From Hyphomicrobiales bacterium (GTDB lineage: Bacteria; Pseudomonadota; Alphaproteobacteria; Rhizobiales; Xanthobacteraceae), in contig JAFKKN010000007.1 in the NCBI GenBank assembly GCA_017305535.1, positions 62,001 through 126,000 of the forward strand: 64,000 bases of DNA. Reading direction: 5' to 3'. The position numbers and the translations under genes were made by a program. How positions within the stretch are numbered: the first letter of the stretch is position 1; the number at the start of each line of letters is the position of its first letter. Of this stretch, positions 1-64,000 are shown in pieces. The notes beneath the pieces are model-generated. The model did no database searches. It was not told where the DNA came from and saw nothing but the letters and a program-made list of their open reading frames with translations.

Positions 1-152
1 ACGTGTTCCAGGGCGTGCACATGATGCTCGAGGGCGATCACCAGCGTGCATGGAAAGAGGGTGAGCCGCGCCAAAGCCGGCTGGTGTTCATCGGGCGTGA
101 ACTGCCCGAGCAAACCATTCGCGACGGTTTTGAACGGTGCATCGCGGCGTGA
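1..152 (+). CDS. CobW/G3E-family GTP-binding protein, C-terminal end (5' truncated by window edge)
   Basis: Only the last 49 codons are present, read in frame from base 3 to a TGA at 150-152. The sequence ends RLVFIGRELPEQTIRDGFER, which fits the conserved end of the CobW C-terminal domain of COG0523 GTPases (LVFIG, then a short helix). These proteins are metal chaperones for zinc or cobalt enzymes. The next gene starts inside this stop codon, so the two are probably co-transcribed and translationally coupled. The GTPase domain is outside the window, so the exact subfamily is unknown. Confidence 0.7.
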   Translation, partial: VFQGVHMMLEGDHQRAWKEGEPRQSRLVFIGRELPEQTIRDGFERCIAA

Positions 153-1171
153 GCAAGGCGTTTGAACCCTCCGCAAATTCGGACTCCATCGTTTCGGTGA
201 CTGATCGCGTTCGCCAAGTCGAGATCGGTGTCCCGGTCAGCGCCGTGCATTTTCTCGGCGAGGCGGCAGTGTTTGTCGGCGACGAGGAAGCGCTCACTTT
301 CGTGACCGGCAGCGGTGAGGCGGCACGGCTGCCGATCCACGACGGCGCCATTCTCGGCACCGCCTCGGACGGCAAGCGGATCGTCTCCGGCGGCGACGAC
401 GGCAAGGTGATCGAGATCAAGGCCGACGGCAGCGTCGCGACGCTCGCCACCGACGCCAAGCGGCGCTGGATCGACAACGTCGCGCTGCATCCCGATGGCA
501 CTGTCGCATGGTCCGCCGGAAAGACGGCGTTCGTCCGAAATACGAAAGGCGAGGAAAAATCCCGCGACGTGATCTCCACGGTCGGCGGGTTGGCCTTCGC
601 GCCGAAAGGCTTGCGGCTGGCGATCTCGCATTACAACGGCGTGACGTTGTGGTTTCCCAACATGACGGCGACGCCGGAGGTGCTCGACTGGGCCGGCTCG
701 CATCTGGGGGTCGTCTTTAGTCCCGACAACAAATTCCTGGTGACGTCGATGCATGAGCCGGCACTGCACGGCTGGCGTCTCGCCGATGCGCGTCACATGC
801 GGATGACCGGCTATCCGACACGTGTGAAATCTGTGTCCTGGAGCGCGGACGGCAAGTCTCTCGCGACGTCGGGTGCTGACACCGTCATCTTGTGGCCGTT
901 CGCCAGCAAGGATGGTCCGATGGGCAAGGAGCCGGGAATCCTCGCGCCGATGCCGTCGCGTGTCTCGATGGTGGCGTGCCATCCGAAGCAGGAGATTATC
1001 GCGGTCGGTTACTCCGACGGCACCGTGCTGATGGTCCGCATCGCGGATGGCGCCGAAATTCTGGTACGGCGGAAAACCGAGCAGGCGATTACCGCACTGG
1101 GCTGGAATGCCAAAGGCAGTGTGCTGGCGTTCGCCGCCGCCGACGGCAATGCAGGACTGTTCACGTTGTAA
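149..1171 (+). CDS. WD40-repeat beta-propeller protein
   Basis: A protein of about 340 residues made of repeated short blades such as ILGTASDGKRIVSGGDDGKV, SVSWSADGKSLATSGADTVI and ALGWNAKGSVLAFAAADGNA, the pattern of a single WD40 propeller. There is no signal peptide, so it is probably cytoplasmic. I chose the GTG at 149 because it overlaps the upstream CobW stop in a GTGA; a GTG at 137 in the same frame is possible. WD40 propellers act as protein-interaction platforms. Coupling to a CobW GTPase suggests a role with that metal chaperone, but this is inference. No catalytic motif is visible. Confidence 0.8.
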   Translation: MSKAFEPSANSDSIVSVTDRVRQVEIGVPVSAVHFLGEAAVFVGDEEALTFVTGSGEAARLPIHDGAILGTASDGKRIVSGGDDGKVIEIKADGSVATLATDAKRRWIDNVALHPDGTVAWSAGKTAFVRNTKGEEKSRDVISTVGGLAFAPKGLRLAISHYNGVTLWFPNMTATPEVLDWAGSHLGVVFSPDNKFLVTSMHEPALHGWRLADARHMRMTGYPTRVKSVSWSADGKSLATSGADTVILWPFASKDGPMGKEPGILAPMPSRVSMVACHPKQEIIAVGYSDGTVLMVRIADGAEILVRRKTEQAITALGWNAKGSVLAFAAADGNAGLFTL

Positions 1172-1180
1172 CGGTATGTG

Positions 1181-1897
1181 ATGCGCTTTCTCGCAACGTT
1201 TCAGGCTTATGATTTTCTCGATACGGTCGTCAGCCTGACGGCGGCGTTCGTGCTTGCGACTCTGATCGGCGCGGAACGGCAATATCGGTTACGTACCGCG
1301 GGGCTGCGCACCAATGTGCTGGTCGCGGTAAGTGCAGCCGCTTTCGTCGATATCGGCATGCATCTTAGTGGCGCCGATGGTGCGGTCCGCATCATTGCCT
1401 ATGTCGTGTCAGGTATCGGCTTCCTCGGTGCCGGCGTGATCATGAAGGAAGGCATGAACGTACGTGGCCTCAACACCGCCGCGACGTTGTGGGGTTCGGC
1501 GGCGGTCGGAAGCTGCGCGGGCGCGGACTTGATCGCGCAGGCGGCAGCGCTCACGGTGTTTGTTCTCGCGGGTAACACGCTGCTGCGGCCGTTGGTCAAT
1601 GCCATCAATCGACGCCCGCTCGACGAACGCGCGTCGGAAGCGACCTATGAGGTGATGCTGACTGTTGACGCAGCCGCGATGAGCAAGCTTCGCGACGATC
1701 TGGTGGCGCGACTCGAAGTCGCGCACTATCCGGTCGGCGATGTGGAGGTGATCGATCGCACGGAAGATGTCAGCGAGATCGTAGCCACGCTGGTCAGCAC
1801 GGCGGTCGAGGCAAAGGAGCTGGATTCCGTGACGGTCGATCTCGCCCGGCTGCCAGGTGTGCGTCATGCGACGTGGGACGTCAGCACCAAGGATTGA
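1181..1897 (+). CDS. MgtC/SapB-family membrane protein
   Basis: About 238 residues. The N-terminal half has four to five hydrophobic segments with the family signatures LIGAERQYRLRTAGLRTNVL and GIGFLGAGVIMKEG followed by RGLNTAATLW. The C-terminal part, from about residue 150, is a soluble ACT-like domain. MgtC proteins are inner-membrane proteins that modulate the F-type ATP synthase and help survival at low magnesium. A GTG at 1178 directly precedes the ATG and could be the start. The gene follows the WD40 gene by only 9 bases, so it may be in the same transcript. Confidence 0.88.
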   Translation: MRFLATFQAYDFLDTVVSLTAAFVLATLIGAERQYRLRTAGLRTNVLVAVSAAAFVDIGMHLSGADGAVRIIAYVVSGIGFLGAGVIMKEGMNVRGLNTAATLWGSAAVGSCAGADLIAQAAALTVFVLAGNTLLRPLVNAINRRPLDERASEATYEVMLTVDAAAMSKLRDDLVARLEVAHYPVGDVEVIDRTEDVSEIVATLVSTAVEAKELDSVTVDLARLPGVRHATWDVSTKD

Positions 1898-2003
1898 GGT
1901 TGCTGGTTTCCGCCGCCGGTGACGTTCTACCCACGATGCCGTGTGGGAACATTCGCTGAATTCGCAGGTTGGTCTTCGCAGGACCGGGCAGCGGAATGGA
2001 CCG

Positions 2004-2333
2004 ATGACATCGAACGAAAGAAAACGTGTCGCGCGTCGCGATTTCGTCCTCGCGGCAATGGCGATTGTCGCCGGCCTGACGGTGACGGGCGCCTCTTTGT
2101 TGCAACTGACGTTGTGGACCGAGCCGCAGCGCTTCGCGCAAGCCCAAACGACGCAGCCCGATCAAAGTGGCGAGACAACTGCGCCTGCCGAATCGAAGCC
2201 GGGCGATGCGCGTCCGACTACGCCATCACCGCAGCCGGCGCGACCTGATGCCAACGCGCAGAAAAAAGGCGCCAAGCCGGCATTGCCACCGGCTCCTGCG
2301 GAAAAATTCGCGCCGTCGGTCGACGCGAAATAA
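2004..2333 (+). CDS. small hypothetical protein with N-terminal membrane anchor and Pro/Ala-rich tail
   Basis: About 109 residues. After a basic start (TSNERKRVARRD) comes one hydrophobic stretch (FVLAAMAIVAGLTVTGASLL), which reads as a signal anchor. The rest is low-complexity, rich in Pro, Ala, Gln, Thr and Lys. The ATG at 2004 is preferred over an upstream in-frame start at 1941 because it puts the basic residues and hydrophobic helix at the N terminus. A strong hairpin terminator follows at 2361-2399. No family is recognised; the protein probably has a periplasmic disordered tail. Confidence 0.55.
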   Translation: MTSNERKRVARRDFVLAAMAIVAGLTVTGASLLQLTLWTEPQRFAQAQTTQPDQSGETTAPAESKPGDARPTTPSPQPARPDANAQKKGAKPALPPAPAEKFAPSVDAK

Positions 2334-2360
2334 CCGGCGAGTTTCATTGAGCGTAAGGTG

Positions 2361-2399
2361 AGATCGCCCGACGCTCACGCAGATGAGGCCGGGCGATCT
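2361..2399 (+). terminator. rho-independent terminator between convergent genes
   Basis: Perfect 10-bp inverted repeat AGATCGCCCG / CGGGCGATCT with a 19-base loop, followed on the plus strand by TATTGTT. It lies between the small anchored protein and the end of homospermidine synthase and may stop transcription from both sides. Confidence 0.75.
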
Positions 2400-2423
2400 T
2401 ATTGTTGCAACTGTTATGTGGCG

Positions 2424-3869
2424 TCAGCGCACCAGGACGTTCTTGAACTGCCACGGATCGCTAGTATCGATATCTTCCGGGAAAAGGCCCGGACGATCCG
2501 TCAGCGGCGTCCAGTCGGTATAGTACCCCTTCACTGGCCCGAGATACGGCATCTGGATTTCCAGCAAGCGGTCGAAATCCATCTCGTCGGTTTCGACGAT
2601 GCCTTCGTTCGGGTTTTCCAGTGCCCACACCATGCCCGCGACCAGCGCCGACGTCACCTGCAGGCCGGTGGCGTTCTGATAGGGCGCGAGTTTCCGAGTC
2701 TCTTCGATGGAGAGCTGAGAACCGTACCAGTAGGCATTGTTGTCGTGGCCGAACAGCAGCACGCCGAGTTCGTCGATGCCGTCGACGATCTCGTTTTCAT
2801 CAAGGATGTGATGCTTCTCCTGCGCCTTGGCGGCGCGGCCGAACATTTCGTGTAGCGAGAGCACCGCGTCGTCCGCAGGGTGATAGGCATAGTGACAGGT
2901 CGGCCGATAGATCGCCTTGCCCGACGCGTCGAACACCGTGAAGTAATCGGAGATCGAAATCGATTCGTTATGGGTGACGAGGTAGCCGTATTGCGCGCCG
3001 CGGGTCGGGCACCAGGTGCGCACGCGCGTATCGGCGCCGGGCTGCATCAGATAGATCGCCGCGCCGCAGCCGGTCTCGTGGGTGTGCGCGTTTGCAGGCA
3101 TCCACTTTTCGTGGGTGCCCCAGCCGAGTTCGGATGGCTGTACGCCTTCGGATATGAAGCCTTCCACCGACCAGGTGTTGACGAAAACGTCCGGCTCCTT
3201 CGGCTTCTTCGCGCGCTGGGTGTCGCGTTCGGCGATGTGAATGCCCTTGATCCCGGCCTGACGCATCAGGTCGGCCCATTCCGCGCGGCTCTTCGGCTTC
3301 GGCGCATTGAGCTTGAGGCCGGCGGCGACATCCATCAATGCCTGCTTGACGAAGAACGAGACCATGCCGGGGTTGGCGCCGCAGCACGACACGGCTGTCG
3401 TCGAGCCTGCGGGGCGGGCCTTTTTGGCGGCCAGCGTGTTTTCGCGCAGCGCGTAGTTGGAGCGCGCTTCCGGTCCCTTCGACGCATCGAAATAGAAGCC
3501 GAGCCAAGGCTCGTTGACGGTGTCGATGTAGAGCGCGCCGATCTCGTTGCAAAGCTCCATGATGTCGGTGGAGCCGGTGTCGACCGAGACGTTGACGCAA
3601 AAACCTTGTCCGCCGCCTTCGGTCAAGAGCGGGGTCAGCAGTTCGCGGTAATTGTCCTTGGTCAGGCCCTGCTGAATGAAGCGCACATTGTGCTTCTCGC
3701 AATGCGCCTTGCGGCCTTCGTCCTTGGGATCGATCACCGTGATGCGCGATTTGTCGTAATCGAAATGCCGTTCGATCATCGGCAGCAATCCCTTGCCGAT
3801 CGATCCGAAGCCGACCATGACGATCGGGCCAGTGATGCGCGCGTGCACGGGCGAAGCGGGTGACGGCAT
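2424..3869 (-). CDS. hss: homospermidine synthase
   Basis: 481 residues, full length for bacterial homospermidine synthase of the saccharopine-dehydrogenase-like superfamily. A Rossmann NAD-binding motif GFGSIG lies at residues 20-25. Typical segments follow, such as DTVNEPWLGFYFD, CGANPGMVSFFVKQALMD and a C-terminal TDWTPLTDRPGLFPEDID. The enzyme condenses two putrescines, or putrescine and spermidine, into sym-homospermidine with NAD as prosthetic carrier. The ornithine decarboxylase about 3.5 kb away would supply putrescine, so the two genes make a local polyamine set. Confidence 0.95.
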   Translation of the reverse strand: MPSPASPVHARITGPIVMVGFGSIGKGLLPMIERHFDYDKSRITVIDPKDEGRKAHCEKHNVRFIQQGLTKDNYRELLTPLLTEGGGQGFCVNVSVDTGSTDIMELCNEIGALYIDTVNEPWLGFYFDASKGPEARSNYALRENTLAAKKARPAGSTTAVSCCGANPGMVSFFVKQALMDVAAGLKLNAPKPKSRAEWADLMRQAGIKGIHIAERDTQRAKKPKEPDVFVNTWSVEGFISEGVQPSELGWGTHEKWMPANAHTHETGCGAAIYLMQPGADTRVRTWCPTRGAQYGYLVTHNESISISDYFTVFDASGKAIYRPTCHYAYHPADDAVLSLHEMFGRAAKAQEKHHILDENEIVDGIDELGVLLFGHDNNAYWYGSQLSIEETRKLAPYQNATGLQVTSALVAGMVWALENPNEGIVETDEMDFDRLLEIQMPYLGPVKGYYTDWTPLTDRPGLFPEDIDTSDPWQFKNVLVR

Positions 3870-4026
3870 TTACCAGAACTCCAGGAGATCAAAGTGTGAT
3901 CAAGTTATGCGAAAAGCCGTTCGGACGGCTCTGCTCAGGCTGTTGAAAACGACAAATGGCCGCGAAAATCAAGGCCAAATGCCGTGGTTGAAATGAAGGA
4001 CGATGTCATATCGCCTTCATAAATAG

Positions 4027-4052
4027 GCCTCGCGGCCAAGTGGTCGCGAGGC
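4027..4052 (-). terminator. hairpin downstream of the rnk-like gene
   Basis: GCCTCGCG / CGCGAGGC arms with a 10-base loop whose ends (GCC...GGT) can extend the stem. Read on the minus strand it lies 46 bases after the rnk stop and is followed by TATTTATG, a weak U-rich tract. Confidence 0.55.
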
Positions 4053-4097
4053 GCGAAAGTCGCTTCGTCGAAGTTCGGTGTGGCTTCGGCTGAGTAA

Positions 4098-4505
4098 TCA
4101 GTTCACGCTGATGACGGTGAGTGCGCGCCAGCCGCCGGCCGGCGTCTGGAACTCGATGGTCTGCCCGGCCGACAGGCCGATCAGCGCCGCACCGATCGGC
4201 GTCAGGATCGAGATCTTGCCGCTGTCGACGTTAGCCTCTTCCGGGAACACCAGCGTCACCGTTCGCGTCTGCCCACCGACGTCGTCGCGGAATGTCACCT
4301 CGGATTGCATGGTGACCACGCCGCTCATCGGCTGATCGGCCTCGCGGATTTCCGCGCGGTCGATTTCGCGCGCGAGAAACTCCGCCGTCGCGGGATATTT
4401 TTCCGCGGCGGCATCGGCGATGTTTCGAAGACGTTCGACATCCCGCGCGCTGATGGCGATGCTCGGGAGCCGCGTATGCAGATCTTGATCCATGTCCTTC
4501 ACCAT
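4098..4505 (-). CDS. rnk: Rnk/GreA-like regulator of nucleoside diphosphate kinase
   Basis: 135 residues. A short N-terminal helical region (SARDVERLRNIADAAAEKYP) is followed by a GreA/GreB C-terminal-type domain from about residue 55. Its family segments are EVTFRDDVGGQTRTVTLVFP and ISILTPIGAALIGLSAGQTI. Rnk proteins bind RNA polymerase in the secondary channel but lack the long coiled-coil of GreA, so they do not cleave transcripts. An alternative start is the second Met at 4493. The gene stands alone, with a hairpin after it. Confidence 0.85.
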   Translation of the reverse strand: MVKDMDQDLHTRLPSIAISARDVERLRNIADAAAEKYPATAEFLAREIDRAEIREADQPMSGVVTMQSEVTFRDDVGGQTRTVTLVFPEEANVDSGKISILTPIGAALIGLSAGQTIEFQTPAGGWRALTVISVN

Positions 4506-4840
4506 TGATTGGTCGTGGGGTTGCCGGTCGGAGGGCCGGAAGCCGTACTCATACGCAGTGAGAGATACACATCACGTATGACGTGTGGGTGGTTGGAGTG
4601 CAGCGATGTAAGAGGAGAATGAAGTCGAATGGCCTGTCCCGGGACGGCGCATACGCGCGTCCGCCCGGGCTACCTTCCTGCGATCAGGTGGCCGGCGCGA
4701 AGCAACAGTCGGGTTGGGCGCGTGTTCGACATAATGAAATAAAGGTAGGTCTTACTTGCGATAAGTCAACGCCTTTGGCGCGACATTTTGGCGCGAATAT
4801 CCTGAATCAGAGGTTTGTCGGCTATTCGCGCGTCTAAAAG
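4506..4840. other. intergenic region, 335 bp, no gene seen
   Basis: It separates the start of the minus-strand rnk-like gene from the 3' end of the minus-strand RidA-like gene, so it should hold the rnk promoter. A short palindrome CACGT-atg-ACGTG occurs near 4574-4586. No convincing promoter, RNA or reading frame was seen. Confidence 0.5.
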
Positions 4841-5227
4841 TCAGCTTCGGCGTTTCGCCGTGACTTCGATCTCGATCTTCATCTCGGGCTTGAGCAGCGC
4901 AGCGACGACCAGCAGCGTTGCGGCAGGGCGAATCTCGCCAAGATGCTGACCGCAGACCGCGAATACCGCGTCGGCGTCGGCTGGGTCGACGATGTAATAG
5001 GTCGCGCGCACGATGTCGGCCATCGCGAAGCCCGCGCCTTCGAGAACGCCGCCGATCGTCTTGAAGCAATTGGTCGCCTGCGCGGTGACGTCTTCCGGAA
5101 GCGTCATCGTCGTGTAGTCGTAGCCGGTGGTGCCGGACACGAACATGAAATCACCGTCAACAACGGCGCGGCTGTAACCGGCGGTCTTTTCAAACGGCGA
5201 TCCGGTGGAAATCAACTGGCGGGCCAT
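4841..5227 (-). CDS. RidA-family (YjgF/YER057c/UK114) protein lacking the usual catalytic arginine
   Basis: 128 residues, the normal size for the family. It has the trimer-forming chorismate-mutase-like fold, seen in SRAVVDGDFMFVSGTTGYD, ATNCFKTIGGVLEGAGFAMADIV and the C-terminal MKIEIEVTAKR. Classical RidA hydrolyses reactive 2-aminoacrylate enamines using an Arg in a PAR-S/T motif. Here the matching segment is RPAATLLVV, with Ala instead of Arg. That places it among the Rid subfamilies without the known deaminase residue, so its reaction is uncertain. The start ATG is well placed; no operon partner is clear. Confidence 0.88.
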   Translation of the reverse strand: MARQLISTGSPFEKTAGYSRAVVDGDFMFVSGTTGYDYTTMTLPEDVTAQATNCFKTIGGVLEGAGFAMADIVRATYYIVDPADADAVFAVCGQHLGEIRPAATLLVVAALLKPEMKIEIEVTAKRRS

Positions 5228-5261
5228 ATGCGATCCCTAAGTCTGAGGGTGATGTAGAAGT

Positions 5262-5292
5262 CGTCATGGCCGGAACAAGCCCGGGCATGACG
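5262..5292. repeat. dispersed palindromic element, CGTCATG...CATGACG type
   Basis: Inverted repeat CGTCATG / CATGACG with an inner GG...CC, located in the gap between the RidA-like and GNAT genes. The same outer arms recur at 29644-29674 and, as part of a longer element, at 50757-50846. The pattern resembles BIME/REP-like intergenic palindromes. Confidence 0.6.
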
Positions 5293-5330
5293 TCGAGAGG
5301 CTCTGGGAATGCCGCGCCTCTCCGGTCAAA

Positions 5331-5921
5331 TCAAGCCGCGAGTGCGGCGGCGATATTGCGGCGCGCGCGCGGACGCCGCGCCTTGGCGCCGGTCGCGACG
5401 ATCATGCCGGACGCCTCATCGAGCGCGCCGATGCGCAGTTCAACAGCCAGCAGCCGTTCGCGTTCGAACGGACCGGGCAGCGCCAGATCGCCGGTCTTCG
5501 CGGCGCTGAAGCCGAAGCGCGCATAGTAGTCCGGATCGCCGCGCAGGATCACCGCGCCGTGGCCGCGCGCCGCCGCTTCCTTGAGCGCATGACGCATCAG
5601 CGCCGCGCCGATGCCTAGCTTGCGGCACGACGAATCGACCGCGAGCGGGCCGAGCACCAGCGCCGGAACGCCGGCGGCGCTGACGTGCCAGAGCCGCACG
5701 GTGCCGACCACGCGGCCGTCGTGCTCCGCCGCGAAGGCGAGACCTTCGGCAGGAACGCGTCCGTCGCGCAGGCGCTGGCAGGTACGCGCGTGGCGGCCTT
5801 CGCCGAAGCTCGCATCCAGCAACGCTTCACGCGCGCGAACGTCCGAGGCACGCTCCGCGCGGATCGCGAACGGAGCGGCATCGGAAAAGGCGGCGGTGAT
5901 CGACTTCCAAACAACGGTCAT
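5331..5921 (-). CDS. GNAT-family N-acetyltransferase
   Basis: 196 residues with one GNAT domain. The acetyl-CoA pyrophosphate-binding loop is RKLGIG at residues 100-105, preceded by the beta-4 strand VLGPLAVDSSC and followed by helix AALMRHALKEAAARG. The segment ILRGDPDYYARFGF is typical of the YhbS/predicted N-acetyltransferase group (COG3153). The substrate is unknown. The tail from about residue 175 is basic (KARRPRARR). It lies upstream of the RidA-like gene on the same strand, about 100 bases away. Confidence 0.85.
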   Translation of the reverse strand: MTVVWKSITAAFSDAAPFAIRAERASDVRAREALLDASFGEGRHARTCQRLRDGRVPAEGLAFAAEHDGRVVGTVRLWHVSAAGVPALVLGPLAVDSSCRKLGIGAALMRHALKEAAARGHGAVILRGDPDYYARFGFSAAKTGDLALPGPFERERLLAVELRIGALDEASGMIVATGAKARRPRARRNIAAALAA

Positions 5922-5992
5922 GGCACGTCAGTCCCCACGCCAACGGATTCGAAAACCGTCGCGTGTTGTCAGCAAAAGCGTTGTGACAGGGT

Positions 5993-6014
5993 GGAAGCCG
6001 GCGCACCGGCTTCC
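5993..6014 (-). terminator. GC-rich hairpin downstream of ornithine decarboxylase
   Basis: Perfect 9-bp arms GGAAGCCGG / CCGGCTTCC around a four-base loop, 42 bases past the ornithine decarboxylase stop on the minus strand. There is no U-tract, so it may be a weak terminator or an mRNA 3'-end stabiliser. Confidence 0.45.
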
Positions 6015-6055
6015 GATGGTCCAAGGTCCGAGGCGTGCGCTCGGATGCAGCCCGA

Positions 6056-7198
6056 TCAGATGTGGTAGGTCTTCAGCGGCGGGATGCCGTTGAAGGCCAC
6101 CGACGAGTAGGTCGAGGTATACGCCCCGGTGCCTTCGATCAGCAGCTTGTCGCCGATCTCGAGCGTGACGGGCAGCGGATACGGCACCTTCTCGTACAGT
6201 ACGTCGGCCGAATCGCAGGTCGGGCCGGCGAGGATGCACGGCGCCATCTCCGCGCCGTCGTGCGGCGTCTTGATGGCGTAGCGGATCGACTCGTCCATCG
6301 TCTCGGCGAGGCCGCCGAACTTGCCGATGTCGAGATAGACCCAGCGGCTCTCGTCGTCGTCGCTCTTCTTCGAGATCAGCACCACTTCCGTCTCGATGAT
6401 GCCCGCGTTGCCGACCATGCCGCGGCCCGGCTCGATGATGGTTTCCGGGATGCGGTTGCCGAAGTGCTTGCGCAGCGCGCGGAAGATCGAGCGGCCGTAC
6501 TGCACCACCGGCGGCACGTCCTTCAGGTAACGGGTCGGGAAGCCGCCGCCCATGTTGACCATGGAGAGGCTGATGCCGCGCTCGGCGCAGTCACGGAACA
6601 CCTGCGAGGCCATCGCCAGCGCACGGTCCCACGCCTTCACCTTGCGCTGCTGCGAGCCGACATGGAACGAGATGCCGTACGGCTCGAGGCCGACACGCTT
6701 GGCATGCTCGATCACGTCGACCGCCATCTCCGGATCGCAGCCGAACTTGCGGGACAGCGGCCACTCGGCGCCGGCGCAGTCGTACAGAATGCGGCAGAAC
6801 ACCTTGGCGCCGGGAGCGGCACGGGCGACCTTCTCGACCTCGGCGGTGCAGTCCACCGCGAACAGGCGGATGCCCAGCGCGAAGGCACGCGCGATGTCGC
6901 GCTCCTTCTTGATGGTGTTGCCGAAGGAGATGCGGTCCGGCGTCGCGCCGGCGGCCAGCGCCATTTCGATCTCGGCGACGGTCGCGGTGTCGAAGCACGA
7001 GCCGAGCGAAGCCAGCAGCGACAGCACTTCCGGCGCCGGGTTCGCCTTCACGGCGTAGAACACGCGCGAGTCCGGCAGCGCCTTGGCGAAGGTCTGATAG
7101 TTGTCGCGCACGACCTCGAGGTCGACGACGAGGCACGGCTCGGTGTCGAGACCTTCGCGACGGCGGTTGCGGAGGAATTCCTGGATACGTTCGGTCAT
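6056..7198 (-). CDS. odc: ornithine decarboxylase, PLP fold-type III
   Basis: 380 residues. The PLP-binding lysine is K51 in YAVKANP. The phosphate loop GGGFP is at 217-221 and EPGR at 256-259; active-site GPTCDSAD has Cys328 and Asp329. These are features of eukaryotic-like ornithine or ornithine/lysine decarboxylases, which make putrescine from ornithine. The ATG at 7198 is chosen because it follows GGGAGAG on the minus strand and begins at the family N terminus; in-frame codons upstream belong to the leader. It probably feeds homospermidine synthase at 2424-3869. A lysine/ornithine dual enzyme cannot be excluded. Confidence 0.93.
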   Translation of the reverse strand: MTERIQEFLRNRRREGLDTEPCLVVDLEVVRDNYQTFAKALPDSRVFYAVKANPAPEVLSLLASLGSCFDTATVAEIEMALAAGATPDRISFGNTIKKERDIARAFALGIRLFAVDCTAEVEKVARAAPGAKVFCRILYDCAGAEWPLSRKFGCDPEMAVDVIEHAKRVGLEPYGISFHVGSQQRKVKAWDRALAMASQVFRDCAERGISLSMVNMGGGFPTRYLKDVPPVVQYGRSIFRALRKHFGNRIPETIIEPGRGMVGNAGIIETEVVLISKKSDDDESRWVYLDIGKFGGLAETMDESIRYAIKTPHDGAEMAPCILAGPTCDSADVLYEKVPYPLPVTLEIGDKLLIEGTGAYTSTYSSVAFNGIPPLKTYHI

Positions 7199-7560
7199 CG
7201 CACTCTCCCAATCGGCCCAGCGACGGACCGTTGAAAAACCGTTCTTCGGATGTGAGCGCTTCGGCCCGGCCGCACGATGGAGGTGCGACAAAGCCTCGGA
7301 CTCGTATCCGAACTGTGCTGCCGTGGATTGGTTGGGAAATTCCCGCCCGCTCACCTGGCAATGAAGGACAAGCCTTTTCAGTAGCCCGCGCCGGCGTTGG
7401 ACTGCCGGTAGAGACCAAAAAAGCCCGCTCCGTCGTTGCTTTAAGTCGCGTCCCCCGTTGAGAGCGGGGTGCGCCGGTTCGCCTCCGGCTGCCGGTCACG
7501 GTTGCAAGTCAACAAGACCCTTCAAGTGACGCATCCCTTGAGAGAGATGCTGGGTCCCAT
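7199..7560 (-). promoter_or_regulatory. structured leader of ornithine decarboxylase (speF-type leader candidate)
   Basis: A long untranslated stretch precedes the decarboxylase ATG. Read on the minus strand it holds several hairpins: GCATC/GATGC (7531-7550), GCCGG/CCGGC (about 7473-7489), CCCCG/CGGGG (7453-7469) and the attenuator described separately. Alphaproteobacterial ornithine decarboxylase genes are known to carry a conserved cis-regulatory RNA (Rfam speF). Position and size fit, but I could not run a covariance model, so membership is inference. The Shine-Dalgarno GGGAGAG is at its 3' end. Confidence 0.45.
7417..7469 (-). promoter_or_regulatory. possible transcription attenuator in the ornithine decarboxylase leader
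   Basis: On the minus-strand RNA, CCCGCTC (7468-7462) can pair with GAGCGGG (7430-7424), which is followed by C and six U residues (7422-7417), an intrinsic terminator. The same CCCCG bases (7469-7465) can instead pair with CGGGG (7457-7453) in a compact hairpin with a 7-base loop. The two structures share bases and exclude each other, as in attenuators. The terminator loop is rather long (31 bases). It could also simply end the transcript of the small gene at 7801-8058. Confidence 0.4.
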
Positions 7561-7800
7561 TTCCTTGGCGGCTGTCCGGCCTCTTGTCCGGATACCCACC
7601 GACCGACACACGACCACAGGCACGTGCGAAATTGGGCAAGCCGGGAAATAAGTCTTTTGAATTCGCCGCGCAACATTTTTTTCAGGTGCGCGACAAATTT
7701 CCCCACCCTGTGATCGCACGAGCGCTTTCGTGGCGAAAAACGCCGCCGAATTATGAACGCTTGTTAATCGCTGTTAAGGCGAGACGGGGGCGATGCTCGA
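7561..7800. other. intergenic sequence upstream of the leader
   Basis: Contains a hairpin TCCGG/CCGGA near 7575-7592, an A/T-rich tract at 7673-7684 and TTAA motifs near 7763-7776. The decarboxylase promoter probably lies here, but no clear -35/-10 pair was found. Short frames here look non-coding. Confidence 0.4.
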
Positions 7801-8058
7801 TCAGACGCGTCGGGTGAACGGCTCGACGCGACGGGCACCGCGGATGAAGCTGATCATGATGGCGACGCCGATGACGAACAGGATCGCCTGAAGGATGTGG
7901 GCGCCGAGGGTGTCCAGCCCGAACAGGATCGCCAGCGCCCAGCCGCCGGCGAAGGCGGCGCCGAACACCTCGGCGCCGATCAGGATCGCCGCCGAGATGA
8001 CGGTGATGACGCTGGGCCAGGCGATTTCGCGGCGTTCGTTGGAGGTCTGATCGGTCAT
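7801..8058 (-). CDS. small two-helix inner-membrane protein
   Basis: 85 residues with two hydrophobic segments, SVITVISAAILIGAEVFGAAFAGG and an ILFVIGVAIMISFI helix near the end. A polar N terminus (TDQTSNERREIAWP) precedes them. The ATG at 8058 is preferred to an in-frame start at 8166, which would add a proline- and arginine-rich stretch unlike a membrane protein. No function is recognised. It is transcribed towards the ornithine decarboxylase leader. Confidence 0.65.
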   Translation of the reverse strand: MTDQTSNERREIAWPSVITVISAAILIGAEVFGAAFAGGWALAILFGLDTLGAHILQAILFVIGVAIMISFIRGARRVEPFTRRV

Positions 8059-8205
8059 GGTCGGGTCCTGTTGCGGGCGCAATCTCTCCGAAAACCCGTC
8101 CGGTATCAAGCGCGATGGCATTTCCGGGCGAGGCGGTAATCCAGTTTTGCGAAGAAATCGCGTCAAATCAAAATCTTAAAGGCCCAAAAAAGCCGCATCG
8201 CGTGC

Positions 8206-8240
8206 TATGATTTGGCGGAACCAAGACGACGCAAATCATA
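8206..8240. promoter_or_regulatory. inverted repeat upstream of the M3 peptidase
   Basis: TATGATTTG / CAAATCATA, perfect 9-bp arms separated by 17 bases, ending 18 bases before the peptidase ATG. It could be an operator or a 5'-UTR hairpin. No adjacent regulator gene is obvious. Confidence 0.4.
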
Positions 8241-8258
8241 ACTTCGAGATCGTAGAAC

Positions 8259-10331
8259 ATGACCGCGGTTGCCCCGACCACCGAGAACCCATTATTGCAG
8301 GCGTGGCTGACGCCGCACGAGACGCCGCCGTTCAATGCCATCCGGCCCGAGTATTTCCTGCCGGCGTTCGAGCAGGCGTTCGCCGACCATGCCGCCGAGG
8401 TCGCCGCCATTACCCATGATCCGGCGACGCCGGATTTCGCCAACACCATCGTCGCGCTGGAGCGCTCCGGGAAGCTGCTGAGCAAGGTCGCGGCGGTGTT
8501 CTACGATCTGGTCTCCGCGCATTCGAGCCCGGAGCTGCTCGCCATCGATAGCGAGGTCTCGCTGCGGCAGGCGCGGCACTGGAATCCGATCCTGATGAAT
8601 GCGGTGCTGTTCGGCCGCATCGCCCTGCTGTACCAGCGTCGCGCCGAACTCAAGCTGACGCCGGAGCAGATGCGTCTGCTGGAGCGGACCTACACCCGGT
8701 TTCACCGCGCCGGCGCCGGTCTCGACGACGCGGCGAAAACGCGCATGGCGGCGATCAACGAGCGGCTGGCCCAGCTCGGCACCATGTTCAGCCACCATCT
8801 TCTCGGCGACGAGCAGGCGTGGTCCCTCGAACTCGGCGAGGCTGACCGCGACGGCTTGCCGGAGAGCTTCATCGCCGCCGCCGAGGCGGCCGCCGCCGAG
8901 CGCGGCCTGCCGGGCAAGGCAGTCGTCACGCTGTCGCGCTCGTCGGTCGAGCCGTTCCTGAAGGAATCCAGCCGCCGCGACCTCCGCGAAAAAGTGTTCA
9001 AGGCCTTTATCGCGCGCGGCGACAACGGCAACGATAACGACAACAACGCGACGATCGTGGAAATCCTGGCGCTGCGCGAGGAAAGTGCCAGGCTGCTCGG
9101 CTATCCGACCTACGCCGCCTATCGGCTCGAGGACTCCATGGCGCGGACGCCGCAGGCGGTGCGCGACTTGCTGGAGCGGGTGTGGCGACCGGCACTCGCG
9201 CACACGCTGGCCGATCGCGACGCACTGCAGGCACTGGTGGCCGAGGAGGGCGGCAACTTCGCGCTGGCCCCTTGGGACTGGCGCTATTACGCCGAGAAGC
9301 TGCGGCAGCGGCGCGCCGATTTCGACGACGCCGCGATCAAGCCATATCTGGCGCTCGACAACATGATCGCCGCCGCCTTCGACTGCGCCACCCGGCTGTT
9401 CGGCATCACCTTCAGCGAACGCAAGGATATTCCGGTCTGGCATCCCGACGTGCGCGTCTGGGAGGTGAAGGACGCGGACGGCAAGCACAAGGCGCTGTTC
9501 TATGGCGACTACTTCGCGCGGCCGTCGAAGCGCTCCGGCGCATGGATGACATCGCTGCGCGACCAGCAGACACTCGACGGTGATGTGGCGCCGCTCATCA
9601 TCAACGTGATGAATTTCTCCAAGGGCGCCGAGGGGCAGCCTGCGCTTCTGTCGCCTGACGACGCGCGGACCCTGTTCCACGAGTTCGGTCACGCGCTCCA
9701 CGGCATGCTGTCGAACGTCACCTATCCGTCGCTGTCCGGTACCAGTGTGTTCACCGACTTCGTCGAACTGCCGTCGCAACTCTACGAGCATTGGCAGGAG
9801 CAGCCGCAGGTGCTCCGCCAGTTCGCGCGTCATTATCAGACCGGTGAGCCGCTGCCCGACGATCTGCTGCAACGTTTCCTCGCCGCGCGCAAATTCGGTC
9901 AGGGCTTTGCGACGGTGGAATTCGTGTCGTCGGCTCTGCTCGATCTCGAGTTCCACAGCCAGCCGGCGGAGGCCAGCCGCGACGTCCGCGCTTTCGAGCA
10001 GCGCGAACTGGAAAAGATCGGCATGCCGGCGGAGATTGTTCTGCGGCATCGTCCGACGCAGTTTGGCCACATCTTTTCCGGAGATCATTACGCCTCGGGT
10101 TACTACAGCTACATGTGGTCGGAAGTGATGGATGCCGATGCCTTCGGTGCCTTCGAGGAAGCGGGTGATATCTTTGACCCGGCTGTCGCCAAGCGGCTGC
10201 ACGACGATATCTATTCGTCCGGTGGGTCGCGCGAACCCGATGAGGCCTACATCGCCTTCCGTGGCCGCAAGCCTGAACCCGATGCCTTGCTGCGCGGGCG
10301 CGGGCTGCTCGATACGCCGGAAGCGGCCTGA
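8259..10331 (+). CDS. dcp: M3-family oligopeptidase, peptidyl-dipeptidase Dcp/OpdA type
   Basis: 690 residues, the expected length for E. coli Dcp and oligopeptidase A. The thimet-peptidase zinc site is H474-EFG-H478 with E475 catalytic and E503 (in DFVELPSQLYEHW) as third ligand. Downstream GHIFSGDHYASGYYSYMWSE is the conserved substrate-closing region. The enzyme degrades short peptides in the cytoplasm (no signal peptide). DFVELPSQ and the preceding LSGT segment look closer to Dcp than to OpdA, but the choice is tentative. It overlaps neither neighbour; the DUF1007 gene starts 4 bases after the stop. Confidence 0.93.
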   Translation: MTAVAPTTENPLLQAWLTPHETPPFNAIRPEYFLPAFEQAFADHAAEVAAITHDPATPDFANTIVALERSGKLLSKVAAVFYDLVSAHSSPELLAIDSEVSLRQARHWNPILMNAVLFGRIALLYQRRAELKLTPEQMRLLERTYTRFHRAGAGLDDAAKTRMAAINERLAQLGTMFSHHLLGDEQAWSLELGEADRDGLPESFIAAAEAAAAERGLPGKAVVTLSRSSVEPFLKESSRRDLREKVFKAFIARGDNGNDNDNNATIVEILALREESARLLGYPTYAAYRLEDSMARTPQAVRDLLERVWRPALAHTLADRDALQALVAEEGGNFALAPWDWRYYAEKLRQRRADFDDAAIKPYLALDNMIAAAFDCATRLFGITFSERKDIPVWHPDVRVWEVKDADGKHKALFYGDYFARPSKRSGAWMTSLRDQQTLDGDVAPLIINVMNFSKGAEGQPALLSPDDARTLFHEFGHALHGMLSNVTYPSLSGTSVFTDFVELPSQLYEHWQEQPQVLRQFARHYQTGEPLPDDLLQRFLAARKFGQGFATVEFVSSALLDLEFHSQPAEASRDVRAFEQRELEKIGMPAEIVLRHRPTQFGHIFSGDHYASGYYSYMWSEVMDADAFGAFEEAGDIFDPAVAKRLHDDIYSSGGSREPDEAYIAFRGRKPEPDALLRGRGLLDTPEAA

Positions 10332-10335
10332 CGTG

Positions 10336-10980
10336 ATGTCCTCACTCCGTTATGGGATCGGCTTGTTAACGCTGATGGCGGCGCTGCTGGTCGCGCCGCT
10401 CGTGGCATCTGCGCATCCGCATGTCTGGGTCAAGGCCGCAAGTGAGTTAATTTATGCGCCGGACGGCACCGTCACCGGCGTGCGGCACACCTGGACCTTC
10501 GACGACATGTTCTCGACCTACGCGTTGCAAGGCATCGAAACCAAGACCAAAGGCGTCTACACCCGTGAGGAATTGGCGCCGCTGGCACAGACCAATGTCG
10601 ATTCGCTGAAGGAATTCGGCTTCTTCAGTTTCGCCAAGGCCGACGGCAAGAAGCAGAAATTCAATGAGCCGACCGACTACTATCTCGAATACAAGGACGC
10701 GGCGCTGGTGCTGCATTTCGTGCTGCCGTTCAGGACGCCGTTCAAATCCCGGCAGATGCAGCTTGAGATATTCGATCCGTCCTACTTCGTGGACTTCCAG
10801 TTACAGGACAAGGACCCTATCAAGCTGGTGAACGCGCCGGCCGCCTGCACCATGGCGATCGAGCGACCGACCGACGGCTCCGCGGCGGCGAAGAAGCTGG
10901 GCGAGGACAATTTCCTCGACGGCAGCAACGCCAACTTCGGCGCGATGTTCGCCAACAAGGTGACGGTGAACTGCCCATGA
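10336..10980 (+). CDS. DUF1007-family periplasmic protein, partner of a NicO metal exporter
   Basis: 214 residues. A signal peptide is clear (hydrophobic LLTLMAALLVAPLVASA), with cleavage predicted before HPHVWV, so the mature protein starts with a His-x-His motif that could bind metal. The body has the DUF1007 pattern (HTWTFDDMFSTYALQGIET, then FYLEYKD-like strands). DUF1007 genes commonly sit next to NicO/RcnA-type nickel-cobalt transporters, as here, where the next start overlaps this stop. A GTG at 10333 is an alternative start. A role as periplasmic metal-binding accessory is inference. Confidence 0.8.
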   Translation: MSSLRYGIGLLTLMAALLVAPLVASAHPHVWVKAASELIYAPDGTVTGVRHTWTFDDMFSTYALQGIETKTKGVYTREELAPLAQTNVDSLKEFGFFSFAKADGKKQKFNEPTDYYLEYKDAALVLHFVLPFRTPFKSRQMQLEIFDPSYFVDFQLQDKDPIKLVNAPAACTMAIERPTDGSAAAKKLGEDNFLDGSNANFGAMFANKVTVNCP

Positions 10981-12107
10981 TGCTGCGAAGCAATGATGCC
11001 ATTCGCAGGATGGCGGTGTGGTCGATCCTTTTGGTCGCTGCAGCGATTTCGGTCGATGGCGTCTTGCACGCTGCCCTTGCACAAAATCCTTTCGGCGGGT
11101 CGCGCGCGGTGCCGGACCAGCAGGTCGGCGGCATCATCGGCTGGATTCTGGCGAAGCAATCCCAATTCTATCGCGCCATGTCGTCGACCATTCGCGCCGC
11201 CAAGAACGACGGCAGCGCGGTGTGGACCTTGCTCGGCATCTCGTTCGCCTACGGCATTTTTCACGCGGCCGGGCCGGGTCACGGCAAGGCGGTGATCTCG
11301 TCGTATCTCGTCGCCAACGAGGAAACCGCGCGGCGCGGCATCGTGCTGTCGTTCGCGTCCGCCTTGGCGCAGGCGCTGGTCGCGGTGGTGATCGTCGGCA
11401 TCGGCGCGTGGTTGCTGAATGTCACCGCGAAAACCATGTGCGGCGCCGAGCGGGTCATCGAGATTGCAAGCTACGGACTGATCGCGGCGTTTGGCGCGCG
11501 GCTGGTCTGGCTCAAGGGCGGCGGATTCTTTCGCGCATTGTCGGCCTCGCGGGCATCTCACGCGCAGCTTGCGCCGGCGCTGGCGACGAAGGCCGCGCAC
11601 CATCAGGCGGCCGCGCACGATTACGATGGCGTCGCGCACCTGCATGCGCGCACGGTGCATCATCACGATGCTCATCCTCATCACAGCCACGACCACCACC
11701 ATCATGATGGCCACTGCGATCACTGCGGGCATGCCCACGGTCCAGAGCCGAGCGAGTTGGCCGGGCCGGGCGGCTGGAAGCGGGGCCTCGCTGCGGTGCT
11801 TGCGGTTGGTGTCCGGCCCTGTTCCGGCGCGATCCTTGTGCTGGTTTTCGCCCTGGCGCAGGGGCTGTTCTGGGCGGGCGCCGCCGCGACTTTCGTGATG
11901 GGGCTCGGCACCGCGATCACCGTAGCTGCCATCGCCACCCTTGCCGTATCGGCTAAGAGCGTCGCACGGCGGCTGGCCGCCGGCCGCGACGGCGGCGGCG
12001 CGGTGATAATGCGTGGCATGGAGTTCGCTGCCGCCGGCCTGGTGCTGCTGCTCGGCGCCGGCCTGCTGCTGGGCTATGTCGCTGCCGAGCGCGTGACGTG
12101 TTTCTGA
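10977..12107 (+). CDS. NicO/RcnA-type nickel-cobalt exporter with histidine-rich loop
   Basis: 376 residues, about six to seven membrane segments. The NicO signatures are FAYGIFHAAGPGHGKAVISS near residue 90 and VRPCSGAILVLVFALAQGLF near residue 280. Between them, residues about 221-254, is a loop with 17 His and 2 Cys in 34 residues, typical of nickel/cobalt-binding loops in RcnA-like efflux proteins. The ATG overlaps the DUF1007 stop (ATGA), so the pair is translationally coupled. Export is inferred from RcnA; uptake by a NicO relative cannot be excluded. Confidence 0.88.
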   Translation: MMLRSNDAIRRMAVWSILLVAAAISVDGVLHAALAQNPFGGSRAVPDQQVGGIIGWILAKQSQFYRAMSSTIRAAKNDGSAVWTLLGISFAYGIFHAAGPGHGKAVISSYLVANEETARRGIVLSFASALAQALVAVVIVGIGAWLLNVTAKTMCGAERVIEIASYGLIAAFGARLVWLKGGGFFRALSASRASHAQLAPALATKAAHHQAAAHDYDGVAHLHARTVHHHDAHPHHSHDHHHHDGHCDHCGHAHGPEPSELAGPGGWKRGLAAVLAVGVRPCSGAILVLVFALAQGLFWAGAAATFVMGLGTAITVAAIATLAVSAKSVARRLAAGRDGGGAVIMRGMEFAAAGLVLLLGAGLLLGYVAAERVTCF

Positions 12108-12176
12108 TCGTAGTGCCAGAGCCGTGAAGCCCGTCGCCTTGACAAGCCGCGGCCGGGACGCCAAGCCAACGACGTC

Positions 12177-13208
12177 ATGACCCTCACCGATAAACCCTCG
12201 TCACCACCCGTTGCCGCGGCGCTAAGCCGGATCGGCGTGCTGCTGGTCAACCTCGGCACGCCGGATACCGCCGATGCGAAAGGCGTGCGGGTCTATCTCA
12301 AGGAGTTCCTGTCCGACCCGCGTGTGATCGAGGATCAGGGCTTCATCTGGAAGCTGGTGCTCAACGGCATCATCCTGCGCACCCGGCCGTCGCGGAAGGC
12401 GAAGGACTATCTGAAGATCTGGAACACCGCGCAGAACGAGTCGCCGTTGAAGACCATCTCGCGCAGTCAGTCGGACAAACTCGCGGCGGCGCTCGACAAT
12501 TCTGATCGCGTCGTGATCGATTGGGCGATGCGCTACGGCAATCCGTCGATGCAGTCGCGGATCGAGGCGCTGATCGCGCAAGGCTGTGACCGCATTCTGG
12601 TCGTGCCGCTCTATCCGCAATACTCCGCCGCAACGTCCGCGACGGTGTGCGACGAGGCGTTCCGCGTGCTCCGCGCCTTGCGCGCGCAGCCGACCTTGCG
12701 GGTGTCACCGCCGTATTACGACGATCCGGTTTACATCGACGCGCTGGCCGCCTCGATCAAGGCACATCTGGCGACATTGTCGTTCGAACCGGAGATGATC
12801 CTCGCGTCGTTCCACGGCATGCCGCAAAAGTATATCGACAAGGGCGATCCATATTACAACCAGTGCGTCGCCACCACCGAGGCGTTGCGGACACGATTGG
12901 GATCTGATGCCGGCAAGCTGATGCTGACGTTCCAGTCGCGCTTCGGCTTCGATCCGTGGCTGCAGCCCTACACCGATAAGACGGTCGAGAAATTCGCGAA
13001 GGACGGCGTGCGACGGCTTGCCATTGTGACGCCGGGGTTTTCCGCCGATTGCCTGGAGACGTTGGAAGAGATCGCGCAGGAAAACGCCGAGATCTTCCGT
13101 CACAACGGCGGCGAGCAGTTTGCCTTCATTCCATGTCTGAACGACAGTGACGGCGGCATGGATGTTATTCGCCAGCTTGTGCTGCGCGAACTGCAAGGCT
13201 GGCTCTGA
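12177..13208 (+). CDS. hemH: ferrochelatase
   Basis: 343 residues, full length. It has the family signature ASFHGMPQKYIDKGDPYYNQ with catalytic His213, plus LTFQSRFGFDPWLQPYT and VTPGFSADCLETLEEI. The enzyme inserts Fe(II) into protoporphyrin IX as the last step of protohaem synthesis, at the inner face of the cytoplasmic membrane. The ATG is preceded by a short gap after the metal exporter; whether they share a transcript is unclear. Confidence 0.97.
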   Translation: MTLTDKPSSPPVAAALSRIGVLLVNLGTPDTADAKGVRVYLKEFLSDPRVIEDQGFIWKLVLNGIILRTRPSRKAKDYLKIWNTAQNESPLKTISRSQSDKLAAALDNSDRVVIDWAMRYGNPSMQSRIEALIAQGCDRILVVPLYPQYSAATSATVCDEAFRVLRALRAQPTLRVSPPYYDDPVYIDALAASIKAHLATLSFEPEMILASFHGMPQKYIDKGDPYYNQCVATTEALRTRLGSDAGKLMLTFQSRFGFDPWLQPYTDKTVEKFAKDGVRRLAIVTPGFSADCLETLEEIAQENAEIFRHNGGEQFAFIPCLNDSDGGMDVIRQLVLRELQGWL

Positions 13209-13349
13209 CAGCGGGGTTTCGTGACCTGATTTGGTGCGATTTCAGCGGTTTCGAACCCGATCGGCCACGGTTGCGACCAAACAAGGGGTTGCGGAAGCCG
13301 GTTCGGCATGGCTGCATGACCCGTGTTGCCATTGGGTTGGGAGAAGCTG

Positions 13350-14336
13350 ATGTCCGGATTCGATATTTTCGCCATTGCCGTGGTGCTGCTCGTCGTCATC
13401 ACGCTGTTCGCCGGTGTGAAGACGGTGCCGCAAGGCTATGACTGGACCATCGAGCGGTTCGGCAAATTCACCCGTACCCTCTCGCCGGGATTGAATCTGA
13501 TCATTCCGTACTTCGACCGCGTCGGCCGCAAGATCAACATGATGGAGCAGGTGATCGACATTCCCGGCCAGGAGGTCATCACGCGCGATAACGCCACGGT
13601 GTCCGTGGACGGCGTCGCGTTCTATCAGGTGTTCGACGCCGCCAAGGCCAGCTATGAGGTCGCCAATCTGAATCAAGCGATCGTTACGCTAACCATGACC
13701 AACATTCGCTCGGTAATGGGAGCGATGGATCTCGATCAGGTGCTATCGCATCGTGACGAGATCAACGAGCGGCTGTTGCGCGTGGTCGACGCCGCAGTGT
13801 CGCCATGGGGCTTGAAAGTCAACCGCATCGAGATCAAGGACATCGTGCCGCCGGCCGATCTGGTGGAAGCCATGGGCCGCCAGATGAAGGCCGAGCGGGT
13901 CAAGCGTGCCGACATTCTGCAAGCCGAAGGCCAGCGGCAGTCGGAAATTCTGCGCGCCGAGGGCGCCAAGCAGAGCCAGATCCTGCAAGCCGAAGGACGC
14001 CGCGAGGCCGCGTTCCGAGATGCCGAAGCGCGCGAGCGTGCTGCCGAGGCGGAAGCCAAGGCGACGCAGATGGTCAGCGACGCGATCGGCAAGGGCGATG
14101 TCGCGGCGTTGAATTACTTCATCGCCGACAAATATATCAAGGCGTTCGGGCAATTGGCCGAGTCGCCGAACCAGAAGGTGATCATGCTGCCGCTGGAGGC
14201 GACCAGCATGCTGAGTTCTCTGGCCGGCATCGGCGAGATTGCCAAGGCGACGTTCGGCGAGAGCGCCGCATCGGCCACTGCTGCTGCGCGCCGTTCGTCG
14301 GTGCCGCCGACTCCGCCAAATCCGCCGCAACGTTGA
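13350..14336 (+). CDS. SPFH/band 7 (stomatin-like) membrane protein, QmcA type
   Basis: 328 residues. One N-terminal transmembrane helix ([20 protein letters not shown]) leads into an SPFH domain ([20 protein letters not shown], then [20 protein letters not shown]). From about residue 180 a long Ala/Glu/Gln-rich coiled coil has repeats of the type ILxAEGxxQS, followed by a short Pro-rich tail. The ATG at 13350 follows GGGAGAAG and starts at the membrane helix. It is paired with NfeD 12 bases downstream; SPFH-NfeD pairs organise membrane microdomains and quality control. Confidence 0.92.
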
Positions 14337-14348
14337 GGACGATGCACG

Positions 14349-14792
14349 ATGACGTCGATGTTCGTCACGCTCGGAAGCTGGAATTGGTTGATCCTCGGCC
14401 TCGTGCTAATCGGCGTCGAAGTGCTGGCGCCGGGTGTGTTCATGCTGTGGCTCGGCCTTGCCGCGTTGCTGGTCGGTCTGTTGTCGTTCGTGATCGACAT
14501 GGATTGGCAGATGCAGGTGCTGCTGTTCGCGATATTCGCGGCGGCGGCGGTGCCGATCTGGCGAAGCCTTGCGCGGCGCGGTAAGAGCGAGACCTCGAAC
14601 CCGTTCCTGAACCGGCGCAACGATGCGCTGGTCGGTCGTGTCTTTACACTGGAAAAACCGATTCAGGACGGCAGCGGCACGGTGCGGATCGACGATACCA
14701 TCTGGCGCGTCACCGGGCCTGATGCGCCCGCAGGCAGCCGCATACGTATCGTCAAGGCCGACGGTGCGACGCTGACGGTTGCTGCCGAGTAG
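14349..14792 (+). CDS. NfeD-like membrane protein (short form)
   Basis: 147 residues. Two to three hydrophobic helices (WNWLILGLVLIGVEVLAPGV, MLWLGLAALLVGLLSFV, VLLFAIFAAAAVPIW) precede a C-terminal OB-fold domain from about residue 90 (ALVGRVFTLEKPIQDGSGTV ... VRIDDTIWRVTG). This is the short NfeD1b form that lacks the N-terminal serine protease domain. It is in an operon with the SPFH protein and presumably forms its partner. Convergent with the HxlR gene. Confidence 0.92.
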   Translation: MTSMFVTLGSWNWLILGLVLIGVEVLAPGVFMLWLGLAALLVGLLSFVIDMDWQMQVLLFAIFAAAAVPIWRSLARRGKSETSNPFLNRRNDALVGRVFTLEKPIQDGSGTVRIDDTIWRVTGPDAPAGSRIRIVKADGATLTVAAE

Positions 14793-14825
14793 GCCGGAGC
14801 CCGCTCTCGTCGGGCGAGCAACGGG

Positions 14826-15206
14826 TTACTGCTTGCTCCAACGCTCCGCGAACTGATGCAATGGCAGGAGCATTTCAAGCAATTCCTGACCTGCTGCCGT
14901 TAGCCCGTATCCGCTCGATGGATTCAAGTCGAGCAGATCGGCGGCGCGCAGTTCGGCGACCCGCGTCTGAATGATCGTGGGCGATGCGTCATCGCACGCT
15001 TCACGCAGCGCTCGAGAGGTCAGCGACCGTTCGCGCAACTCCCAGAGAATTCGCAAGGTCCAGCGCCGGCCCAGCAGATCAAGCAGCGCCATGACCGGTC
15101 GGCCGGTTTTGGAGCCACGCACGAACGGCGGCTTCGCCGATCGGGTGTTCCGCTTGTGACCCTGCGCCGGATTTGCCGTAGCCGTTCGTCGTGGCGTCTT
15201 TGCCAT
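14826..15206 (-). CDS. HxlR-family winged-helix transcriptional regulator
   Basis: 126 residues. A basic N-terminal tail of about 30 residues precedes the HxlR domain (VMALLDLLGRRWTLRILWEL, then REACDDASPTIIQTRVAELRA and a wing ending GYGLTAAGQELL). HxlR proteins bind as dimers to palindromes. This gene diverges from a carboxymuconolactone-decarboxylase-like gene, and the 69-bp gap holds two palindromes that fit such a dimer. It probably represses that gene and itself. The conserved N-terminal Cys of redox-sensing relatives is not seen; the only Cys is in the HTH region. Confidence 0.9.
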   Translation of the reverse strand: MAKTPRRTATANPAQGHKRNTRSAKPPFVRGSKTGRPVMALLDLLGRRWTLRILWELRERSLTSRALREACDDASPTIIQTRVAELRAADLLDLNPSSGYGLTAAGQELLEMLLPLHQFAERWSKQ

Positions 15207-15222
15207 CGGTCCCTCTTGTTTC

Positions 15223-15262
15223 GCTACATAAAATGTAGCATTATGCTACGATTATTGTAGCA
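15223..15262. promoter_or_regulatory. two palindromic operators between hxlR-type and CMD-like genes
   Basis: GCTACATAAAATGTAGC (15223-15239; arms GCTACA/TGTAGC) and TGCTACGATTATTGTAGCA (15244-15262; arms TGCTAC/GTAGCA) have the same half-site TGCTAC. Their centres are 22 bp apart, two helical turns. They lie in the divergent promoter and are the likely HxlR binding sites. Confidence 0.75.
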
Positions 15263-15275
15263 AGGGAGTCCGGTG

Positions 15276-15824
15276 ATGTCACGGATCGCGCCGCTTGAGC
15301 CGCCTTACGATATTGAAATTCAGCAGCAGTTCGATCGGATCATGCGCGGTGCTCCGCCGTTGATGTTGTTTCGGGTCGTCGCTGGCAACGCGCGGGTCTG
15401 GGAGAAATTCCGAGGCGGCAGTCTGCTCGACGGGCGGGTCCTGTCGCTGCGTGAGCGTGAGATCGTCATCGACCGGACCTGTGCGCTGACGCGCTGCGAA
15501 TATGAATGGGGCGTCCATGTCGTGACCTTCGCACGCACGGCGGGCCTGACCGACGAGCAGGTGCGTGCAACGGTGCTGGGCGGTGCGGACGATGCCTGCT
15601 GGTCCGTTGAAGAGCAGGCGCTGATCGCCGCCGTTGATGCGCTTCATCACCGCGCGACGCTGAGCGCCGACGAATTCGCGGCATTGAGAATGCATTATGA
15701 CGATGCGAAGATCTTCGAGGTCATCCTGCTCTGCGGATTCTATCGTACGGTCGCGTATCTGGCGAACGGGCTGAGCCTGCCGCTGGAGACGAATGCCGCG
15801 CGATTTCCGCGCAGCGCGGCGTGA
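15276..15824 (+). CDS. carboxymuconolactone decarboxylase/AhpD-like family protein
   Basis: 182 residues of helical CMD-type sequence. The active-site region is RTCALTRCEYEWGVHVVTFA, with the CExxWxxH pattern of the CMD family, and the gene ends in a helix LLCGFYRTVAYLANGLSL. Such proteins are either decarboxylases of aromatic catabolism or AhpD-like thiol oxidoreductases/peroxide defence. The divergent HxlR regulator suggests induction by a reactive compound or thiol stress, which is inference. AAGGGAG lies just before the start; a GTG at 15273 is an alternative. Confidence 0.82.
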   Translation: MSRIAPLEPPYDIEIQQQFDRIMRGAPPLMLFRVVAGNARVWEKFRGGSLLDGRVLSLREREIVIDRTCALTRCEYEWGVHVVTFARTAGLTDEQVRATVLGGADDACWSVEEQALIAAVDALHHRATLSADEFAALRMHYDDAKIFEVILLCGFYRTVAYLANGLSLPLETNAARFPRSAA

Positions 15825-15836
15825 ACGAACCGGCGG

Positions 15837-16850
15837 TCAGGCCACGCCCGCGCGCAGCAGGTCGTGGAGATGCAGGATGCCGACCGGCTTCTTGCCGTCG
15901 GTGACGACCAGCGCGGTGATCTTCGAGGTGTTGAGAATTTCGAGTGCCTCGCCCGCGAGCAGATTGGCGCCGATGGTCTTCGGATTTTTCGTCATCACCT
16001 CGTCAACGCGCGCGGTCATCAGATCCGGGCGCATGTGACGGCGCAGGTCGCCGTCGGTCACGATGCCGGTGAGATGGCCGTGATCGTCGACGATGCCGAC
16101 GCAGCCGAACCCCTTCGACGACATTTCCACCAGCGCGTCAGACATTCGAGCGCCTGACGGCTTCAACGGAATTGCCGCGCCGGTGTGCATCAGGTCGCGG
16201 ACATATTTCAGCATTGCGCCGAGCTTGCCGCCGGGATGCAGCACGCTGAAATCCACCGAGGTGAAGCCGCGGCCTTCCAGCAGCGCGATGGCGAGTGCGT
16301 CGCCGAGCGCGAGTTGCAGCACCGACGAGGTCGTCGGCGCGAGGTTGTGCGGGCACGCCTCGCGCGCCTTTGGCAGCGTCAGTGCGATATCGGCGGCCTG
16401 CGCCAGCGTGGACTCGCTTTCCGCCGTCATCGCGATCAGCCGGATGCGGAAACGCTTGGCATAGGTGATGAGGTTCTTCATCTCCGGCTGCTCGCCGGAC
16501 CATGAGATCGCCAGCACAATGTCCTCGGCGGTGATCATGCCGAGATCGCCGTGGCTGGCCTCGGCGGCATGGACGAAGAACGCCGGCGTGCCGGTGGAAG
16601 CGAAGGTCGCGGCGATCTTGCGGCCGATATGGCCGGACTTGCCGAGGCCGGTGATGATGACCCGCCCCTTGGCATGGAGCATCAGGTCGATCGCGCGCGT
16701 GAAGGCCGTGCCGAGCCCGCCCTGAAGGGCGGCAGCCAGCGCGGTGACGCCGCTCGCCTCGGTATCGAGGGTCCGTAAGGCGGATTGCAGCGCCGCGTCG
16801 GCCGGGTTGGCGGTGGAAGACATGGGAGTCCTTGATTGCGATTGGGTCAT
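15837..16850 (-). CDS. kdsD: KpsF/GutQ-type arabinose-5-phosphate isomerase with CBS pair
   Basis: 337 residues. An N-terminal SIS sugar-isomerase domain (GLGKSGHIGRKIAATF near residues 68-83, then EASHGDLGMI and AISWSGEQPE) is followed by two CBS domains from about residue 215. The enzyme converts D-ribulose 5-phosphate to D-arabinose 5-phosphate, the precursor of Kdo for lipopolysaccharide. The second Met at 16823 is an alternative start. It converges with the CMD-like gene and diverges from a beta-barrel outer-membrane gene. Confidence 0.93.
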   Translation of the reverse strand: MTQSQSRTPMSSTANPADAALQSALRTLDTEASGVTALAAALQGGLGTAFTRAIDLMLHAKGRVIITGLGKSGHIGRKIAATFASTGTPAFFVHAAEASHGDLGMITAEDIVLAISWSGEQPEMKNLITYAKRFRIRLIAMTAESESTLAQAADIALTLPKAREACPHNLAPTTSSVLQLALGDALAIALLEGRGFTSVDFSVLHPGGKLGAMLKYVRDLMHTGAAIPLKPSGARMSDALVEMSSKGFGCVGIVDDHGHLTGIVTDGDLRRHMRPDLMTARVDEVMTKNPKTIGANLLAGEALEILNTSKITALVVTDGKKPVGILHLHDLLRAGVA

Positions 16851-17037
16851 GCGCCGGTCCGGTGAAGATGGCGGGGTCTTACCACGGACGGGCTGGCCAA
16901 GGCGACGCCGGAAACAGGCCCCCTCAACGCCTCGTTAACCATAATTGTTTTAACTCCTTTAACGACGTTTCTCGCCGGCCGCGTCGCGTGTTGCCCGTGT
17001 GCCTGCAAGTGGCTGGATTTATTGGAGTTTGAAGGTC

Positions 17038-18738
17038 GTGACGCGAGGTCGGAGGAGCGGTTGTCGGCGTCGCGTGCAACGCGCGCGGCTGGCGCTCGCC
17101 TGCGGGGCGGCCATGGCCATCGGCATCGCGCCGTCCCAGGCCCAGATGTTGTCGGACCTGCTCAGCCCGAATCCCGGTCAGTTCGCGCAGATACCGGACG
17201 GGCCGCTGCGCAGGTCCGATCGGACCGACCTGTTTCGTCAGACCGGCACCCCCGCACCGGATCGGGACATCAAGGCGCCGTCGCGGATCGGCCAGATCCC
17301 GACCTATGGCATCCCCGCCGCCTCGGGCGCCTCCGATGACGGTTTCGATTCGCTTGGTCGCAAGCGAAAGAAGCCGAAGCCTTATCCCGGTGCGCCCAAG
17401 CCGTTGCTGAAAGGGGCGGTCGCTCCCGATCCCTATGCCAGCATGAAGCCGCTGCCGCGCATCAGTCCTCCGCCGTCGCAGAGCGCGAACAAGACGCCGC
17501 TGCCGCCGGCGATGACCGGTGCGGTGGTCGGCCAGCCCTATCGCAAGTCGCTGAAGCCGGACCTCGATCCGTTCGGCGCGGTCGGCGATTATGTCGGCAG
17601 CTTCCTGGTGAAGGGCGCGGTCGAAATCGGCGGTGGCTATGACAGCAATCCCGGCCGCTTCAACGACAAGGAACGCGGCTCGGCGTTCTATCGCATCGCG
17701 CCCGAACTGTTGGTTGCCACCGACTGGGAACGCCATTCCATCGTCGCGGATTTGCGCGGTTCGTTCACCGGGTACGACAAGACATTCCCGTCGGCGCCCG
17801 GCGTCGCGTCCTCGGTGCCGACCGTGCTGGATCGGCCGGATTTCACCGGCACGGTCAAGGGGCGGTTCGATGTCAACCGCGACACCGCCTTCCTTGGCGA
17901 ATTGCGGCTGCGTGTCGGCACCGATAATCCCGGCAGCCCGAATATTCAGGCCGGCCTCTCGAAGTATCCGATCTTCACCACCACCGGCGGGTCGCTCGGC
18001 ATCGAGCAGAATTTCAACCGCCTGCAAATCACCGCCAGCGCCACCGCCGACCACACCGCCTATCAGGACTCCAAGCTCACCGACGGCACCACCTACAGCA
18101 ACGACGACCGCAACTTCAACGCGTTCGGCGGCGTCGGCCGTGTCAGCTACGAAGTGACACCGGGGCTGAAGCCATTTGCCGAAGTGCAGGGCGACACGCG
18201 CGTTCACGAGGTGAAGGTCGACCGCAACGGCTATCAGCGCGATTCCAACGGCGGCTACGCCAAGGTCGGCACCACGTTCGAGCTGACGCGGCTGCTTACA
18301 GGCGAGCTCTCGATCGGCTACGCGATGCGCAGCTATCAGGATCCGCGGCTGACCCAGCTGACCGGACTCTTGACCAGCGGTTCGCTGGTCTGGTCGGCAT
18401 CGCCGCTCACAACCGTGAAGTTCATCGCTAATACTACGGTGGACGAAACCACCGTGCCCGGCGTTGCCGGCATCTTGACGCGCACCTACACCGCCGAGGT
18501 CGATCATGACTTCCGCCGCTGGCTCACCGGCATCGGCAAGTTCACCTACGGCACGCTCGACTACCAGAACGGCAACCGGCTCGACACCATCTACTCGGTG
18601 TCCGGCGATCTGATCTACAAGCTCAACCGCAATCTCTGGGTGAAGGGTACGCTGCGCCGCGACTGGCTGGAATCCAGCGTTCCCGGCATGAGCAGCGCCT
18701 CGACCGTGATGATGCTCGGCGTGCGCGTTCAAAACTGA
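17038..18738 (+). CDS. outer-membrane beta-barrel protein
   Basis: About 566 residues. A basic start and hydrophobic segment (ARLALACGAAMAIGIAPSQAQ) form a signal peptide. Residues 30-185 are Pro-rich and probably periplasmic. From about residue 195 to the end come alternating beta strands (GAVEIGGGYDSNPGRF, RLQITASATADHTAYQ, LWVKGTLRRDWLESSV) ending in MMLGVRVQN. This fits the outer membrane beta-barrel group annotated in Rhizobiales. The GTG at 17038 is chosen because GGAG lies 10 bases upstream and it begins at the basic signal; an ATG or other start upstream would add an unlikely N terminus. The cargo or role is unknown. Confidence 0.78.
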   Translation: MTRGRRSGCRRRVQRARLALACGAAMAIGIAPSQAQMLSDLLSPNPGQFAQIPDGPLRRSDRTDLFRQTGTPAPDRDIKAPSRIGQIPTYGIPAASGASDDGFDSLGRKRKKPKPYPGAPKPLLKGAVAPDPYASMKPLPRISPPPSQSANKTPLPPAMTGAVVGQPYRKSLKPDLDPFGAVGDYVGSFLVKGAVEIGGGYDSNPGRFNDKERGSAFYRIAPELLVATDWERHSIVADLRGSFTGYDKTFPSAPGVASSVPTVLDRPDFTGTVKGRFDVNRDTAFLGELRLRVGTDNPGSPNIQAGLSKYPIFTTTGGSLGIEQNFNRLQITASATADHTAYQDSKLTDGTTYSNDDRNFNAFGGVGRVSYEVTPGLKPFAEVQGDTRVHEVKVDRNGYQRDSNGGYAKVGTTFELTRLLTGELSIGYAMRSYQDPRLTQLTGLLTSGSLVWSASPLTTVKFIANTTVDETTVPGVAGILTRTYTAEVDHDFRRWLTGIGKFTYGTLDYQNGNRLDTIYSVSGDLIYKLNRNLWVKGTLRRDWLESSVPGMSSASTVMMLGVRVQN

Positions 18739-18752
18739 TCCGCGCGCGAGGA

Positions 18753-19604
18753 TCATTCGCCGGCGGAGGAGACTTCCGGTCGCCAGGTCAAGAGTCGCTT
18801 CTCGATCGTCGTCAGAATCCATTCCGCGCACAGTGCCACCACCGCGATCACGATCATGGCGGCGAACACGCCATTGGAATCGAACGACCCCTGCGCACTG
18901 GCGATCAGCAGGCCCATGCCCTCGCGTGCGCCGAGAAATTCGCCGACGATGGCGCCGATCAGCGCGAAGCCGAACGAGACATGCAGGCTGGCAAGAATCC
19001 ACGACAGCGCCGAGGGCAGGATCACCGCGCGCGTCACCTGCCAGTTGCTGGCGCCAAGGATACGCGCATTGGCGATCAGGTTTTTGTCGGCCTCGCGCAC
19101 GCCCTGGAAGGCATTGCCGAACACCACGAAGAACACCATTACCACGGCGAGCGCGATCTTCGACGGCGAGCCGAGGCCGAGCGCGACGATGAAGATCGAT
19201 CCCATTACGATGCGGGGAATCGAATTGGCGATCTTGATGTAGATCGAGAACACGTCCGACAACAGTTGATTGCGGCCAAGCGTGATGCCGAACAGGACGC
19301 CCAGCGCGGCGCCGATCAGGAAGCCGGCGCCGGCCTCGTAGATCGTCACCCATACCTGCTTCCACAGCGGTCCGATGGCGGTACCGTTGTGAATCCAGTC
19401 GATCAGCTTGTCGACGATCGCGCTCGGTTGCCCGAAGAAGAATGAATCGAGCCAGCCCGCGCGGACGCCCAATTCCCAGCCGCCGACCAACAGCACGAAG
19501 ACGATAATCCGCAGCGCGACAACGATGCGCCAGCGGCGGCGTTGCCGTTCCGCGAGGGATTCGATGCGCCCTTCGGTGGCGAGCGGTGCGGTGGCGTCGG
19601 TCAT
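18753..19604 (-). CDS. NitT/TauT-family ABC transporter permease
   Basis: 283 residues with six membrane helices. The EAA-type loop is QGVREADKNLIANARILGAS, followed by VTRAVILPSALSWILASLHV, the interaction site for the ATPase. This is the permease fold of SsuC/TauC/nitrate importers. It overlaps the upstream ATPase by 4 bases (ATGA) and is the last gene of a binding protein-ATPase-permease operon. The substrate could be a sulfonate, taurine, nitrate or a thiamine precursor; sequence alone does not tell. Confidence 0.9.
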   Translation of the reverse strand: MTDATAPLATEGRIESLAERQRRRWRIVVALRIIVFVLLVGGWELGVRAGWLDSFFFGQPSAIVDKLIDWIHNGTAIGPLWKQVWVTIYEAGAGFLIGAALGVLFGITLGRNQLLSDVFSIYIKIANSIPRIVMGSIFIVALGLGSPSKIALAVVMVFFVVFGNAFQGVREADKNLIANARILGASNWQVTRAVILPSALSWILASLHVSFGFALIGAIVGEFLGAREGMGLLIASAQGSFDSNGVFAAMIVIAVVALCAEWILTTIEKRLLTWRPEVSSAGE

Positions 19605-20401
19605 GCCGTGGCCTCACGCCGTGCGCGCAACACTTCGTCGCGCAGGTCGTCGGAGAGGCGACGGGCGATGGCGACGAAGCGCTCGTCATAGCGCAGCGTG
19701 GCGATGTTGCGCGGGCGCGGCAAATCAATGGTGTGCACGGACTTCACCCGCGCCGGGCGCGTGGTCAGCACCGCGACGCGGTCGGCGAGCAGGATTGCCT
19801 CATCGAGATCGTGGGTGACGAACAGCACCGCCGCGCCGGATTGTGCCCACAGCGACAGCAATTCCTCCTGCATCAATTCGCGGGTCTGCACGTCGAGCGC
19901 GGAGAATGGCTCGTCCATCAGCAGCACCTCCGGCTTGTTGATGAAGGTTTGTGCCAGCGCCACGCGCTTGCGCATGCCGCCTGAGAGCTGATGCGGATGG
20001 TGCTGCTCGAAACCGGTCAACCCGACGCGGGCGATCCAGTCGCGCGCCTCCGCTTCCGCCTTTGCGCGTGGCACGCCGCGAAACAGCGGTCCGGCCATCA
20101 CGTTGCCGAGCACGTCGCGCCACGGAAACACTGCGTCCTGCTGAAATACGAAGCCGACGCGGCGATCGACGCCGGTGACCGGCGCGTCGAACAGCGTCAC
20201 GGTGCCGCCCTGCGGTTGCGCGAGGCCGGAGACGAGCCCTAGCGTCGTCGACTTGCCGCAGCCGGTCGGCCCCACGATGGCGCAGAATTCGCCGGGCGCG
20301 ACGGTCAGGTCGAAGCCTTCGAGCGCGGACAGCACGTCGCCGCTCGGCGTGACGAAGCGGCGCGCGACATTCTTCAAGGCGACAGCGGATGCGGCAGCCA
20401 T
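19601..20401 (-). CDS. NitT/TauT-family ABC transporter ATPase
   Basis: 266 residues. Walker A is GPTGCGKST at 44-52, the Q-loop is VFQQDAVFPW, the signature is LSGGMRKR and Walker B is LLMDEPFSALD. TauB/SsuB-type ATPases have the same pattern. Middle gene of the operon, one base after the binding-protein stop and overlapping the permease start. Confidence 0.92.
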   Translation of the reverse strand: MAAASAVALKNVARRFVTPSGDVLSALEGFDLTVAPGEFCAIVGPTGCGKSTTLGLVSGLAQPQGGTVTLFDAPVTGVDRRVGFVFQQDAVFPWRDVLGNVMAGPLFRGVPRAKAEAEARDWIARVGLTGFEQHHPHQLSGGMRKRVALAQTFINKPEVLLMDEPFSALDVQTRELMQEELLSLWAQSGAAVLFVTHDLDEAILLADRVAVLTTRPARVKSVHTIDLPRPRNIATLRYDERFVAIARRLSDDLRDEVLRARREATA

Positions 20402-20402
20402 C

Positions 20403-21452
20403 TCAATGCGCCGCGTTGGCCTTGGTGACGAATTCGGTGGTGAAGGTCTTGCTGAGGTCGATGGTCTTGCCCTTCACGTTGGGCGAGAACGTCGCCAGCA
20501 CCCGCAGCACCGATTCCGGCGCACCGGCCGGCATCAAGCCGTCCGGCGAGTATTGCGGCTTGCCCTCGGTGAGGCCCTTCACATAGAGCGCCTTGTCGCC
20601 GGCCATGTAGTCCTTCGGCATCTTGTCGGCGATCTCTTCCGCCGAGTGGTCGTGCATCCACTTCAGCGTCTTCACCAGTGCGTTGACCAACTTCTGCGCG
20701 GTCTCCTTGTTGGCCTCCATGTAGCCGCGATCCATGTAGAGGCAGGCGGCGGGATAATCGCCGCCGAGCGCGGCGCGGGTCTTCTCCGGCGTGCGCAGGT
20801 CGATCGATACTTTGGCAAGGCCGCGCGACAGCGCGCGTTGCACCGTCGGTTCGGTGGTCATGCCGGAGACGATCTTGCCCTGCTGGATCGCGGCGAGAAA
20901 TGTATCGCCGGCGCCGACCGGGATCAGCGAGTAATCCTGATTTTGCAGACCGGCGCGAGAGGCCAGATAACGGGTGAGAAAATCGGTGGCCGAGCCGAGG
21001 CCGGTGACGCCGAGCGGCTGGCCCTTCCAGTGCGCGGGATCGCTGTATTTGTCGGCGACATCCGCCTTCACCAGAATGGTCTCGCCCGGCGCGACGGCGA
21101 ACTGCACCACGCTGGTGATGAACTTGCCCTTGGCTTGCAGGTCGATGGTGTGATCGTAGAAGCCGACCACGCCGGCGACTTCGCGCGCCAGCAGTGCGGT
21201 CGCGGCGGCCTGACCGGATGTGGTGTTGTAAAGCTCCACGTCGAGGCCCTGTTCCTTGTAGAAGCCGAGCTGCTCGGCGAGCTTCGCCGGCAGGTAGATC
21301 TGCTTGTCGACGCCGCCGACCATGATCTTCACCTTGGTCTGCGCCTGCGCGGGCGTTGCCGACAGCGTCAGCATCGCGGGCAGCACGAGCAGCGCCAGCG
21401 CGAGCGGCGCGGCGGACGCAACGGAGATCAGGGTGGCAAGGCGTGAAGGCAT
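20403..21452 (-). CDS. NitT/TauT-family ABC transporter substrate-binding protein
   Basis: 349 residues with an N-terminal signal peptide (LALALLVLPAMLTLSATPAQAQ). The mature protein has the NMT1/SsuA-like start VGGVDKQIYLPAKLAEQLGF and GLDVELYNTTSGQAAATALL. The ATG at 21452 puts the signal peptide at the N terminus; the open frame runs further upstream but without protein-like sequence. First gene of the three-gene importer operon. Ligand unknown. No regulator is adjacent; the 890-bp region upstream is described separately. Confidence 0.9.
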   Translation of the reverse strand: MPSRLATLISVASAAPLALALLVLPAMLTLSATPAQAQTKVKIMVGGVDKQIYLPAKLAEQLGFYKEQGLDVELYNTTSGQAAATALLAREVAGVVGFYDHTIDLQAKGKFITSVVQFAVAPGETILVKADVADKYSDPAHWKGQPLGVTGLGSATDFLTRYLASRAGLQNQDYSLIPVGAGDTFLAAIQQGKIVSGMTTEPTVQRALSRGLAKVSIDLRTPEKTRAALGGDYPAACLYMDRGYMEANKETAQKLVNALVKTLKWMHDHSAEEIADKMPKDYMAGDKALYVKGLTEGKPQYSPDGLMPAGAPESVLRVLATFSPNVKGKTIDLSKTFTTEFVTKANAAH

Positions 21453-22343
21453 CGGGTGTTTCCTCGGGATAGGTTCGCGGCCGCGCGGGAAGATCGTCAG
21501 CCGGTTTGATTTGGCGGCATGAGGCTCTCTGCGGCAAAATGTGTCAACCCGTGCGTTCGGCTGCACGTTTTCGCGCACGGCTTTGCCATGGCCGCGCCCA
21601 CCGGTGCGTCGTCGGTTGTCGCGTTGGTCCCTCGCGTGGCGAGGGGAGATGGAGCGCCGCAGGGCGCGACATCTTTTGTGTAATCGCGCGCCGCATGACC
21701 GTGCGAAGATCATGGAGCCGGCGCGCGCATCGCCTTGCGGCGCTCCACCAACGCCTTGGGCAAGTGCTGTAACTTGCACCCGCGGCGCGCGGACATGCAT
21801 TGCGCGGAAAACCGCGCTTGCCATCCGCTCGGCGTCTTAAGGCATGAGGAGCCGCGCAAGATTGGAGCGGGACGCGGGAGGGGTGAGCGTGATGCGGAGG
21901 GCGAAACCACCCCGCGCCGCGCTGGCGGCGCGGTGGGGTTATTGGCCCCGGTGCGCTGCCTGATGACCTTGCAAGCAAGACCACCGCCGCCCTTCAAGCT
22001 CCGTGCGCGACGGGCTTTCGCCCTTGCGCCAAACGCGAACCGCCGGGTTGCCCCATCGGTGCGCGACCGCCGCCGTCCGGCACGCTTTCGCGCGCCTTCT
22101 TCCGCTCCGCCCTACGCCGCAAGCGGCATCTCCCCGTAGTGGGAGCGGGCGGGTCGACCTCTGCCTCCCGAGTGGCCGTGTGCGTCACGAACCGCGCGGG
22201 CGCCGGCCTCGTTCCGCTTCAAGTACGCCTCCGGAAGCGCCCCTCACGAACGAAGCAATAGGAATATAATCCGATTTGAGGAAGTTGTCAATTCCAGAGG
22301 GAGGGCTCGGCCGTGCGGCGAACGGATCGCGGGATGGTCGGGT
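21453..22343. other. 891-bp gene-poor region, GC-rich with strong hairpins
   Basis: All frames here give Arg/Pro/Ala-rich strings without protein character. A very strong hairpin lies at 21910-21936 (CGCCGC/GCGGCG core, extended by CCCC/GGGG with one bulge) followed by TTATT. Another is CTCCC/GGGAG near 22131-22146. The part from about 21900 to 22260 is unusually C/G-biased and ends in an A/T-rich patch (AATAGGAATATAATCCG). It may be a decayed or dispersed non-coding element, or an RNA gene. The promoter of the importer operon should lie at its left end. No known RNA family was recognised by eye. Confidence 0.4.
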
Positions 22344-23753
22344 CTACCGGCCGAGAGCGCGTTGCAGGACCGGCATCAGCTTCGGGTCGCCGCACTGGGC
22401 GACGTTGAAGCGCATGAAGCCGGCAGCGGATTGCGATGCGCTGAAGACGTTGCCGGGCGCGAGCACGACGTTCTCGGCGAGCGCGGCGCGCGCCACGTCG
22501 GCGGAATCACGGTCGTCCGGCAGCCGGCACCAGAGATAGAATCCGCCGCGCGGCTCCAGCCACGGTTCGATGCCGATGCGCCGCAGTTGTCCGGCGGTCT
22601 CCCGGCGCGCGCGTGCAAGCCGGCGGCGCAGCTCCTCCATGTGCTTGCGGTAGGTGCCACCGGCCAACACGCCGGCGATCAGTTCGGTCGCGAGCGGACT
22701 CGGCCCGCCGAAGCAGGTGGCGACCTGAAGGTCCACGAGATCGGCGATCCAGTCGGGGCGGGCGGCGATGTAGCCGCAGCGGACCGACGCGGAGAGTGTC
22801 TTGGAGAAGCTCCCGATCCGGATGACGCGGTTGAGCCCGTCGAGCGTTGCCAGACGAATGGAGGGTTCGGGTTCGAAATCAGCGAAGATGTCGTCTTCCA
22901 CGATCGTCAGGTCATGGGCCGCGGCGACATTCAGCAGGCGGTGCGCCGTCTGCGCCGGGAGCGTCGCGCCCGTGGGATTATGAAGCGCGGAATTGGTGAG
23001 GTAGAGGCGCGGACGCTCAGTGGCGAGCAGCGCTTCGAACGACGCCATGTCCGGCCCGGAGGGCGTATAGGGCACGCAGACGAGGTTTGCTTGATGGGCG
23101 CGCAGCAGCGCCCGGAAATTGAAGTAGCACGGATCGTCCACCAGAACCGTGTCGCCGGGACGAAGCAGGAAGCGGCAGATCAGATCGACCGCCTGCGTGC
23201 CCGAGACGGTGAGCAGAAGCTGGTCGGGTGAAATGTCGATTCCCTCTTCGGCACATCGGCCCAGCAGGATGCGGCGCAGGGCGGGCGAGCCACGCGTGCT
23301 GCCGTAATCCGACAGCATGACATCGTCCGCCCGCGAGGCGCTGCGCAGCGCCCGGCGCAGCGCCTCGTGCGGCATCCAGTCGGGTGGCAGCCAGCCGCAG
23401 CCGGGCTTCAAAGCCATCGGATCGGCGTCCAGCGACTGGCGGGACACCCAGAACGGATCGACAGCACGTTCGGTCTGAGGCAGGTCTCGCGCCAAAGCCA
23501 GGGGCGGCAGCGCGGACGCGGACACGTAGAAGCCCGACCCGGCCCTGGCCCGGATCAGCCCTTCCGCCGCCAGCCGGTCATAGGCTTCGACCACCGTGGA
23601 CGGCGAGACGCCCATCGATCTGGCGAAAGCACGGATCGAAGGCAGGCGATCGCCGGGGCCAAGGGCGCGGCTCGTGATCCTGGCGCGGATCGCCGTCATG
23701 ACCGCGACGGTCCGCGTTGCGCTCCCGCTGTCTGCGGGCCATCCGATGCTCAA
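22344..23753 (-). CDS. MocR/PdxR-type regulator: GntR wHTH fused to aminotransferase domain
   Basis: About 469 residues from a TTG at 23753. The N terminus is a GntR winged helix (ALGPGDRLPSIRAFARSMGV, STVVEAYDRLAAEGLI). From about residue 110 follows a fold-type I aminotransferase domain with PLP lysine in IGSFSKTLSASVRCGYI. MocR proteins sense amino-acid-like or PLP-linked ligands. The ATG at 23699 is an alternative start but would cut the first helix of the HTH. It diverges from an EamA-type exporter across a promoter with repeated TGTATTG half-sites, so it probably controls that exporter. Confidence 0.9.
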   Translation of the reverse strand: MSIGWPADSGSATRTVAVMTAIRARITSRALGPGDRLPSIRAFARSMGVSPSTVVEAYDRLAAEGLIRARAGSGFYVSASALPPLALARDLPQTERAVDPFWVSRQSLDADPMALKPGCGWLPPDWMPHEALRRALRSASRADDVMLSDYGSTRGSPALRRILLGRCAEEGIDISPDQLLLTVSGTQAVDLICRFLLRPGDTVLVDDPCYFNFRALLRAHQANLVCVPYTPSGPDMASFEALLATERPRLYLTNSALHNPTGATLPAQTAHRLLNVAAAHDLTIVEDDIFADFEPEPSIRLATLDGLNRVIRIGSFSKTLSASVRCGYIAARPDWIADLVDLQVATCFGGPSPLATELIAGVLAGGTYRKHMEELRRRLARARRETAGQLRRIGIEPWLEPRGGFYLWCRLPDDRDSADVARAALAENVVLAPGNVFSASQSAAGFMRFNVAQCGDPKLMPVLQRALGR

Positions 23754-23754
23754 G

Positions 23755-23797
23755 TGTATGGTCCATTATGCCAATACAGTTTTTCCAAATTGTATTG
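23755..23797. promoter_or_regulatory. MocR operator candidate: three TGTATTG-type half-sites
   Basis: TGTATGG (23755-23761), CAATACA (23772-23778) and TGTATTG (23791-23797). The last two form a perfect inverted repeat with a 12-base spacer, and the first is a one-mismatch copy. They lie in the divergent gap between the MocR gene and the exporter. Confidence 0.65.
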
Positions 23798-23856
23798 ATC
23801 CGTAGCTGATCGCGCCAGCCCAAATCGCATATCCCTGACACCGGAAGCGAGGAGCG

Positions 23857-24723
23857 ATGGACCAGACAAGATCGGTTGAAGGCTGGGGCAGTGGCCTGCT
23901 CGGCGTCATCATTTTCAGCGGCTCGCTGCCGGCGACGCGGGTGGCAGTCGCGGATTTCCCGCCGCTGTTCCTGACTTCCGTGCGGGCCGTGATCGCCGCG
24001 GCGCTGGGGGCCGGATTGCTCGTGCTGCTGAGGCAGGCGCGTCCGAAACGCGAAGACATCCTGTCGCTGGTCATCGTCGCCCTCGGCGTCGTGATCGGTT
24101 TTCCGTTGCTGACCGCGCTGGCGCTGCAACACATCACGTCGGCGCATTCGATCGTGTTCATCGGCCTTCTGCCGCTCGCGACCGCCATCTTCGGCGTATT
24201 GCGCGGCGGTGAGCGGCCGAGGATGCCGTTCTGGCTGTTCTCGTGTTTCGGCAGCGCCACCGTGGTTGCCTTCGCGCTATCCGAGGGCGGATCGGTTTCG
24301 GCGACCGGCGATCTGCTGATGGTCGCGGCCGTTGTTCTCTGCGGTCTCGGATATGCCGAAGGCGCCAAGCTGTCGCGCCGGCTTGGCGGTTGGCAGGTCA
24401 TCTCGTGGTCGCTGGTTCTCTCGGCGCCATTGATGCTGGCGCTGGCGGCGGTCACCCTTCCGGCATCGCAAAGCGGAATCGGCGCGCCGGCGTGGATCAG
24501 CCTCGCTTATGTCTCGGTCTTCTCCATGCTGGTCGGCTTCGTGTTCTGGTATCGCGGGCTTGCGCTCGGAGGCATCGCCGGCGTCGGCCAGTTACAGTTG
24601 CTGCAACCATTCTTCGGCCTCGCTCTTGCCGGTCTGCTGCTGGGAGAGCCGGTGGCATGGACGATGATTGCCGCGACCGGATTGATCGTCATCTGCGTGG
24701 CGTTCGCGCGGCGGTTCGCATGA
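23857..24723 (+). CDS. EamA/DMT-family transporter
   Basis: 288 residues with about ten hydrophobic helices in two EamA repeats, for example SGLLGVIIFSGSLPATRVAV in the first and GFVFWYRGLALGGIAGVGQL in the second. DMT transporters of this kind export amino acids or related metabolites. The divergent MocR regulator supports an amino-acid-like ligand (inference). The ATG at 23857 is preceded by GAGG. Confidence 0.88.
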   Translation: MDQTRSVEGWGSGLLGVIIFSGSLPATRVAVADFPPLFLTSVRAVIAAALGAGLLVLLRQARPKREDILSLVIVALGVVIGFPLLTALALQHITSAHSIVFIGLLPLATAIFGVLRGGERPRMPFWLFSCFGSATVVAFALSEGGSVSATGDLLMVAAVVLCGLGYAEGAKLSRRLGGWQVISWSLVLSAPLMLALAAVTLPASQSGIGAPAWISLAYVSVFSMLVGFVFWYRGLALGGIAGVGQLQLLQPFFGLALAGLLLGEPVAWTMIAATGLIVICVAFARRFA

Positions 24724-24823
24724 TTGTGGACGTGCGAACCGGGTCGCATCGCAACTCCGGAAGGTGACTTCGGCATTCTGCTGTTCGAACGTCGCGCACG
24801 GAGGCCGTGTCCTGCGTTAGCGC

Positions 24824-25585
24824 TTACCTCGATGGCTGCGCGATCCGTGGCCACAGCCGCTCGACGTCGTCGGTGGTCATGCCGGCCCTGAGAAGCGGGT
24901 CATAGAGGAGTTGCAGCAGGGCCTTGTCGTAATTCGACAGCGCCGATGATCGCCTGGTCTGGTTGAGCGACGTCCAGCGCAGATCGTTGGCGTGATTCAT
25001 CAGGCCGAAGGCGTGCAACGATTCGTGATAGGCGCAGTCGAGAATGACGCCGAGATCGCGACTAGCCGGAATGAAGATATCTGCACGCATGATCACGCCG
25101 TCGTCGCGAATCCGCAGCCGCGTGGTGCAGCGCGGATTGGTCAGCCGGATGAACGGCCGCGCCAGCGCTTCGCCGAGCGAGGCCACCAGCACCTCCTTGA
25201 ATTTCTCCGGCGGTACGAGGCGGACAAGAATATCGGGCGCGGCGGTCTCGTCGATGATCCGCGCCTGTAGCTCCGGCATCTGGCGGATGAAGTCGTTGAT
25301 CGCCCAGCGATAGACCTTCGCGGCGGGGTTGTCCGGCGGATCGGCCGAAATATAGACACCGACCGGCCGGTCGAATTTGTGCAGCCGCAGCGTCGACTCG
25401 TTGAAGGTCTGCATGTCGGAACCGAAGGCGAGGCGGAAGAAGCCCTGCCGCAGATCGGATTCGCGAAACATGCCAACGGCATTCTGAGAAGACTGTTGCG
25501 CGCCTGTCGGGGTACCGCCGGCCAGTAAAATCCACAGAGCCGCAATGACCGACCAAATGTCCCGTAATGTGACACGTTGACGCAT
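24824..25585 (-). CDS. DUF2927-family secreted protein with HExxH motif
   Basis: 253 residues. The N terminus is a signal peptide (IWSVIAALWILLAGGTPTGAQ). The rest matches DUF2927 in layout, with VYRWAINDFIRQMPELQARI, PDILVRLVP and, at residues 186-199, YHESLHAFGLMNHA. That segment contains H187-E188-x-x-H191-x-x-G194, similar to zincin peptidases, with N197/H198 where a third ligand would be. It may be a periplasmic metallopeptidase, but this is not established for the family. Convergent with the EamA exporter. Confidence 0.75.
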   Translation of the reverse strand: MRQRVTLRDIWSVIAALWILLAGGTPTGAQQSSQNAVGMFRESDLRQGFFRLAFGSDMQTFNESTLRLHKFDRPVGVYISADPPDNPAAKVYRWAINDFIRQMPELQARIIDETAAPDILVRLVPPEKFKEVLVASLGEALARPFIRLTNPRCTTRLRIRDDGVIMRADIFIPASRDLGVILDCAYHESLHAFGLMNHANDLRWTSLNQTRRSSALSNYDKALLQLLYDPLLRAGMTTDDVERLWPRIAQPSR

Positions 25586-25769
25586 ATAGATCGTGCTCGC
25601 AAATGAATTCTTGAATATTTCTCGTAGGATAGGTCGCCTTTATCGAATTGGCCAATGCCGCTGCCGCCGCGGTTCCTCAAATCGGGCCAAACTGTGTTCG
25701 GAAAATCACAGACGCGTGAGAGTCGGCTTGTTATTCTACCCTTATTCGATTTTGAGGAATTTTAAGCAA

Positions 25770-27194
25770 ATGTTTTTCCAGCGCGCCGCCGGCACGACTC
25801 ATGCTGTTTTCTTTTTCTTGGCACTTGGGGGCGGAGTAGCGGTTTCGTCGCCGTCGTTAGCGCAGGCTCCGAATATCGGACAGAGCACGATATTCTGTCC
25901 GATCAATGTCGGCGGAAACGTCGGATTTGGTCAAATCTCAAATCTCTGCACGGACACCATCCACGGCGGCGCGTTCTCGTCGGCGGCGCTCGCAAGCCAA
26001 GCCATCGGCGACGTTCAGCAGTCCACCACCCAGCAGGCGACATCCGCGACGATGGATGCCATTTCTGCCCGTCGTGCCGAAGAGGCTAACCGGCGTGATC
26101 CGGCGCCGCAACAGCGTGCCAGCGAGCTTGAGCCTGGACGTCAAAGCGCATCCCGTCGGACCGCGCAGCGCCGCGGTGCGGCACATCGTGTTGAATCAGT
26201 TCGGCCGTTGAAGGCCGTCGCGCCGGTACCAGTCTATGATGCCGGCCCGCGCTGGGGCGTGTGGGCCCATGGTTTCGGTGATTATGAGCGTCGAGACAAC
26301 ACCGTTCAGACGTCGACCGCAACGATGACAGCACCGAGCGGGCAGGGCCTGAGTGTGGATTTGCAGCAGACTGCGCGTACTGGTGGCATGATTGGCGGTG
26401 TTGATCTGACCTTCCGCAATGTGCTGGGCGCTGGCGATGGTTTGATCGTCGGTGCGTTGGGAGGATATCTCGAAAGCGATATTTCGTTTTCCACCAACGT
26501 GAAGCCGACGGCGCCGATCGTGGATGCCACGGTGGGCCTCGGCTTCGCCAGCGGCAAGGTCCGCATCGCGGGGCCATCGGCGGGTATCTATTACACCTAT
26601 TTCAACGGTGGCTTCTCGAACGACACCACCTTCAAGGTCGATTTCCTATCGATCCGCGAGAATTTCAACGAAGTCTATGCGTTCAGTTTCGGTTACGGCA
26701 ATCAGCAGGTCGCTGGTGCGGGTGCAGCCGACGTCAATAATTACGTAGTGGCGTCGAACTTCCAGTATCGCTTTCCCGTGTCGAGTACGATCTGGCTCGA
26801 GCCGACTGCTGGTTTTCGCTATACGAACTCGCAGTATGCGGCGAGTGCGGCAGCGCTCGGCTTGGATAATGGGGAGGCCTGGCGGCTCCAGGGAGGCCTT
26901 CGGGTCGGTTTCGAGAGCATGTGGAACGCTACCCGCGTGACGACGGTATTGACTGGCTTAGCGTATAGCGACGTTAGCGTTACTGGCGGCGTAATCACGA
27001 ACGGCGCCACCGGCGGCGCGTTCGCCGGCACCGCGGTGCTGCCGAGCGATCAGGGCAAGGTGCGTGGCCAGGGCATCGCTCGCGTCAACTTCGACTACGG
27101 CAACGGCTTCTCCACCTTCGTCCAGGGCGAGGTGCGTGGCGGCGAGGGCCTGTTCGGCGCAGGCGGCCGCGCCGGCGTACGCTACCAGTTCTGA
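25770..27194 (+). CDS. autotransporter-type beta-barrel outer-membrane protein with short N-terminal region
   Basis: 474 residues. A signal peptide (THAVFFFLALGGGVAVSSPS LAQA region) is followed by about 110 residues, including a Gln/Ala/Arg-rich helical stretch (ARRAEEANRRDPAPQQRASE). From residue about 150 begins an autotransporter beta-domain: WGVWAHGFGDYERRDN, GVDLTFRNVLGAGDGLIVGA, and a last strand ending RAGVRYQF with terminal Phe. There is no room for a large passenger, so it resembles passenger-less barrels. The ATG at 25770 starts the signal peptide; GAGGA lies 13 bases upstream. A strong terminator follows. Confidence 0.82.
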   Translation: MFFQRAAGTTHAVFFFLALGGGVAVSSPSLAQAPNIGQSTIFCPINVGGNVGFGQISNLCTDTIHGGAFSSAALASQAIGDVQQSTTQQATSATMDAISARRAEEANRRDPAPQQRASELEPGRQSASRRTAQRRGAAHRVESVRPLKAVAPVPVYDAGPRWGVWAHGFGDYERRDNTVQTSTATMTAPSGQGLSVDLQQTARTGGMIGGVDLTFRNVLGAGDGLIVGALGGYLESDISFSTNVKPTAPIVDATVGLGFASGKVRIAGPSAGIYYTYFNGGFSNDTTFKVDFLSIRENFNEVYAFSFGYGNQQVAGAGAADVNNYVVASNFQYRFPVSSTIWLEPTAGFRYTNSQYAASAAALGLDNGEAWRLQGGLRVGFESMWNATRVTTVLTGLAYSDVSVTGGVITNGATGGAFAGTAVLPSDQGKVRGQGIARVNFDYGNGFSTFVQGEVRGGEGLFGAGGRAGVRYQF

Positions 27195-27236
27195 AGATCG
27201 TCACTCCGTCGAACCGGACGGGCTTGCAACGTTACA

Positions 27237-27260
27237 GACCCTCGGGCTAGCCCGAGGGTC
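27237..27260 (+). terminator. rho-independent terminator of the beta-barrel gene
   Basis: Perfect 12-bp palindromic arms GACCCTCGGGCT / AGCCCGAGGGTC directly followed by TTTCGTTT, 43 bases after the stop. Confidence 0.85.
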
Positions 27261-27370
27261 TTTCGTTTCACGGACCGATTGAGTGTGATCTGAATAACAG
27301 AAGCCTTCGATGTTTCGTATTGGGGTTGAACCGGCTATTTCTAACGGTCGGTTCGAACGCGAGAGTTCCG

Positions 27371-29488
27371 ATGCGCGGTCTGAAAACTTTCGGGATCGTT
27401 CTGTCGATCCTCGTGACGCTGGCGGGATCGGCGGTCGCGGCGGACGACCCACAGCTCTGCGACAATGCGGCCAAGGACCCGGACATCGGCATTCCGGCCT
27501 GCACCCGCATCATCAGCGGCAACCAGATTCCCAATCTCGAGGCGGCCTACAACAACCGCGGTAATGCCTGGTTTCACAAGGGGCTCAACTCGTCGGCGAT
27601 CGACGACTACACCGCCGCCATCGAGCGCAATCCGGCGTTCGTCGACGCTTTCCGCAATCGCGGTTTCGTGCTGCTGCGCCAGGACGAGTTCGACCGGGCT
27701 GTCGCCGACCTCACGCAGGCCATCGCGCTCGATCCGAAATCCTCGTTCGCGTTCTATCTGCGCGGCTTCGCGCTGTTTCGCAAAGGTGAGTTCGAGGGCG
27801 CGATCAAGGATTTCGATCGCGCCATCGCGCTGAAGCACGATTACTACGCTGCCTTCGTTCATCGCGGCGATGCCTGGTACGGCAAGCGCGAATTCGACCG
27901 CGCCATTCGCGATTTCGACGCCGCGATCAAGATCGATGGGAAAAACCCCACGGCCTATTCGGAGCGGGCGCAGGTCCATATCGACAAGGGCGACTACGAG
28001 CGTGCCATCCAGAACTACAACAAGTCGATCGAACTCGATCCCAAGGACTGGCGCGCCTATAGCGGCCGCGGCGAGGCGTTGCGCCTCAAGGGTGATCTCG
28101 ACGCCGCGCTGGCGAGCCATAACAAGGCCGTTGAACTTGGGCCGCAGAACACCGACGCGCTGATCAACCGCGCCATCGCGCTCAAGGACAAGAAGCGCTA
28201 TTCGGACTCGATTTCCGACTACACCGAGGCGCTGCTGATCAACCCGAAGGAGACGCGGGCGCTGAGCAATCGCGCCGAGGTCCTGCGGCTCGACGGCGAT
28301 CTCAGCCGCGCGCTCGCCGACATCGACAAGGCCATCGCGCTGTTTCCCAATTCGGCGATGAACCATTGCCGCCGCGCCGATGTCTATCGCGACCGCGGCG
28401 AACTGGAGCACGCCGTGGCCGAATTCGGCGTCGCGATCAAGATCACCGCCAATGCGGTGTGCGCCTTCACCGGCCGCGGCATGGCCTTTGAGCAGTCCGG
28501 CCAGCACGACAAGGCCAAGGCGGATTTCGAGAAGGCGCAGAAGATGGTGCCAGAAAAGGACCCGGACCCGTCGATGGCGCGCGAGGCGCGCGCGCTGGCG
28601 AAGGTTCAACTGGCCGCGCTGGCCGAGCGTGCCAAGGCCGAAGCCCAGCGTCTCGCCACGTTGCAGGCGGCGGAAGTTGCCAAGCGCAAGGAAGAACAGC
28701 AGGAGAAGGAGCGTCAGGCCGCCGCCGAGCGCGAGCAGGCCAAGCAATTGCAGTCGGTCGCCGCGCTTGCGCCACCCAAAATCGATCAGGGCCGCCGCGT
28801 GGCGCTGATCATCGGTAATTCCGGCTATCAGAACGTGCCGCAACTGGCCAACCCGGTGCGCGATGCCGAGGCGATCGGCGAAGCGTTTCGTCAGATCGGG
28901 TTCGACAGCGTTCAGGTCGAGGACAATCTGACGCGCAGTCAAATGGTGCGCGTGCTGCGGAAATTCCGCGACGAAGCCGACCGCGCCAATTGGGGCGTGA
29001 TCTATTTCGCCGGTCACGGCATCGGCCTGAACGGTACCAATTATCTTATTCCCGTCGATGCCAGGATGGAATCGGATCGCGACGTCGAGGACGAGGCGGT
29101 GCCGCTTGACCGCATGTTGGCCGCGACCGAGGGCGCCAAGAAGCTGCGCATGGTGATCCTCGACGCCTGCCGTGACAATCCGTTCGCCAACAAGATGCGC
29201 CGCTCGGTGGCATCACGGTCGGTGACGCGCGGTTTGACCGCGATCGAGCCGGACGTCGGTACGCTGGTGGCCTATGCCGCGCGCGACGGACAGACCGCGC
29301 TCGACGGCGACGGCGCACACAGCCCGTTCGTCAGTTCGCTGCTCAAGCATCTGGTGATTCCGAATCTTGAGATCGGCATGTTGTTCCGCTTGGTGCGCGA
29401 CGACGTGCGGCAGATGACAAACCGCCAGCAGGAGCCGTTCGTCTACGGCTCGCTGCCGGGCGAGAACTTCTATTTCCTGCTTAAGTAA
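27371..29488 (+). CDS. secreted TPR protein with C-terminal caspase (C14) domain
   Basis: About 705 residues. The signal peptide (TFGIVLSILVTLAGSAVAAD) is followed by about ten TPR repeats to residue 380 (blocks such as ALFRKGEFEGAIKDFDRAIA). Residues about 395-465 form an Ala/Glu/Lys/Gln-rich coiled coil. The caspase p20-like domain starts at RRVALIIGNSGYQNVPQL (residue 475). The catalytic dyad is His549 in YFAGHG and Cys600 in LDACRDNPF, both intact. The domain ends in FVSSLLKHLV ... FVYGSLPGENFYFLLK. Caspase-like enzymes of this type cleave after basic or acidic residues; the target is unknown. Its signal peptide suggests a periplasmic location. Confidence 0.9.
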   Translation: MRGLKTFGIVLSILVTLAGSAVAADDPQLCDNAAKDPDIGIPACTRIISGNQIPNLEAAYNNRGNAWFHKGLNSSAIDDYTAAIERNPAFVDAFRNRGFVLLRQDEFDRAVADLTQAIALDPKSSFAFYLRGFALFRKGEFEGAIKDFDRAIALKHDYYAAFVHRGDAWYGKREFDRAIRDFDAAIKIDGKNPTAYSERAQVHIDKGDYERAIQNYNKSIELDPKDWRAYSGRGEALRLKGDLDAALASHNKAVELGPQNTDALINRAIALKDKKRYSDSISDYTEALLINPKETRALSNRAEVLRLDGDLSRALADIDKAIALFPNSAMNHCRRADVYRDRGELEHAVAEFGVAIKITANAVCAFTGRGMAFEQSGQHDKAKADFEKAQKMVPEKDPDPSMAREARALAKVQLAALAERAKAEAQRLATLQAAEVAKRKEEQQEKERQAAAEREQAKQLQSVAALAPPKIDQGRRVALIIGNSGYQNVPQLANPVRDAEAIGEAFRQIGFDSVQVEDNLTRSQMVRVLRKFRDEADRANWGVIYFAGHGIGLNGTNYLIPVDARMESDRDVEDEAVPLDRMLAATEGAKKLRMVILDACRDNPFANKMRRSVASRSVTRGLTAIEPDVGTLVAYAARDGQTALDGDGAHSPFVSSLLKHLVIPNLEIGMLFRLVRDDVRQMTNRQQEPFVYGSLPGENFYFLLK

Positions 29489-29643
29489 AGCGCGCGGGCG
29501 CGTGCCGTCTCGTCGGCGTCGCCGAAACACGATCGTCGAGCTTTGCGCGACGGCATCCTTTCATGTGTTCACACCTCAGTGCTCGACCGGAAATTCATTT
29601 GAATTTTCGGAGTGAGCCAACTGCATGGAGATGAAACCATTTC

Positions 29644-29674
29644 CGTCATGACCGGAATGAATCCGGCCATGACG
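29644..29674. repeat. dispersed palindromic element, CGTCATG...CATGACG type
   Basis: CGTCATG-a-CCGG-7 bases-CCGG-c-CATGACG. Same outer arms as 5262-5292 and 50757-50846. It follows the TPR-caspase gene. Confidence 0.65.
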
Positions 29675-29791
29675 AGCCAAAATCGGAAATGCTTTGTTTC
29701 GAAGAGTTCTTCTGGACGGGTTCTGCCGTGCGAGGCCGGCGGGGCGAAGGCCGCCCCTCTCACCGGCTATAACCGGAAACTATATCCGATA

Positions 29792-29812
29792 ACGCAATTT
29801 GATAATTTGCGT
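29792..29812. promoter_or_regulatory. 21-bp imperfect palindrome upstream of the CUT2 importer operon
   Basis: ACGCAA ... TTGCGT outer arms with a mostly symmetric A/T centre (16 of 20 paired positions match). It sits 130 bases before the first permease ATG and overlaps a weak promoter-like sequence, so it may be an operator for the operon. Confidence 0.45.
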
Positions 29813-29943
29813 GTCGATATCGGTTTGTATAGTTCGCCCCAACAATCGACGCGCCGTGTTGACGCCGACGACGAGATTTCATTGTTGCGATCGCGATCAT
29901 CGTCGCGATCGACAGCTTCGTTGCGGCTTGGGGGAAACTGGGG

Positions 29944-30942
29944 ATGGATGATCGCAGCAAACCGCAATCTGTTTTGCGACATCTCAACCAGGAAAAAATC
30001 GTCTTCATCCTGACGATCGTTCTCTTCATCCTGTTCTCAATCATCCTTCCGAATTTTCTCGCGGCGAACAACATCCTGTCGCTGATCCGCAGCGTGGCGG
30101 TGCTCGGCATTCTCGGGCTCGGCATGCTGATCGTCGTACTCGGACGCGGCATCGACCTGTCGCTGGTCGCCACCATGGCGATCTCGGTGGCGTGGAGCCT
30201 GCAGCTCATGAGCAACGGCATGTCGGTCGCCTCCGCCATGACCGTCGGCCTCGCGTTCGCCGTCGGCATGAGCCTGATCACCGGCGTTCTCATCGCCTAT
30301 GCGGAAATCCCGTCGTTGTTCGCGACGCTGGCGATGGCGACGTTCGTTTACGGCTTCGGCCGCGCGCATCTGATCACCGGCACCGACGTGGTCTATCTGC
30401 CGCCGAATATCGGCTGGCTGGCGCAACTCGGGCAGGGTCATGTCGCCGGCATTCCGATGCCGATCATCGTTGCGGCGGGGCTGGCGCTGATCGTGTTCCT
30501 TTTCCTGCGCTACACCAAGCCCGGACGTTTCATCTATGCGATGGGCGACAACTTCTTCACCGCGCGCACCGGCGGCGTTCCGGTGCGGCCGATCCTAGTG
30601 ATGCAGTATGTGCTGGCCGGCGGCATCGCCTTCATCGCCGGCATCGTCACCTCGACCTCGGCGCAGGCGATGAACACCCGCGTCGTCAATTCCAACATGA
30701 TCTACGACGTGATTCTGGTGGTGGTGCTCGGCGGCGTCGGCCTCAGCGGTGGTCGCGGCAACGTCCGCAACGTCATCGTCGGCACCTTGCTGATCGGCGT
30801 GCTGATGAACGGCATGACCATCATGGACATCCAGTACACCGTTCAGAACGTCATCAAGAGTCTGATCCTGCTGCTCGCCATCGTCGTCGACAGCATTCTC
30901 AACCCGCGCGACGAACAGACTGGCCAGCAGGGTGACATCTAA
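29944..30942 (+). CDS. CUT2/RbsC-type sugar ABC transporter permease
   Basis: 332 residues with about eight to ten hydrophobic helices. The family signature GIDLSLVATMAISVAWSLQL follows VLGILGLGMLIVVLGR. The ATPase-contact region is VVVLGGVGLSGGRGNVRNVI. RbsC-family permeases import ribose, xylose, other sugars and small polar compounds. First gene of the operon permease-SBP-permease fusion-lactonase-like-ATPase. It pairs with the permease part of the fusion at 32100 to make a heterodimeric channel (inference). Confidence 0.92.
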   Translation: MDDRSKPQSVLRHLNQEKIVFILTIVLFILFSIILPNFLAANNILSLIRSVAVLGILGLGMLIVVLGRGIDLSLVATMAISVAWSLQLMSNGMSVASAMTVGLAFAVGMSLITGVLIAYAEIPSLFATLAMATFVYGFGRAHLITGTDVVYLPPNIGWLAQLGQGHVAGIPMPIIVAAGLALIVFLFLRYTKPGRFIYAMGDNFFTARTGGVPVRPILVMQYVLAGGIAFIAGIVTSTSAQAMNTRVVNSNMIYDVILVVVLGGVGLSGGRGNVRNVIVGTLLIGVLMNGMTIMDIQYTVQNVIKSLILLLAIVVDSILNPRDEQTGQQGDI

Positions 30943-30987
30943 GGCCGGCAAACATTCCATTCAAACATTTCAACAGGAGGAACGTTC

Positions 30988-32013
30988 GTGAAAAAAATGA
31001 CTCAACTGGCGGTCGCCGCGACGGCGCTTGCCGCCTTGACGATCGGGTCCGTGGCGACGCGGGCCGAAGACAGCACCGATGCGTTCCGTGGACCGGCGCT
31101 GGCCTCGCTGAAGGGCAAGACCATCGCCTATCTGCCGATTTCGCTCGGTTTCGATCTGGCGCAGGCGTGGGGCGGCGTGGTCAAGACCGAAGCGCAGCGC
31201 TACGGCATCAACTTCAAGGCGCAGGACCCGAACTGGGTGACCTCGGCGATGGCGCAAGGCATGACCTCGCTGATCGCGGAAAAGCCGGACGTCATCGTCA
31301 CGCAGAACCCCGACGTGCAGTCGCTGGCGCGCCTTCTCAAGCAGGCTAACGCCGCCGGCATCGCCGTGATCCAGATGAACATGCAGGGCGCGGTGCAGAC
31401 CGACGCCTATGTCGGCCCCGATTTCGTAGCGCTCGGCGAGCAGGCCGCCAAGATGGTCGTGGCGAAGTGCGGCAAGGACACGCAGACGTCGCACAAGGTC
31501 TCGCTGGTCGAGGGCGTGCCGACCGGCGGCGTCAGCTTCTATCAGATCGAGGGCATCAAGAAGGTGTTCGCCGAGCATCCCGAGATCAAGGTGGTGTCGA
31601 GCCAGGCGGCCGACTGGGACGCCAGCAAGGCGCGCGCCATCACCGAGACCGTTATTCAGCAGAATCCCGATCTGTGCGGCGTCATTGACGTCTGGGATGG
31701 TCAGGCTGTCGGCACCGGCGCCGCGATCAAGCAGGCCGGCAAGCAGGGCCAGGTTTATTTCGTCACCTCCGGCGGCGGCGCGCAAGCAACCTGCGATCGT
31801 CTCACCGACGGCACCTTCTCGGCGGTCATCAACTACGATGCGCCGGGCATGGGCCGCGATGCCTGGACCGCGATCATGACCTATCTGCAGAACAAGCAGA
31901 AGGCCGGCGCGATCAAGACCCAGATCTATTCGCCGTTGCGGCTGATGACCAAGGCCGACGTCAAGGCCGGCACCTGCTGGGACCCCGAGCAGTACGCCAA
32001 GCTGCTGCGCTGA
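30988..32013 (+). CDS. CUT2-type periplasmic substrate-binding protein
   Basis: 341 residues from a GTG with a strong CAGGAGG upstream. The signal peptide (LAVAATALAALTIGSVATRA) is followed by a periplasmic-binding domain of the RbsB/type I fold: KTIAYLPISLGFDLAQAWGG, AQGMTSLIAEKPDVIVTQNP and VIDVWDGQAVGTGAAIKQAG. Ligand unknown. Second gene of the importer operon; a hairpin follows it at 32022-32049. Confidence 0.92.
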   Translation: MKKMTQLAVAATALAALTIGSVATRAEDSTDAFRGPALASLKGKTIAYLPISLGFDLAQAWGGVVKTEAQRYGINFKAQDPNWVTSAMAQGMTSLIAEKPDVIVTQNPDVQSLARLLKQANAAGIAVIQMNMQGAVQTDAYVGPDFVALGEQAAKMVVAKCGKDTQTSHKVSLVEGVPTGGVSFYQIEGIKKVFAEHPEIKVVSSQAADWDASKARAITETVIQQNPDLCGVIDVWDGQAVGTGAAIKQAGKQGQVYFVTSGGGAQATCDRLTDGTFSAVINYDAPGMGRDAWTAIMTYLQNKQKAGAIKTQIYSPLRLMTKADVKAGTCWDPEQYAKLLR

Positions 32014-32021
32014 TGTTGCGC

Positions 32022-32049
32022 GCGTGACCGCGATCCGTCGCGGTCACGC
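32022..32049 (+). terminator. intra-operon hairpin after the binding-protein gene
   Basis: Perfect 11-bp arms GCGTGACCGCG / CGCGGTCACGC with a 6-base loop, followed by TTCTCTCC and then TTTTTT at about 32059-32064. Hairpins after a binding-protein gene typically raise its level relative to the membrane genes downstream by partial termination or mRNA stabilisation. Confidence 0.7.
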
Positions 32050-32099
32050 TTCTCTCCGTTTTTTCTGTCGGCGAACCGCGCCGCATACGAGGCTTCCCC

Positions 32100-34226
32100 T
32101 TGGCGACGACGAGCACCCTTGCAAAGCTGCGATATCGCTTTGTCCCCGATCATGTGATTGGCGAATTGCTGTCCAAGAAATGGATCGATAACGCGATCCC
32201 GTTCCTGGTGCTGCTCTGTGTCGTCAGCCTGTTCGGAAGCCTGATTCCGAATTTCTTCTCGGGCTCCAACCTCGCCATTCAGGCGCGCGAACTCGGCGAG
32301 TTCGGTCTGGTCTGCATGGCGATGATGCTTGTCATCGTGGTCGGCGGGCTCGATCTCAGCGTCGGCTCGAATTTTGCGCTCGGCAACTTCATGACGCTGG
32401 CGCTGCTCAATCTCGCCGGCTGGCCGGTGTGGCTGGCGATCCCGGCGGTGGTGCTGATCTGCGGCGGCGTCGGTTTCATCAACGGCTTCCTGATCGGCTA
32501 TCTCCGCCTGCGCGCATTCCTCACCACGCTGGTGACGCTGATCATCGTGCGCGCCATCGTCGACATGCTGCTGCTGAAATACTCCAAGGCGATGTCGGTG
32601 AGTTTCTACGACTCCACGGTCTGGGATCTGATCGGCCTCGGCGGCGTCGGCGGCGTGCCGTCGAGTTTCATCATTCTGGTTGTCGTCGCGCTGATCGGCC
32701 ACATCCTGTTGACGCGCAGCCGCCCCGGCTGGCGCGCGATGGCGATCGGCGGCTCGCGCCGCTCCGCGCATAACATCGGCCTGTCAGTGCGCGGCACCGT
32801 CTGCGCCGCCTACACCATCTCCGGCATGCTGTGCGGCCTGTCCGGCGTGCTCTATGCGGCGCGGCTCGGCGGCGCCGGCACCGATACCGGCATGGGCCTC
32901 GAGATCGCGGCGCTGACGGCGGCGGTGCTCGGCGGCAACAGTCTCGGCGGCGGGCGCGGCTCGGTGGTCAAGGCGCTGATCGGCGCGGTGATCGTGCAGG
33001 TGATGACCAACGGCGTGTTGCGCATCGGCATGAACAGCGGCTCCGGCCCGATGGTGCTGGGCCTCACGCTGTTGCTCGCGGTATTCATCGACGTGCGCTG
33101 GCTGAAGAACCGCGACAAGCTGTTGTCGAAGGTCTACGTCTCGCCGACGCTGGTTGAACTGCCGACGCCGCGCCCGACCGATGCCGAGAAGGGCGGGGCG
33201 CTGGCGTTGAACGACCGGTTGAGGGAAGTCGAGATCATCGGCCTCGACGAGGTGGAATCACCGGAAGACGTCATTCTCGACGAGAACGACTATCTCTACT
33301 GCGGCACCCGTCACGGCGACATCGTCCGCTTCTCGCCGCCGCACTACAAGGAGTGGGAAGTCTACGCTCATATCGGCGGCTCGCCGCTCGGCATGGCGTT
33401 CGACAAGGCCGGCGACCTCCTGGTGTGCGTCGGTGGCATGGGCCTCTACAAGATCGACCGCGACCGCAACGTCATCAAGGTGACGGACGAAACCAATCGC
33501 TCGGCGTTCTCGGTGGTGGACGACTCGCGTCTGCGGCTCGCCGACGACCTCGACATCGCGCCGGACGGCAAGGTCTATTTCAGCGAAGCCACGATCCGCT
33601 ACGAAATGCACGACTGGCCGGTGGACGCGCTGGAAAGCCGCGGCAACGGCCGCATCATCTGCTACGATCCCAACACCGGTAAGACCCATACGGCGGTGCG
33701 CAAGCTGGTGTTCCCGAACGGCGTGTGTCTGTCGCATGACGGGCAGGCGATCCTGTTCGCGGAAAGCTGGGGCTGCCGCATCAACCGCTACTGGATCGCC
33801 GGGCCGAAGGCCGGAACGGTGGAGCGGATGGTCGATCAGCTTCCGGGCTATCCCGACAACATCAACCGCGCCTCCGACGGTACCTATTGGTGCGCGATCA
33901 TGGGGATGCGTTCGCCGGCGCTCGACGTGGCGTTGCGGATGCCCAGCTTCCGCCGCCGCATGGCGCGGCGCATCGCGCCCGATCAGTGGCTCTATCCGAA
34001 CCTCAACATCGGCTGCGTCATCCGCTTCAACGACAAGGGCGAGATCGTCGAATCGATGTGGGACAAGGGCGCCAGCAACCACCCGATGATCACCTCGATG
34101 CGCGAGCACAAGGGCTGGCTCTATCTCGGCGGCATCACCAATAACCGCATCGGCCGCATCAGGCTTGGCGACTGGGCGGACAAGACCTGGAGCGGTTACC
34201 GCAGCTACTGGGGAGCGCGCTCATGA
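32100..34226 (+). CDS. fusion: RbsC-type ABC permease + strictosidine-synthase/SMP-30-like beta-propeller
   Basis: 708 residues in one frame from a TTG (GAGG 8 bases upstream). Residues 1-345 are a full CUT2 permease, with signature GGLDLSVGSNFALGNFMTLA and contact loop AVLGGNSLGGGRGSVVKALI. A linker of about 35 residues leads to a six-bladed propeller of the strictosidine-synthase/SMP-30 type (about 378-708): SPEDVILDENDYLYCGTRHG, FPNGVCLSHDGQAILFAESW and DQLPGYPDNINRASDGTYWC. Permease C termini of this family are cytoplasmic, so the propeller is probably inside the cell. Relatives hydrolyse lactones or act in Pictet-Spengler-type chemistry; the reaction here is unknown. It overlaps the next gene by 4 bases. 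Confidence 0.9.
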   Translation: MATTSTLAKLRYRFVPDHVIGELLSKKWIDNAIPFLVLLCVVSLFGSLIPNFFSGSNLAIQARELGEFGLVCMAMMLVIVVGGLDLSVGSNFALGNFMTLALLNLAGWPVWLAIPAVVLICGGVGFINGFLIGYLRLRAFLTTLVTLIIVRAIVDMLLLKYSKAMSVSFYDSTVWDLIGLGGVGGVPSSFIILVVVALIGHILLTRSRPGWRAMAIGGSRRSAHNIGLSVRGTVCAAYTISGMLCGLSGVLYAARLGGAGTDTGMGLEIAALTAAVLGGNSLGGGRGSVVKALIGAVIVQVMTNGVLRIGMNSGSGPMVLGLTLLLAVFIDVRWLKNRDKLLSKVYVSPTLVELPTPRPTDAEKGGALALNDRLREVEIIGLDEVESPEDVILDENDYLYCGTRHGDIVRFSPPHYKEWEVYAHIGGSPLGMAFDKAGDLLVCVGGMGLYKIDRDRNVIKVTDETNRSAFSVVDDSRLRLADDLDIAPDGKVYFSEATIRYEMHDWPVDALESRGNGRIICYDPNTGKTHTAVRKLVFPNGVCLSHDGQAILFAESWGCRINRYWIAGPKAGTVERMVDQLPGYPDNINRASDGTYWCAIMGMRSPALDVALRMPSFRRRMARRIAPDQWLYPNLNIGCVIRFNDKGEIVESMWDKGASNHPMITSMREHKGWLYLGGITNNRIGRIRLGDWADKTWSGYRSYWGARS

Positions 34227-35299
34227 CCATCGCGATGGGAGGCTGGCTCGAGCGATTCCTCGGCCGCGGCACCGCGTCGGTGACGGTGCCGCCGCTCGAC
34301 GGCGCGTTGAAGCCGAACAGCTATCTCGAAGAAGCGCCGCCCGGCTTCACGGTGGCTGCGCCGGACAACCTCGCGCTGCTCGACGGCGCGCCGGTGTGGT
34401 CGAGCGGCGCGCAACTGCTGAAGCTCAATGGCGACAAGCCATCGCCGTTCGCGACGCTGCAAAGCGATGTCACCGCGCTGGCCTGCTCCGATGCGGGGCT
34501 GATCGCGGTGGCGTGCGAGAAGCACGGCATTGCGATTCTCGATCGCGACGGCAAGCCGGCGATCACCGCGCTGCGCGATGGCGGGAAATACACCTGCGTT
34601 ACCGCGCTCGCGTTCGCCAACAACGATACGTTGCTGGTCTGCATCGGTTCGACCGACAATCCGCTATCGGCGTGGCAGCGCGATCTGCTGGAGCAGCATC
34701 GCGCCGGACAATTGCTGCGGATCGATCTGAAAAGCGGTGAGGTCAAGCTACTCGCGAACAAGCTCGCCTTTCCGAACGGCGTGCTCGCGGACAAGGACGG
34801 CAGCATCATCGTCAGCGAAAGCTGGGCGACGCGGTTGATCCGGCTCGGGTCGGACGGGCGGATGAGCGCGCAACTGATCGAGGACCTGCCGGGCTATCCG
34901 GCGCGCCTCGCGCGCGCGGCACGCGGCGGCTATTGGCTGACCGTCTTCGCGCCACGCTCGCCGCTGATCGAATTCGTGCTGCGTGAGCCGAAATATCGCC
35001 GCGCCATGATGGCGGAGGTTGCCCCCGAGAACTGGATCGCCCCGGCGTTGCGGAGCGGACAATCGTTTCACGAGCCGATGCAGGGCGGTGCGCTGAAGCA
35101 GATGGGCATCCTCAAGCCGTGGGCGCCGACGCGTTCCTATGGCCTCGTCGTCGAAGTGAACGAGAACTTTGTGCCGATCCGCAGCCTGCACAGCCGCGCC
35201 GGTGGACGCCGCCACGGCATCACCTCGGCGGTGGAATCCGGCGGGCGCCTGTGGCTGACCAGCAAGGGCGGCGACGAAGTCGTCACGATCAATCTCTAG
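34223..35299 (+). CDS. strictosidine-synthase/SMP-30-like beta-propeller protein
   Basis: 358 residues, no signal peptide. It shares the propeller signatures of the fused domain upstream: AFPNGVLADKDGSIIVSESW, EDLPGYPARLARAARGGYWL and a last blade RHGITSAVESGGRLWLTSKG. The first 45 residues are a variable extension. Start and upstream stop overlap (ATGA), showing coupled translation with the fusion protein. It probably acts in the cytoplasm on the same substrate or its first product. Lactonase or arylesterase-like hydrolysis is the best guess from the family, not shown here. Confidence 0.85.
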   Translation: MTIAMGGWLERFLGRGTASVTVPPLDGALKPNSYLEEAPPGFTVAAPDNLALLDGAPVWSSGAQLLKLNGDKPSPFATLQSDVTALACSDAGLIAVACEKHGIAILDRDGKPAITALRDGGKYTCVTALAFANNDTLLVCIGSTDNPLSAWQRDLLEQHRAGQLLRIDLKSGEVKLLANKLAFPNGVLADKDGSIIVSESWATRLIRLGSDGRMSAQLIEDLPGYPARLARAARGGYWLTVFAPRSPLIEFVLREPKYRRAMMAEVAPENWIAPALRSGQSFHEPMQGGALKQMGILKPWAPTRSYGLVVEVNENFVPIRSLHSRAGGRRHGITSAVESGGRLWLTSKGGDEVVTINL

Positions 35300-35313
35300 C
35301 AGATGCGAATGGA

Positions 35314-36819
<1,506 letters not shown>

Positions 36820-36912
36820 GCGGCCGCGCTACACATATTGATCACTTTCGCCGATAGCGCGCCCGCCTGTTCGCGGGATGCGTGGTCGCGTGCCTGAAGA
36901 TGGGAGCAATTG

Positions 36913-38040
36913 ATGAAGATCAGGGCCGCCGTTCTCGAGGAGATGAATAACACGGCGCCTTATGCGCAATCGCTGCCCTTGAGGGTGCAGGAGATTGATC
37001 TCGACGGCCCCGGTCGCGGCGAGGTGCTGATCAGGATCGCGGCGGCGGGGCTTTGCCATTCCGACCTGTCGGTGATCAACGGCGACCGGCCGCGTCCGGT
37101 GCCGATGGTGCTGGGCCACGAGGCGGCCGGCGTGGTGGAAGAAGTTGGCGATGGCGTCGACGATCTGGTGCGCGGCGATCATGTGGTCTGCGTGTTCGTG
37201 CCGAGCTGCGGCCACTGCAATCCGTGCTCGCAGGGGCGGCCCGCCTTGTGCGAGCCGGGCGCCGAGCACAACGGTAAGGGCGATCTGCTCGGCGGCGAGT
37301 TCCGCCTGCATCGCAACGGCAATCGCATTCATCATCACTGCGGCGTGTCATGCTTCGCGGAATACGCCACGGTGTCGCGCCGCTCGCTGGTGAAGGTGCG
37401 CAAGGACGTGCCGCTGCATATCGTGGCGCTGATGGGCTGCGCGGTGCTGACCGGCGCGGGCGCGGTGTTCAACGGCGGAGATGTCGGCCCCGGTCGCACG
37501 GCCGCGATTGTGGGGCTCGGCGGCGTCGGGCTCGCGGCGGTGCTGGGTGCGGCGGCCAACGGCGCGGAAACCATCATTGCCATCGATCGGCTGGAACAGA
37601 AGCTCGACCTCGCGCGCGATCTCGGCGCGACCCACACCTTCAAGGCCGACGATCCCGATCTGGTCGGCAAGGTGAAGGAGGCGACGGCCGGCGGCGTCGA
37701 TGCCGCGCTGGAATTCGCGGGCTCGGTGAAGGCACTGGAAGCGAGCTACGCCATCACACGGCGCGGCGGCACCACGGTGACGGCGGGGCTGCCGAATCCG
37801 AAAGCGATGCTGACCTTGCCGGCGGTGTCGCTGGTGGCCGAGGAGCGCACCATCAAGGGCAGCTATCTCGGTTCCGGCGTGCCGTCACGGGATATCCCGC
37901 GGTTTCTCGGCCTCTACATGCGCGGCAAGCTGCCGGTTGAAAAATTGCTCACCCACCGCATCAAGCTCGACGACATCAACGCGGGATTCGACCGCCTGCA
38001 CGATGGCAGCGCCATTCGTCAGGTGATCGAGTTCAACTAA
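36913..38040 (+). CDS. zinc-dependent alcohol dehydrogenase, medium-chain family
   Basis: 375 residues. Catalytic zinc ligands are C48 and the H69-E70 pair in GHEAAG. The structural-zinc cysteines are C99, C102, C105 and C113 in CGHCNPCSQGRPALC. The cofactor fold has GLGGVGLAAVLGAAANGA (near residue 198). It oxidises an alcohol to an aldehyde with NAD. GGGAG lies upstream of the ATG. It stands 93 bases after the ATPase and 26 bases before an aldehyde dehydrogenase, so alcohol-to-acid conversion is likely for the imported compound. Confidence 0.92.
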   Translation: MKIRAAVLEEMNNTAPYAQSLPLRVQEIDLDGPGRGEVLIRIAAAGLCHSDLSVINGDRPRPVPMVLGHEAAGVVEEVGDGVDDLVRGDHVVCVFVPSCGHCNPCSQGRPALCEPGAEHNGKGDLLGGEFRLHRNGNRIHHHCGVSCFAEYATVSRRSLVKVRKDVPLHIVALMGCAVLTGAGAVFNGGDVGPGRTAAIVGLGGVGLAAVLGAAANGAETIIAIDRLEQKLDLARDLGATHTFKADDPDLVGKVKEATAGGVDAALEFAGSVKALEASYAITRRGGTTVTAGLPNPKAMLTLPAVSLVAEERTIKGSYLGSGVPSRDIPRFLGLYMRGKLPVEKLLTHRIKLDDINAGFDRLHDGSAIRQVIEFN

Positions 38041-38066
38041 GACAAACGCGCCGGAAGGAAGACATC

Positions 38067-39563
38067 ATGACTCGCGTGCAGGGCATCAAGGACTATCAGT
38101 GTTTCATCGGCGGCAAGTGGAAGTCCGCGGAATCCGGTGAAACCTTTGAGTCCGTCGATCCGTTTCTCGCGAAGACATGGGCGCGGATTCCGAAGTGCGA
38201 TCAGCGCGATGTCGATCAGGCGGTCTCCGCCGCGCGCAAGGCGCTGGAGAGCGGTGCGTGGGCGGACATGCATCCTTCGCAGCGCGGGCAGCTTCTGCGC
38301 AAGCTCGGCGATCTGATCACGCGCGATGCCGATCATCTCGCCGCGACGGAGGTGCAGGATAACGGCAAGCTCTATGCCGAGATGCGCGGCCAGGTCGGCT
38401 ACATCCCGCAGTGGTACTATTACTTCGGCGGCCTTGCCGACAAGATCGAGGGCGCGGTGGTGCCGATCGACAAGGCCGACATGTTCACCTACACCCGCCA
38501 CGAACCGGTGGGGGTGGTCGCCGCGATCACGGCGTGGAATTCGCCGCTCTTGCTGTTGACGTGGAAGCTGGCGGCCGCGCTGGCGGCGGGCTGTACCATC
38601 GTGGCCAAGCCGTCGGAATTCACCTCGGCCTCGACGCTGGAATTCGCGCGCCTTGTCGAGGAAGCCGGTTTCCCGGCGGGCGTCTTCAACGTCATCACTG
38701 GCTTCGGCGCCGATGTCGGCGAAGCGTTGACGACGCATCCCGGCGTCGACAAGATCGCCTTCACCGGCGGCGAGAACTCTGGCCGCCACATCGCCCGCAA
38801 CGCCGCGCAGACCTTCAAGCGGCTGACGCTCGAACTCGGTGGCAAGTCGGCGCAACTGGTGTTTCCGGATACCGACATCGACAATGCGGTGAAGGGTGTC
38901 GTCTCCGGCATCTTCGCCGCCACCGGGCAGACCTGCATCGCCGGTTCGCGATTGCTGGTTCATGAAAGCATCCACAACGAGTTCCTCGACAAGTTCGTCG
39001 CGCTGGCGAAGACCGCGCGGATGGGCGACCCGATGGACATGGCGACGCAGGTGGGGCCGGTCACCACGCAGCCGCAGTATCAGCGCGTGCTGTCCTGCAT
39101 CGAGATGGCGCGCAACGAAGGCGCGGAATGTGTGATGGGCGGCAAGCCCGCCGACCGGCCGGAATGCGGCGACGGCTGGTTCATCGAGCCGACGGTGTTC
39201 GCCAATGTCTCCAACTCGATGCGCATCGCGCAGGAGGAGGTGTTCGGCCCGGTGCTGTCGGTGATCCGTTTTCGCGAGGACGACGAAGCCTATGCGATGG
39301 CCAACGACACCGCCTACGGCCTCGCGGCCGGCGTGTGGACCAACGATCAGCGCCGCATCTTCACGGCGGCGAAGCGGCTGCGGGCCGGATCGATCTGGAC
39401 CAACACCTATCGCGCGGTAAGCTACATGGCGCCGTTCGGCGGCTTCAAGAATTCCGGGCTCGGCCGGGAAAGCGGCCAGGAAGCGATCAACGAATATCTC
39501 GAAACCAAGTGCGTCTGGATGTCCTACGGCAAGGACGTGCCCAATCCGTTCGTGATGCGATAG
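38067..39563 (+). CDS. NAD(P)-dependent aldehyde dehydrogenase
   Basis: 498 residues, full length for the ALDH superfamily. Catalytic C290 is in GQTCIAGSR, general base E256 in LELGGKSA, and N158 in TAWNSP. The C-terminal part has PFGGFKNSGLGRESGQEAIN. It should oxidise the aldehyde made by the zinc alcohol dehydrogenase just upstream. Confidence 0.94.
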   Translation: MTRVQGIKDYQCFIGGKWKSAESGETFESVDPFLAKTWARIPKCDQRDVDQAVSAARKALESGAWADMHPSQRGQLLRKLGDLITRDADHLAATEVQDNGKLYAEMRGQVGYIPQWYYYFGGLADKIEGAVVPIDKADMFTYTRHEPVGVVAAITAWNSPLLLLTWKLAAALAAGCTIVAKPSEFTSASTLEFARLVEEAGFPAGVFNVITGFGADVGEALTTHPGVDKIAFTGGENSGRHIARNAAQTFKRLTLELGGKSAQLVFPDTDIDNAVKGVVSGIFAATGQTCIAGSRLLVHESIHNEFLDKFVALAKTARMGDPMDMATQVGPVTTQPQYQRVLSCIEMARNEGAECVMGGKPADRPECGDGWFIEPTVFANVSNSMRIAQEEVFGPVLSVIRFREDDEAYAMANDTAYGLAAGVWTNDQRRIFTAAKRLRAGSIWTNTYRAVSYMAPFGGFKNSGLGRESGQEAINEYLETKCVWMSYGKDVPNPFVMR

Positions 39564-39784
39564 CGGACAGGCACTGCTTCGGCGCGGCCGTGATGGAGCA
39601 ATGGGAATGAAAGGGGCGTCCACGCATCGATACAGGGACGCGATCGCGACAGGGTGTCGCATCTGCGGATGGGGCTGCTATATCCCGTCCGTCATGGTGT
39701 TAATTGGAAAACGCGCGGGTCGACCGAATGTGAAGGCGCCGTTTGACGAGATGCGGGATGGCTGTGACGGAAGGTAACAAGTAA

Positions 39785-40930
39785 ATGGCGTCGGATCTTG
39801 CTGGATTGCTGGTTGTGTCCATCGAGCAGGCCGTCGCCCCGACCTATCTCTCGTGCAAGCTCGCGGATGCCGGGGCGCGGGTCATCAAGATCGAGCGGCC
39901 GGAGGGCGATTTCGCCCGGCACTACGATCATCTGGTGCACGGCGAGAGCGCCTACTTCGTCTGGCTCAATCGCGGCAAGGAATCGATCTGCCTTGACCTG
40001 AAGCAGGAAGGCGAGCGCGCCATTCTGTCGGAGATGATCGCGCGGGCGGACATCTTCATTCAGAACCTCGCGCCCGGCGCCATCGAGCGGCTCGGCTTCT
40101 CGATGACGAAGCTGCGGGAGCAACATCCGCGCCTGATCACCTGCTCGATTACCGGTTATGGCGACGAAGGACCGCTGCGCGAGTTGAAGGCCTACGATCT
40201 TCTGGTGCAGGCCGAGAGCGGCCTTGCCAGCACCACCGGCAACGAATTCGGCTCGGTGCGCGTCGGCGTGTCGGTCGGCGATATCTCGGCGGGGATGACG
40301 GCGACGCAGGCGGTGTTTCAGGCGCTCTACGCGCGCGAAAAAACCGGCCATGGCCGGCATATCGCGGTGTCGCTGTTCCATTCGCTGGCGGACTGGATGA
40401 ACGTGCCGTATTTGCAGTTCACCTATGGCGGCATCACGCCGGGCAGATTCGGCCTGCATCATCCGACCATCGCGCCCTACGGCGCCTTCACATGCAGCGG
40501 CGGCCGACCGGTGCTGATCGCGATCCAGAACGAGCGCGAATGGGTGATCCTGTGCCGCGACGTTCTCGGGCGACCCGACCTGATTACCGATCAGCGGTTC
40601 AGCAACAACGATAACCGCGTCAGGAACCGCGAGGCGCTCGACGCGGAGATCGTGCCGATTTTCCTCGGCATGACGCGGGAGCAGGCGATCGAGGTGCTGA
40701 GCGCGGCGCGTCTCGCCTATGGCCGGGTGAGTTCGCTGGACGATCTCGCGGTGCATCCGCAGAATCGCTACCTCGATGTTGAAACGCCGTCCGGCCCGGT
40801 GCGCCTGCTGGCTCCCGGCGTCAAGGTGGATGGCGAGACGCTGACCGCCGGGCGCGTGCCGGCCGCGGGCGAACACAGCGAGGCGCTGCGCCGGGAATTC
40901 GCGCCGAAAGGGGCGAACGTCGGCGCGTAA
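39785..40930 (+). CDS. class III (CaiB/BaiF) CoA-transferase
   Basis: 381 residues. Family features are KIERPEGDFARHY, NRGKESICLDLKQEGERAI, ITGYGDEGPLRELKAYDLLV (with the catalytic Asp of AYDLLVQAESGL) and GHGRHIAVSLFHSLADWM. These enzymes move CoA between acids such as formate/oxalate, carnitine or mesaconate/succinate. It probably activates the acid made by the upstream dehydrogenases, using an acyl-CoA as donor. Acceptor and donor are unknown. GGAAGG lies upstream of the ATG. Confidence 0.9.
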   Translation: MASDLAGLLVVSIEQAVAPTYLSCKLADAGARVIKIERPEGDFARHYDHLVHGESAYFVWLNRGKESICLDLKQEGERAILSEMIARADIFIQNLAPGAIERLGFSMTKLREQHPRLITCSITGYGDEGPLRELKAYDLLVQAESGLASTTGNEFGSVRVGVSVGDISAGMTATQAVFQALYAREKTGHGRHIAVSLFHSLADWMNVPYLQFTYGGITPGRFGLHHPTIAPYGAFTCSGGRPVLIAIQNEREWVILCRDVLGRPDLITDQRFSNNDNRVRNREALDAEIVPIFLGMTREQAIEVLSAARLAYGRVSSLDDLAVHPQNRYLDVETPSGPVRLLAPGVKVDGETLTAGRVPAAGEHSEALRREFAPKGANVGA

Positions 40931-40996
40931 AGGCCAAATCCGTCCGGCCTGATGGCCACACGGTATCGAGATGCGCGGCGGGCTTGCCTGCGATGC

Positions 40997-41019
40997 ATCC
41001 GGATCAAATTGATCCGGAT
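40997..41019. promoter_or_regulatory. 23-bp perfect palindrome upstream of the LysR gene
   Basis: ATCCGGATCAA, one central A, TTGATCCGGAT. Located 66 bases after the CoA-transferase stop and 145 bases before the LysR ATG. It may be the LysR operator (autoregulation) or that of another factor; there is no T-run to make it a terminator. Confidence 0.6.
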
Positions 41020-41163
41020 TTGCGAACATGATCAATTCCAGTCACTTAGTACGCGATTCGACCCGGTCTCATGGGCCGGAGGCGCAAACCGTTTCGCACT
41101 TTGCGGCTTCATGCCTTAAAGTGCGGCAGCGCTTTTCGGGCGATCACATCATGTTGGATCTAT

Positions 41164-42105
41164 ATGGATCTCAGGCAGCTCCGATACTTCATTGCGATTG
41201 TGGAGCAAGGTTCGTTTTCCAAGGCCGCTGAATTTCTCAATGTCGCGCAGCCCGCGCTGAGCCTGCATGTCCGCAATCTGGAGTCGGAGTTGGGTTGCGC
41301 GCTGCTGTTTCGCAGCCCGCAAGGCGTGGTCGCGACCGAAGCCGGCCAGATCCTGGTGCGCAACGCGCGCATCATCATCGATCAGTTCTCGGTCACCCGG
41401 CAGCAAATCCAGGAGCACGAGGCGGAGCCGTCCGGCGAGGTGCGCCTGGGTCTGCCCGGCACCATCAGCCAGATTCTGGCGGTGCCGCTGATCCTCGAGG
41501 CGCAGCGGCAGTTTCCGAAGGTGAAATTGCGGATCGCGGAGGCGATGAGCGGCTTTGTGCTGGAATGGATCCGCGAGGCGCGGGTCGATCTCGCGGTGCT
41601 CTACACCTCGGTGTCGGACCGCACGCTGACCTCGCTGCCGGTGCTGTCCGAGGAATTGTGGCTGCTGGGGCCGATGAAAGCACCCGCCGGTGTCGAGCCG
41701 CCGGGCGCCGGGCAATGCTCCTATCAGCAGGTCAGCAAATTGCCGCTGGTGTTGCCGAGCAGCACGCACGGCCTGCGCGCGCTGCTGGAAAAGGAAGCCG
41801 CCGACCACGCGCTGCAACTCAACACGGTGTTCGAGGTGGATTCCTACGCCAACATCAAAAGCATGGTGGAGATCGGCGCGGGCTATTCGATCCTGCCGTT
41901 CAATTCCATCGCGCGCGAGGTGCAGAGCGGGCGGCTGCTGGCATGGCGGATCGGGAAGCCGAAATTGCAGCGCAGCGTCAATCTGGTCTGCCCGGCGGAT
42001 CGCCCTGTGACGCGCGCGGTGTCATCGATCGAGGCGCTGTGCCGCACCGTGCTGCTCAACCTTGCGTCCACCGGCAAATGGAACGGCGTCAAGGTGATCA
42101 AGTAA
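41164..42105 (+). CDS. LysR-family transcriptional regulator
   Basis: 313 residues. The N-terminal HTH is clear (MDLRQLRYFIAIVEQGSFSK, FLNVAQPALSLHVRNLESEL, GCALLFRSPQGVVATEAGQI). From about residue 90 comes the periplasmic-binding-like effector domain. The start at ATG 41164 gives the standard LysR N terminus. Co-directional with the upstream catabolic module, so it probably controls it; the effector could be the imported compound or a CoA intermediate (inference). Confidence 0.92.
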   Translation: MDLRQLRYFIAIVEQGSFSKAAEFLNVAQPALSLHVRNLESELGCALLFRSPQGVVATEAGQILVRNARIIIDQFSVTRQQIQEHEAEPSGEVRLGLPGTISQILAVPLILEAQRQFPKVKLRIAEAMSGFVLEWIREARVDLAVLYTSVSDRTLTSLPVLSEELWLLGPMKAPAGVEPPGAGQCSYQQVSKLPLVLPSSTHGLRALLEKEAADHALQLNTVFEVDSYANIKSMVEIGAGYSILPFNSIAREVQSGRLLAWRIGKPKLQRSVNLVCPADRPVTRAVSSIEALCRTVLLNLASTGKWNGVKVIK

Positions 42106-42120
42106 CGCGGGCGAACTAAC

Positions 42121-43002
42121 TCACGGCCACGCCGCGAACGAGCTGGTCTGTCTGGCCTGGCGCGCGGTGACGTCGAGGCGCTGCTTGTTCGGCGGCCGGC
42201 CCGTTTCGCGTTTGTAGAAGCGGCTGAAATAGGCCGGATCGTGGAAGCCGAGCAACTCCGCCACCTCCGCGATCTTGAGACTTGAATCGTCCAGCAGCGT
42301 ATCGGCTTCCGCAATGATCCGCTCGTGCACGATGGAGAGCGGCGAGCGGCCAGTGGCGCGGCGCACCGTTGCGTTCAACCGATCGGCGGTAACGCCGACC
42401 TCGGCCGCATAACGCGCGATGCTCCAGTGATCGCGCAGATGCACTTCGACGGCGTGAAGGAATTTGTGCACGATGGTGCGCGGCAGCGGCTGCGACTCGC
42501 GCAGCACCGGTCCCGACAATCGCCACGCCGCCAGCAGGAACAGCGCGAGCTGATGCCGCATCGCCTCCTGCGCGCCGGGCCGCTCGTGCAGCGCCTCGTC
42601 GAGCAGCACGTCGAGCGATTCCGCGAGGCGGCGTGCCTGGGTGTGATCGAGCCTGGCGCGGATCACCGGCGGCGACAGCGCGGCACGCACCTGATTGGCG
42701 TTAGGGCTGCCCGAGAGCACCCGCGCGAAGCCGATCTCCGACACCGCGACCGTCATGCCCCGCGAGCCGGCTTCGAAGCGCAGCGTCGCCTTGGCGTGAG
42801 CGGGAAACCACAACAGGCAGGGCGGCGTCATCGCCAGTTCCTTGCCGTCGAGCCAAAACCGGCCGGAGCCCGCCTGCACGACGAAGCCGTGATAGCGTGC
42901 ATCCCGCAGCGTCCATTCGCCGCTGGTCAGTTCGCTGCGGAGAATCTGGACCTCGACCTCCGGCAGGGATCGGGCGGACGTATCCAACGCTTTTGCGGCC
43001 AT
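42121..43002 (-). CDS. AraC-family transcriptional regulator
   Basis: 293 residues. The N-terminal half is an AraC-type cupin sensor (YHGFVVQAGSGRFWLDGKEL). The C-terminal half has the two-HTH AraC domain: YAAEVGVTADRLNATVRRAT and LKIAEVAELLGFHDPAYFSR followed by FYKRETGRPPNKQR. It diverges from a dioxygenase-like cupin gene, which it probably activates. Direct repeats CGCGATTG in the gap fit AraC half-sites. Confidence 0.92.
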   Translation of the reverse strand: MAAKALDTSARSLPEVEVQILRSELTSGEWTLRDARYHGFVVQAGSGRFWLDGKELAMTPPCLLWFPAHAKATLRFEAGSRGMTVAVSEIGFARVLSGSPNANQVRAALSPPVIRARLDHTQARRLAESLDVLLDEALHERPGAQEAMRHQLALFLLAAWRLSGPVLRESQPLPRTIVHKFLHAVEVHLRDHWSIARYAAEVGVTADRLNATVRRATGRSPLSIVHERIIAEADTLLDDSSLKIAEVAELLGFHDPAYFSRFYKRETGRPPNKQRLDVTARQARQTSSFAAWP

Positions 43003-43020
43003 ATGCTGCTCCCACGCCTA

Positions 43021-43061
43021 CGCGATTGCGTCACGTAAAGTGCAATTCTTTTTCGCGATTG
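43021..43061. promoter_or_regulatory. direct repeat CGCGATTG, possible AraC binding sites
   Basis: CGCGATTG occurs at 43021-43028 and 43054-43061, 33 bases apart (about three helical turns), between the divergent AraC gene and the cupin dioxygenase gene. Confidence 0.45.
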
Positions 43062-43119
43062 TCCATTTTTGCCGCGCGTCCTTCTCTCTATCCTGAATGC
43101 AAAGATCAGGAGGATCACG

Positions 43120-43653
43120 ATGCCCGAAACCGCGAAAACCGAATTCTGGCGCGACCTGAAGCCGATCGCGAAGGTGTTTCAGCCGGACGCGAAGCCCGAG
43201 GTTTATCTCAGCAATGCGCCGACCGACGACGAACGTTATTATGTGCCATTCACCGAGACGGTGTCGTCGCGCCCGTTGTGGATCTCGCCGTCGCAGAACA
43301 AGTGGTGCGACATCCTGATGGCGAAGAAGGCGGGGCTGGTGAACCGCCACTATCATCCGCACGAGGTGTTCGCCTACACCATCTCCGGCAAGTGGGGCTA
43401 TCTGGAACACGACTGGACCGCGACCGCCGGCGACTTCGTCTACGAGACGCCGGGCGAGGGGCATACGCTGGTGGCTTACGATCATGAGCAGCCGATGAAG
43501 GTGTTCTTCCAGGTCAAGGGGCCGTTGATCTGGCTCGACGAGTCCGGCGAGCCGGACGGCTATTTCGACGTGCACAACTACATCGCGATGTGCCGCGAGC
43601 ACTATGAGAAGATCGGCATCGGCGCGGCCTATGTCGATACGCTGTTTCGCTGA
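43120..43653 (+). CDS. 2,4'-dihydroxyacetophenone dioxygenase-like cupin protein
   Basis: 177 residues. Cupin motif 1 is HYHPHEVFAYTISGKWGYLE with H77, H79, H81 and E82; motif 2 gives H115 in PGEGHTLVAY. Size and metal site agree with 2,4'-dihydroxyacetophenone dioxygenase, an Fe enzyme that cleaves the C-C bond to 4-hydroxybenzoate and formate. Other cupins share this fold, so the substrate is uncertain. A strong AGGAGG precedes the ATG at 43120. Divergent from the AraC regulator; the nearby convergent operon carries aldehyde dehydrogenase and SDR genes. Confidence 0.8.
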   Translation: MPETAKTEFWRDLKPIAKVFQPDAKPEVYLSNAPTDDERYYVPFTETVSSRPLWISPSQNKWCDILMAKKAGLVNRHYHPHEVFAYTISGKWGYLEHDWTATAGDFVYETPGEGHTLVAYDHEQPMKVFFQVKGPLIWLDESGEPDGYFDVHNYIAMCREHYEKIGIGAAYVDTLFR

Positions 43654-43681
43654 CGCAGGCGTAAACGATACAACTCGATGT

Positions 43682-43729
43682 CGTCATCCTTCGAGGGCCG
43701 CACAAGAGTGCGGCCACCTCAGGATGACG
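43682..43729. repeat. palindromic intergenic element, CGTCATCCT...AGGATGACG type
   Basis: Outer arms CGTCATCCT / AGGATGACG and inner arms GGCCGCAC / GTGCGGCC around a 4-base loop, a two-stem hairpin. It lies between the convergent cupin and SDR genes and could act as a bidirectional terminator. Confidence 0.65.
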
Positions 43730-43770
43730 GAGCAAGTGCTTCGATTGTGGGCAATGAGGCACGGGCAACA

Positions 43771-44541
43771 TCACACGCTCATGCCGCCGTCCACCATCAG
43801 CGTGGTGCCGGTGGTGAAACTGGAATCGTCGCTCGCGAGGTAAAGCACCGAGCGGGCGATCTCCTCGGCGGCGCCGTGGCGGCCCAGGGGAATCATGTCG
43901 TTGAAGAACGCGGTGCCGTCGACGCCGAGCGCGGTGCCGAGCCCCTGTTCCACGGCAAGCTGAAAGCCGTTGTCGATCGGGCCGGGATGAATGGTGTTGA
44001 CGCGGATGCGGCGCGGCGCCAGTTCCTTGGCGAGGCAGCGCATCAGCCCGACCTGCGCGTGCTTCGCGGTGATGTAGGCATAGACGCCGGCATCGCCACG
44101 CACACCGGCGACGCTGGACGTGATGACAATCGCGCCGCCGTCGTTCATGTGCGGCACTGTGTGCTTCGTCGCGAGATAGGCGCCGCGCACATGCACCGCC
44201 ATCACGCTGTCAAACGTCTCGTCCGGATAGTCCGCGATCGGCGCCACCACGCCGAAGTTTCCGGCGTTGGAAAAAAGCACGTCGATCTTGCCGAAGCGCT
44301 TCAAAGCGGCATCGACATAGGCTCGCGTTTGTCCGGCGTCGGCGACATCGGCGCGCATCGTCGCGACGCGATCCGGCGGCAGGTCGCTCGCCACCCGCGC
44401 CAGCGCGTCGGCATCGCGATCGACCAGCAGCACGCGCGCGCCGTGATCGAGGAACAGCCGCGCGGCTGCATGGCCGAGATTTCCCGCTCCACCGGTGACG
44501 ATGCAGGTCTTGCCGTTCAATTTTCTCACGCGGATGTCCAT
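43771..44541 (-). CDS. short-chain dehydrogenase/reductase
   Basis: 256 residues, classical SDR. NAD(P)-binding TGGAGNLG at 16-23, then NAG motif (SNAGNFG), catalytic serine region TSSVAG (141-146) and Y156-I-T-A-K160. The C-terminal DDSSFTTGTTLMVDGGMSV is typical of FabG-like dehydrogenases. Asp41 after the second strand (VLLVDRD) suggests NAD. It starts within the stop of the aldehyde dehydrogenase upstream (ATGA overlap) and is the last gene of the liv operon. Substrate unknown; probably a hydroxyacid or alcohol of the same pathway. Confidence 0.92.
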   Translation of the reverse strand: MDIRVRKLNGKTCIVTGGAGNLGHAAARLFLDHGARVLLVDRDADALARVASDLPPDRVATMRADVADAGQTRAYVDAALKRFGKIDVLFSNAGNFGVVAPIADYPDETFDSVMAVHVRGAYLATKHTVPHMNDGGAIVITSSVAGVRGDAGVYAYITAKHAQVGLMRCLAKELAPRRIRVNTIHPGPIDNGFQLAVEQGLGTALGVDGTAFFNDMIPLGRHGAAEEIARSVLYLASDDSSFTTGTTLMVDGGMSV

Positions 44542-46004
44542 CAGATCGGGTAGTGGATCGGCCCGTCCTGAATGGTGATCCAGCGCAGGTCGGTGAATTC
44601 GGCGATGCCGGCCTTGCCGCCGAAGCGGCCATAGCCCGATGCTTTGACGCCGCCGAACGGCATCTGCGCCTCGTCATGCACCGTCGGCCCGTTGACGTGG
44701 CAGATGCCGGATTCGATCCGCCGCGCCACCGCCAGTGCACGGTTGACGTCGCGGCCGAACACCGCCGCCGACAGGCCATACTCGGTATCGTTGGCGACCC
44801 GTACCGCTTCGTCGACACTGCCAACGCGCACCACCGTCACCACCGGGCCGAAGGATTCCTCGGCATAGATCCGCATCGAACTGCGCACGCGGTCGAGCAC
44901 CGTGGCCTGCACGATGGTGCCGTTGATCGCGCCACCGGCGGTCATCACCGCGCCCTTGTCGACGGCGTCCTTCACCAGTTGTCCGATGCGGTTCGCGGCG
45001 GTCGGATCGACCACGCAGCCGAGCGGCGTCTTGCCGGCGACCGGATCGCCCGCTTTCAGGCTCTTGGCCTTCTCGGCGAGTTTTGCGACGAAGGCATCGG
45101 CAATCTTGTCGTCGACCACGATGCGCTCCGTCGACATGCAGATCTGGCCCTGATTCATGTAGGCGCCGAACGCGGCAGCGGCGACGGCGGCGTCGATATC
45201 CGCATCGTCGAGCACGACGAACGGCGCCTTGCCGCCCAATTCCATCAATGCCGGCTTGAGATGATGCCCGGCGGATTCGGCGATGATGCGGCCGACGCGC
45301 GTCGATCCGGTGAAGTTGACGCGACGCACGGCGGGTTGCGCGATCAGGGTTTCGACGATCTCGGCGGCCGTCTCCGGCGCGTTGGAGACGGCGTTGAGCG
45401 CACCCTTCGGCAACCCGGCTTCGTTGAGCGCCTCGACGATCAGGCGATGGGTACGCGGGCAGATTTCCGATGTCTTCATCACCACGGTGTTGCCGCAGGC
45501 GAGCGGCGTTGCCAGCGAGCGCACGCCGAGAATGACCGGCGCATTCCATGGCGCGATCGACAGCACCACGCCGGCGGGCTGACGCACCGCCATCGCCAGC
45601 GAGCCGGGCCGGTTCGACGGGATGACCTCGCCGGCGATCTGCGTGGTCAGCGCCGCCGCTTCGCGCAACATGTCGGATGCGAGGCCGACATTGAACATCG
45701 CCCAGCCGGCGGTCGCGCCGATTTCCGCGCCCATGGCCGCGACGAAATCGTTCGCCTTCGCTTGCAGCACGTCGGCCGCTTTCGACAGGATGGCGCGGCG
45801 CTCGCGCGGCGAGGTGACGGACCAGGTGGCGAAGGCGGCCGCGGCCGCATCGACGGCGGCAATCGCGTCGTCGGTGGTGGCCGCCGCAGCCGTGGTCGCG
45901 ATCTCGCCAGAGAGCGGGTTGCGCCGCTCGAAGGTGGCTCCGTTCGACGCGGCCCGCTCCTCGCCGGCGATCATCAATCCCAATGCACTCATGGCCGTCT
46001 CCAT
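44541..46004 (-). CDS. aldehyde dehydrogenase, aromatic-aldehyde type
   Basis: 487 residues. Active-site C289 is in GQICMSTERI, E255 in MELGGKAP and N154 in APWNAP. The GQICMSTERI motif is common in vanillin, salicylaldehyde and benzaldehyde dehydrogenases, so an aromatic aldehyde is the best guess. A second Met at 45992 is a possible start. It sits between livF (3-base gap) and the SDR gene, in a transporter-plus-enzyme operon. Confidence 0.92.
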   Translation of the reverse strand: METAMSALGLMIAGEERAASNGATFERRNPLSGEIATTAAAATTDDAIAAVDAAAAAFATWSVTSPRERRAILSKAADVLQAKANDFVAAMGAEIGATAGWAMFNVGLASDMLREAAALTTQIAGEVIPSNRPGSLAMAVRQPAGVVLSIAPWNAPVILGVRSLATPLACGNTVVMKTSEICPRTHRLIVEALNEAGLPKGALNAVSNAPETAAEIVETLIAQPAVRRVNFTGSTRVGRIIAESAGHHLKPALMELGGKAPFVVLDDADIDAAVAAAAFGAYMNQGQICMSTERIVVDDKIADAFVAKLAEKAKSLKAGDPVAGKTPLGCVVDPTAANRIGQLVKDAVDKGAVMTAGGAINGTIVQATVLDRVRSSMRIYAEESFGPVVTVVRVGSVDEAVRVANDTEYGLSAAVFGRDVNRALAVARRIESGICHVNGPTVHDEAQMPFGGVKASGYGRFGGKAGIAEFTDLRWITIQDGPIHYPI

Positions 46005-46007
46005 TCT

Positions 46008-46727
46008 TCACACATTCGAACTTGTTCCAAGAAAAGCGCGTTGCACCGCCGGATCGTCGATCAGGCTTGCGGCACTGCCTTCGCCGACGATGCGGCCGGC
46101 CTCCAGCAGATAGCCGCGATCGGCGATCGCGAGGCTGGCGCGCACGTTCTGCTCGACGATCAACAGGCTGACGCCACTTTTGCGGACCTGCGCCAGCACC
46201 TCGAACAGTTCGTGCACGAGGATCGGTGCGAGGCCGAGGCTTGGCTCGTCCAGCATCAACAGGCGCGGCGACGACATCAGCGCGCGGCCGATCGCCACCA
46301 TCTGCTGCTCGCCGCCGGACATGGTGGCAACTGTCTGGCGTTGCCGTTCGCGCAGGCGCGGGAAGATGTCGAACACGCGCGCGAGGTTTTCCGTCGCGGC
46401 CTTGCGCGCACGCTGGGCGTAAGCGCCGAGCCGCAGGTTTTCGATGACGGTGAGGTCGGCGAAGATGCCGCGCCCTTCCGGCACCAGCGCGATGCCGGCT
46501 TCTAGCACCAGATGCGCGGGGGTAGCATTCAGCGAGCGGCCGTCGAGCTTGACGTCGCCGCCCGGCTCCGGCGCGACGAGGCCGGCGATGGCACGCAACA
46601 GCGAGGACTTGCCCGCGCCGTTGGCGCCGAGAATGACGACGGTTTCGCCTTCCGCGACCGACAGCGAGACGCCGTGCAGCGCCGCGTGCTTGCCGTAACG
46701 CACCGAGAGATTGCGCACCTCAAGCAT
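46008..46727 (-). CDS. livF: LivF-type ABC transporter ATPase
   Basis: 239 residues. Walker A GANGAGKSS (34-42), signature MSGGEQQMVAIGRAL and Walker B LLMLDEPSLGLAP. Branched-chain amino acid/aromatic acid-type importer. Overlaps the livG stop by 8 bases. Together with livG it powers the LivHM channel. Confidence 0.94.
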   Translation of the reverse strand: MLEVRNLSVRYGKHAALHGVSLSVAEGETVVILGANGAGKSSLLRAIAGLVAPEPGGDVKLDGRSLNATPAHLVLEAGIALVPEGRGIFADLTVIENLRLGAYAQRARKAATENLARVFDIFPRLRERQRQTVATMSGGEQQMVAIGRALMSSPRLLMLDEPSLGLAPILVHELFEVLAQVRKSGVSLLIVEQNVRASLAIADRGYLLEAGRIVGEGSAASLIDDPAVQRAFLGTSSNV

Positions 46728-47448
46728 GGCCGGTTCCGAGGTAGGCGCGGATCACTTCCGGATCGCGCAGCACGTCGGCGGTTGCCCCATCGGCGATCTT
46801 GCTGCCGGCGGTCATGACGATGCAGCGGCCGCACAGCGCGCGCACCGCTTCCATCACATGCTCCACCAGGACGATGGTGATGCCGCTGTCGCGCAGCGAG
46901 GCGATGAGGTCGATGCCGACGCGCAGTTCGGTCGGGTTGAGGCCGGCGAGCCATTCGTCGAGCAGCAGCAGTTGCGGATCGGCGGCCAGCGCGCGGGCCA
47001 GCTCCATCCGCTTCTGGTCGATGTAAGTGAGATTCTCGGCCGCCTCGTCGCCGCGTCCGCCGAGCCCGACCTTTGCCAGCAGGTCGCGGGCGGCGGCATC
47101 GGCATCCGCGCCCCACAGCGGCGCGCGGCGGAACGCCAGCGCGGTGACGATGTTCTCGGCGACGCTCAGCGACGGCAGGATGCGCACGAGCTGGAAGGTG
47201 CGAGCGATGCCCTTGCGGGCGATGCGGTGCGCTGGCCATCCCGACACCCTTTCGCCGTTGAGTCGGATATCGCCGCCGCTTGGCTTCAGGCTGCCGGAGA
47301 TCATGTTGAGCACGGTGGTCTTGCCGGAGCCGTTCGGCCCGAGCAGGCCGACCACCTCGCCGCGCGCGACGCTGAACGACACGCCGTTGACGGCGACAAG
47401 CCCGCCGAAGCGGCGCGTCAGCCCGGCGATGTCGAGCAGCGCCGTCAT
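46720..47448 (-). CDS. livG: LivG-type ABC transporter ATPase
   Basis: 242 residues. Walker A GPNGSGKTT (37-45). The region before the signature reads ENLTYIDQKRMELARALAAD and Walker B is LLLLDEWLAGLNPTE. The LTYIDQ form replaces LSGGQ but belongs to a known LivG subfamily. The C-terminal ALCGRCIVMTAGSKIADG and DVLRDPEVIRAYLG are typical of LivG. Overlaps livM and livF by 4 and 8 bases. Confidence 0.92.
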   Translation of the reverse strand: MTALLDIAGLTRRFGGLVAVNGVSFSVARGEVVGLLGPNGSGKTTVLNMISGSLKPSGGDIRLNGERVSGWPAHRIARKGIARTFQLVRILPSLSVAENIVTALAFRRAPLWGADADAAARDLLAKVGLGGRGDEAAENLTYIDQKRMELARALAADPQLLLLDEWLAGLNPTELRVGIDLIASLRDSGITIVLVEHVMEAVRALCGRCIVMTAGSKIADGATADVLRDPEVIRAYLGTGHA

Positions 47449-48383
47449 GAGCGCGCTCCGCTGTCATCGGTGCGGTGCGCCTTGCCCCACATCTGTTCGA
47501 TGAACGACAGCACGCCCTTGGGCAGCGCGAACACGATCAGGATGAACAACAGACCGAGCAGGATCGAATAGTGGTTGGGGAAATTCGCCGACAGCCATTC
47601 GAACAACAAGAACAGCGGCACCGCGCCGAGCAGCGGTCCCCACAACCGCGTCGCGCCGCCAAGCAACGCCATGATCAGGGTGAGGAACGACACCGTGGGA
47701 TTGAAGACGATAGCGGGCTCGACGTAGGTCCAGCGCGGCGCCTGAATCGCCCCTACTAAGGTCATGATCGTCGCGCTGATGGCGAACAGCGCCAGCTTGG
47801 TGCGCGCGATGTCGATGCCGACATGGGACGCCACCACCTCGTCGTCGCCGATGACTTTCAGCGCCAACCCAATGCGCGAGCGGCCGATCCACCAGCGCAA
47901 CAGCATGGTGACGATGCCGAGCGCCAGCAGTTGCCAATAGATCTGCTCCGGGGTGATGCCGAGGAAGATGTAGCGGCCCAGCGTGCCGGTGACGTTGATC
48001 TCGTAGAAGGTGACGAGCTGGCGGATCAACTCCGCAAGGCCAAACGTGAAGATCACGAAGTAGACGCCGGAGAGCCGTAGTGTTGACAGGCCGACGACCA
48101 GCGCCACCGCAAGTCCGATGCCGGCGGCGATCAGCAGCACCAGCGGATAGGGCAGCACCTCGCTAAGCGCGGCGACGCAGTACGCGCCGATGCCGACGAA
48201 CGCCACCGTCGCCAGCGAGACGTAACCGGTCGGCCCGGAGAACAGCGCCCATGCCGTGGCGAGCGTGACGTAACCGGCGAGGCCCATCATCAGGCCGAGC
48301 CCGTAAGCGTCGAGAAAGAACGGCGCGGACGCGAGCGCGGCGACCAGCGTGATCAGCCCGGCGGCGGTGGCGATCCGTTTCAT
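47445..48383 (-). CDS. livM: LivM-type ABC transporter permease
   Basis: 312 residues, about ten hydrophobic helices. The ATPase-contact region is RIGLALKVIGDDEVVASHVG, and YVSLATVAFVGIGAY carries the family G-Y core. The ATG at 48383 overlaps the livH stop. The open frame extends further upstream, but that part is out of frame with the LivH coding sequence and not protein-like. Confidence 0.92.
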   Translation of the reverse strand: MKRIATAAGLITLVAALASAPFFLDAYGLGLMMGLAGYVTLATAWALFSGPTGYVSLATVAFVGIGAYCVAALSEVLPYPLVLLIAAGIGLAVALVVGLSTLRLSGVYFVIFTFGLAELIRQLVTFYEINVTGTLGRYIFLGITPEQIYWQLLALGIVTMLLRWWIGRSRIGLALKVIGDDEVVASHVGIDIARTKLALFAISATIMTLVGAIQAPRWTYVEPAIVFNPTVSFLTLIMALLGGATRLWGPLLGAVPLFLLFEWLSANFPNHYSILLGLLFILIVFALPKGVLSFIEQMWGKAHRTDDSGARS

Positions 48384-49252
48384 CGCCGCGCCTTTCCGAA
48401 CAGGCCGGACGGCCGCCACAACAGGATGCCAAGGAAGATCAGATAGACGGCGGCCAATGTCAGGCCGGGGCTGACATACGTTGCGACGAATGTTTCGACG
48501 AGACCGAGGATCAGCCCGGCGCTGAGCGCGCCGAGCAGATTGCCGACACCGCCCATGATGACGACGATCAGCGCCTTCATGGTGAAGACGACGCCGGTGG
48601 TGGCCGTGAAGGTCTGGTACATCGAGATGACGACGCCGCCGCAAGCGGCCAGAGCGCCACCGAGCGCGAAGGCAAGCCGCACCGCACGATTGGCGTCGAT
48701 GCCGACCAATGGCGCAGAGGATGGCGCGACCGCGACGGCGCGCAGCGCGGTGCCCCACAGCGTGCGCGTCAGCAAGAGATAAAGCCCGCCGCCGAGCGCG
48801 AGCGCCAGCACCAAAGCCAGCAACCGGTTGGCAGCGACGCTGGCGCCGAAAATGTCGACGCCGAAATTCATGTAGGAGTAGCTGATGTAATTGCCGCCGA
48901 ACATCAACAGCATCACGCCCTGAATGACGAACAGCAGGCCGAAGGTGGCGAGGATGGAATCGATCTCAAGCGCCATCGCGGTCTTCGAGCGCGCCACCAG
49001 AGGCCGCAGCATCAGGCCGTAGATCAGGTAGCTGAAGACGAAACCGAGCGGTGCGGCGAGAACGAGGCTGATCAGCGGATTGATGTTGAACGAGCTGCTC
49101 AGCGCATAGGCCAGAAACGACGCGGCGATGATCGTCTCGCCGTAGGCGAGGTTCATGATGCGGGAGATGCCGTATTGCAGGGTGAGACCCATCGCCACCA
49201 GGGCGTAGGTCCCACCGAGCACGAGGCCCGCGATCAGCGTGGTGACGAACAT
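48380..49252 (-). CDS. livH: LivH-type ABC transporter permease
   Basis: 290 residues, about eight hydrophobic helices. N-terminal signature GLTLQYGISRIMNLAYGETI and the later AVAPSSAPLVGIDANRAVRL and ALIVVIMGGVGNLLGALSAG segments. Partner of LivM; second gene after the binding protein. Confidence 0.93.
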   Translation of the reverse strand: MFVTTLIAGLVLGGTYALVAMGLTLQYGISRIMNLAYGETIIAASFLAYALSSSFNINPLISLVLAAPLGFVFSYLIYGLMLRPLVARSKTAMALEIDSILATFGLLFVIQGVMLLMFGGNYISYSYMNFGVDIFGASVAANRLLALVLALALGGGLYLLLTRTLWGTALRAVAVAPSSAPLVGIDANRAVRLAFALGGALAACGGVVISMYQTFTATTGVVFTMKALIVVIMGGVGNLLGALSAGLILGLVETFVATYVSPGLTLAAVYLIFLGILLWRPSGLFGKARR

Positions 49253-49273
49253 CGCGCGCGTTGTCGCTTAGCG

Positions 49274-50503
49274 TTACTTCGCCTGCCAGGCGGGCTTCGG
49301 CAGCACCGGCTTCGTCGCGCCCGGCCGATCGACCGGCGCGATGGCGACGAACTGGCCGTTCTGCCACTGGCCGCCGAACCACAGCGTGCGAAGCTGGTTG
49401 TCTTCCATTTTAGTGTCGCCGAGTACCGTCTTGAAACTGCCGGTGGACAGTTCGTTCGAGACCGCCTCGCGGTCGATTCCCTTGCGCTTGATCGCCTCCT
49501 GCAACATTTGCAGGCTGGCATAGGTGATCACGCTGCCCCACAGGTCCGGCGCCTTGCCGGTGACGTCCTCGTGGCGCTTGCGATAGGCGGCGTTGGCCTC
49601 GTTCTTCGGATCGATGCCACCGAGACTCATGATGCCTTCGGCGTTCGGGCCGTTATTCTTGCCGTAGACCGGGAAGCCGGTGCCGACGCCGAGATACATC
49701 ACCTTCGGATTGAACTTCGCCACTTGCGCCTGCTGGGTGATGGCGAAGGTTTCCGGCGGATAGGAGAACGCGACGAAGGTGTCGGCGCCGCCCTTGGCGG
49801 CTTCGTTGATCATCGGCGTGAAGTCGGTGGTGCCGGCCGGATAGGTGACGTCGTAGGTGACGTCGAGCCCCGCCTTCTTGAACGATGGTCGCGCCGCGGT
49901 GACGAGATCGATGCCGAAGCCGTCGGCCACCGAGATCATCGCGATCTTGCCGTTGATGGTGCCTGCCGCCTTCGCCTTGGTCAGCACGCCGGCCAGCGCC
50001 TCGGTGTAATCATGGCCGCCGCCGAGCATCCAGAAGCTCTTCTTCCAGCGCTTGACGAATTGCGGCGCCTTGTCGGTGACGGCGGAGACCGCGAGCTGCG
50101 GATAGCCGAAGCGGTCGAACAGCGGCGCGACGGCAAGATTGAAGCCGGTGCCCCATGGCGCGAGGATGAAGTCCACCTTGTCCTGCGTGGCGAGGCGTTC
50201 GGTGGCGCGCACCACTTCCTCGGCGGAGGAGCGGTCGTCGTATTCGATCACCTCGATCGGCAGGCGCTTGCCGCCCGGCAGTTCGAGGCCGCCGGCGTCC
50301 TTCACCTCCTTGGCCCACAGCACGTAGTTGGGAATGGTGGTGATGCCGGCGCCGCCGGCATTGGGGCCGGTCTTCGACACCACGTAACCGATCTTCACCG
50401 AGGTGCGCTCTTGCGCGATGGCGGAAAAGCCGGCGGTGGTGCAGAGCAGGATGGCGGACAGGCTCAGCGTCTTCAGCGCACGCCTGCGGCTTGTGTTCGT
50501 CAT
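49274..50503 (-). CDS. livJ: Liv-type substrate-binding protein
   Basis: 409 residues. An N-terminal signal peptide has a basic start (NTSRRRALKTLSL) and hydrophobic core ending CTTAGFSAIAQ. The mature protein has the Leu/Ile/Val-binding fold (VKIGYVVSKTGPNAGGAGIT, DFILAPWGTGFNLAVAPLFD, TPMINEAAKGGADTFVAFSY). In this subgroup ligands are often aromatic acids rather than amino acids. It heads the operon that ends with aldehyde dehydrogenase and SDR. Ligand unknown. Confidence 0.92.
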   Translation of the reverse strand: MTNTSRRRALKTLSLSAILLCTTAGFSAIAQERTSVKIGYVVSKTGPNAGGAGITTIPNYVLWAKEVKDAGGLELPGGKRLPIEVIEYDDRSSAEEVVRATERLATQDKVDFILAPWGTGFNLAVAPLFDRFGYPQLAVSAVTDKAPQFVKRWKKSFWMLGGGHDYTEALAGVLTKAKAAGTINGKIAMISVADGFGIDLVTAARPSFKKAGLDVTYDVTYPAGTTDFTPMINEAAKGGADTFVAFSYPPETFAITQQAQVAKFNPKVMYLGVGTGFPVYGKNNGPNAEGIMSLGGIDPKNEANAAYRKRHEDVTGKAPDLWGSVITYASLQMLQEAIKRKGIDREAVSNELSTGSFKTVLGDTKMEDNQLRTLWFGGQWQNGQFVAIAPVDRPGATKPVLPKPAWQAK

Positions 50504-50869
50504 GGAATCTCCTCCCCACGATGGGTGCCGCTGATGCGGCGCGTTGGCGACCTGCCGTGCGACTGTTGCTCGTCGCTTTATCGGCCGACTCGAACGCTAG
50601 CGACGGCCTGGAGGGACATGAATAGACATATTCGAGGGATAATTGGATTTTACACGGGAAGTGCGCCGCTTGCGCTGTCATGCCGCAGCCGCCTTGACAG
50701 CGTCAGTCCGGGTTGCCGATCGGACTTCCGACGGGATGCCGGTTAATCAACGTCATCGTCATGGCCGGGCTTGTCCCGGCCATCCACGTCTTTGAACTTG
50801 CGTGGCTGTCAAGACGTGGATACCCGGCATAAAGCCGGGCATGACGAATTAGATTTAATGCATCGCGAT
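50504..50869. other. 366-bp intergenic region before livJ
   Basis: Should hold the minus-strand promoter of the seven-gene liv operon in its left part and ends with the long palindromic element at 50757-50846. No gene or clear regulator site was seen in the left part. Confidence 0.5.
50757..50846. repeat. long compound palindromic element, CGTCATGGCCGGG type
   Basis: Outer arms CGTCATGGCCGGG and CCGGGCATGACG enclose a second inverted repeat CCACGTCTT / AAGACGTGG (50784-50792 and 50811-50819) and CCCGGC/GCCGGG pairs. It is a multi-stem hairpin typical of repeated intergenic elements in this bacterial group. Confidence 0.7.
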
Positions 50870-51592
50870 CTACGGTCGCAGATCCATATCGATGCTGATG
50901 AAGTCGCCGCGATAGGTGACTTCGCCGAGATAGATCACGGTGCCGTCGCGCGCGGTGAAAACGCGGCGCACCTCGGCCACTGGCGAATTGAGCGGGATGC
51001 GCAGCAGCCGCGACACTTCGAGGTCGGCGGTGCCGATGGTCATGCGTTGTCGTGCGGTGGCAATCGGGTGGCCGGGCATTTCCATCAGGATCGGGATCAC
51101 CGTCTCGCCGCGAAACCGCTTCGGCGCTTTGCGGAAGATGGTCTCGTCGAGATAGATGGAAATCACGCAATAAGGCTGGCGTTTGCGGGAGTGGACGCGG
51201 CGCATGAACACGTAGTTCGCGGCCGGTCGGCCGTCCTCCGGACGCAGCGGGGCTTCGCAGCGGCTTTCCGAGATGTTGATGATCTTCGGCGACGTCGTCT
51301 TGTAGACCTTGGCGAGATCGGTGAGCGTCGTCTCCACCCGCAGCCAGCGATCCTGCGCCACGCCGCCGGTGATGAAGGTTCCGCGACCCTGATGCGCCTC
51401 GAGGATGCCCTCGCGGGTCAGAAGATCGACAGCCTGGCGGATGGTGACGCGGGAGACGCTGAATTCCGCAGCGAGCGTCTCGTTGCCGGGGAGCCGCGCA
51501 CCATGCGGCCACACGCCGCGTGCGATGCGCTGCCGCAGCGTCTCGGCGATCTGCGCGTATTTCGGAATATGGCTTTCCGCGTCGAGGATCAT
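50870..51592 (-). CDS. GntR-family regulator with UTRA ligand domain
   Basis: 240 residues from ATG 51592. The GntR winged helix (IAETLRQRIARGVWPHGARL, LAAEFSVSRVTIRQAVDLLT, EAHQGRGTFITGG) is followed by a UTRA domain (residues about 90-235: FMRRVHSRKRQPYCVISIYL, LNSPVAEVRRVFTARDGTVI). That marks the HutC/FarR subfamily. It is the third gene of the operon enolase-like enzyme-GMC-GntR, 17 bases after the GMC stop, and probably represses the divergent promoter with the palindrome at 54391-54410. Confidence 0.9.
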   Translation of the reverse strand: MILDAESHIPKYAQIAETLRQRIARGVWPHGARLPGNETLAAEFSVSRVTIRQAVDLLTREGILEAHQGRGTFITGGVAQDRWLRVETTLTDLAKVYKTTSPKIINISESRCEAPLRPEDGRPAANYVFMRRVHSRKRQPYCVISIYLDETIFRKAPKRFRGETVIPILMEMPGHPIATARQRMTIGTADLEVSRLLRIPLNSPVAEVRRVFTARDGTVIYLGEVTYRGDFISIDMDLRP

Positions 51593-51609
51593 GGTGTCTG
51601 CGCCATCAC

Positions 51610-53217
51610 TCAAGAGAGGACAGCGGCGGCTCCTTTCTCACCGATCATCAGGCTGGTCGCGTTGGTGTTGGCCGAGGTGATGAGCGGCATAACCGACGCA
51701 TCGATGACGCGCAAACGCTCGGCGCCGTTGACGCGCAACTGCGGGTCGACCACCGCGCCGTCGTCGCGGCCCATGCGGCAGGTGCCGACTTGATGAAACA
51801 CGGTGCCGCCGGTGCTGCGTGCGAACTCCCACAGCGCGTCGTCGCTCTCGGCATCGAGCCCCGGTTTGATTTCGATATCCCACAACGGGCGGAACGACGG
51901 CTGCTGGAAAATCTCGCGCAGGATTTTCATTCCGGCGAGAAGCGTCTTGCGGTCGATCTCGACGTCAAAGTAATTCGCGTGGATGATCGGCGCGGCGAAC
52001 GGATCGGTGGAGTTGATCGCGAGACGCCCGCGCGATTCGGCATGGCATTGCCACACCGACGCGGTGAAGCCGGAGTAGCGATGCAATGGTTCGCCGGGAC
52101 GATCCACCGATAGCGGCATGACGTTGAACTGTACATCGGGACGGCCGCCAACGGCATACTGCGTGCAGGCCGCGCCGCCGACCTGACCGGCCCCGGCGGT
52201 GAGCGGGCCGTTGCCCTGCAACGCCCATTGCAGTCCCATCTTCGCCAGTTCGATGGGGTTGCGGACCTGATCGTTCAAGGAGATCGGCCGCTTCAGCCGC
52301 ACGATGACGCGCGCCTGATAGTGGTCCTGTAGATTGCGGCCGACCTCCGGCGCGTCAACGATCACCGGGATATCGAGCGAACGCAGCAATGAGGCGGGAC
52401 CGATACCCGACAGTTGCAGTAGTTGCGGCGATTGCAGTGTGCCGGCGCAGAGGATCACCTCGCGGTCGGCGGTCGCGCGATGAGTTTCACCGCCCGCGAT
52501 CCATTCGATGCCGGTCGCGGTGCTGCCGGAAAACGTCACGCGTTTAGCCTGCGCATTGGCGATAATCGTCAGGTTCGGCCGGTCGGCCACCGGATGCAGG
52601 AACGCAGACGCCGAACTGCTGCGCCAGCGCGACCCGATGCCGAGTTGATAGCTGCCGACGCCGAACGTCGTTGCACCGTTGAAATCCGCGTTGAACGGCA
52701 GGCCATACTCCATGCCTGCCTTCACCCATGCGGCGGAGGCCGGATTGGCGACGCGCAGGTCGGAGACGTCGAATTCGCCGAGTGCACCGTGATACTGGCT
52801 GTCGCCGCCGCGATAGCGCTCGTAACGGCGGAAATAGGGCAGGGTGTCGCGATAGCTCCAGCCGGTCGCGCCGAGTTTTTCCCAGTCGTCGAAATCCTCG
52901 TGCTGGCCGCGGATGAAGATCAGGCCGTTGATCGACGACGAGCCGCCGATGACGCGACCGCGCGGCCAATCGATGACGCGGCCGCCAAGCTTGTCGTTCG
53001 GCTCGGTCTTGAACAGCCGCGAGAAGCGATTGTCGAAGATCGAGCGATAATAGCCGACCGGCAGCTTGATCCAGAAATTACGATCCGATCCGCCGGCCTC
53101 CAGCAGCAGCACACGGCAGGCGGGGTCCTTCGACAGCCGGTTGGCGACGATGCAGCCGGCCGAGCCCGCGCCGACGATGATGTAGTCGTAACCTTGAGCG
53201 GTGGCGGATGCGGCCAT
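51610..53217 (-). CDS. GMC-family FAD-dependent oxidoreductase (choline dehydrogenase-like)
   Basis: 535 residues, full length. N-terminal FAD motif GAGSAG (16-21), then RGRVIGGSSSINGLIFIRGQ and HPVADRPNLTIIANAQAKRV. The C-terminal part has TGGTVFHQVGTCRMGRDDGA and DASVMPLITSANTNATSLMI, with the catalytic His of the GMC active site. It oxidises an alcohol. Encoded 3 bases after the enolase-superfamily gene and before GntR; it is probably part of the catabolism of the compound imported by the divergent ABC system. Confidence 0.93.
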   Translation of the reverse strand: MAASATAQGYDYIIVGAGSAGCIVANRLSKDPACRVLLLEAGGSDRNFWIKLPVGYYRSIFDNRFSRLFKTEPNDKLGGRVIDWPRGRVIGGSSSINGLIFIRGQHEDFDDWEKLGATGWSYRDTLPYFRRYERYRGGDSQYHGALGEFDVSDLRVANPASAAWVKAGMEYGLPFNADFNGATTFGVGSYQLGIGSRWRSSSASAFLHPVADRPNLTIIANAQAKRVTFSGSTATGIEWIAGGETHRATADREVILCAGTLQSPQLLQLSGIGPASLLRSLDIPVIVDAPEVGRNLQDHYQARVIVRLKRPISLNDQVRNPIELAKMGLQWALQGNGPLTAGAGQVGGAACTQYAVGGRPDVQFNVMPLSVDRPGEPLHRYSGFTASVWQCHAESRGRLAINSTDPFAAPIIHANYFDVEIDRKTLLAGMKILREIFQQPSFRPLWDIEIKPGLDAESDDALWEFARSTGGTVFHQVGTCRMGRDDGAVVDPQLRVNGAERLRVIDASVMPLITSANTNATSLMIGEKGAAAVLS

Positions 53218-53220
53218 GGT

Positions 53221-54345
53221 TCACGCCGTCCGATAGGCTTTGAATGCCGAGAGGTCGGGCGTGAACCCGAGCCCCGGCGCATCGGTCAGGGTGATATGTC
53301 CGTCGCGGACATCGCTGACGGGGCCGCACAGCGCATCGCGCAACGGGTTTGGATTGAAATCGACCTCGAGCAAGCCGTTGCCGCCAACCGCGGCAAGCAG
53401 GTGCGCCGAGGCGAGAAGTCCGATGCCGCCGCCAAGATAATGCGGACATAACGTCTTGCCGGCGGCGCGGGCCGCGCGGCTGACCGAAACGCATTGCGAG
53501 AAACCGCCCCACTTGGCGATGTCTGGCTGGATCACATCGAGCGCGCCGGCCGCGAAGGCGTCGGCGAACGCCGTCTCGCTGGCAAGGTTCTCGCCGCCGG
53601 CAAGTGGCGTGCGGATGCGCGTCTTCAGTTCGAGCCACGCCGGCCATGGCTGATCCACGCGCAATGGTTCTTCCAGCCAACCGAGCGAAAAGCCATCGAG
53701 TTCGGGTGCGAAGGCAAGCGCCTGCTCCAGCGACCAGCCTTGATTGGCGTCGGCGGCGAGCAGGCCGTCACCGGCCAACGCGCGCAATGCGGTGAGGTTG
53801 GCGAGGTCGCGCCCCGCGCCAAAACCGATCTTCAGCTTCAATGCGCGATGGCCAGCGCGCAGCGCGGCTTCCGCCGTTTGCGCCGCGCCGGTGGGATTGA
53901 TACCGCTGGCATAGACCTTGACGCGCGGAGCGTCGCCGCCGAGCAGACGCCACAACGGCTGCGCCTGCCGTTGCGCGGCGAGATCCCACATCGCGATATC
54001 GACGCCGGCGATGCATTGCGCGAACGGACCGTGTTCCCCGGTCTGCAAGGCCAGCACGGCATACTTTTCGGCGAGATGATCGAACAGATCGCGCGGCGCC
54101 TTTGCGACGAAACCGGTTGCCGCTGGCGCGATGATCTCGTTGACGATGCGGGCGCGATGTTCCGCGCCGACGGAAGGAAAATTCGACCACGCTTCGCCCC
54201 AGCCGACATGGCCGTCCTCGTCCTCGATGCGGATGAACACCGCGGGGCGATCCAGCATGCGGCCGAACGATGTCTCGACCGGCGTTTGCAGCGGGTAGCG
54301 ATAGCAGAAGGCGCGGAGGCTGCGGATCGCCACGGAACTGGTCAT
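53221..54345 (-). CDS. mandelate racemase/muconate lactonizing enzyme (enolase superfamily)
   Basis: About 374 residues from ATG 54345, with AAGGTG six bases upstream. Metal-binding residues are in LLAADANQGW (Asp), LGWLEEPLRV (Glu) and LAGGENLASE (Glu). The proton-shuttle region ALKLKIGFGAGRD carries the KxK motif. This supports racemase, cycloisomerase or dehydratase activity on a carboxylate. GTG at 54354 is an alternative start. First gene of the operon with GMC oxidoreductase and GntR; exact substrate unknown. Confidence 0.92.
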   Translation of the reverse strand: MTSSVAIRSLRAFCYRYPLQTPVETSFGRMLDRPAVFIRIEDEDGHVGWGEAWSNFPSVGAEHRARIVNEIIAPAATGFVAKAPRDLFDHLAEKYAVLALQTGEHGPFAQCIAGVDIAMWDLAAQRQAQPLWRLLGGDAPRVKVYASGINPTGAAQTAEAALRAGHRALKLKIGFGAGRDLANLTALRALAGDGLLAADANQGWSLEQALAFAPELDGFSLGWLEEPLRVDQPWPAWLELKTRIRTPLAGGENLASETAFADAFAAGALDVIQPDIAKWGGFSQCVSVSRAARAAGKTLCPHYLGGGIGLLASAHLLAAVGGNGLLEVDFNPNPLRDALCGPVSDVRDGHITLTDAPGLGFTPDLSAFKAYRTA

Positions 54346-54390
54346 GCGGGACACCTTGACACGGCGCGCGATCTCTCGTCTCTTGTACGC

Positions 54391-54410
54391 TTGTATTATC
54401 TATAATACAA
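54391..54410. promoter_or_regulatory. 20-bp perfect palindrome, likely GntR operator
   Basis: TTGTATTATCTATAATACAA lies between the divergent starts of the enolase-superfamily gene (54345) and the ABC permease (54445). Size and symmetry fit a GntR/UTRA dimer site. The A/T-rich palindrome also overlaps the region where both promoters must be. Confidence 0.7.
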
Positions 54411-54444
54411 CTTGGCGAAAGAGCAACCGGCGGAGCGGCTGCGG

Positions 54445-55215
54445 ATGAAGGCGGACGGCGTGAAGCGAATTCTGCTCGGAGCCATTCCGTGGCTGGGCGC
54501 GATCGCGCTGTGGTATGTCGTGCGCTGGAGCGGCATCGTCAATCCGTCGCTGATCCCCGCGCCGCATGCGGTGGCGATGAAATTCGTCGAGTTGCTGCTG
54601 CACGAGGGCTTGCTGGTCGATGTCTGGGCGTCGACCCAGCGTGTAACGCTCGGCGTGCTGCTGGGTATTGCCGCCGCGGTGCCGGTCGGTTTTCTGCTCG
54701 GCTGGTATCGTCCGGCGCGGACGTTCGCCGATCCGATGATCAATTTCTTCCGCGCGTTGCCGCCGATCGCGCTGATCCCGCTGGTGATCGTCTATTTCGG
54801 CGTCGACGAAATGGCCAAGCTGGTGGTGCTGTTCTACGCGGCGTTCTTCTCCGGCGTCATCGTGATGTACGAGGGCGTGTCGCAGATCACGCCGCTCTAT
54901 ATTCGCGTGGCACAGACGCTCGGTGCCAGCGAGCTGGAAATCTTCCGCAAGGTCATCATCCCGCTCACCGTGCCGCACATCCTTACCGCGTTGCGGGTCG
55001 CGCTCGGCGTGGCGTGGGCGACGCTGGTGGCGTCCGAGCTGATCGCCGCGCAGCGCGGCCTTGGCGCATTGATCCAGAACGCCTCGACCTATTTCCTGCT
55101 CGACGTCATCTATGTCGGCATCATCTGCATCGGCTTTGTCGCGCTGGTCATGGACATGATCCTGCGCGCGATCAGCAAGCGCCTTCTGGTCTGGCAGGAG
55201 CGCGCGGTCGCATGA
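54445..55215 (+). CDS. NitT/TauT-family ABC transporter permease
   Basis: 256 residues, about six helices. It has the loop EGVSQITPLYIRVAQTLGAS then EIFRKVIIPLTVPHILTALR, and PPIALIPLVIVYFGVDEMAK. The ATG at 54445 follows GGAG at 9 bases spacing. First gene of the divergent operon permease-ATPase-binding protein. Overlaps the ATPase start by 4 bases. Confidence 0.9.
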   Translation: MKADGVKRILLGAIPWLGAIALWYVVRWSGIVNPSLIPAPHAVAMKFVELLLHEGLLVDVWASTQRVTLGVLLGIAAAVPVGFLLGWYRPARTFADPMINFFRALPPIALIPLVIVYFGVDEMAKLVVLFYAAFFSGVIVMYEGVSQITPLYIRVAQTLGASELEIFRKVIIPLTVPHILTALRVALGVAWATLVASELIAAQRGLGALIQNASTYFLLDVIYVGIICIGFVALVMDMILRAISKRLLVWQERAVA

Positions 55216-56030
55216 CGAATGACGCCAACAAAAATGCTCGCGCGCAGTTCGAGCACGTCTCGCTGGCTTTCGACACGCCAAGGGGCAAGCTGCAGATCGT
55301 CGATGACGTGAATTATTCCATCAGTGATGGCGATTTCATCGCGGTGATCGGCCCATCGGGCTGCGGCAAGACCACGATGATGAACATGCTGGCGGGTTTC
55401 CAGAAGCCGACCGGCGGGCGTGTGCTGTTCGACAACGCGCCGGTGCAGGGGCCGGGTCCCGAGCGCGGTGTGATCTTTCAGGAATATGGCGTGTTTCCGT
55501 GGCTGACGGTGCGTCAGAACATCGCGTTCGGACTGACGCTGCATGCCAATCGCGTGGCGCCCGGCGAGCGCGAGGCGATCTGTGATCATTATCTGTCGCT
55601 GATGGGACTATCGGATTTCGCCAACTCGTTCCCCAAGCATCTGTCGGGCGGGATGCGGCAGCGGCTGGCGATCGCGCGCGCCTACGCGGTGAAGCCGCAG
55701 TTCCTGCTGATGGACGAGCCGTTCGGCGCGCTGGATGCGCAGACGCGCGCCAACATGCAGAACCTGCTGCTGCAAGTGCTGGCCGCCGAAGGCAAGACGG
55801 TGATGCTGATCACCCATTCGGTGGAAGAGGCGATCTATCTCGCCTCGCGCATCGTGGTGGTCACCGCGCGGCCGGCGCGCATCAAGGAAATCATCGAGGT
55901 GCCGTTCCCCTATCCGCGCGATGAATCGATTCACGAGCGGCCGGAGTTCGGCCAGTTGCGCAGTTACATCCGCGAACTGGTGATGAACGAATATCGCGCG
56001 CAGCAGGCGCAGTCGTCTTTTTCAGAATAA
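55212..56030 (+). CDS. NitT/TauT-family ABC transporter ATPase
   Basis: 272 residues. Walker A GPSGCGKTT (47-55), Q-loop IFQEYGVFPW, signature LSGGMRQR, Walker B LLMDEPFGALD. SsuB/TauB-type. Starts in the permease stop (ATGA). Confidence 0.93.
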   Translation: MTNDANKNARAQFEHVSLAFDTPRGKLQIVDDVNYSISDGDFIAVIGPSGCGKTTMMNMLAGFQKPTGGRVLFDNAPVQGPGPERGVIFQEYGVFPWLTVRQNIAFGLTLHANRVAPGEREAICDHYLSLMGLSDFANSFPKHLSGGMRQRLAIARAYAVKPQFLLMDEPFGALDAQTRANMQNLLLQVLAAEGKTVMLITHSVEEAIYLASRIVVVTARPARIKEIIEVPFPYPRDESIHERPEFGQLRSYIRELVMNEYRAQQAQSSFSE

Positions 56031-56054
56031 CATCACAAAGAGAGGGAGGAAGGC

Positions 56055-57047
56055 ATGAACAGGCGTGAATTTCTGACGACGACGGCAGGCATGGCCCTGA
56101 GTGCCACACTCGCTGCACCTGCGATCGCGCAGGCCAAGACCAAGGTGCGGGCCGGCTACCTGCACACGGTGGCGGTGGACGGGCAAATCTGGACCGGCAT
56201 GGATCGCGGCTCCTTCGCCAAGCAGGGAATCGATCTCGAATTGCGGCAGTTCAACACCGGGCTCGAGATTTTCCAGGCGCTGGTCGGTGGCAGTCTTGAC
56301 GTGCTGGCAACCGGCGCGGTGCTGTCGAATTTTCCGGCACGCGGGCAGGGCAAGGTGTTCCTCATCAATGACGTCGAGGTGGCCACCGCGCAGCTTTGGG
56401 TGCGCGGCGATCAGGGCATCAAGACGTTCGCCGATCTCAAGGGCAAGCGGATCGCGACCACGACGGGTACCACCGCGCATGTGTTCCTCGACACCGCGCT
56501 GCGTGCCAACAACGTCAAGCCGTCCGAGGTCGAACTGTTGAATCAGGCGATGCCGGCGGTGGTGACCTCGTTCATCTCCGGCGCGGTGCCGGCGGTGGCG
56601 CTGTGGGTGCCGTTCAACGTCTCGGTGCGCGACAAGGTGCCGGGCGCGATCAAGCTGGCCGATGCTTCGGCTTACTACCCACAGGCCGCCATCGTCGGCG
56701 GGTGGGCCGCGCGCAACGATTATTTCGACGGCAACAAGGAAACGCTGTCGAAGCTGATCAAGGGCTGGGCCGAGGCCAACGACTACTTCATCGCCAACAG
56801 CGAGGAGGCGTTGAAGGCGTTGCAGAAGAACCACTACAGCCAGACCCCGATGTCGGATATCGAGGAGTCGTTCAAGGCGCAGAAGATGTTCACGTCGCAG
56901 GAGTGGAAGAAGCTCTATGCCGACGGCACCGTCACCAAATGGTTGCAGCAGGTGACCGACTTCTTCATGACCAATGCCAACGTCAAGGATTTCACGCCGG
57001 CCGCGAAGTATTTTGATCCGTCGCTGTACACGTCTGCAATCAGCTAG
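56055..57047 (+). CDS. NitT/TauT-family substrate-binding protein with Tat-type signal
   Basis: 330 residues. The N terminus NRREFLTTTAGMALSATLAA has the twin-arginine pattern RR-x-F-L, so export may be folded through Tat. The binding fold has WTGMDRGSFAKQGIDLELRQ, LKGKRIATTTGTTAHVFLDT and VTSFISGAVPAVALWVPFNV. Ligand unknown; by location it feeds the enolase-like/GMC pathway. Third gene of the importer operon; AGAGGGAGGAAGG lies upstream of the ATG. Confidence 0.92.
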   Translation: MNRREFLTTTAGMALSATLAAPAIAQAKTKVRAGYLHTVAVDGQIWTGMDRGSFAKQGIDLELRQFNTGLEIFQALVGGSLDVLATGAVLSNFPARGQGKVFLINDVEVATAQLWVRGDQGIKTFADLKGKRIATTTGTTAHVFLDTALRANNVKPSEVELLNQAMPAVVTSFISGAVPAVALWVPFNVSVRDKVPGAIKLADASAYYPQAAIVGGWAARNDYFDGNKETLSKLIKGWAEANDYFIANSEEALKALQKNHYSQTPMSDIEESFKAQKMFTSQEWKKLYADGTVTKWLQQVTDFFMTNANVKDFTPAAKYFDPSLYTSAIS

Positions 57048-57061
57048 GTCGAACACTTCCG

Positions 57062-57098
57062 GACAATGACCGTCCGTTTGCCGTGGGCGGTCATTGTC
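57062..57098 (+). terminator. hairpin after the binding-protein gene
   Basis: 11-bp arms GACAATGACCG / CGGTCATTGTC around a 15-base loop, 14 bases after the stop. No T-run follows, so termination may be weak or factor dependent. Confidence 0.55.
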
Positions 57099-57162
57099 GT
57101 GTCACACCACTGACAGGACGGGTTGTTTTCCGGTTCGGGATGGAAGGCGCGGCGAGTTGACA

Positions 57163-57190
57163 GCAAACATGAAGCATGCATCATGTTTGC
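57163..57190. promoter_or_regulatory. 28-bp near-perfect palindrome, likely TetR operator
   Basis: GCAAACATGA-A-GCATGC-A-TCATGTTTGC. Only the A/A pair breaks symmetry. TTGACA directly precedes it (57157-57162) and would be a -35 box, so a repressor bound here would block the promoter. The start of the TetR gene lies 23 bases downstream. Confidence 0.75.
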
Positions 57191-57212
57191 AATGAGCACC
57201 GGTCGAGCGATC

Positions 57213-57857
57213 ATGTCCAAGCCTGCGCCCAAGACCCAAAGGGGGGTCCGAACGCGTGCCGCCCTGCTGCGGGCCGCCGAACGATGCTTTGGCGACAAGG
57301 GATTTCACGCTGTCTCGGTGAGCGACATCACCGACGAAGCGGGAATGGCGATCGGCACGTTCTATCTGTACTTCACGGACAAGCTCGACGTGTTCCGCGC
57401 GGTCGTCGACCATATTCAGGCCGAGCTGCGCCAGCATCTGCGAAATTCCGACGCGGAAGATCGCCTGTTGCGCGAGCGGCAGGGCCTGAGCGACTTTCTG
57501 GTGTTTGCCTGCGAGCGGCCGAAGATTTTCAGGATATTGCAGGAATCCTACATCGTCGATTCGGATATTTATTTCGCCTATTTCGAAGGCATTGCCGCGA
57601 GTTATGCGAAGCGGCTGAAAGCGGCGCAAAAGAACAAGCAGATCGTCGAGGGTGATCCCGATATTCAGGCCTGGTGTCTGATCGCCATCAGCAATTTCCT
57701 GGGGATGCGCTATTCGCGCGCCGGATTGCGGAAGCCGAAGCACGACGCCGTCGTCGAGACCGCCGCGGATTTCATCGCCTTCGGACTGGCTCCGGAAGGG
57801 CGCGGGCGGCCCTTGCGCCAGAGCGCGCGCCGCTCCGGTGTGGCCGCGGGACATTGA
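57213..57857 (+). CDS. TetR-family transcriptional regulator
   Basis: 214 residues. The N-terminal HTH (RTRAALLRAAERCFGDKGFH, AVSVSDITDEAGMAIGTFYL, YFTDKLDVFRAVVDHI) is typical. The C-terminal half is a ligand domain. Two upstream Met codons (57186, 57192) in the same frame lie in or beside the operator, so ATG 57213 was chosen. It precedes the Liv/acyl-CoA-ligase operon and probably controls both itself and that operon; inducers of such regulators are often acyl-CoAs, which fits the ligase (inference). Confidence 0.9.
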   Translation: MSKPAPKTQRGVRTRAALLRAAERCFGDKGFHAVSVSDITDEAGMAIGTFYLYFTDKLDVFRAVVDHIQAELRQHLRNSDAEDRLLRERQGLSDFLVFACERPKIFRILQESYIVDSDIYFAYFEGIAASYAKRLKAAQKNKQIVEGDPDIQAWCLIAISNFLGMRYSRAGLRKPKHDAVVETAADFIAFGLAPEGRGRPLRQSARRSGVAAGH

Positions 57858-57985
57858 GGTGAAGGCGCGGCGGCGGATGCAATCTTGAGGTTTTGCGGCG
57901 GCCTGTCGTTCGGGCGGCCGGAACGAGTTGATCGCGAATTATCTTTTACCCGCAACATGCGGGATATAGCAGGGGGAGTTCTTCA

Positions 57986-59170
57986 ATGTCGGCACGATTG
58001 ACAGGATGGGGTCTGGCGTTGGCGCTGGGTCTCGGCATGACGCATGGCGTCGACGCGCGCGAGATCAAGATCGCGCACGTCTACGACAAGACCGGAACGC
58101 TCGAGGCCTATGCCAAGCAGACGCAGAACGGTCTGCTGCTCGGGCTCGAATATGCCACCAAGGGGACGATGACGATCGGCAATGACAAGCTGGTGGTCAT
58201 CGAGCGCGACAATCAGGGCAAGCCCGACGTCGCCAAGGCGCAGCTCGCCGCCGCCTATAGCGACGACAACGCCGATATTGCGGTGGGGCCGACGGCCTCC
58301 AATAACGCGCTGGCGATGCTTCCGGTCGCCGAGGAATATCGCAAGATCCTGCTGGTGGAGCCGGCGGTGGCCGACTCGATCACCGGCGACAAATGGAATC
58401 GCTACATCTTCCGCACCGGCCGCAATTCGTCGCAGGACGCGATCGCCAATGCTGTGGCGCTCGACAAGGAAGGCGTCTCCGTCGCGACGCTGGCGCAGGA
58501 TTATGCGTTCGGGCGCGACGGCATCAAGGCGTTCAAGACCGCGATGAAGCATGCGAAGATCGTCCACGAGGAATATCTGCCGATCAATACGGCGGACTTC
58601 ACCGCCGGAGCGCAGCGGCTGTTCGATTCCCTGAAGGACAAGCCCGGCCGCAAGATCATCTTCATTCTGTGGGCGGGCTCGGGCAACCCGTTCAAGATCG
58701 CCGATCTCGATCCGAAGCGTTACGGCATCGAAATCGCGGCTCAGGGCAATATCCTGCCGGCCATGGTGCCTTACAAGCAACTCGTCGGGATGGAAGGCGC
58801 CACCTATTACTATTACGGCATTCCGAAGAATCCGATCAACGACTGGCTGGTCGCGGAGCATCAGAAGCGCTTCAACTCCCCGCCTGACTTCTTCACCGCG
58901 GGCGGCATGGCCGCTGGCATCGCGATCGTTGAAGCCATCAAGAAGACCGGCGGCAAGACCGACACCGAAACCCTGATCAAGGCGATGGAAGGAATGTCGT
59001 TCGACACCCCGAAGGGCAAGATGACGTTCCGTCCAGAAGATCATCAGGCGATGCAGTCGATGTATCATTTCCGCATCGCGGCCGATCCGAACCTGGCCTG
59101 GGGCGTGCCGGAATTGGTTCGCGAACTGAAACCCGAGGACATGAACGTTCCGATCCAGAACAAGCGCTGA
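57986..59170 (+). CDS. Liv-type substrate-binding protein
   Basis: 394 residues. Signal peptide (basic start, then LTGWGLALALGLGMTHGVDA). Mature protein KIAHVYDKTGTLEAYAKQTQ, then ADIAVGPTASNNALAMLPVA and GKMTFRPEDHQAMQSMYHFR. This branch of Liv-type proteins often binds aromatic acids. First gene of the importer operon; GGGGGAG lies upstream of the ATG. Confidence 0.92.
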   Translation: MSARLTGWGLALALGLGMTHGVDAREIKIAHVYDKTGTLEAYAKQTQNGLLLGLEYATKGTMTIGNDKLVVIERDNQGKPDVAKAQLAAAYSDDNADIAVGPTASNNALAMLPVAEEYRKILLVEPAVADSITGDKWNRYIFRTGRNSSQDAIANAVALDKEGVSVATLAQDYAFGRDGIKAFKTAMKHAKIVHEEYLPINTADFTAGAQRLFDSLKDKPGRKIIFILWAGSGNPFKIADLDPKRYGIEIAAQGNILPAMVPYKQLVGMEGATYYYYGIPKNPINDWLVAEHQKRFNSPPDFFTAGGMAAGIAIVEAIKKTGGKTDTETLIKAMEGMSFDTPKGKMTFRPEDHQAMQSMYHFRIAADPNLAWGVPELVRELKPEDMNVPIQNKR

Positions 59171-59181
59171 TCGCACGCGTC

Positions 59182-60000
59182 ATGATGGAGGGGAGCGTCA
59201 ATGCATCGGAGCCGCGCGTCTCACTGGAGACGCGTGGCCTCGGAATCCGCTTCGGCGGACATGTCGCGGTGAACGCCGTGTCATGCGCATTTCGACCGGG
59301 CGAACTCACCTGCATCGTGGGACCGAACGGTGCCGGCAAAACGACCTACTTCAATCTGATTTCCGGCCAGTTGCGTCCCAGCGAAGGATCAATCCTGTTG
59401 CAGGGGCGCGATATCACCGCGATGCCGACCTCGGCCCGGGCATTGGCCGGGCTCGGCCGGGCCTTCCAGCTCACCAATCTGTTTCCGCAGCTCAGCGTGC
59501 TGGAGAATATCCGGCTCGTGGTTCAGGCGCGACGCGGCTTCGGCTTTTCGCTGCTGTCGCTCTGGACCTCGCATCGCGACGCCATCGCGGAAGCGGAGAC
59601 GTGTCTCGAGCGCGTTTCGTTACAGCATCGGCGCGATGCGACGGCGGCATCGCTGCCTCACGGCGATCAGCGCAAGCTGGAAGTGGCGCTGCTGATCGCG
59701 CTCAATCCCGATGTCTTCCTGTTCGACGAACCGACGGCCGGCATGAGCATCGACGAGGTTCCGGTGATCCTCGACCTGATCCGCGAGATCAAAACGGATT
59801 CGTCCAAGACGGTGCTGCTTGTCGAACACAAGATGGACGTGGTGCGCTCGCTCGCCGACCGGATCATCGTGCTGCACAACGGCACGTTGCTGGCCGATGG
59901 CGATCCGGCGACGGTGATGGAATCGCCGATCGTTCACGAAGCCTATCTCGGCATGTCGGCGAAAGAAGCGGCGGCAATCGAGCAGGTGGCCCATGATTGA
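59182..60000 (+). CDS. livG: LivG-type ABC transporter ATPase
   Basis: 272 residues (or 271 from ATG 59185). Walker A GPNGAGKTT (47-55), Q-loop region AFQLTNLFPQLSV, signature LPHGDQRKLEVALLIALNPD, Walker B LFDEPTAGMS. Its stop overlaps the livF start by 8 bases. Confidence 0.93.
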   Translation: MMEGSVNASEPRVSLETRGLGIRFGGHVAVNAVSCAFRPGELTCIVGPNGAGKTTYFNLISGQLRPSEGSILLQGRDITAMPTSARALAGLGRAFQLTNLFPQLSVLENIRLVVQARRGFGFSLLSLWTSHRDAIAEAETCLERVSLQHRRDATAASLPHGDQRKLEVALLIALNPDVFLFDEPTAGMSIDEVPVILDLIREIKTDSSKTVLLVEHKMDVVRSLADRIIVLHNGTLLADGDPATVMESPIVHEAYLGMSAKEAAAIEQVAHD

Positions 60001-60727
60001 CAAGGGAGCACCGCTTCTCGCGCTGGACAAGGTGGAAACCCGGATCGGGCCTTATCACATTCTTCATGGCGTCGACTTGGTCGTGCCGGAAGGCGGAGCC
60101 ACCATGCTGCTCGGCCGCAACGGCGCCGGCAAAACCACCACGGCGCGCACCGTGATGGCGCTGTGGCGTGCCAGCGCCGGCACTGTCACTTTCGGCGGCC
60201 GTGATATCACGCGGGAGGATGCGCCGACCATTGCTCGTCTCGGTGTCGGCTACGTTCCCGAGAATATGGGTATCTTCAGCGATCTGACGGTCGCGGAGAA
60301 TTTGCGGCTCGCGGCGATCTCCGGACAGCTCGATCCGAAGCGGCTCGAGGTGATCTTCAATGCCTTCCCCGCGATGAAGCGCTTCTGGCTCGGCCGCGCC
60401 GGAACCTTGTCGGGCGGACAAAAACAGATGCTGTCGATCGCGCGCGCCATCGTCGAGCCGCGCCGCCTCCTGATCATCGACGAGCCGACCAAGGGGCTGG
60501 CACCGGCCATCATCGCCAACATGATCGGCGTGTTCCGTGACCTGAAGGCAACCGGCGTGACCATCCTGATGATCGAGCAGAATTTCGCGCTGGCGCGCGC
60601 GATCGGCGACACCGTGGCCGTGATGGAAGATGGCCGCATCGTGCATCACGGCGGCATGGCCGAGCTCGCGGATGATGATGCCTTGCAGCGCCGGCTGCTC
60701 GGCCTGTCCATGTCAGCGCATCAGTGA
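59993..60727 (+). CDS. livF: LivF-type ABC transporter ATPase
   Basis: 244 residues. Walker A GRNGAGKTT (41-49), signature LSGGQKQMLSIARAI, Walker B LLIIDEPTKGLAPA. Followed by livH after 10 bases. Confidence 0.94.
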   Translation: MIDKGAPLLALDKVETRIGPYHILHGVDLVVPEGGATMLLGRNGAGKTTTARTVMALWRASAGTVTFGGRDITREDAPTIARLGVGYVPENMGIFSDLTVAENLRLAAISGQLDPKRLEVIFNAFPAMKRFWLGRAGTLSGGQKQMLSIARAIVEPRRLLIIDEPTKGLAPAIIANMIGVFRDLKATGVTILMIEQNFALARAIGDTVAVMEDGRIVHHGGMAELADDDALQRRLLGLSMSAHQ

Positions 60728-60737
60728 GGATGAGCGC

Positions 60738-61757
60738 ATGTCCAAGCCTGTGACCGCACCTGTCACCGCCGATATCCCGCGCCAGCCAGTGGACTGGCTG
60801 CCGGTGGCATTGCCGCTCATCGTCGCTGTTGCCGCTTTTCCGTTGGTCGGCAATCCCTGGACGTGGCTGACGCTGACCATCGCCGGGCTTGCCATGGGCA
60901 TGATCATCTTCACCGTGTCCTCCGGCCTGATGCTGGTGTTCGGCCTGATGGACGTTCTCAACTTCGGCCACGGCGCCTTCATCGCGCTCGGCGCCTATGT
61001 CGGGCTGGCGGTTCTGATACCGCTCACGCCGTGGGTCGAGGCCACGTCGGTGCTGTTGAACTCCGCCGTTTTTGCGCTGGCATTGTGTGCCGGCGTCATC
61101 GTTGCCGGCGTGGTCGGTTTCGTGTTCGACCGGTTGCTGATCCAGCCGGTTTACGGCAACCACCTCAAGCAGATTCTGATGACGACCGGCGGCCTGATCA
61201 TCGTCGAACAGTTGATCCGTGCGATCTGGGGCGCGGAGACGGTCTCGTTCAATCTGCCAGCCAGCCTGCGCGGATCGTGGCTGTTGGGCGAAGCTGCCGT
61301 CGAACGGTACCGCATCGTGGCGCTCGGCATCGGCAGTGCCGTCTTTCTCGGGCTTCTTCTGGTTCTGACCCGCACACGGATCGGACTGATGATCCGGGCC
61401 GGTGTCGAGAATCGTGAAATGCTGGAAGCGATGGGTTATCGCACCCGGCATCTTTTCGTCGGCGTGTTCGTGGTCGGCGCGATGCTGGCCGGCCTCGGCG
61501 GCGTGATGTGGGGGCTCTACCTTCAGAACTTCACCGCATCGATCGGCGCGCAGATCAACGTGCTGATCTTCATCGTGATCATCATCGGCGGCCTCGGCTC
61601 GACCACCGGCTGCCTGATCGGCGCGCTGCTGGTGGGGCTGACGAGCAACTACGTCGGTTTCGCCGCTCCCAAGATAGCGCTGTTCTCGAACATTCTCCTG
61701 ATGCTTCTGATTTTGCTCTGGCGGCCCCAGGGCCTCTACCGGGTGGTGGACCGATGA
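60738..61757 (+). CDS. livH: LivH-type ABC transporter permease
   Basis: 339 residues, about eight helices, longer N terminus than usual (PVTADIPRQPVDWLPVALPL). Signatures SGLMLVFGLMDVLNFGHGAF and GLMIRAGVENREMLEAMGYR. Overlaps livM by 4 bases. Confidence 0.92.
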   Translation: MSKPVTAPVTADIPRQPVDWLPVALPLIVAVAAFPLVGNPWTWLTLTIAGLAMGMIIFTVSSGLMLVFGLMDVLNFGHGAFIALGAYVGLAVLIPLTPWVEATSVLLNSAVFALALCAGVIVAGVVGFVFDRLLIQPVYGNHLKQILMTTGGLIIVEQLIRAIWGAETVSFNLPASLRGSWLLGEAAVERYRIVALGIGSAVFLGLLLVLTRTRIGLMIRAGVENREMLEAMGYRTRHLFVGVFVVGAMLAGLGGVMWGLYLQNFTASIGAQINVLIFIVIIIGGLGSTTGCLIGALLVGLTSNYVGFAAPKIALFSNILLMLLILLWRPQGLYRVVDR

Positions 61758-62848
61758 CCACGCACGCTCCGGCACCGAGTTTCATCCGTCGCCTGCTGTC
61801 GGGAGACCTGCCCCGCAGCCGGATCCTGACCGTCATCCTGATCGCCATCGTCGTCGGTCTTGTCGTCGCGCCGTTCCTCGTTCCGGGCGCACGGAGCCTC
61901 AACACCTCCGCGAAAATCCTGATCTTCATCGCGCTGGTGGCGAGCTACGATCTGCTGCTCGGCTACACCGGCATCGTGTCGTTCGCCCATACGATGTTTT
62001 TCGGGATCGGCGCCTATGGCATCGCCATTGCGTCGACCCGGATGGAGCCGGGCTGGACGGCATTGGCGGTGGGCACGTCGTGCGCCATTCTGCTCTCCGT
62101 TATTCTGGCGACAGTGATCGGCCTGTTCTCGCTGCGGGTCCGCGCGGTGTTCTTCGCCATGATCACACTTGCGGTGGCCACCGCGTTTTCGACCTTGATG
62201 TCGCAATTGTCGGAATGGACCGGCGGCGAGGATGGCATCACCTTCAAGATGCCGACGATCTTTCAGCCGGCGTACCGCCTGTTCGAAGAGCCCGTCCTGG
62301 GGATCGTCATCAACGGACGCATTCTGTCGTACTACGCCATCCTGATCGCGGTCGTGGTGCTGTTCCTGCTGATGCTGCGGATCGCCAACTCGCCGTTCGG
62401 ACGCGTGCTTCAGGCGATTCGCGAGAATCCGTTCCGGACCGAAGCGATCGGCTATCGCACCGTTTTCTATCGCACCATCGCCAGCGTGATATCGGCGGTG
62501 TTCGCCACGCTCGCGGGCGTCCTCATGGCGATCTGGCTGCGTTACAATGGGCCGGATACGACGCTCTCACTCGAGATCATGGTCGATATCCTGCTGATCA
62601 CCGTGATCGGCGGCATGGGGACGCTCTACGGTGCGATCGTCGGGTCCGTGGTGTTCATGATCGCACAGACCTATCTGCAAGACGTCATGGTGCTCGTCAG
62701 CAAGGCGAGCGAGCATATCCCGCTGGTCGCCACTCTGGCCCACCCGGATCGCTGGCTGTTGTGGCTCGGTCTGCTGTTCGTCCTGAGCATCTACTATTTC
62801 CCGCAAGGGGTGGTGGGCAGCCTCAGGGATCGCGCGCGGGGGACGTGA
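61754..62848 (+). CDS. livM: LivM-type ABC transporter permease
   Basis: 364 residues, about nine to ten helices. Contact region SPFGRVLQAIRENPFRTEAI and core YTGIVSFAHTMFFGIGAYGI. Its TGA overlaps the ligase ATG by one base, showing that importer and ligase are translated together. Confidence 0.93.
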   Translation: MTTHAPAPSFIRRLLSGDLPRSRILTVILIAIVVGLVVAPFLVPGARSLNTSAKILIFIALVASYDLLLGYTGIVSFAHTMFFGIGAYGIAIASTRMEPGWTALAVGTSCAILLSVILATVIGLFSLRVRAVFFAMITLAVATAFSTLMSQLSEWTGGEDGITFKMPTIFQPAYRLFEEPVLGIVINGRILSYYAILIAVVVLFLLMLRIANSPFGRVLQAIRENPFRTEAIGYRTVFYRTIASVISAVFATLAGVLMAIWLRYNGPDTTLSLEIMVDILLITVIGGMGTLYGAIVGSVVFMIAQTYLQDVMVLVSKASEHIPLVATLAHPDRWLLWLGLLFVLSIYYFPQGVVGSLRDRARGT

Positions 62849-64000
62849 TGCTGATCACCGATTGGTTGCAGCGCGCGGCGGATCATTCTCCGGAGCGCAT
62901 CGCGATGGAAGACATCGCGACCGGCGAGCGGCTGAGCTATGCCGCGTTCGATCGGCGCGTCGGGCGGATTGCGTGGAGCTTGCGCGAGCGCTTCCAGCCC
63001 GGCGATCGCATTGCCATCCTGGCGCAGAACTGCTTTGCCCATCTCGAATTGCTGTTCGCTTGCGCGCGGGCGGAACTGATCCTGGTGCCGCTGAACTGGC
63101 GTCTCGCGGCCGCCGAGCTTCGGCAGATCGTCCATGATTGTCGGCCGTCGCTGCTGGTCCATGAACCAGATTTCTCCGCCGCTGCAATCTCGGCGGTGGA
63201 CGGGATCGATTGCGTCTCGATGACGCTCGGCGATCCGCAGGGCTATGAGGCCATGGAGGCCGATGCCGCCGGAGCGATCGCGGTCATGACGCCGCGTCGG
63301 GACGATGATCTCTGGATGCTGCTCTATACGTCGGGCACCACCGGGCAGCCGAAAGGCGTGATGCAGACCTTCGGTATGGTCTATGTCAACGCGGTGAACA
63401 CATTCATCTCGGGCAAGGTGCTGGCCGGCGACGTCTTCCTCAATGTGCTGCCGTTCTTTCATACCGGCGGCCTCAATCTCTACACGCTGCCGGTTCTGAT
63501 GACCGGCGGCACCGTCATCATCGAGCGGCGTTTCGATCCCGCGGTGACGCTGGCGCGTCTGTCGCAGGACGTGGTCTCGATGTTCGCGGTGCCGGCGATT
63601 TATTTGACGCTCGCCAATCATCCGGATTTCGCCGCCGCGCATTTTCCTCGACTGCGCAATCTGTCGGTGGGCGGCGCGCCGATCCCGCCCGCGATTGGCG
63701 AAGCATTCGCCGCCAAGGGACTCGTCGTGGCGCCGAGTTACGGCATGACGGAAGCGGGGCCGACGATCTTCGCGTCCGATCCGGAGACGGCGGCGCGCAA
63801 GCCGCTGAGCGTCGGCAAGCCGGTCGGGGCCGCGCTGATCCGTCTGGTCGATCGCGATGGTCACGAGATTCGCGGGGCGGGTCGCGGAGAGCTTCAACTC
63901 GCGGGGCCCGTGGTGACGCCGGGCTACTGGAACAGGCTTGCGGCGACGCGCGATGCGATCAAGGACGGATGGCTCAACACCGGCGATGTCGCCGTTCGCG
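62848..64000 (+). CDS. class I acyl-CoA synthetase (AMP-forming), C-terminal part outside the window
   Basis: At least 384 residues, still open at the window end. The AMP-binding motif YTSGTTGQPKG lies near residue 160. Further motifs are LPFFHTGGLNLYTLPVLM, YGMTEAGP and the substrate-closing LNTGDVAVR near the end. Such enzymes activate a carboxylic acid as an acyl- or aryl-CoA. Coupled to the Liv importer, it probably activates the imported acid, trapping it in the cell. GTG at 62845 is an alternative start. Chain length or ring type cannot be told. Confidence 0.92.
   Translation, partial: MLITDWLQRAADHSPERIAMEDIATGERLSYAAFDRRVGRIAWSLRERFQPGDRIAILAQNCFAHLELLFACARAELILVPLNWRLAAAELRQIVHDCRPSLLVHEPDFSAAAISAVDGIDCVSMTLGDPQGYEAMEADAAGAIAVMTPRRDDDLWMLLYTSGTTGQPKGVMQTFGMVYVNAVNTFISGKVLAGDVFLNVLPFFHTGGLNLYTLPVLMTGGTVIIERRFDPAVTLARLSQDVVSMFAVPAIYLTLANHPDFAAAHFPRLRNLSVGGAPIPPAIGEAFAAKGLVVAPSYGMTEAGPTIFASDPETAARKPLSVGKPVGAALIRLVDRDGHEIRGAGRGELQLAGPVVTPGYWNRLAATRDAIKDGWLNTGDVAVR

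What the first reader, a model, noticed from the sequence alone, without database searches (positions are those of the whole stretch)
32100..34226. ABC permease fused in frame to a strictosidine-synthase/SMP-30-like propeller
One 708-residue frame joins a complete CUT2 permease (signature GGLDLSVGSNFALGNFMTLA) to a six-bladed propeller (FPNGVCLSHDGQAILFAESW). The family normally has separate proteins. The join suggests that the transported compound is passed directly to an enzyme or sensor on the cytoplasmic face.
Basis: partly seen in the sequence, partly recalled or inferred. Interest (0 to 1): 0.75.

Follow-up and report, generated by a model that had tools for sequence, protein, structure and literature searches.

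The report
Nutrient importer with built-in propeller enzyme
A group of proteobacteria carries a nutrient pump whose membrane channel is fused to an enzyme-like wheel, with a second, apparently inactive wheel encoded beside it, which suggests a pump that processes its cargo as it enters the cell.

Summary
Window 32100-34226 is one intact 708-aa frame: a CUT2-type ABC permease (BPD_transp_2, aa 68-327) followed by a strictosidine-synthase-like/SMP-30 six-bladed propeller (aa 366-708). It is not an assembly error: the genome has three copies, and 50 of 397 sampled genomes of the order have a full-length fused copy. All 19 close propellers found in a phylum-wide sample, and all 18 close permeases in a class-wide sample (17 of full fusion length), lie in such long frames. 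The fused propeller keeps the SMP-30-type metal triad in 70 of 70 relatives; the second propeller has lost its Asp in 68 of 68. Charge pattern, helix count, cysteines and the unanchored partner point to the cytoplasm, whereas unfused relatives carry an N-terminal anchor and should be periplasmic. Best reading: an importer with a tethered metal hydrolase (lactonase/esterase-like) at its cytoplasmic exit. Catalysis, substrate and hand-over are inferred. New variant of a known kind.

The parts
29944..30942 (+). permease 1 (CUT2, BPD_transp_2), 332 aa; presumed partner half of the membrane channel
   Evidence: ORF; Pfam E 5.8e-24; same place in the module in relatives
30988..32013 (+). periplasmic binding protein (Peripla_BP_4), 341 aa; exactly 4 Cys in 69 of 69 relatives; ribose-type contact positions replaced
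32100..34226 (+). fusion protein, 708 aa: CUT2 permease + SSL/SMP-30-like propeller
32100..33134 (+). permease part (aa 1-345): ten membrane helices in my reading of the model, coupling helices 208-225, Lys/Arg-rich end 331-345
33135..33194 (+). linker (about aa 346-365), mostly variable, no hydrophobic segment
33195..34223 (+). fused propeller (aa 366-708) starting with SSL_N; Foldseek best hits are strictosidine synthases, then paraoxonase, Drp35, lactonase, SMP30
33264..33266 (+). codon of E389, taken as equivalent of SMP30 Glu18 (metal ligand), 70 of 70
33717..33719 (+). codon of N540, taken as equivalent of SMP30 Asn154, 70 of 70
33855..33857 (+). codon of D586, taken as equivalent of SMP30 Asp204, 70 of 70
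34080..34082 (+). codon of H661: invariant in 70 fused propellers, replaced by Leu, Tyr, Val or Phe in 19 unfused relatives
34223..34226 (+). ATGA overlap of fusion stop and start of second propeller; a 4-base ATGA/GTGA overlap is possible in 57 of 68 loci
34223..35299 (+). second, stand-alone propeller, 358 aa, no signal or anchor seen; metal Asp replaced in 68 of 68, Asn kept in 22 of 68
35314..36819 (+). double ATPase (RbsA/AraG-like), 501 aa; Walker A intact in half 1, GLIGSGRT in half 2; LSGGNQ signature in half 2 only
36910..38040 (+). zinc alcohol dehydrogenase, part of the neighbourhood of the window's subfamily
38067..39563 (+). aldehyde dehydrogenase
39785..40930 (+). CaiB-type CoA-transferase; best NCBIfam models are dicarboxylate CoA-transferases, all below cut-off
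41071..42105 (+). LysR-type regulator, possibly of this cluster

Best explanation
A CUT2 ABC importer in which one of the two permease halves carries, on its cytoplasmic end, a metal-dependent six-bladed propeller of the strictosidine-synthase-like/SMP-30/paraoxonase group, and a second, catalytically degenerate propeller, probably made by translational coupling, sits with it as a pseudoenzyme partner. Substrate is handed by the binding protein to the permease pair, moved by the double ATPase, and meets the fused propeller at the exit, which probably hydrolyses it (ring-opening of a lactone or ester cleavage). In the window's subfamily the product could then pass through alcohol dehydrogenase, aldehyde dehydrogenase and CoA-transferase, as expected for lactone -> hydroxy acid -> semialdehyde -> dicarboxylate -> CoA ester. 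Shown by sequence: fusion, module, metal-triad positions, degenerate partner, their conservation. Supported by prediction: cytoplasmic side. Inferred: that it is catalytic, the lactone/ester substrate, the pairing of the propellers and the hand-over.
For: All five genes of the module (permease 1, binding protein, fusion, second propeller, ATPase) are found in 63 of 63 loci of 13 kb or more, from Alpha- and Betaproteobacteria and a Pantoea plasmid. Metal ligands E389, N540, D586 invariant in 70 of 70, matched by motif to SMP30 Glu18/Asn154/Asp204 (passages of PMC3551927). D475, R477 and H661 are invariant in the fused clade and absent, and N589 not found among the common residues, in 19 unfused relatives. 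Foldseek: strictosidine synthases E 4e-15, then paraoxonase, lactonase RPA3624, SMP30. The partner propeller lacks the metal Asp in 68 of 68 yet follows 68 of 70 complete fusions; of the other two, L066 has a piece cut by the contig end and L049 ends right behind the fusion. 4-base overlap in 57 of 68. Side: Lys/Arg-rich tail after the last helix and ten helices; BtuC-like importers, RbsAC2B included, described with 20 helices per dimer (passages of PMC11466899); no hydrophobic N-terminus in 68 of 68 partner propellers; Cys counts 4-9 and odd in 27 of 70 fused propellers against exactly 4 in 69 of 69 periplasmic binding proteins and 0-1 in 19 unfused relatives. Neighbours: alcohol dehydrogenase 24 of 63, aldehyde dehydrogenase 28 of 63, any of nine CoA-ester enzymes 32 of 63 fused loci, against 0, 0 and 1 of 20 control CUT2 loci.
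Against: No activity, substrate or localisation was measured. AF2 confidence of the fusion is only moderate (pLDDT 71.6, pTM 0.55), and helix 8 (267-279) is short, so the helix count and with it the side are not certain. The metal site was assigned by motif, not by superposition. Strictosidine-synthase-like proteins need not be hydrolases. Neighbour genes vary: the Pantoea locus lies beside dihydroxyacetone-kinase-type sugar genes, the Paracoccus locus near xylose isomerase, and many of the 63 loci had none of the sought enzymes, so one substrate class cannot be claimed for all. The neighbour test used query proteins taken from fused loci and the loci are related, so it favours them; without the four loci that supplied CoA-enzyme queries other than the window's own, 28 of 59 remain. 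Sugar markers did not separate the sets either (2 of 63 against 2 of 20).
Confidence: 0.5

Rival explanations
1. Sensor or gate: the two propellers bind the imported compound or its product on the cytoplasmic side and regulate transport (trans-inhibition, as regulatory domains do in other ABC importers; recalled) or signal to the regulator, without catalysis.
For: A degenerate second propeller is conserved; LysR, GntR or other regulators lie in several clusters; transporter-sensor fusions exist elsewhere, e.g. SLC5/STAC kinases (start of the abstract of PMC9100948 in the listing).
Against: The full metal triad plus further residues are invariant in 70 of 70 fused copies, more than ligand binding alone would seem to need; no signalling domain is attached.
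Confidence: 0.25
2. The propeller is on the periplasmic side and acts before transport, the permease having an odd number of helices.
For: Unfused relatives have an N-terminal anchor, clear in 18 of 19, and are predicted to face the periplasm; helix 8 in the model is short.
Against: Positive charges at the permease's C-end, partner propeller without anchor or signal in 68 of 68, odd and variable cysteine numbers; 20 helices per dimer in BtuC-like importers.
Confidence: 0.1
3. The propellers are only scaffolds that tether downstream enzymes or stabilise the complex.
For: Propellers are common interaction platforms (recalled); the second propeller has lost its metal site.
Against: The active-site residues of the fused propeller are invariant; downstream enzymes differ between clusters.
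Confidence: 0.12
4. Assembly or frameshift artefact.
For: One relative (L079) has the fusion split over two frames.
Against: 56 full-length fused places without stops in the order search and three copies in the own genome.
Confidence: 0.01

Closest known systems
CUT2 importers (RbsABC, AraFGH, and the BtuC-like RbsAC2B of Bacillus subtilis)
   Same: BPD_transp_2 permease, Peripla_BP_4 binding protein, double ATPase with one degenerate site (PMC11466899 passages)
   Different: Two different permeases, one with a C-terminal propeller; a further propeller gene in the operon; all NCBIfam CUT2 scores far below the curated cut-offs
Strictosidine-synthase-like (SSL) propellers: plant STR and TGW6, and anchored bacterial SSL proteins
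   Same: SSL_N, Str_synth and SGL domains; same fold; metal triad shared with 19 of 19 unfused bacterial relatives
   Different: Membrane anchor replaced by a permease; predicted to have changed side of the membrane; more cysteines; D475, R477, N589 and H661 invariant only in the fused clade
SMP-30/gluconolactonase, paraoxonase, Drp35, RPA3624 lactonase
   Same: Six-bladed fold and metal ligands
   Different: No permease attached; 11-15% identity in the Foldseek alignments
Cu/Zn-superoxide dismutase fused to a propeller lactonase in Deinococcus (PMC12362111, listing and start of abstract only)
   Same: Propeller lactonase used as a fusion module in bacteria
   Different: Not a transporter
SLC5/STAC sensor kinases (PMC9100948, listing and start of abstract only)
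   Same: Transporter domain fused to a functional domain
   Different: Symporter and kinase; no enzyme-type propeller

Membership tests
CUT2 ABC importer permease | BPD_transp_2 domain over the family cut-off | tested here: met
   E 4.5e-33, 115 bits against cut-off 26.8
CUT2 ABC importer permease | operon with Peripla_BP_4 binding protein and double ATPase | tested here: met
CUT2 ABC importer permease | ten membrane helices, both ends in the cytoplasm | tested here: inconclusive
   AF2 model read as ten helices at moderate confidence; charge pattern agrees
CUT2 ABC importer permease | single-domain protein of about 320-350 aa | tested here: not met
   708 aa with propeller
CUT2 ABC importer permease | sugar transport | not testable with these tools
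   ribose-type contact positions (recalled as D89, R90, R141 of RbsB) are mostly replaced in the binding protein
SSL/SMP-30 propeller enzyme, fused copy | six-bladed propeller | tested here: met
   Foldseek to strictosidine synthases, best E 4e-15, TM 0.75-0.79 by target length
SSL/SMP-30 propeller enzyme, fused copy | metal triad Glu/Asn/Asp | tested here: met
   70 of 70 by motif and alignment; ligands from PMC3551927
SSL/SMP-30 propeller enzyme, fused copy | N-terminal anchor as in unfused bacterial SSL proteins | tested here: not met
   replaced by the permease
SSL/SMP-30 propeller enzyme, fused copy | lactonase or esterase activity | not testable with these tools
   no assay
SSL/SMP-30 propeller enzyme, second propeller 34223-35299 | metal triad | tested here: not met
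   Asp replaced in 68 of 68, Asn kept in 22 of 68; the Glu position was not assigned
SSL/SMP-30 propeller enzyme, second propeller 34223-35299 | six-bladed fold | tested here: met
   AF2 pLDDT 83.7, Foldseek E 9.8e-15 to strictosidine synthase

The most novel reading that the evidence does not exclude
A vectorial importer: cargo leaves the permease into a covalently attached metal hydrolase, capped by its pseudoenzyme partner, and is ring-opened or cleaved on entry, so that uptake and first catabolic step form one act. This would be an ABC importer working like group translocation, using a propeller that moved from the periplasmic to the cytoplasmic side when a permease replaced its membrane anchor.
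Probability: 0.25. Interest if true: 0.85.

Novelty: new variant of a known kind. Interest (0 to 1): 0.62.

Why it matters
ABC importers are usually thought to release cargo unchanged. A conserved module in which the permease itself carries an enzyme-type domain, together with a conserved pseudoenzyme partner, makes coupling of transport and catalysis directly testable, and gives a handle on CUT2-type systems whose substrates are perhaps not sugars. In the plasmid records looked at, annotation shows only one of the two halves (SMP-30 family protein or permease), so the chimera is easy to miss.

Tried and rejected
Artefact was considered and rejected. Phmmer of the permease half against solved structures gave nothing at E 0.01. 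A second structural aligner was not available. Literature searches for the fusion: (strictosidine synthase + ABC transporter permease + fusion; beta-propeller + ABC transporter permease + fused + lactonase; ABC transporter + permease + fused to + gluconolactonase domain) returned 0 papers; others (6 papers; 37 papers, 12 listed) returned papers whose listed titles and abstract starts concern other things; none of these was opened. So 'not found in print' rests in an open-access library only. Substrate hints from solved homologues of the alcohol and aldehyde dehydrogenases were too general to use. Papers opened: PMC3551927 and PMC11466899, passages only.

Rows dropped: of the loci, truncated, split or duplicate fusions were left out (L056, L059, L074, L076 truncated; L079 split; L002-L014, L024, L026 and L035 partial, unfused or replaced by larger pieces of the same places, L089 unfused), leaving 70 fusions and 68 partner propellers. 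19 of the 23 unfused propellers listed were fetched. The structure jobs used 32 of the 70 fusions and 30 of the 68 partners. In one search only the binding-protein alignment is used; the permease-1 and ATPase alignments there came from truncated pieces. A first listing of module genes hid some genes by its overlap filter; one search repeats the count without it. The neighbour test used 63 of 70 candidate fused loci (13 kb or more); its 20 control CUT2 loci, one per genome, were picked by hand from the list (30 of 61 genomes had matches), one of them only 11.9 kb long.

Full report
What is there. The frame at 32100-34226 is real and intact, 708 aa. Pfam finds BPD_transp_2 at 68-327, SSL_N at 366-411, SGL at 426-602 and Str_synth at 482-568, all above the curated cut-offs. 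The NCBIfam sugar-permease models match the first half but far below their cut-offs, so no specific sugar permease is assigned.

It is a conserved fusion. The own genome has full-length copies at C7 (window), C1 (57% identical) and C8 (50%). In 397 genomes sampled from the order, 53 have a match at 1e-60; 56 of the 60 listed places, in 50 genomes, are full-length fusions without stops, three are partial pieces in two genomes (G176, G393), and one is an unfused permease at 42% identity (only the two best candidates per genome were scored, so copies are undercounted). A scan of GTDB genomes gave 40 loci, 35 with a complete fusion, including Bradyrhizobium, Rhizobium, Shinella, Gemmobacter, Variovorax and Bordetella hinzii, and plasmids gave 16 records, 15 covering at least 80% of the query, among them Pantoea sp. 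At-9b. Searching 385 genomes of the class with the permease half alone, the 18 listed matches at 1e-45 (10 genomes; five candidates scored per genome) all lie in long frames, 17 of 710 aa or more and one, a partial match, in 559 aa. Searching 398 genomes of the phylum with the propeller half alone (32 genomes with a match; five candidates scored), the 55 listed places fall into 19 fused (54-100% identical, frames of 707 aa or more), 23 unfused (31-41%, frames of 354-520 aa) and 13 partner propellers. In a tree of 70 fused, 68 partner and 19 unfused propellers each group is one side of a branch (support 98, 100 and 99, quick method), so a single fusion event is enough; some long branches make the deeper placement unsure.

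It belongs to a module. All five genes (permease 1, binding protein, fusion, second propeller, double ATPase) are present in 63 of 63 loci of 13 kb or more, in that order where I listed them and in the eight annotated plasmid regions that I opened, one of which runs off its record within the ATPase. In L062 permease 1 is spread over two frames, and in L079 the fusion is. One same-class genome, G1053, has at least five copies, three of them in tandem. Of 70 complete fusions 68 have the second propeller; of the other two, L066 has a piece cut by the contig end and L049 ends right behind the fusion. Fusion and second propeller can overlap by four bases (ATGA or GTGA) in 57 of 68 loci, which suggests translational coupling.

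Active site. In human and mouse SMP30 the metal is held by Glu18, Asn154 and Asp204 (passages of PMC3551927). By motif position I take E389, N540 and D586 as equivalents; they are invariant in 70 of 70 fused copies and in 19 of 19 unfused relatives. This rests on motifs and alignment, not on a superposed model. D475, R477, N589 and H661 are invariant in the fused clade; in the 19 unfused relatives D475, R477 and H661 do not occur and N589 is not among the four commonest residues. In the second propeller the Asp is Ala, Gly or Ser in 68 of 68 and the Asn survives in 22 of 68, although the fold is predicted well (pLDDT 83.7). It is therefore best seen as a pseudoenzyme partner; that the two pair is inference.

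Which side. The AF2 model of the fusion (pLDDT 71.6, pTM 0.55) can be read as ten membrane helices with coupling helices at 208-225 (the assignment is mine). Positive charges sit at the N-end, the 4-5, 6-7 and 8-9 loops and, strongly, right after the last helix. That pattern puts the C-end in the cytoplasm, as does the 20-helix architecture given for BtuC-like importers including RbsAC2B (passages of PMC11466899). The second propeller has no hydrophobic N-terminus in 68 of 68 (best 17-residue window 1.52 on the Kyte-Doolittle scale). Cys counts in the fused propeller vary from 4 to 9, odd in 27 of 70, while the periplasmic binding protein has exactly 4 in 69 of 69. Of 19 unfused relatives, 18 have a clear N-terminal hydrophobic anchor and one (L141) a weak one; 18 have no Cys in the part after the anchor and one has a single Cys. 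Together these suggest that the propeller changed sides when a permease replaced its anchor. The weak point is the short helix 8.

Context. In the window's own subfamily the module is commonly followed or flanked by alcohol dehydrogenase, aldehyde dehydrogenase, CaiB-type CoA-transferase and LysR. Elsewhere the neighbours include acyl-CoA ligase, 3-hydroxyacyl-CoA dehydrogenase and acyl-CoA dehydrogenase (own C8 copy), MaoC and CoA-ester lyase (Paraburkholderia), fatty-acid-oxidation genes (Paracoccaceae strain La 6) and HMG-CoA reductase (Shinella); but also dihydroxyacetone-kinase and triose genes (Pantoea) and xylose-isomerase genes (Paracoccus). Of 63 fused loci, 32 have one of nine CoA-ester enzymes, 24 the alcohol and 28 the aldehyde dehydrogenase, against 1, 0 and 0 of 20 control CUT2 loci; three sugar markers were rare in both (2 of 63, 2 of 20). 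The query proteins came from fused loci and the loci are related, so the difference is overstated; leaving out L081, L124, L126 and L127, which supplied CoA-enzyme queries, 28 of 59 remain. In the binding protein the ribose-type Asp-Arg pair reads Asn in 61 and Asp in 8 of 69, followed by Met, Leu or Asn and never Arg, and both Arg of the ARxRG stretch are mostly replaced (alignment, counts; the meaning of these positions in RbsB is recalled). I take this to mean that many of these systems carry acids, lactones or esters rather than ordinary sugars; it is not shown.

Mechanism. The most economical reading is an importer with a tethered hydrolase at its exit. In the window, lactone opening followed by alcohol and aldehyde oxidation and CoA transfer would make a coherent route, similar in logic to gamma-butyrolactone breakdown (recalled). 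A sensor or gate is the main rival.

Novelty. Both halves are known families; the fusion, the conserved pseudoenzyme partner and the side change were not found in print in the searches named under Tried and rejected. Annotation in the plasmid records names only one half. I call it a new variant of a known kind.

Noticed in passing
30988-32013: The binding protein family of this module has exactly four cysteines in 69 of 69 members and an invariant Trp followed by Asp in 66 of 69; ribose-type contacts are mostly missing, so the ligand may not be a sugar.
   Followed up: partly
L219 1-19901 and L220 1-16100 (G1053 contig C25): Three complete copies of the five-gene module in tandem in one genome, at least five fused copies in all.
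   Followed up: partly
L143 2206-7165: An unfused, anchored SSL propeller lies head to head with a CUT2 binding protein-ATPase-permease operon, 1 of 19 unfused loci looked at: a possible unfused counterpart of the module.
   Followed up: partly
35314-36819: Double ATPase: half 1 has Walker A but LGAAQ where the signature is expected, half 2 has LSGGNQ but GLIGSGRT in place of Walker A, leaving one composite site.
   Followed up: no
27320-29488: Frame with TPR-like repeats and a caspase-like C-terminal part, upstream of the module (read from the translation, not searched).
   Followed up: no
L080 1804-3081: 425-aa frame without any Pfam match, between an FAD-binding protein (which it overlaps slightly) and the C1 copy of the module.
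   Followed up: no
L079 7881-9961: Pseudophaeobacter leonis copy of the fusion lies in two overlapping frames; decay or sequencing error, not resolved.
   Followed up: no
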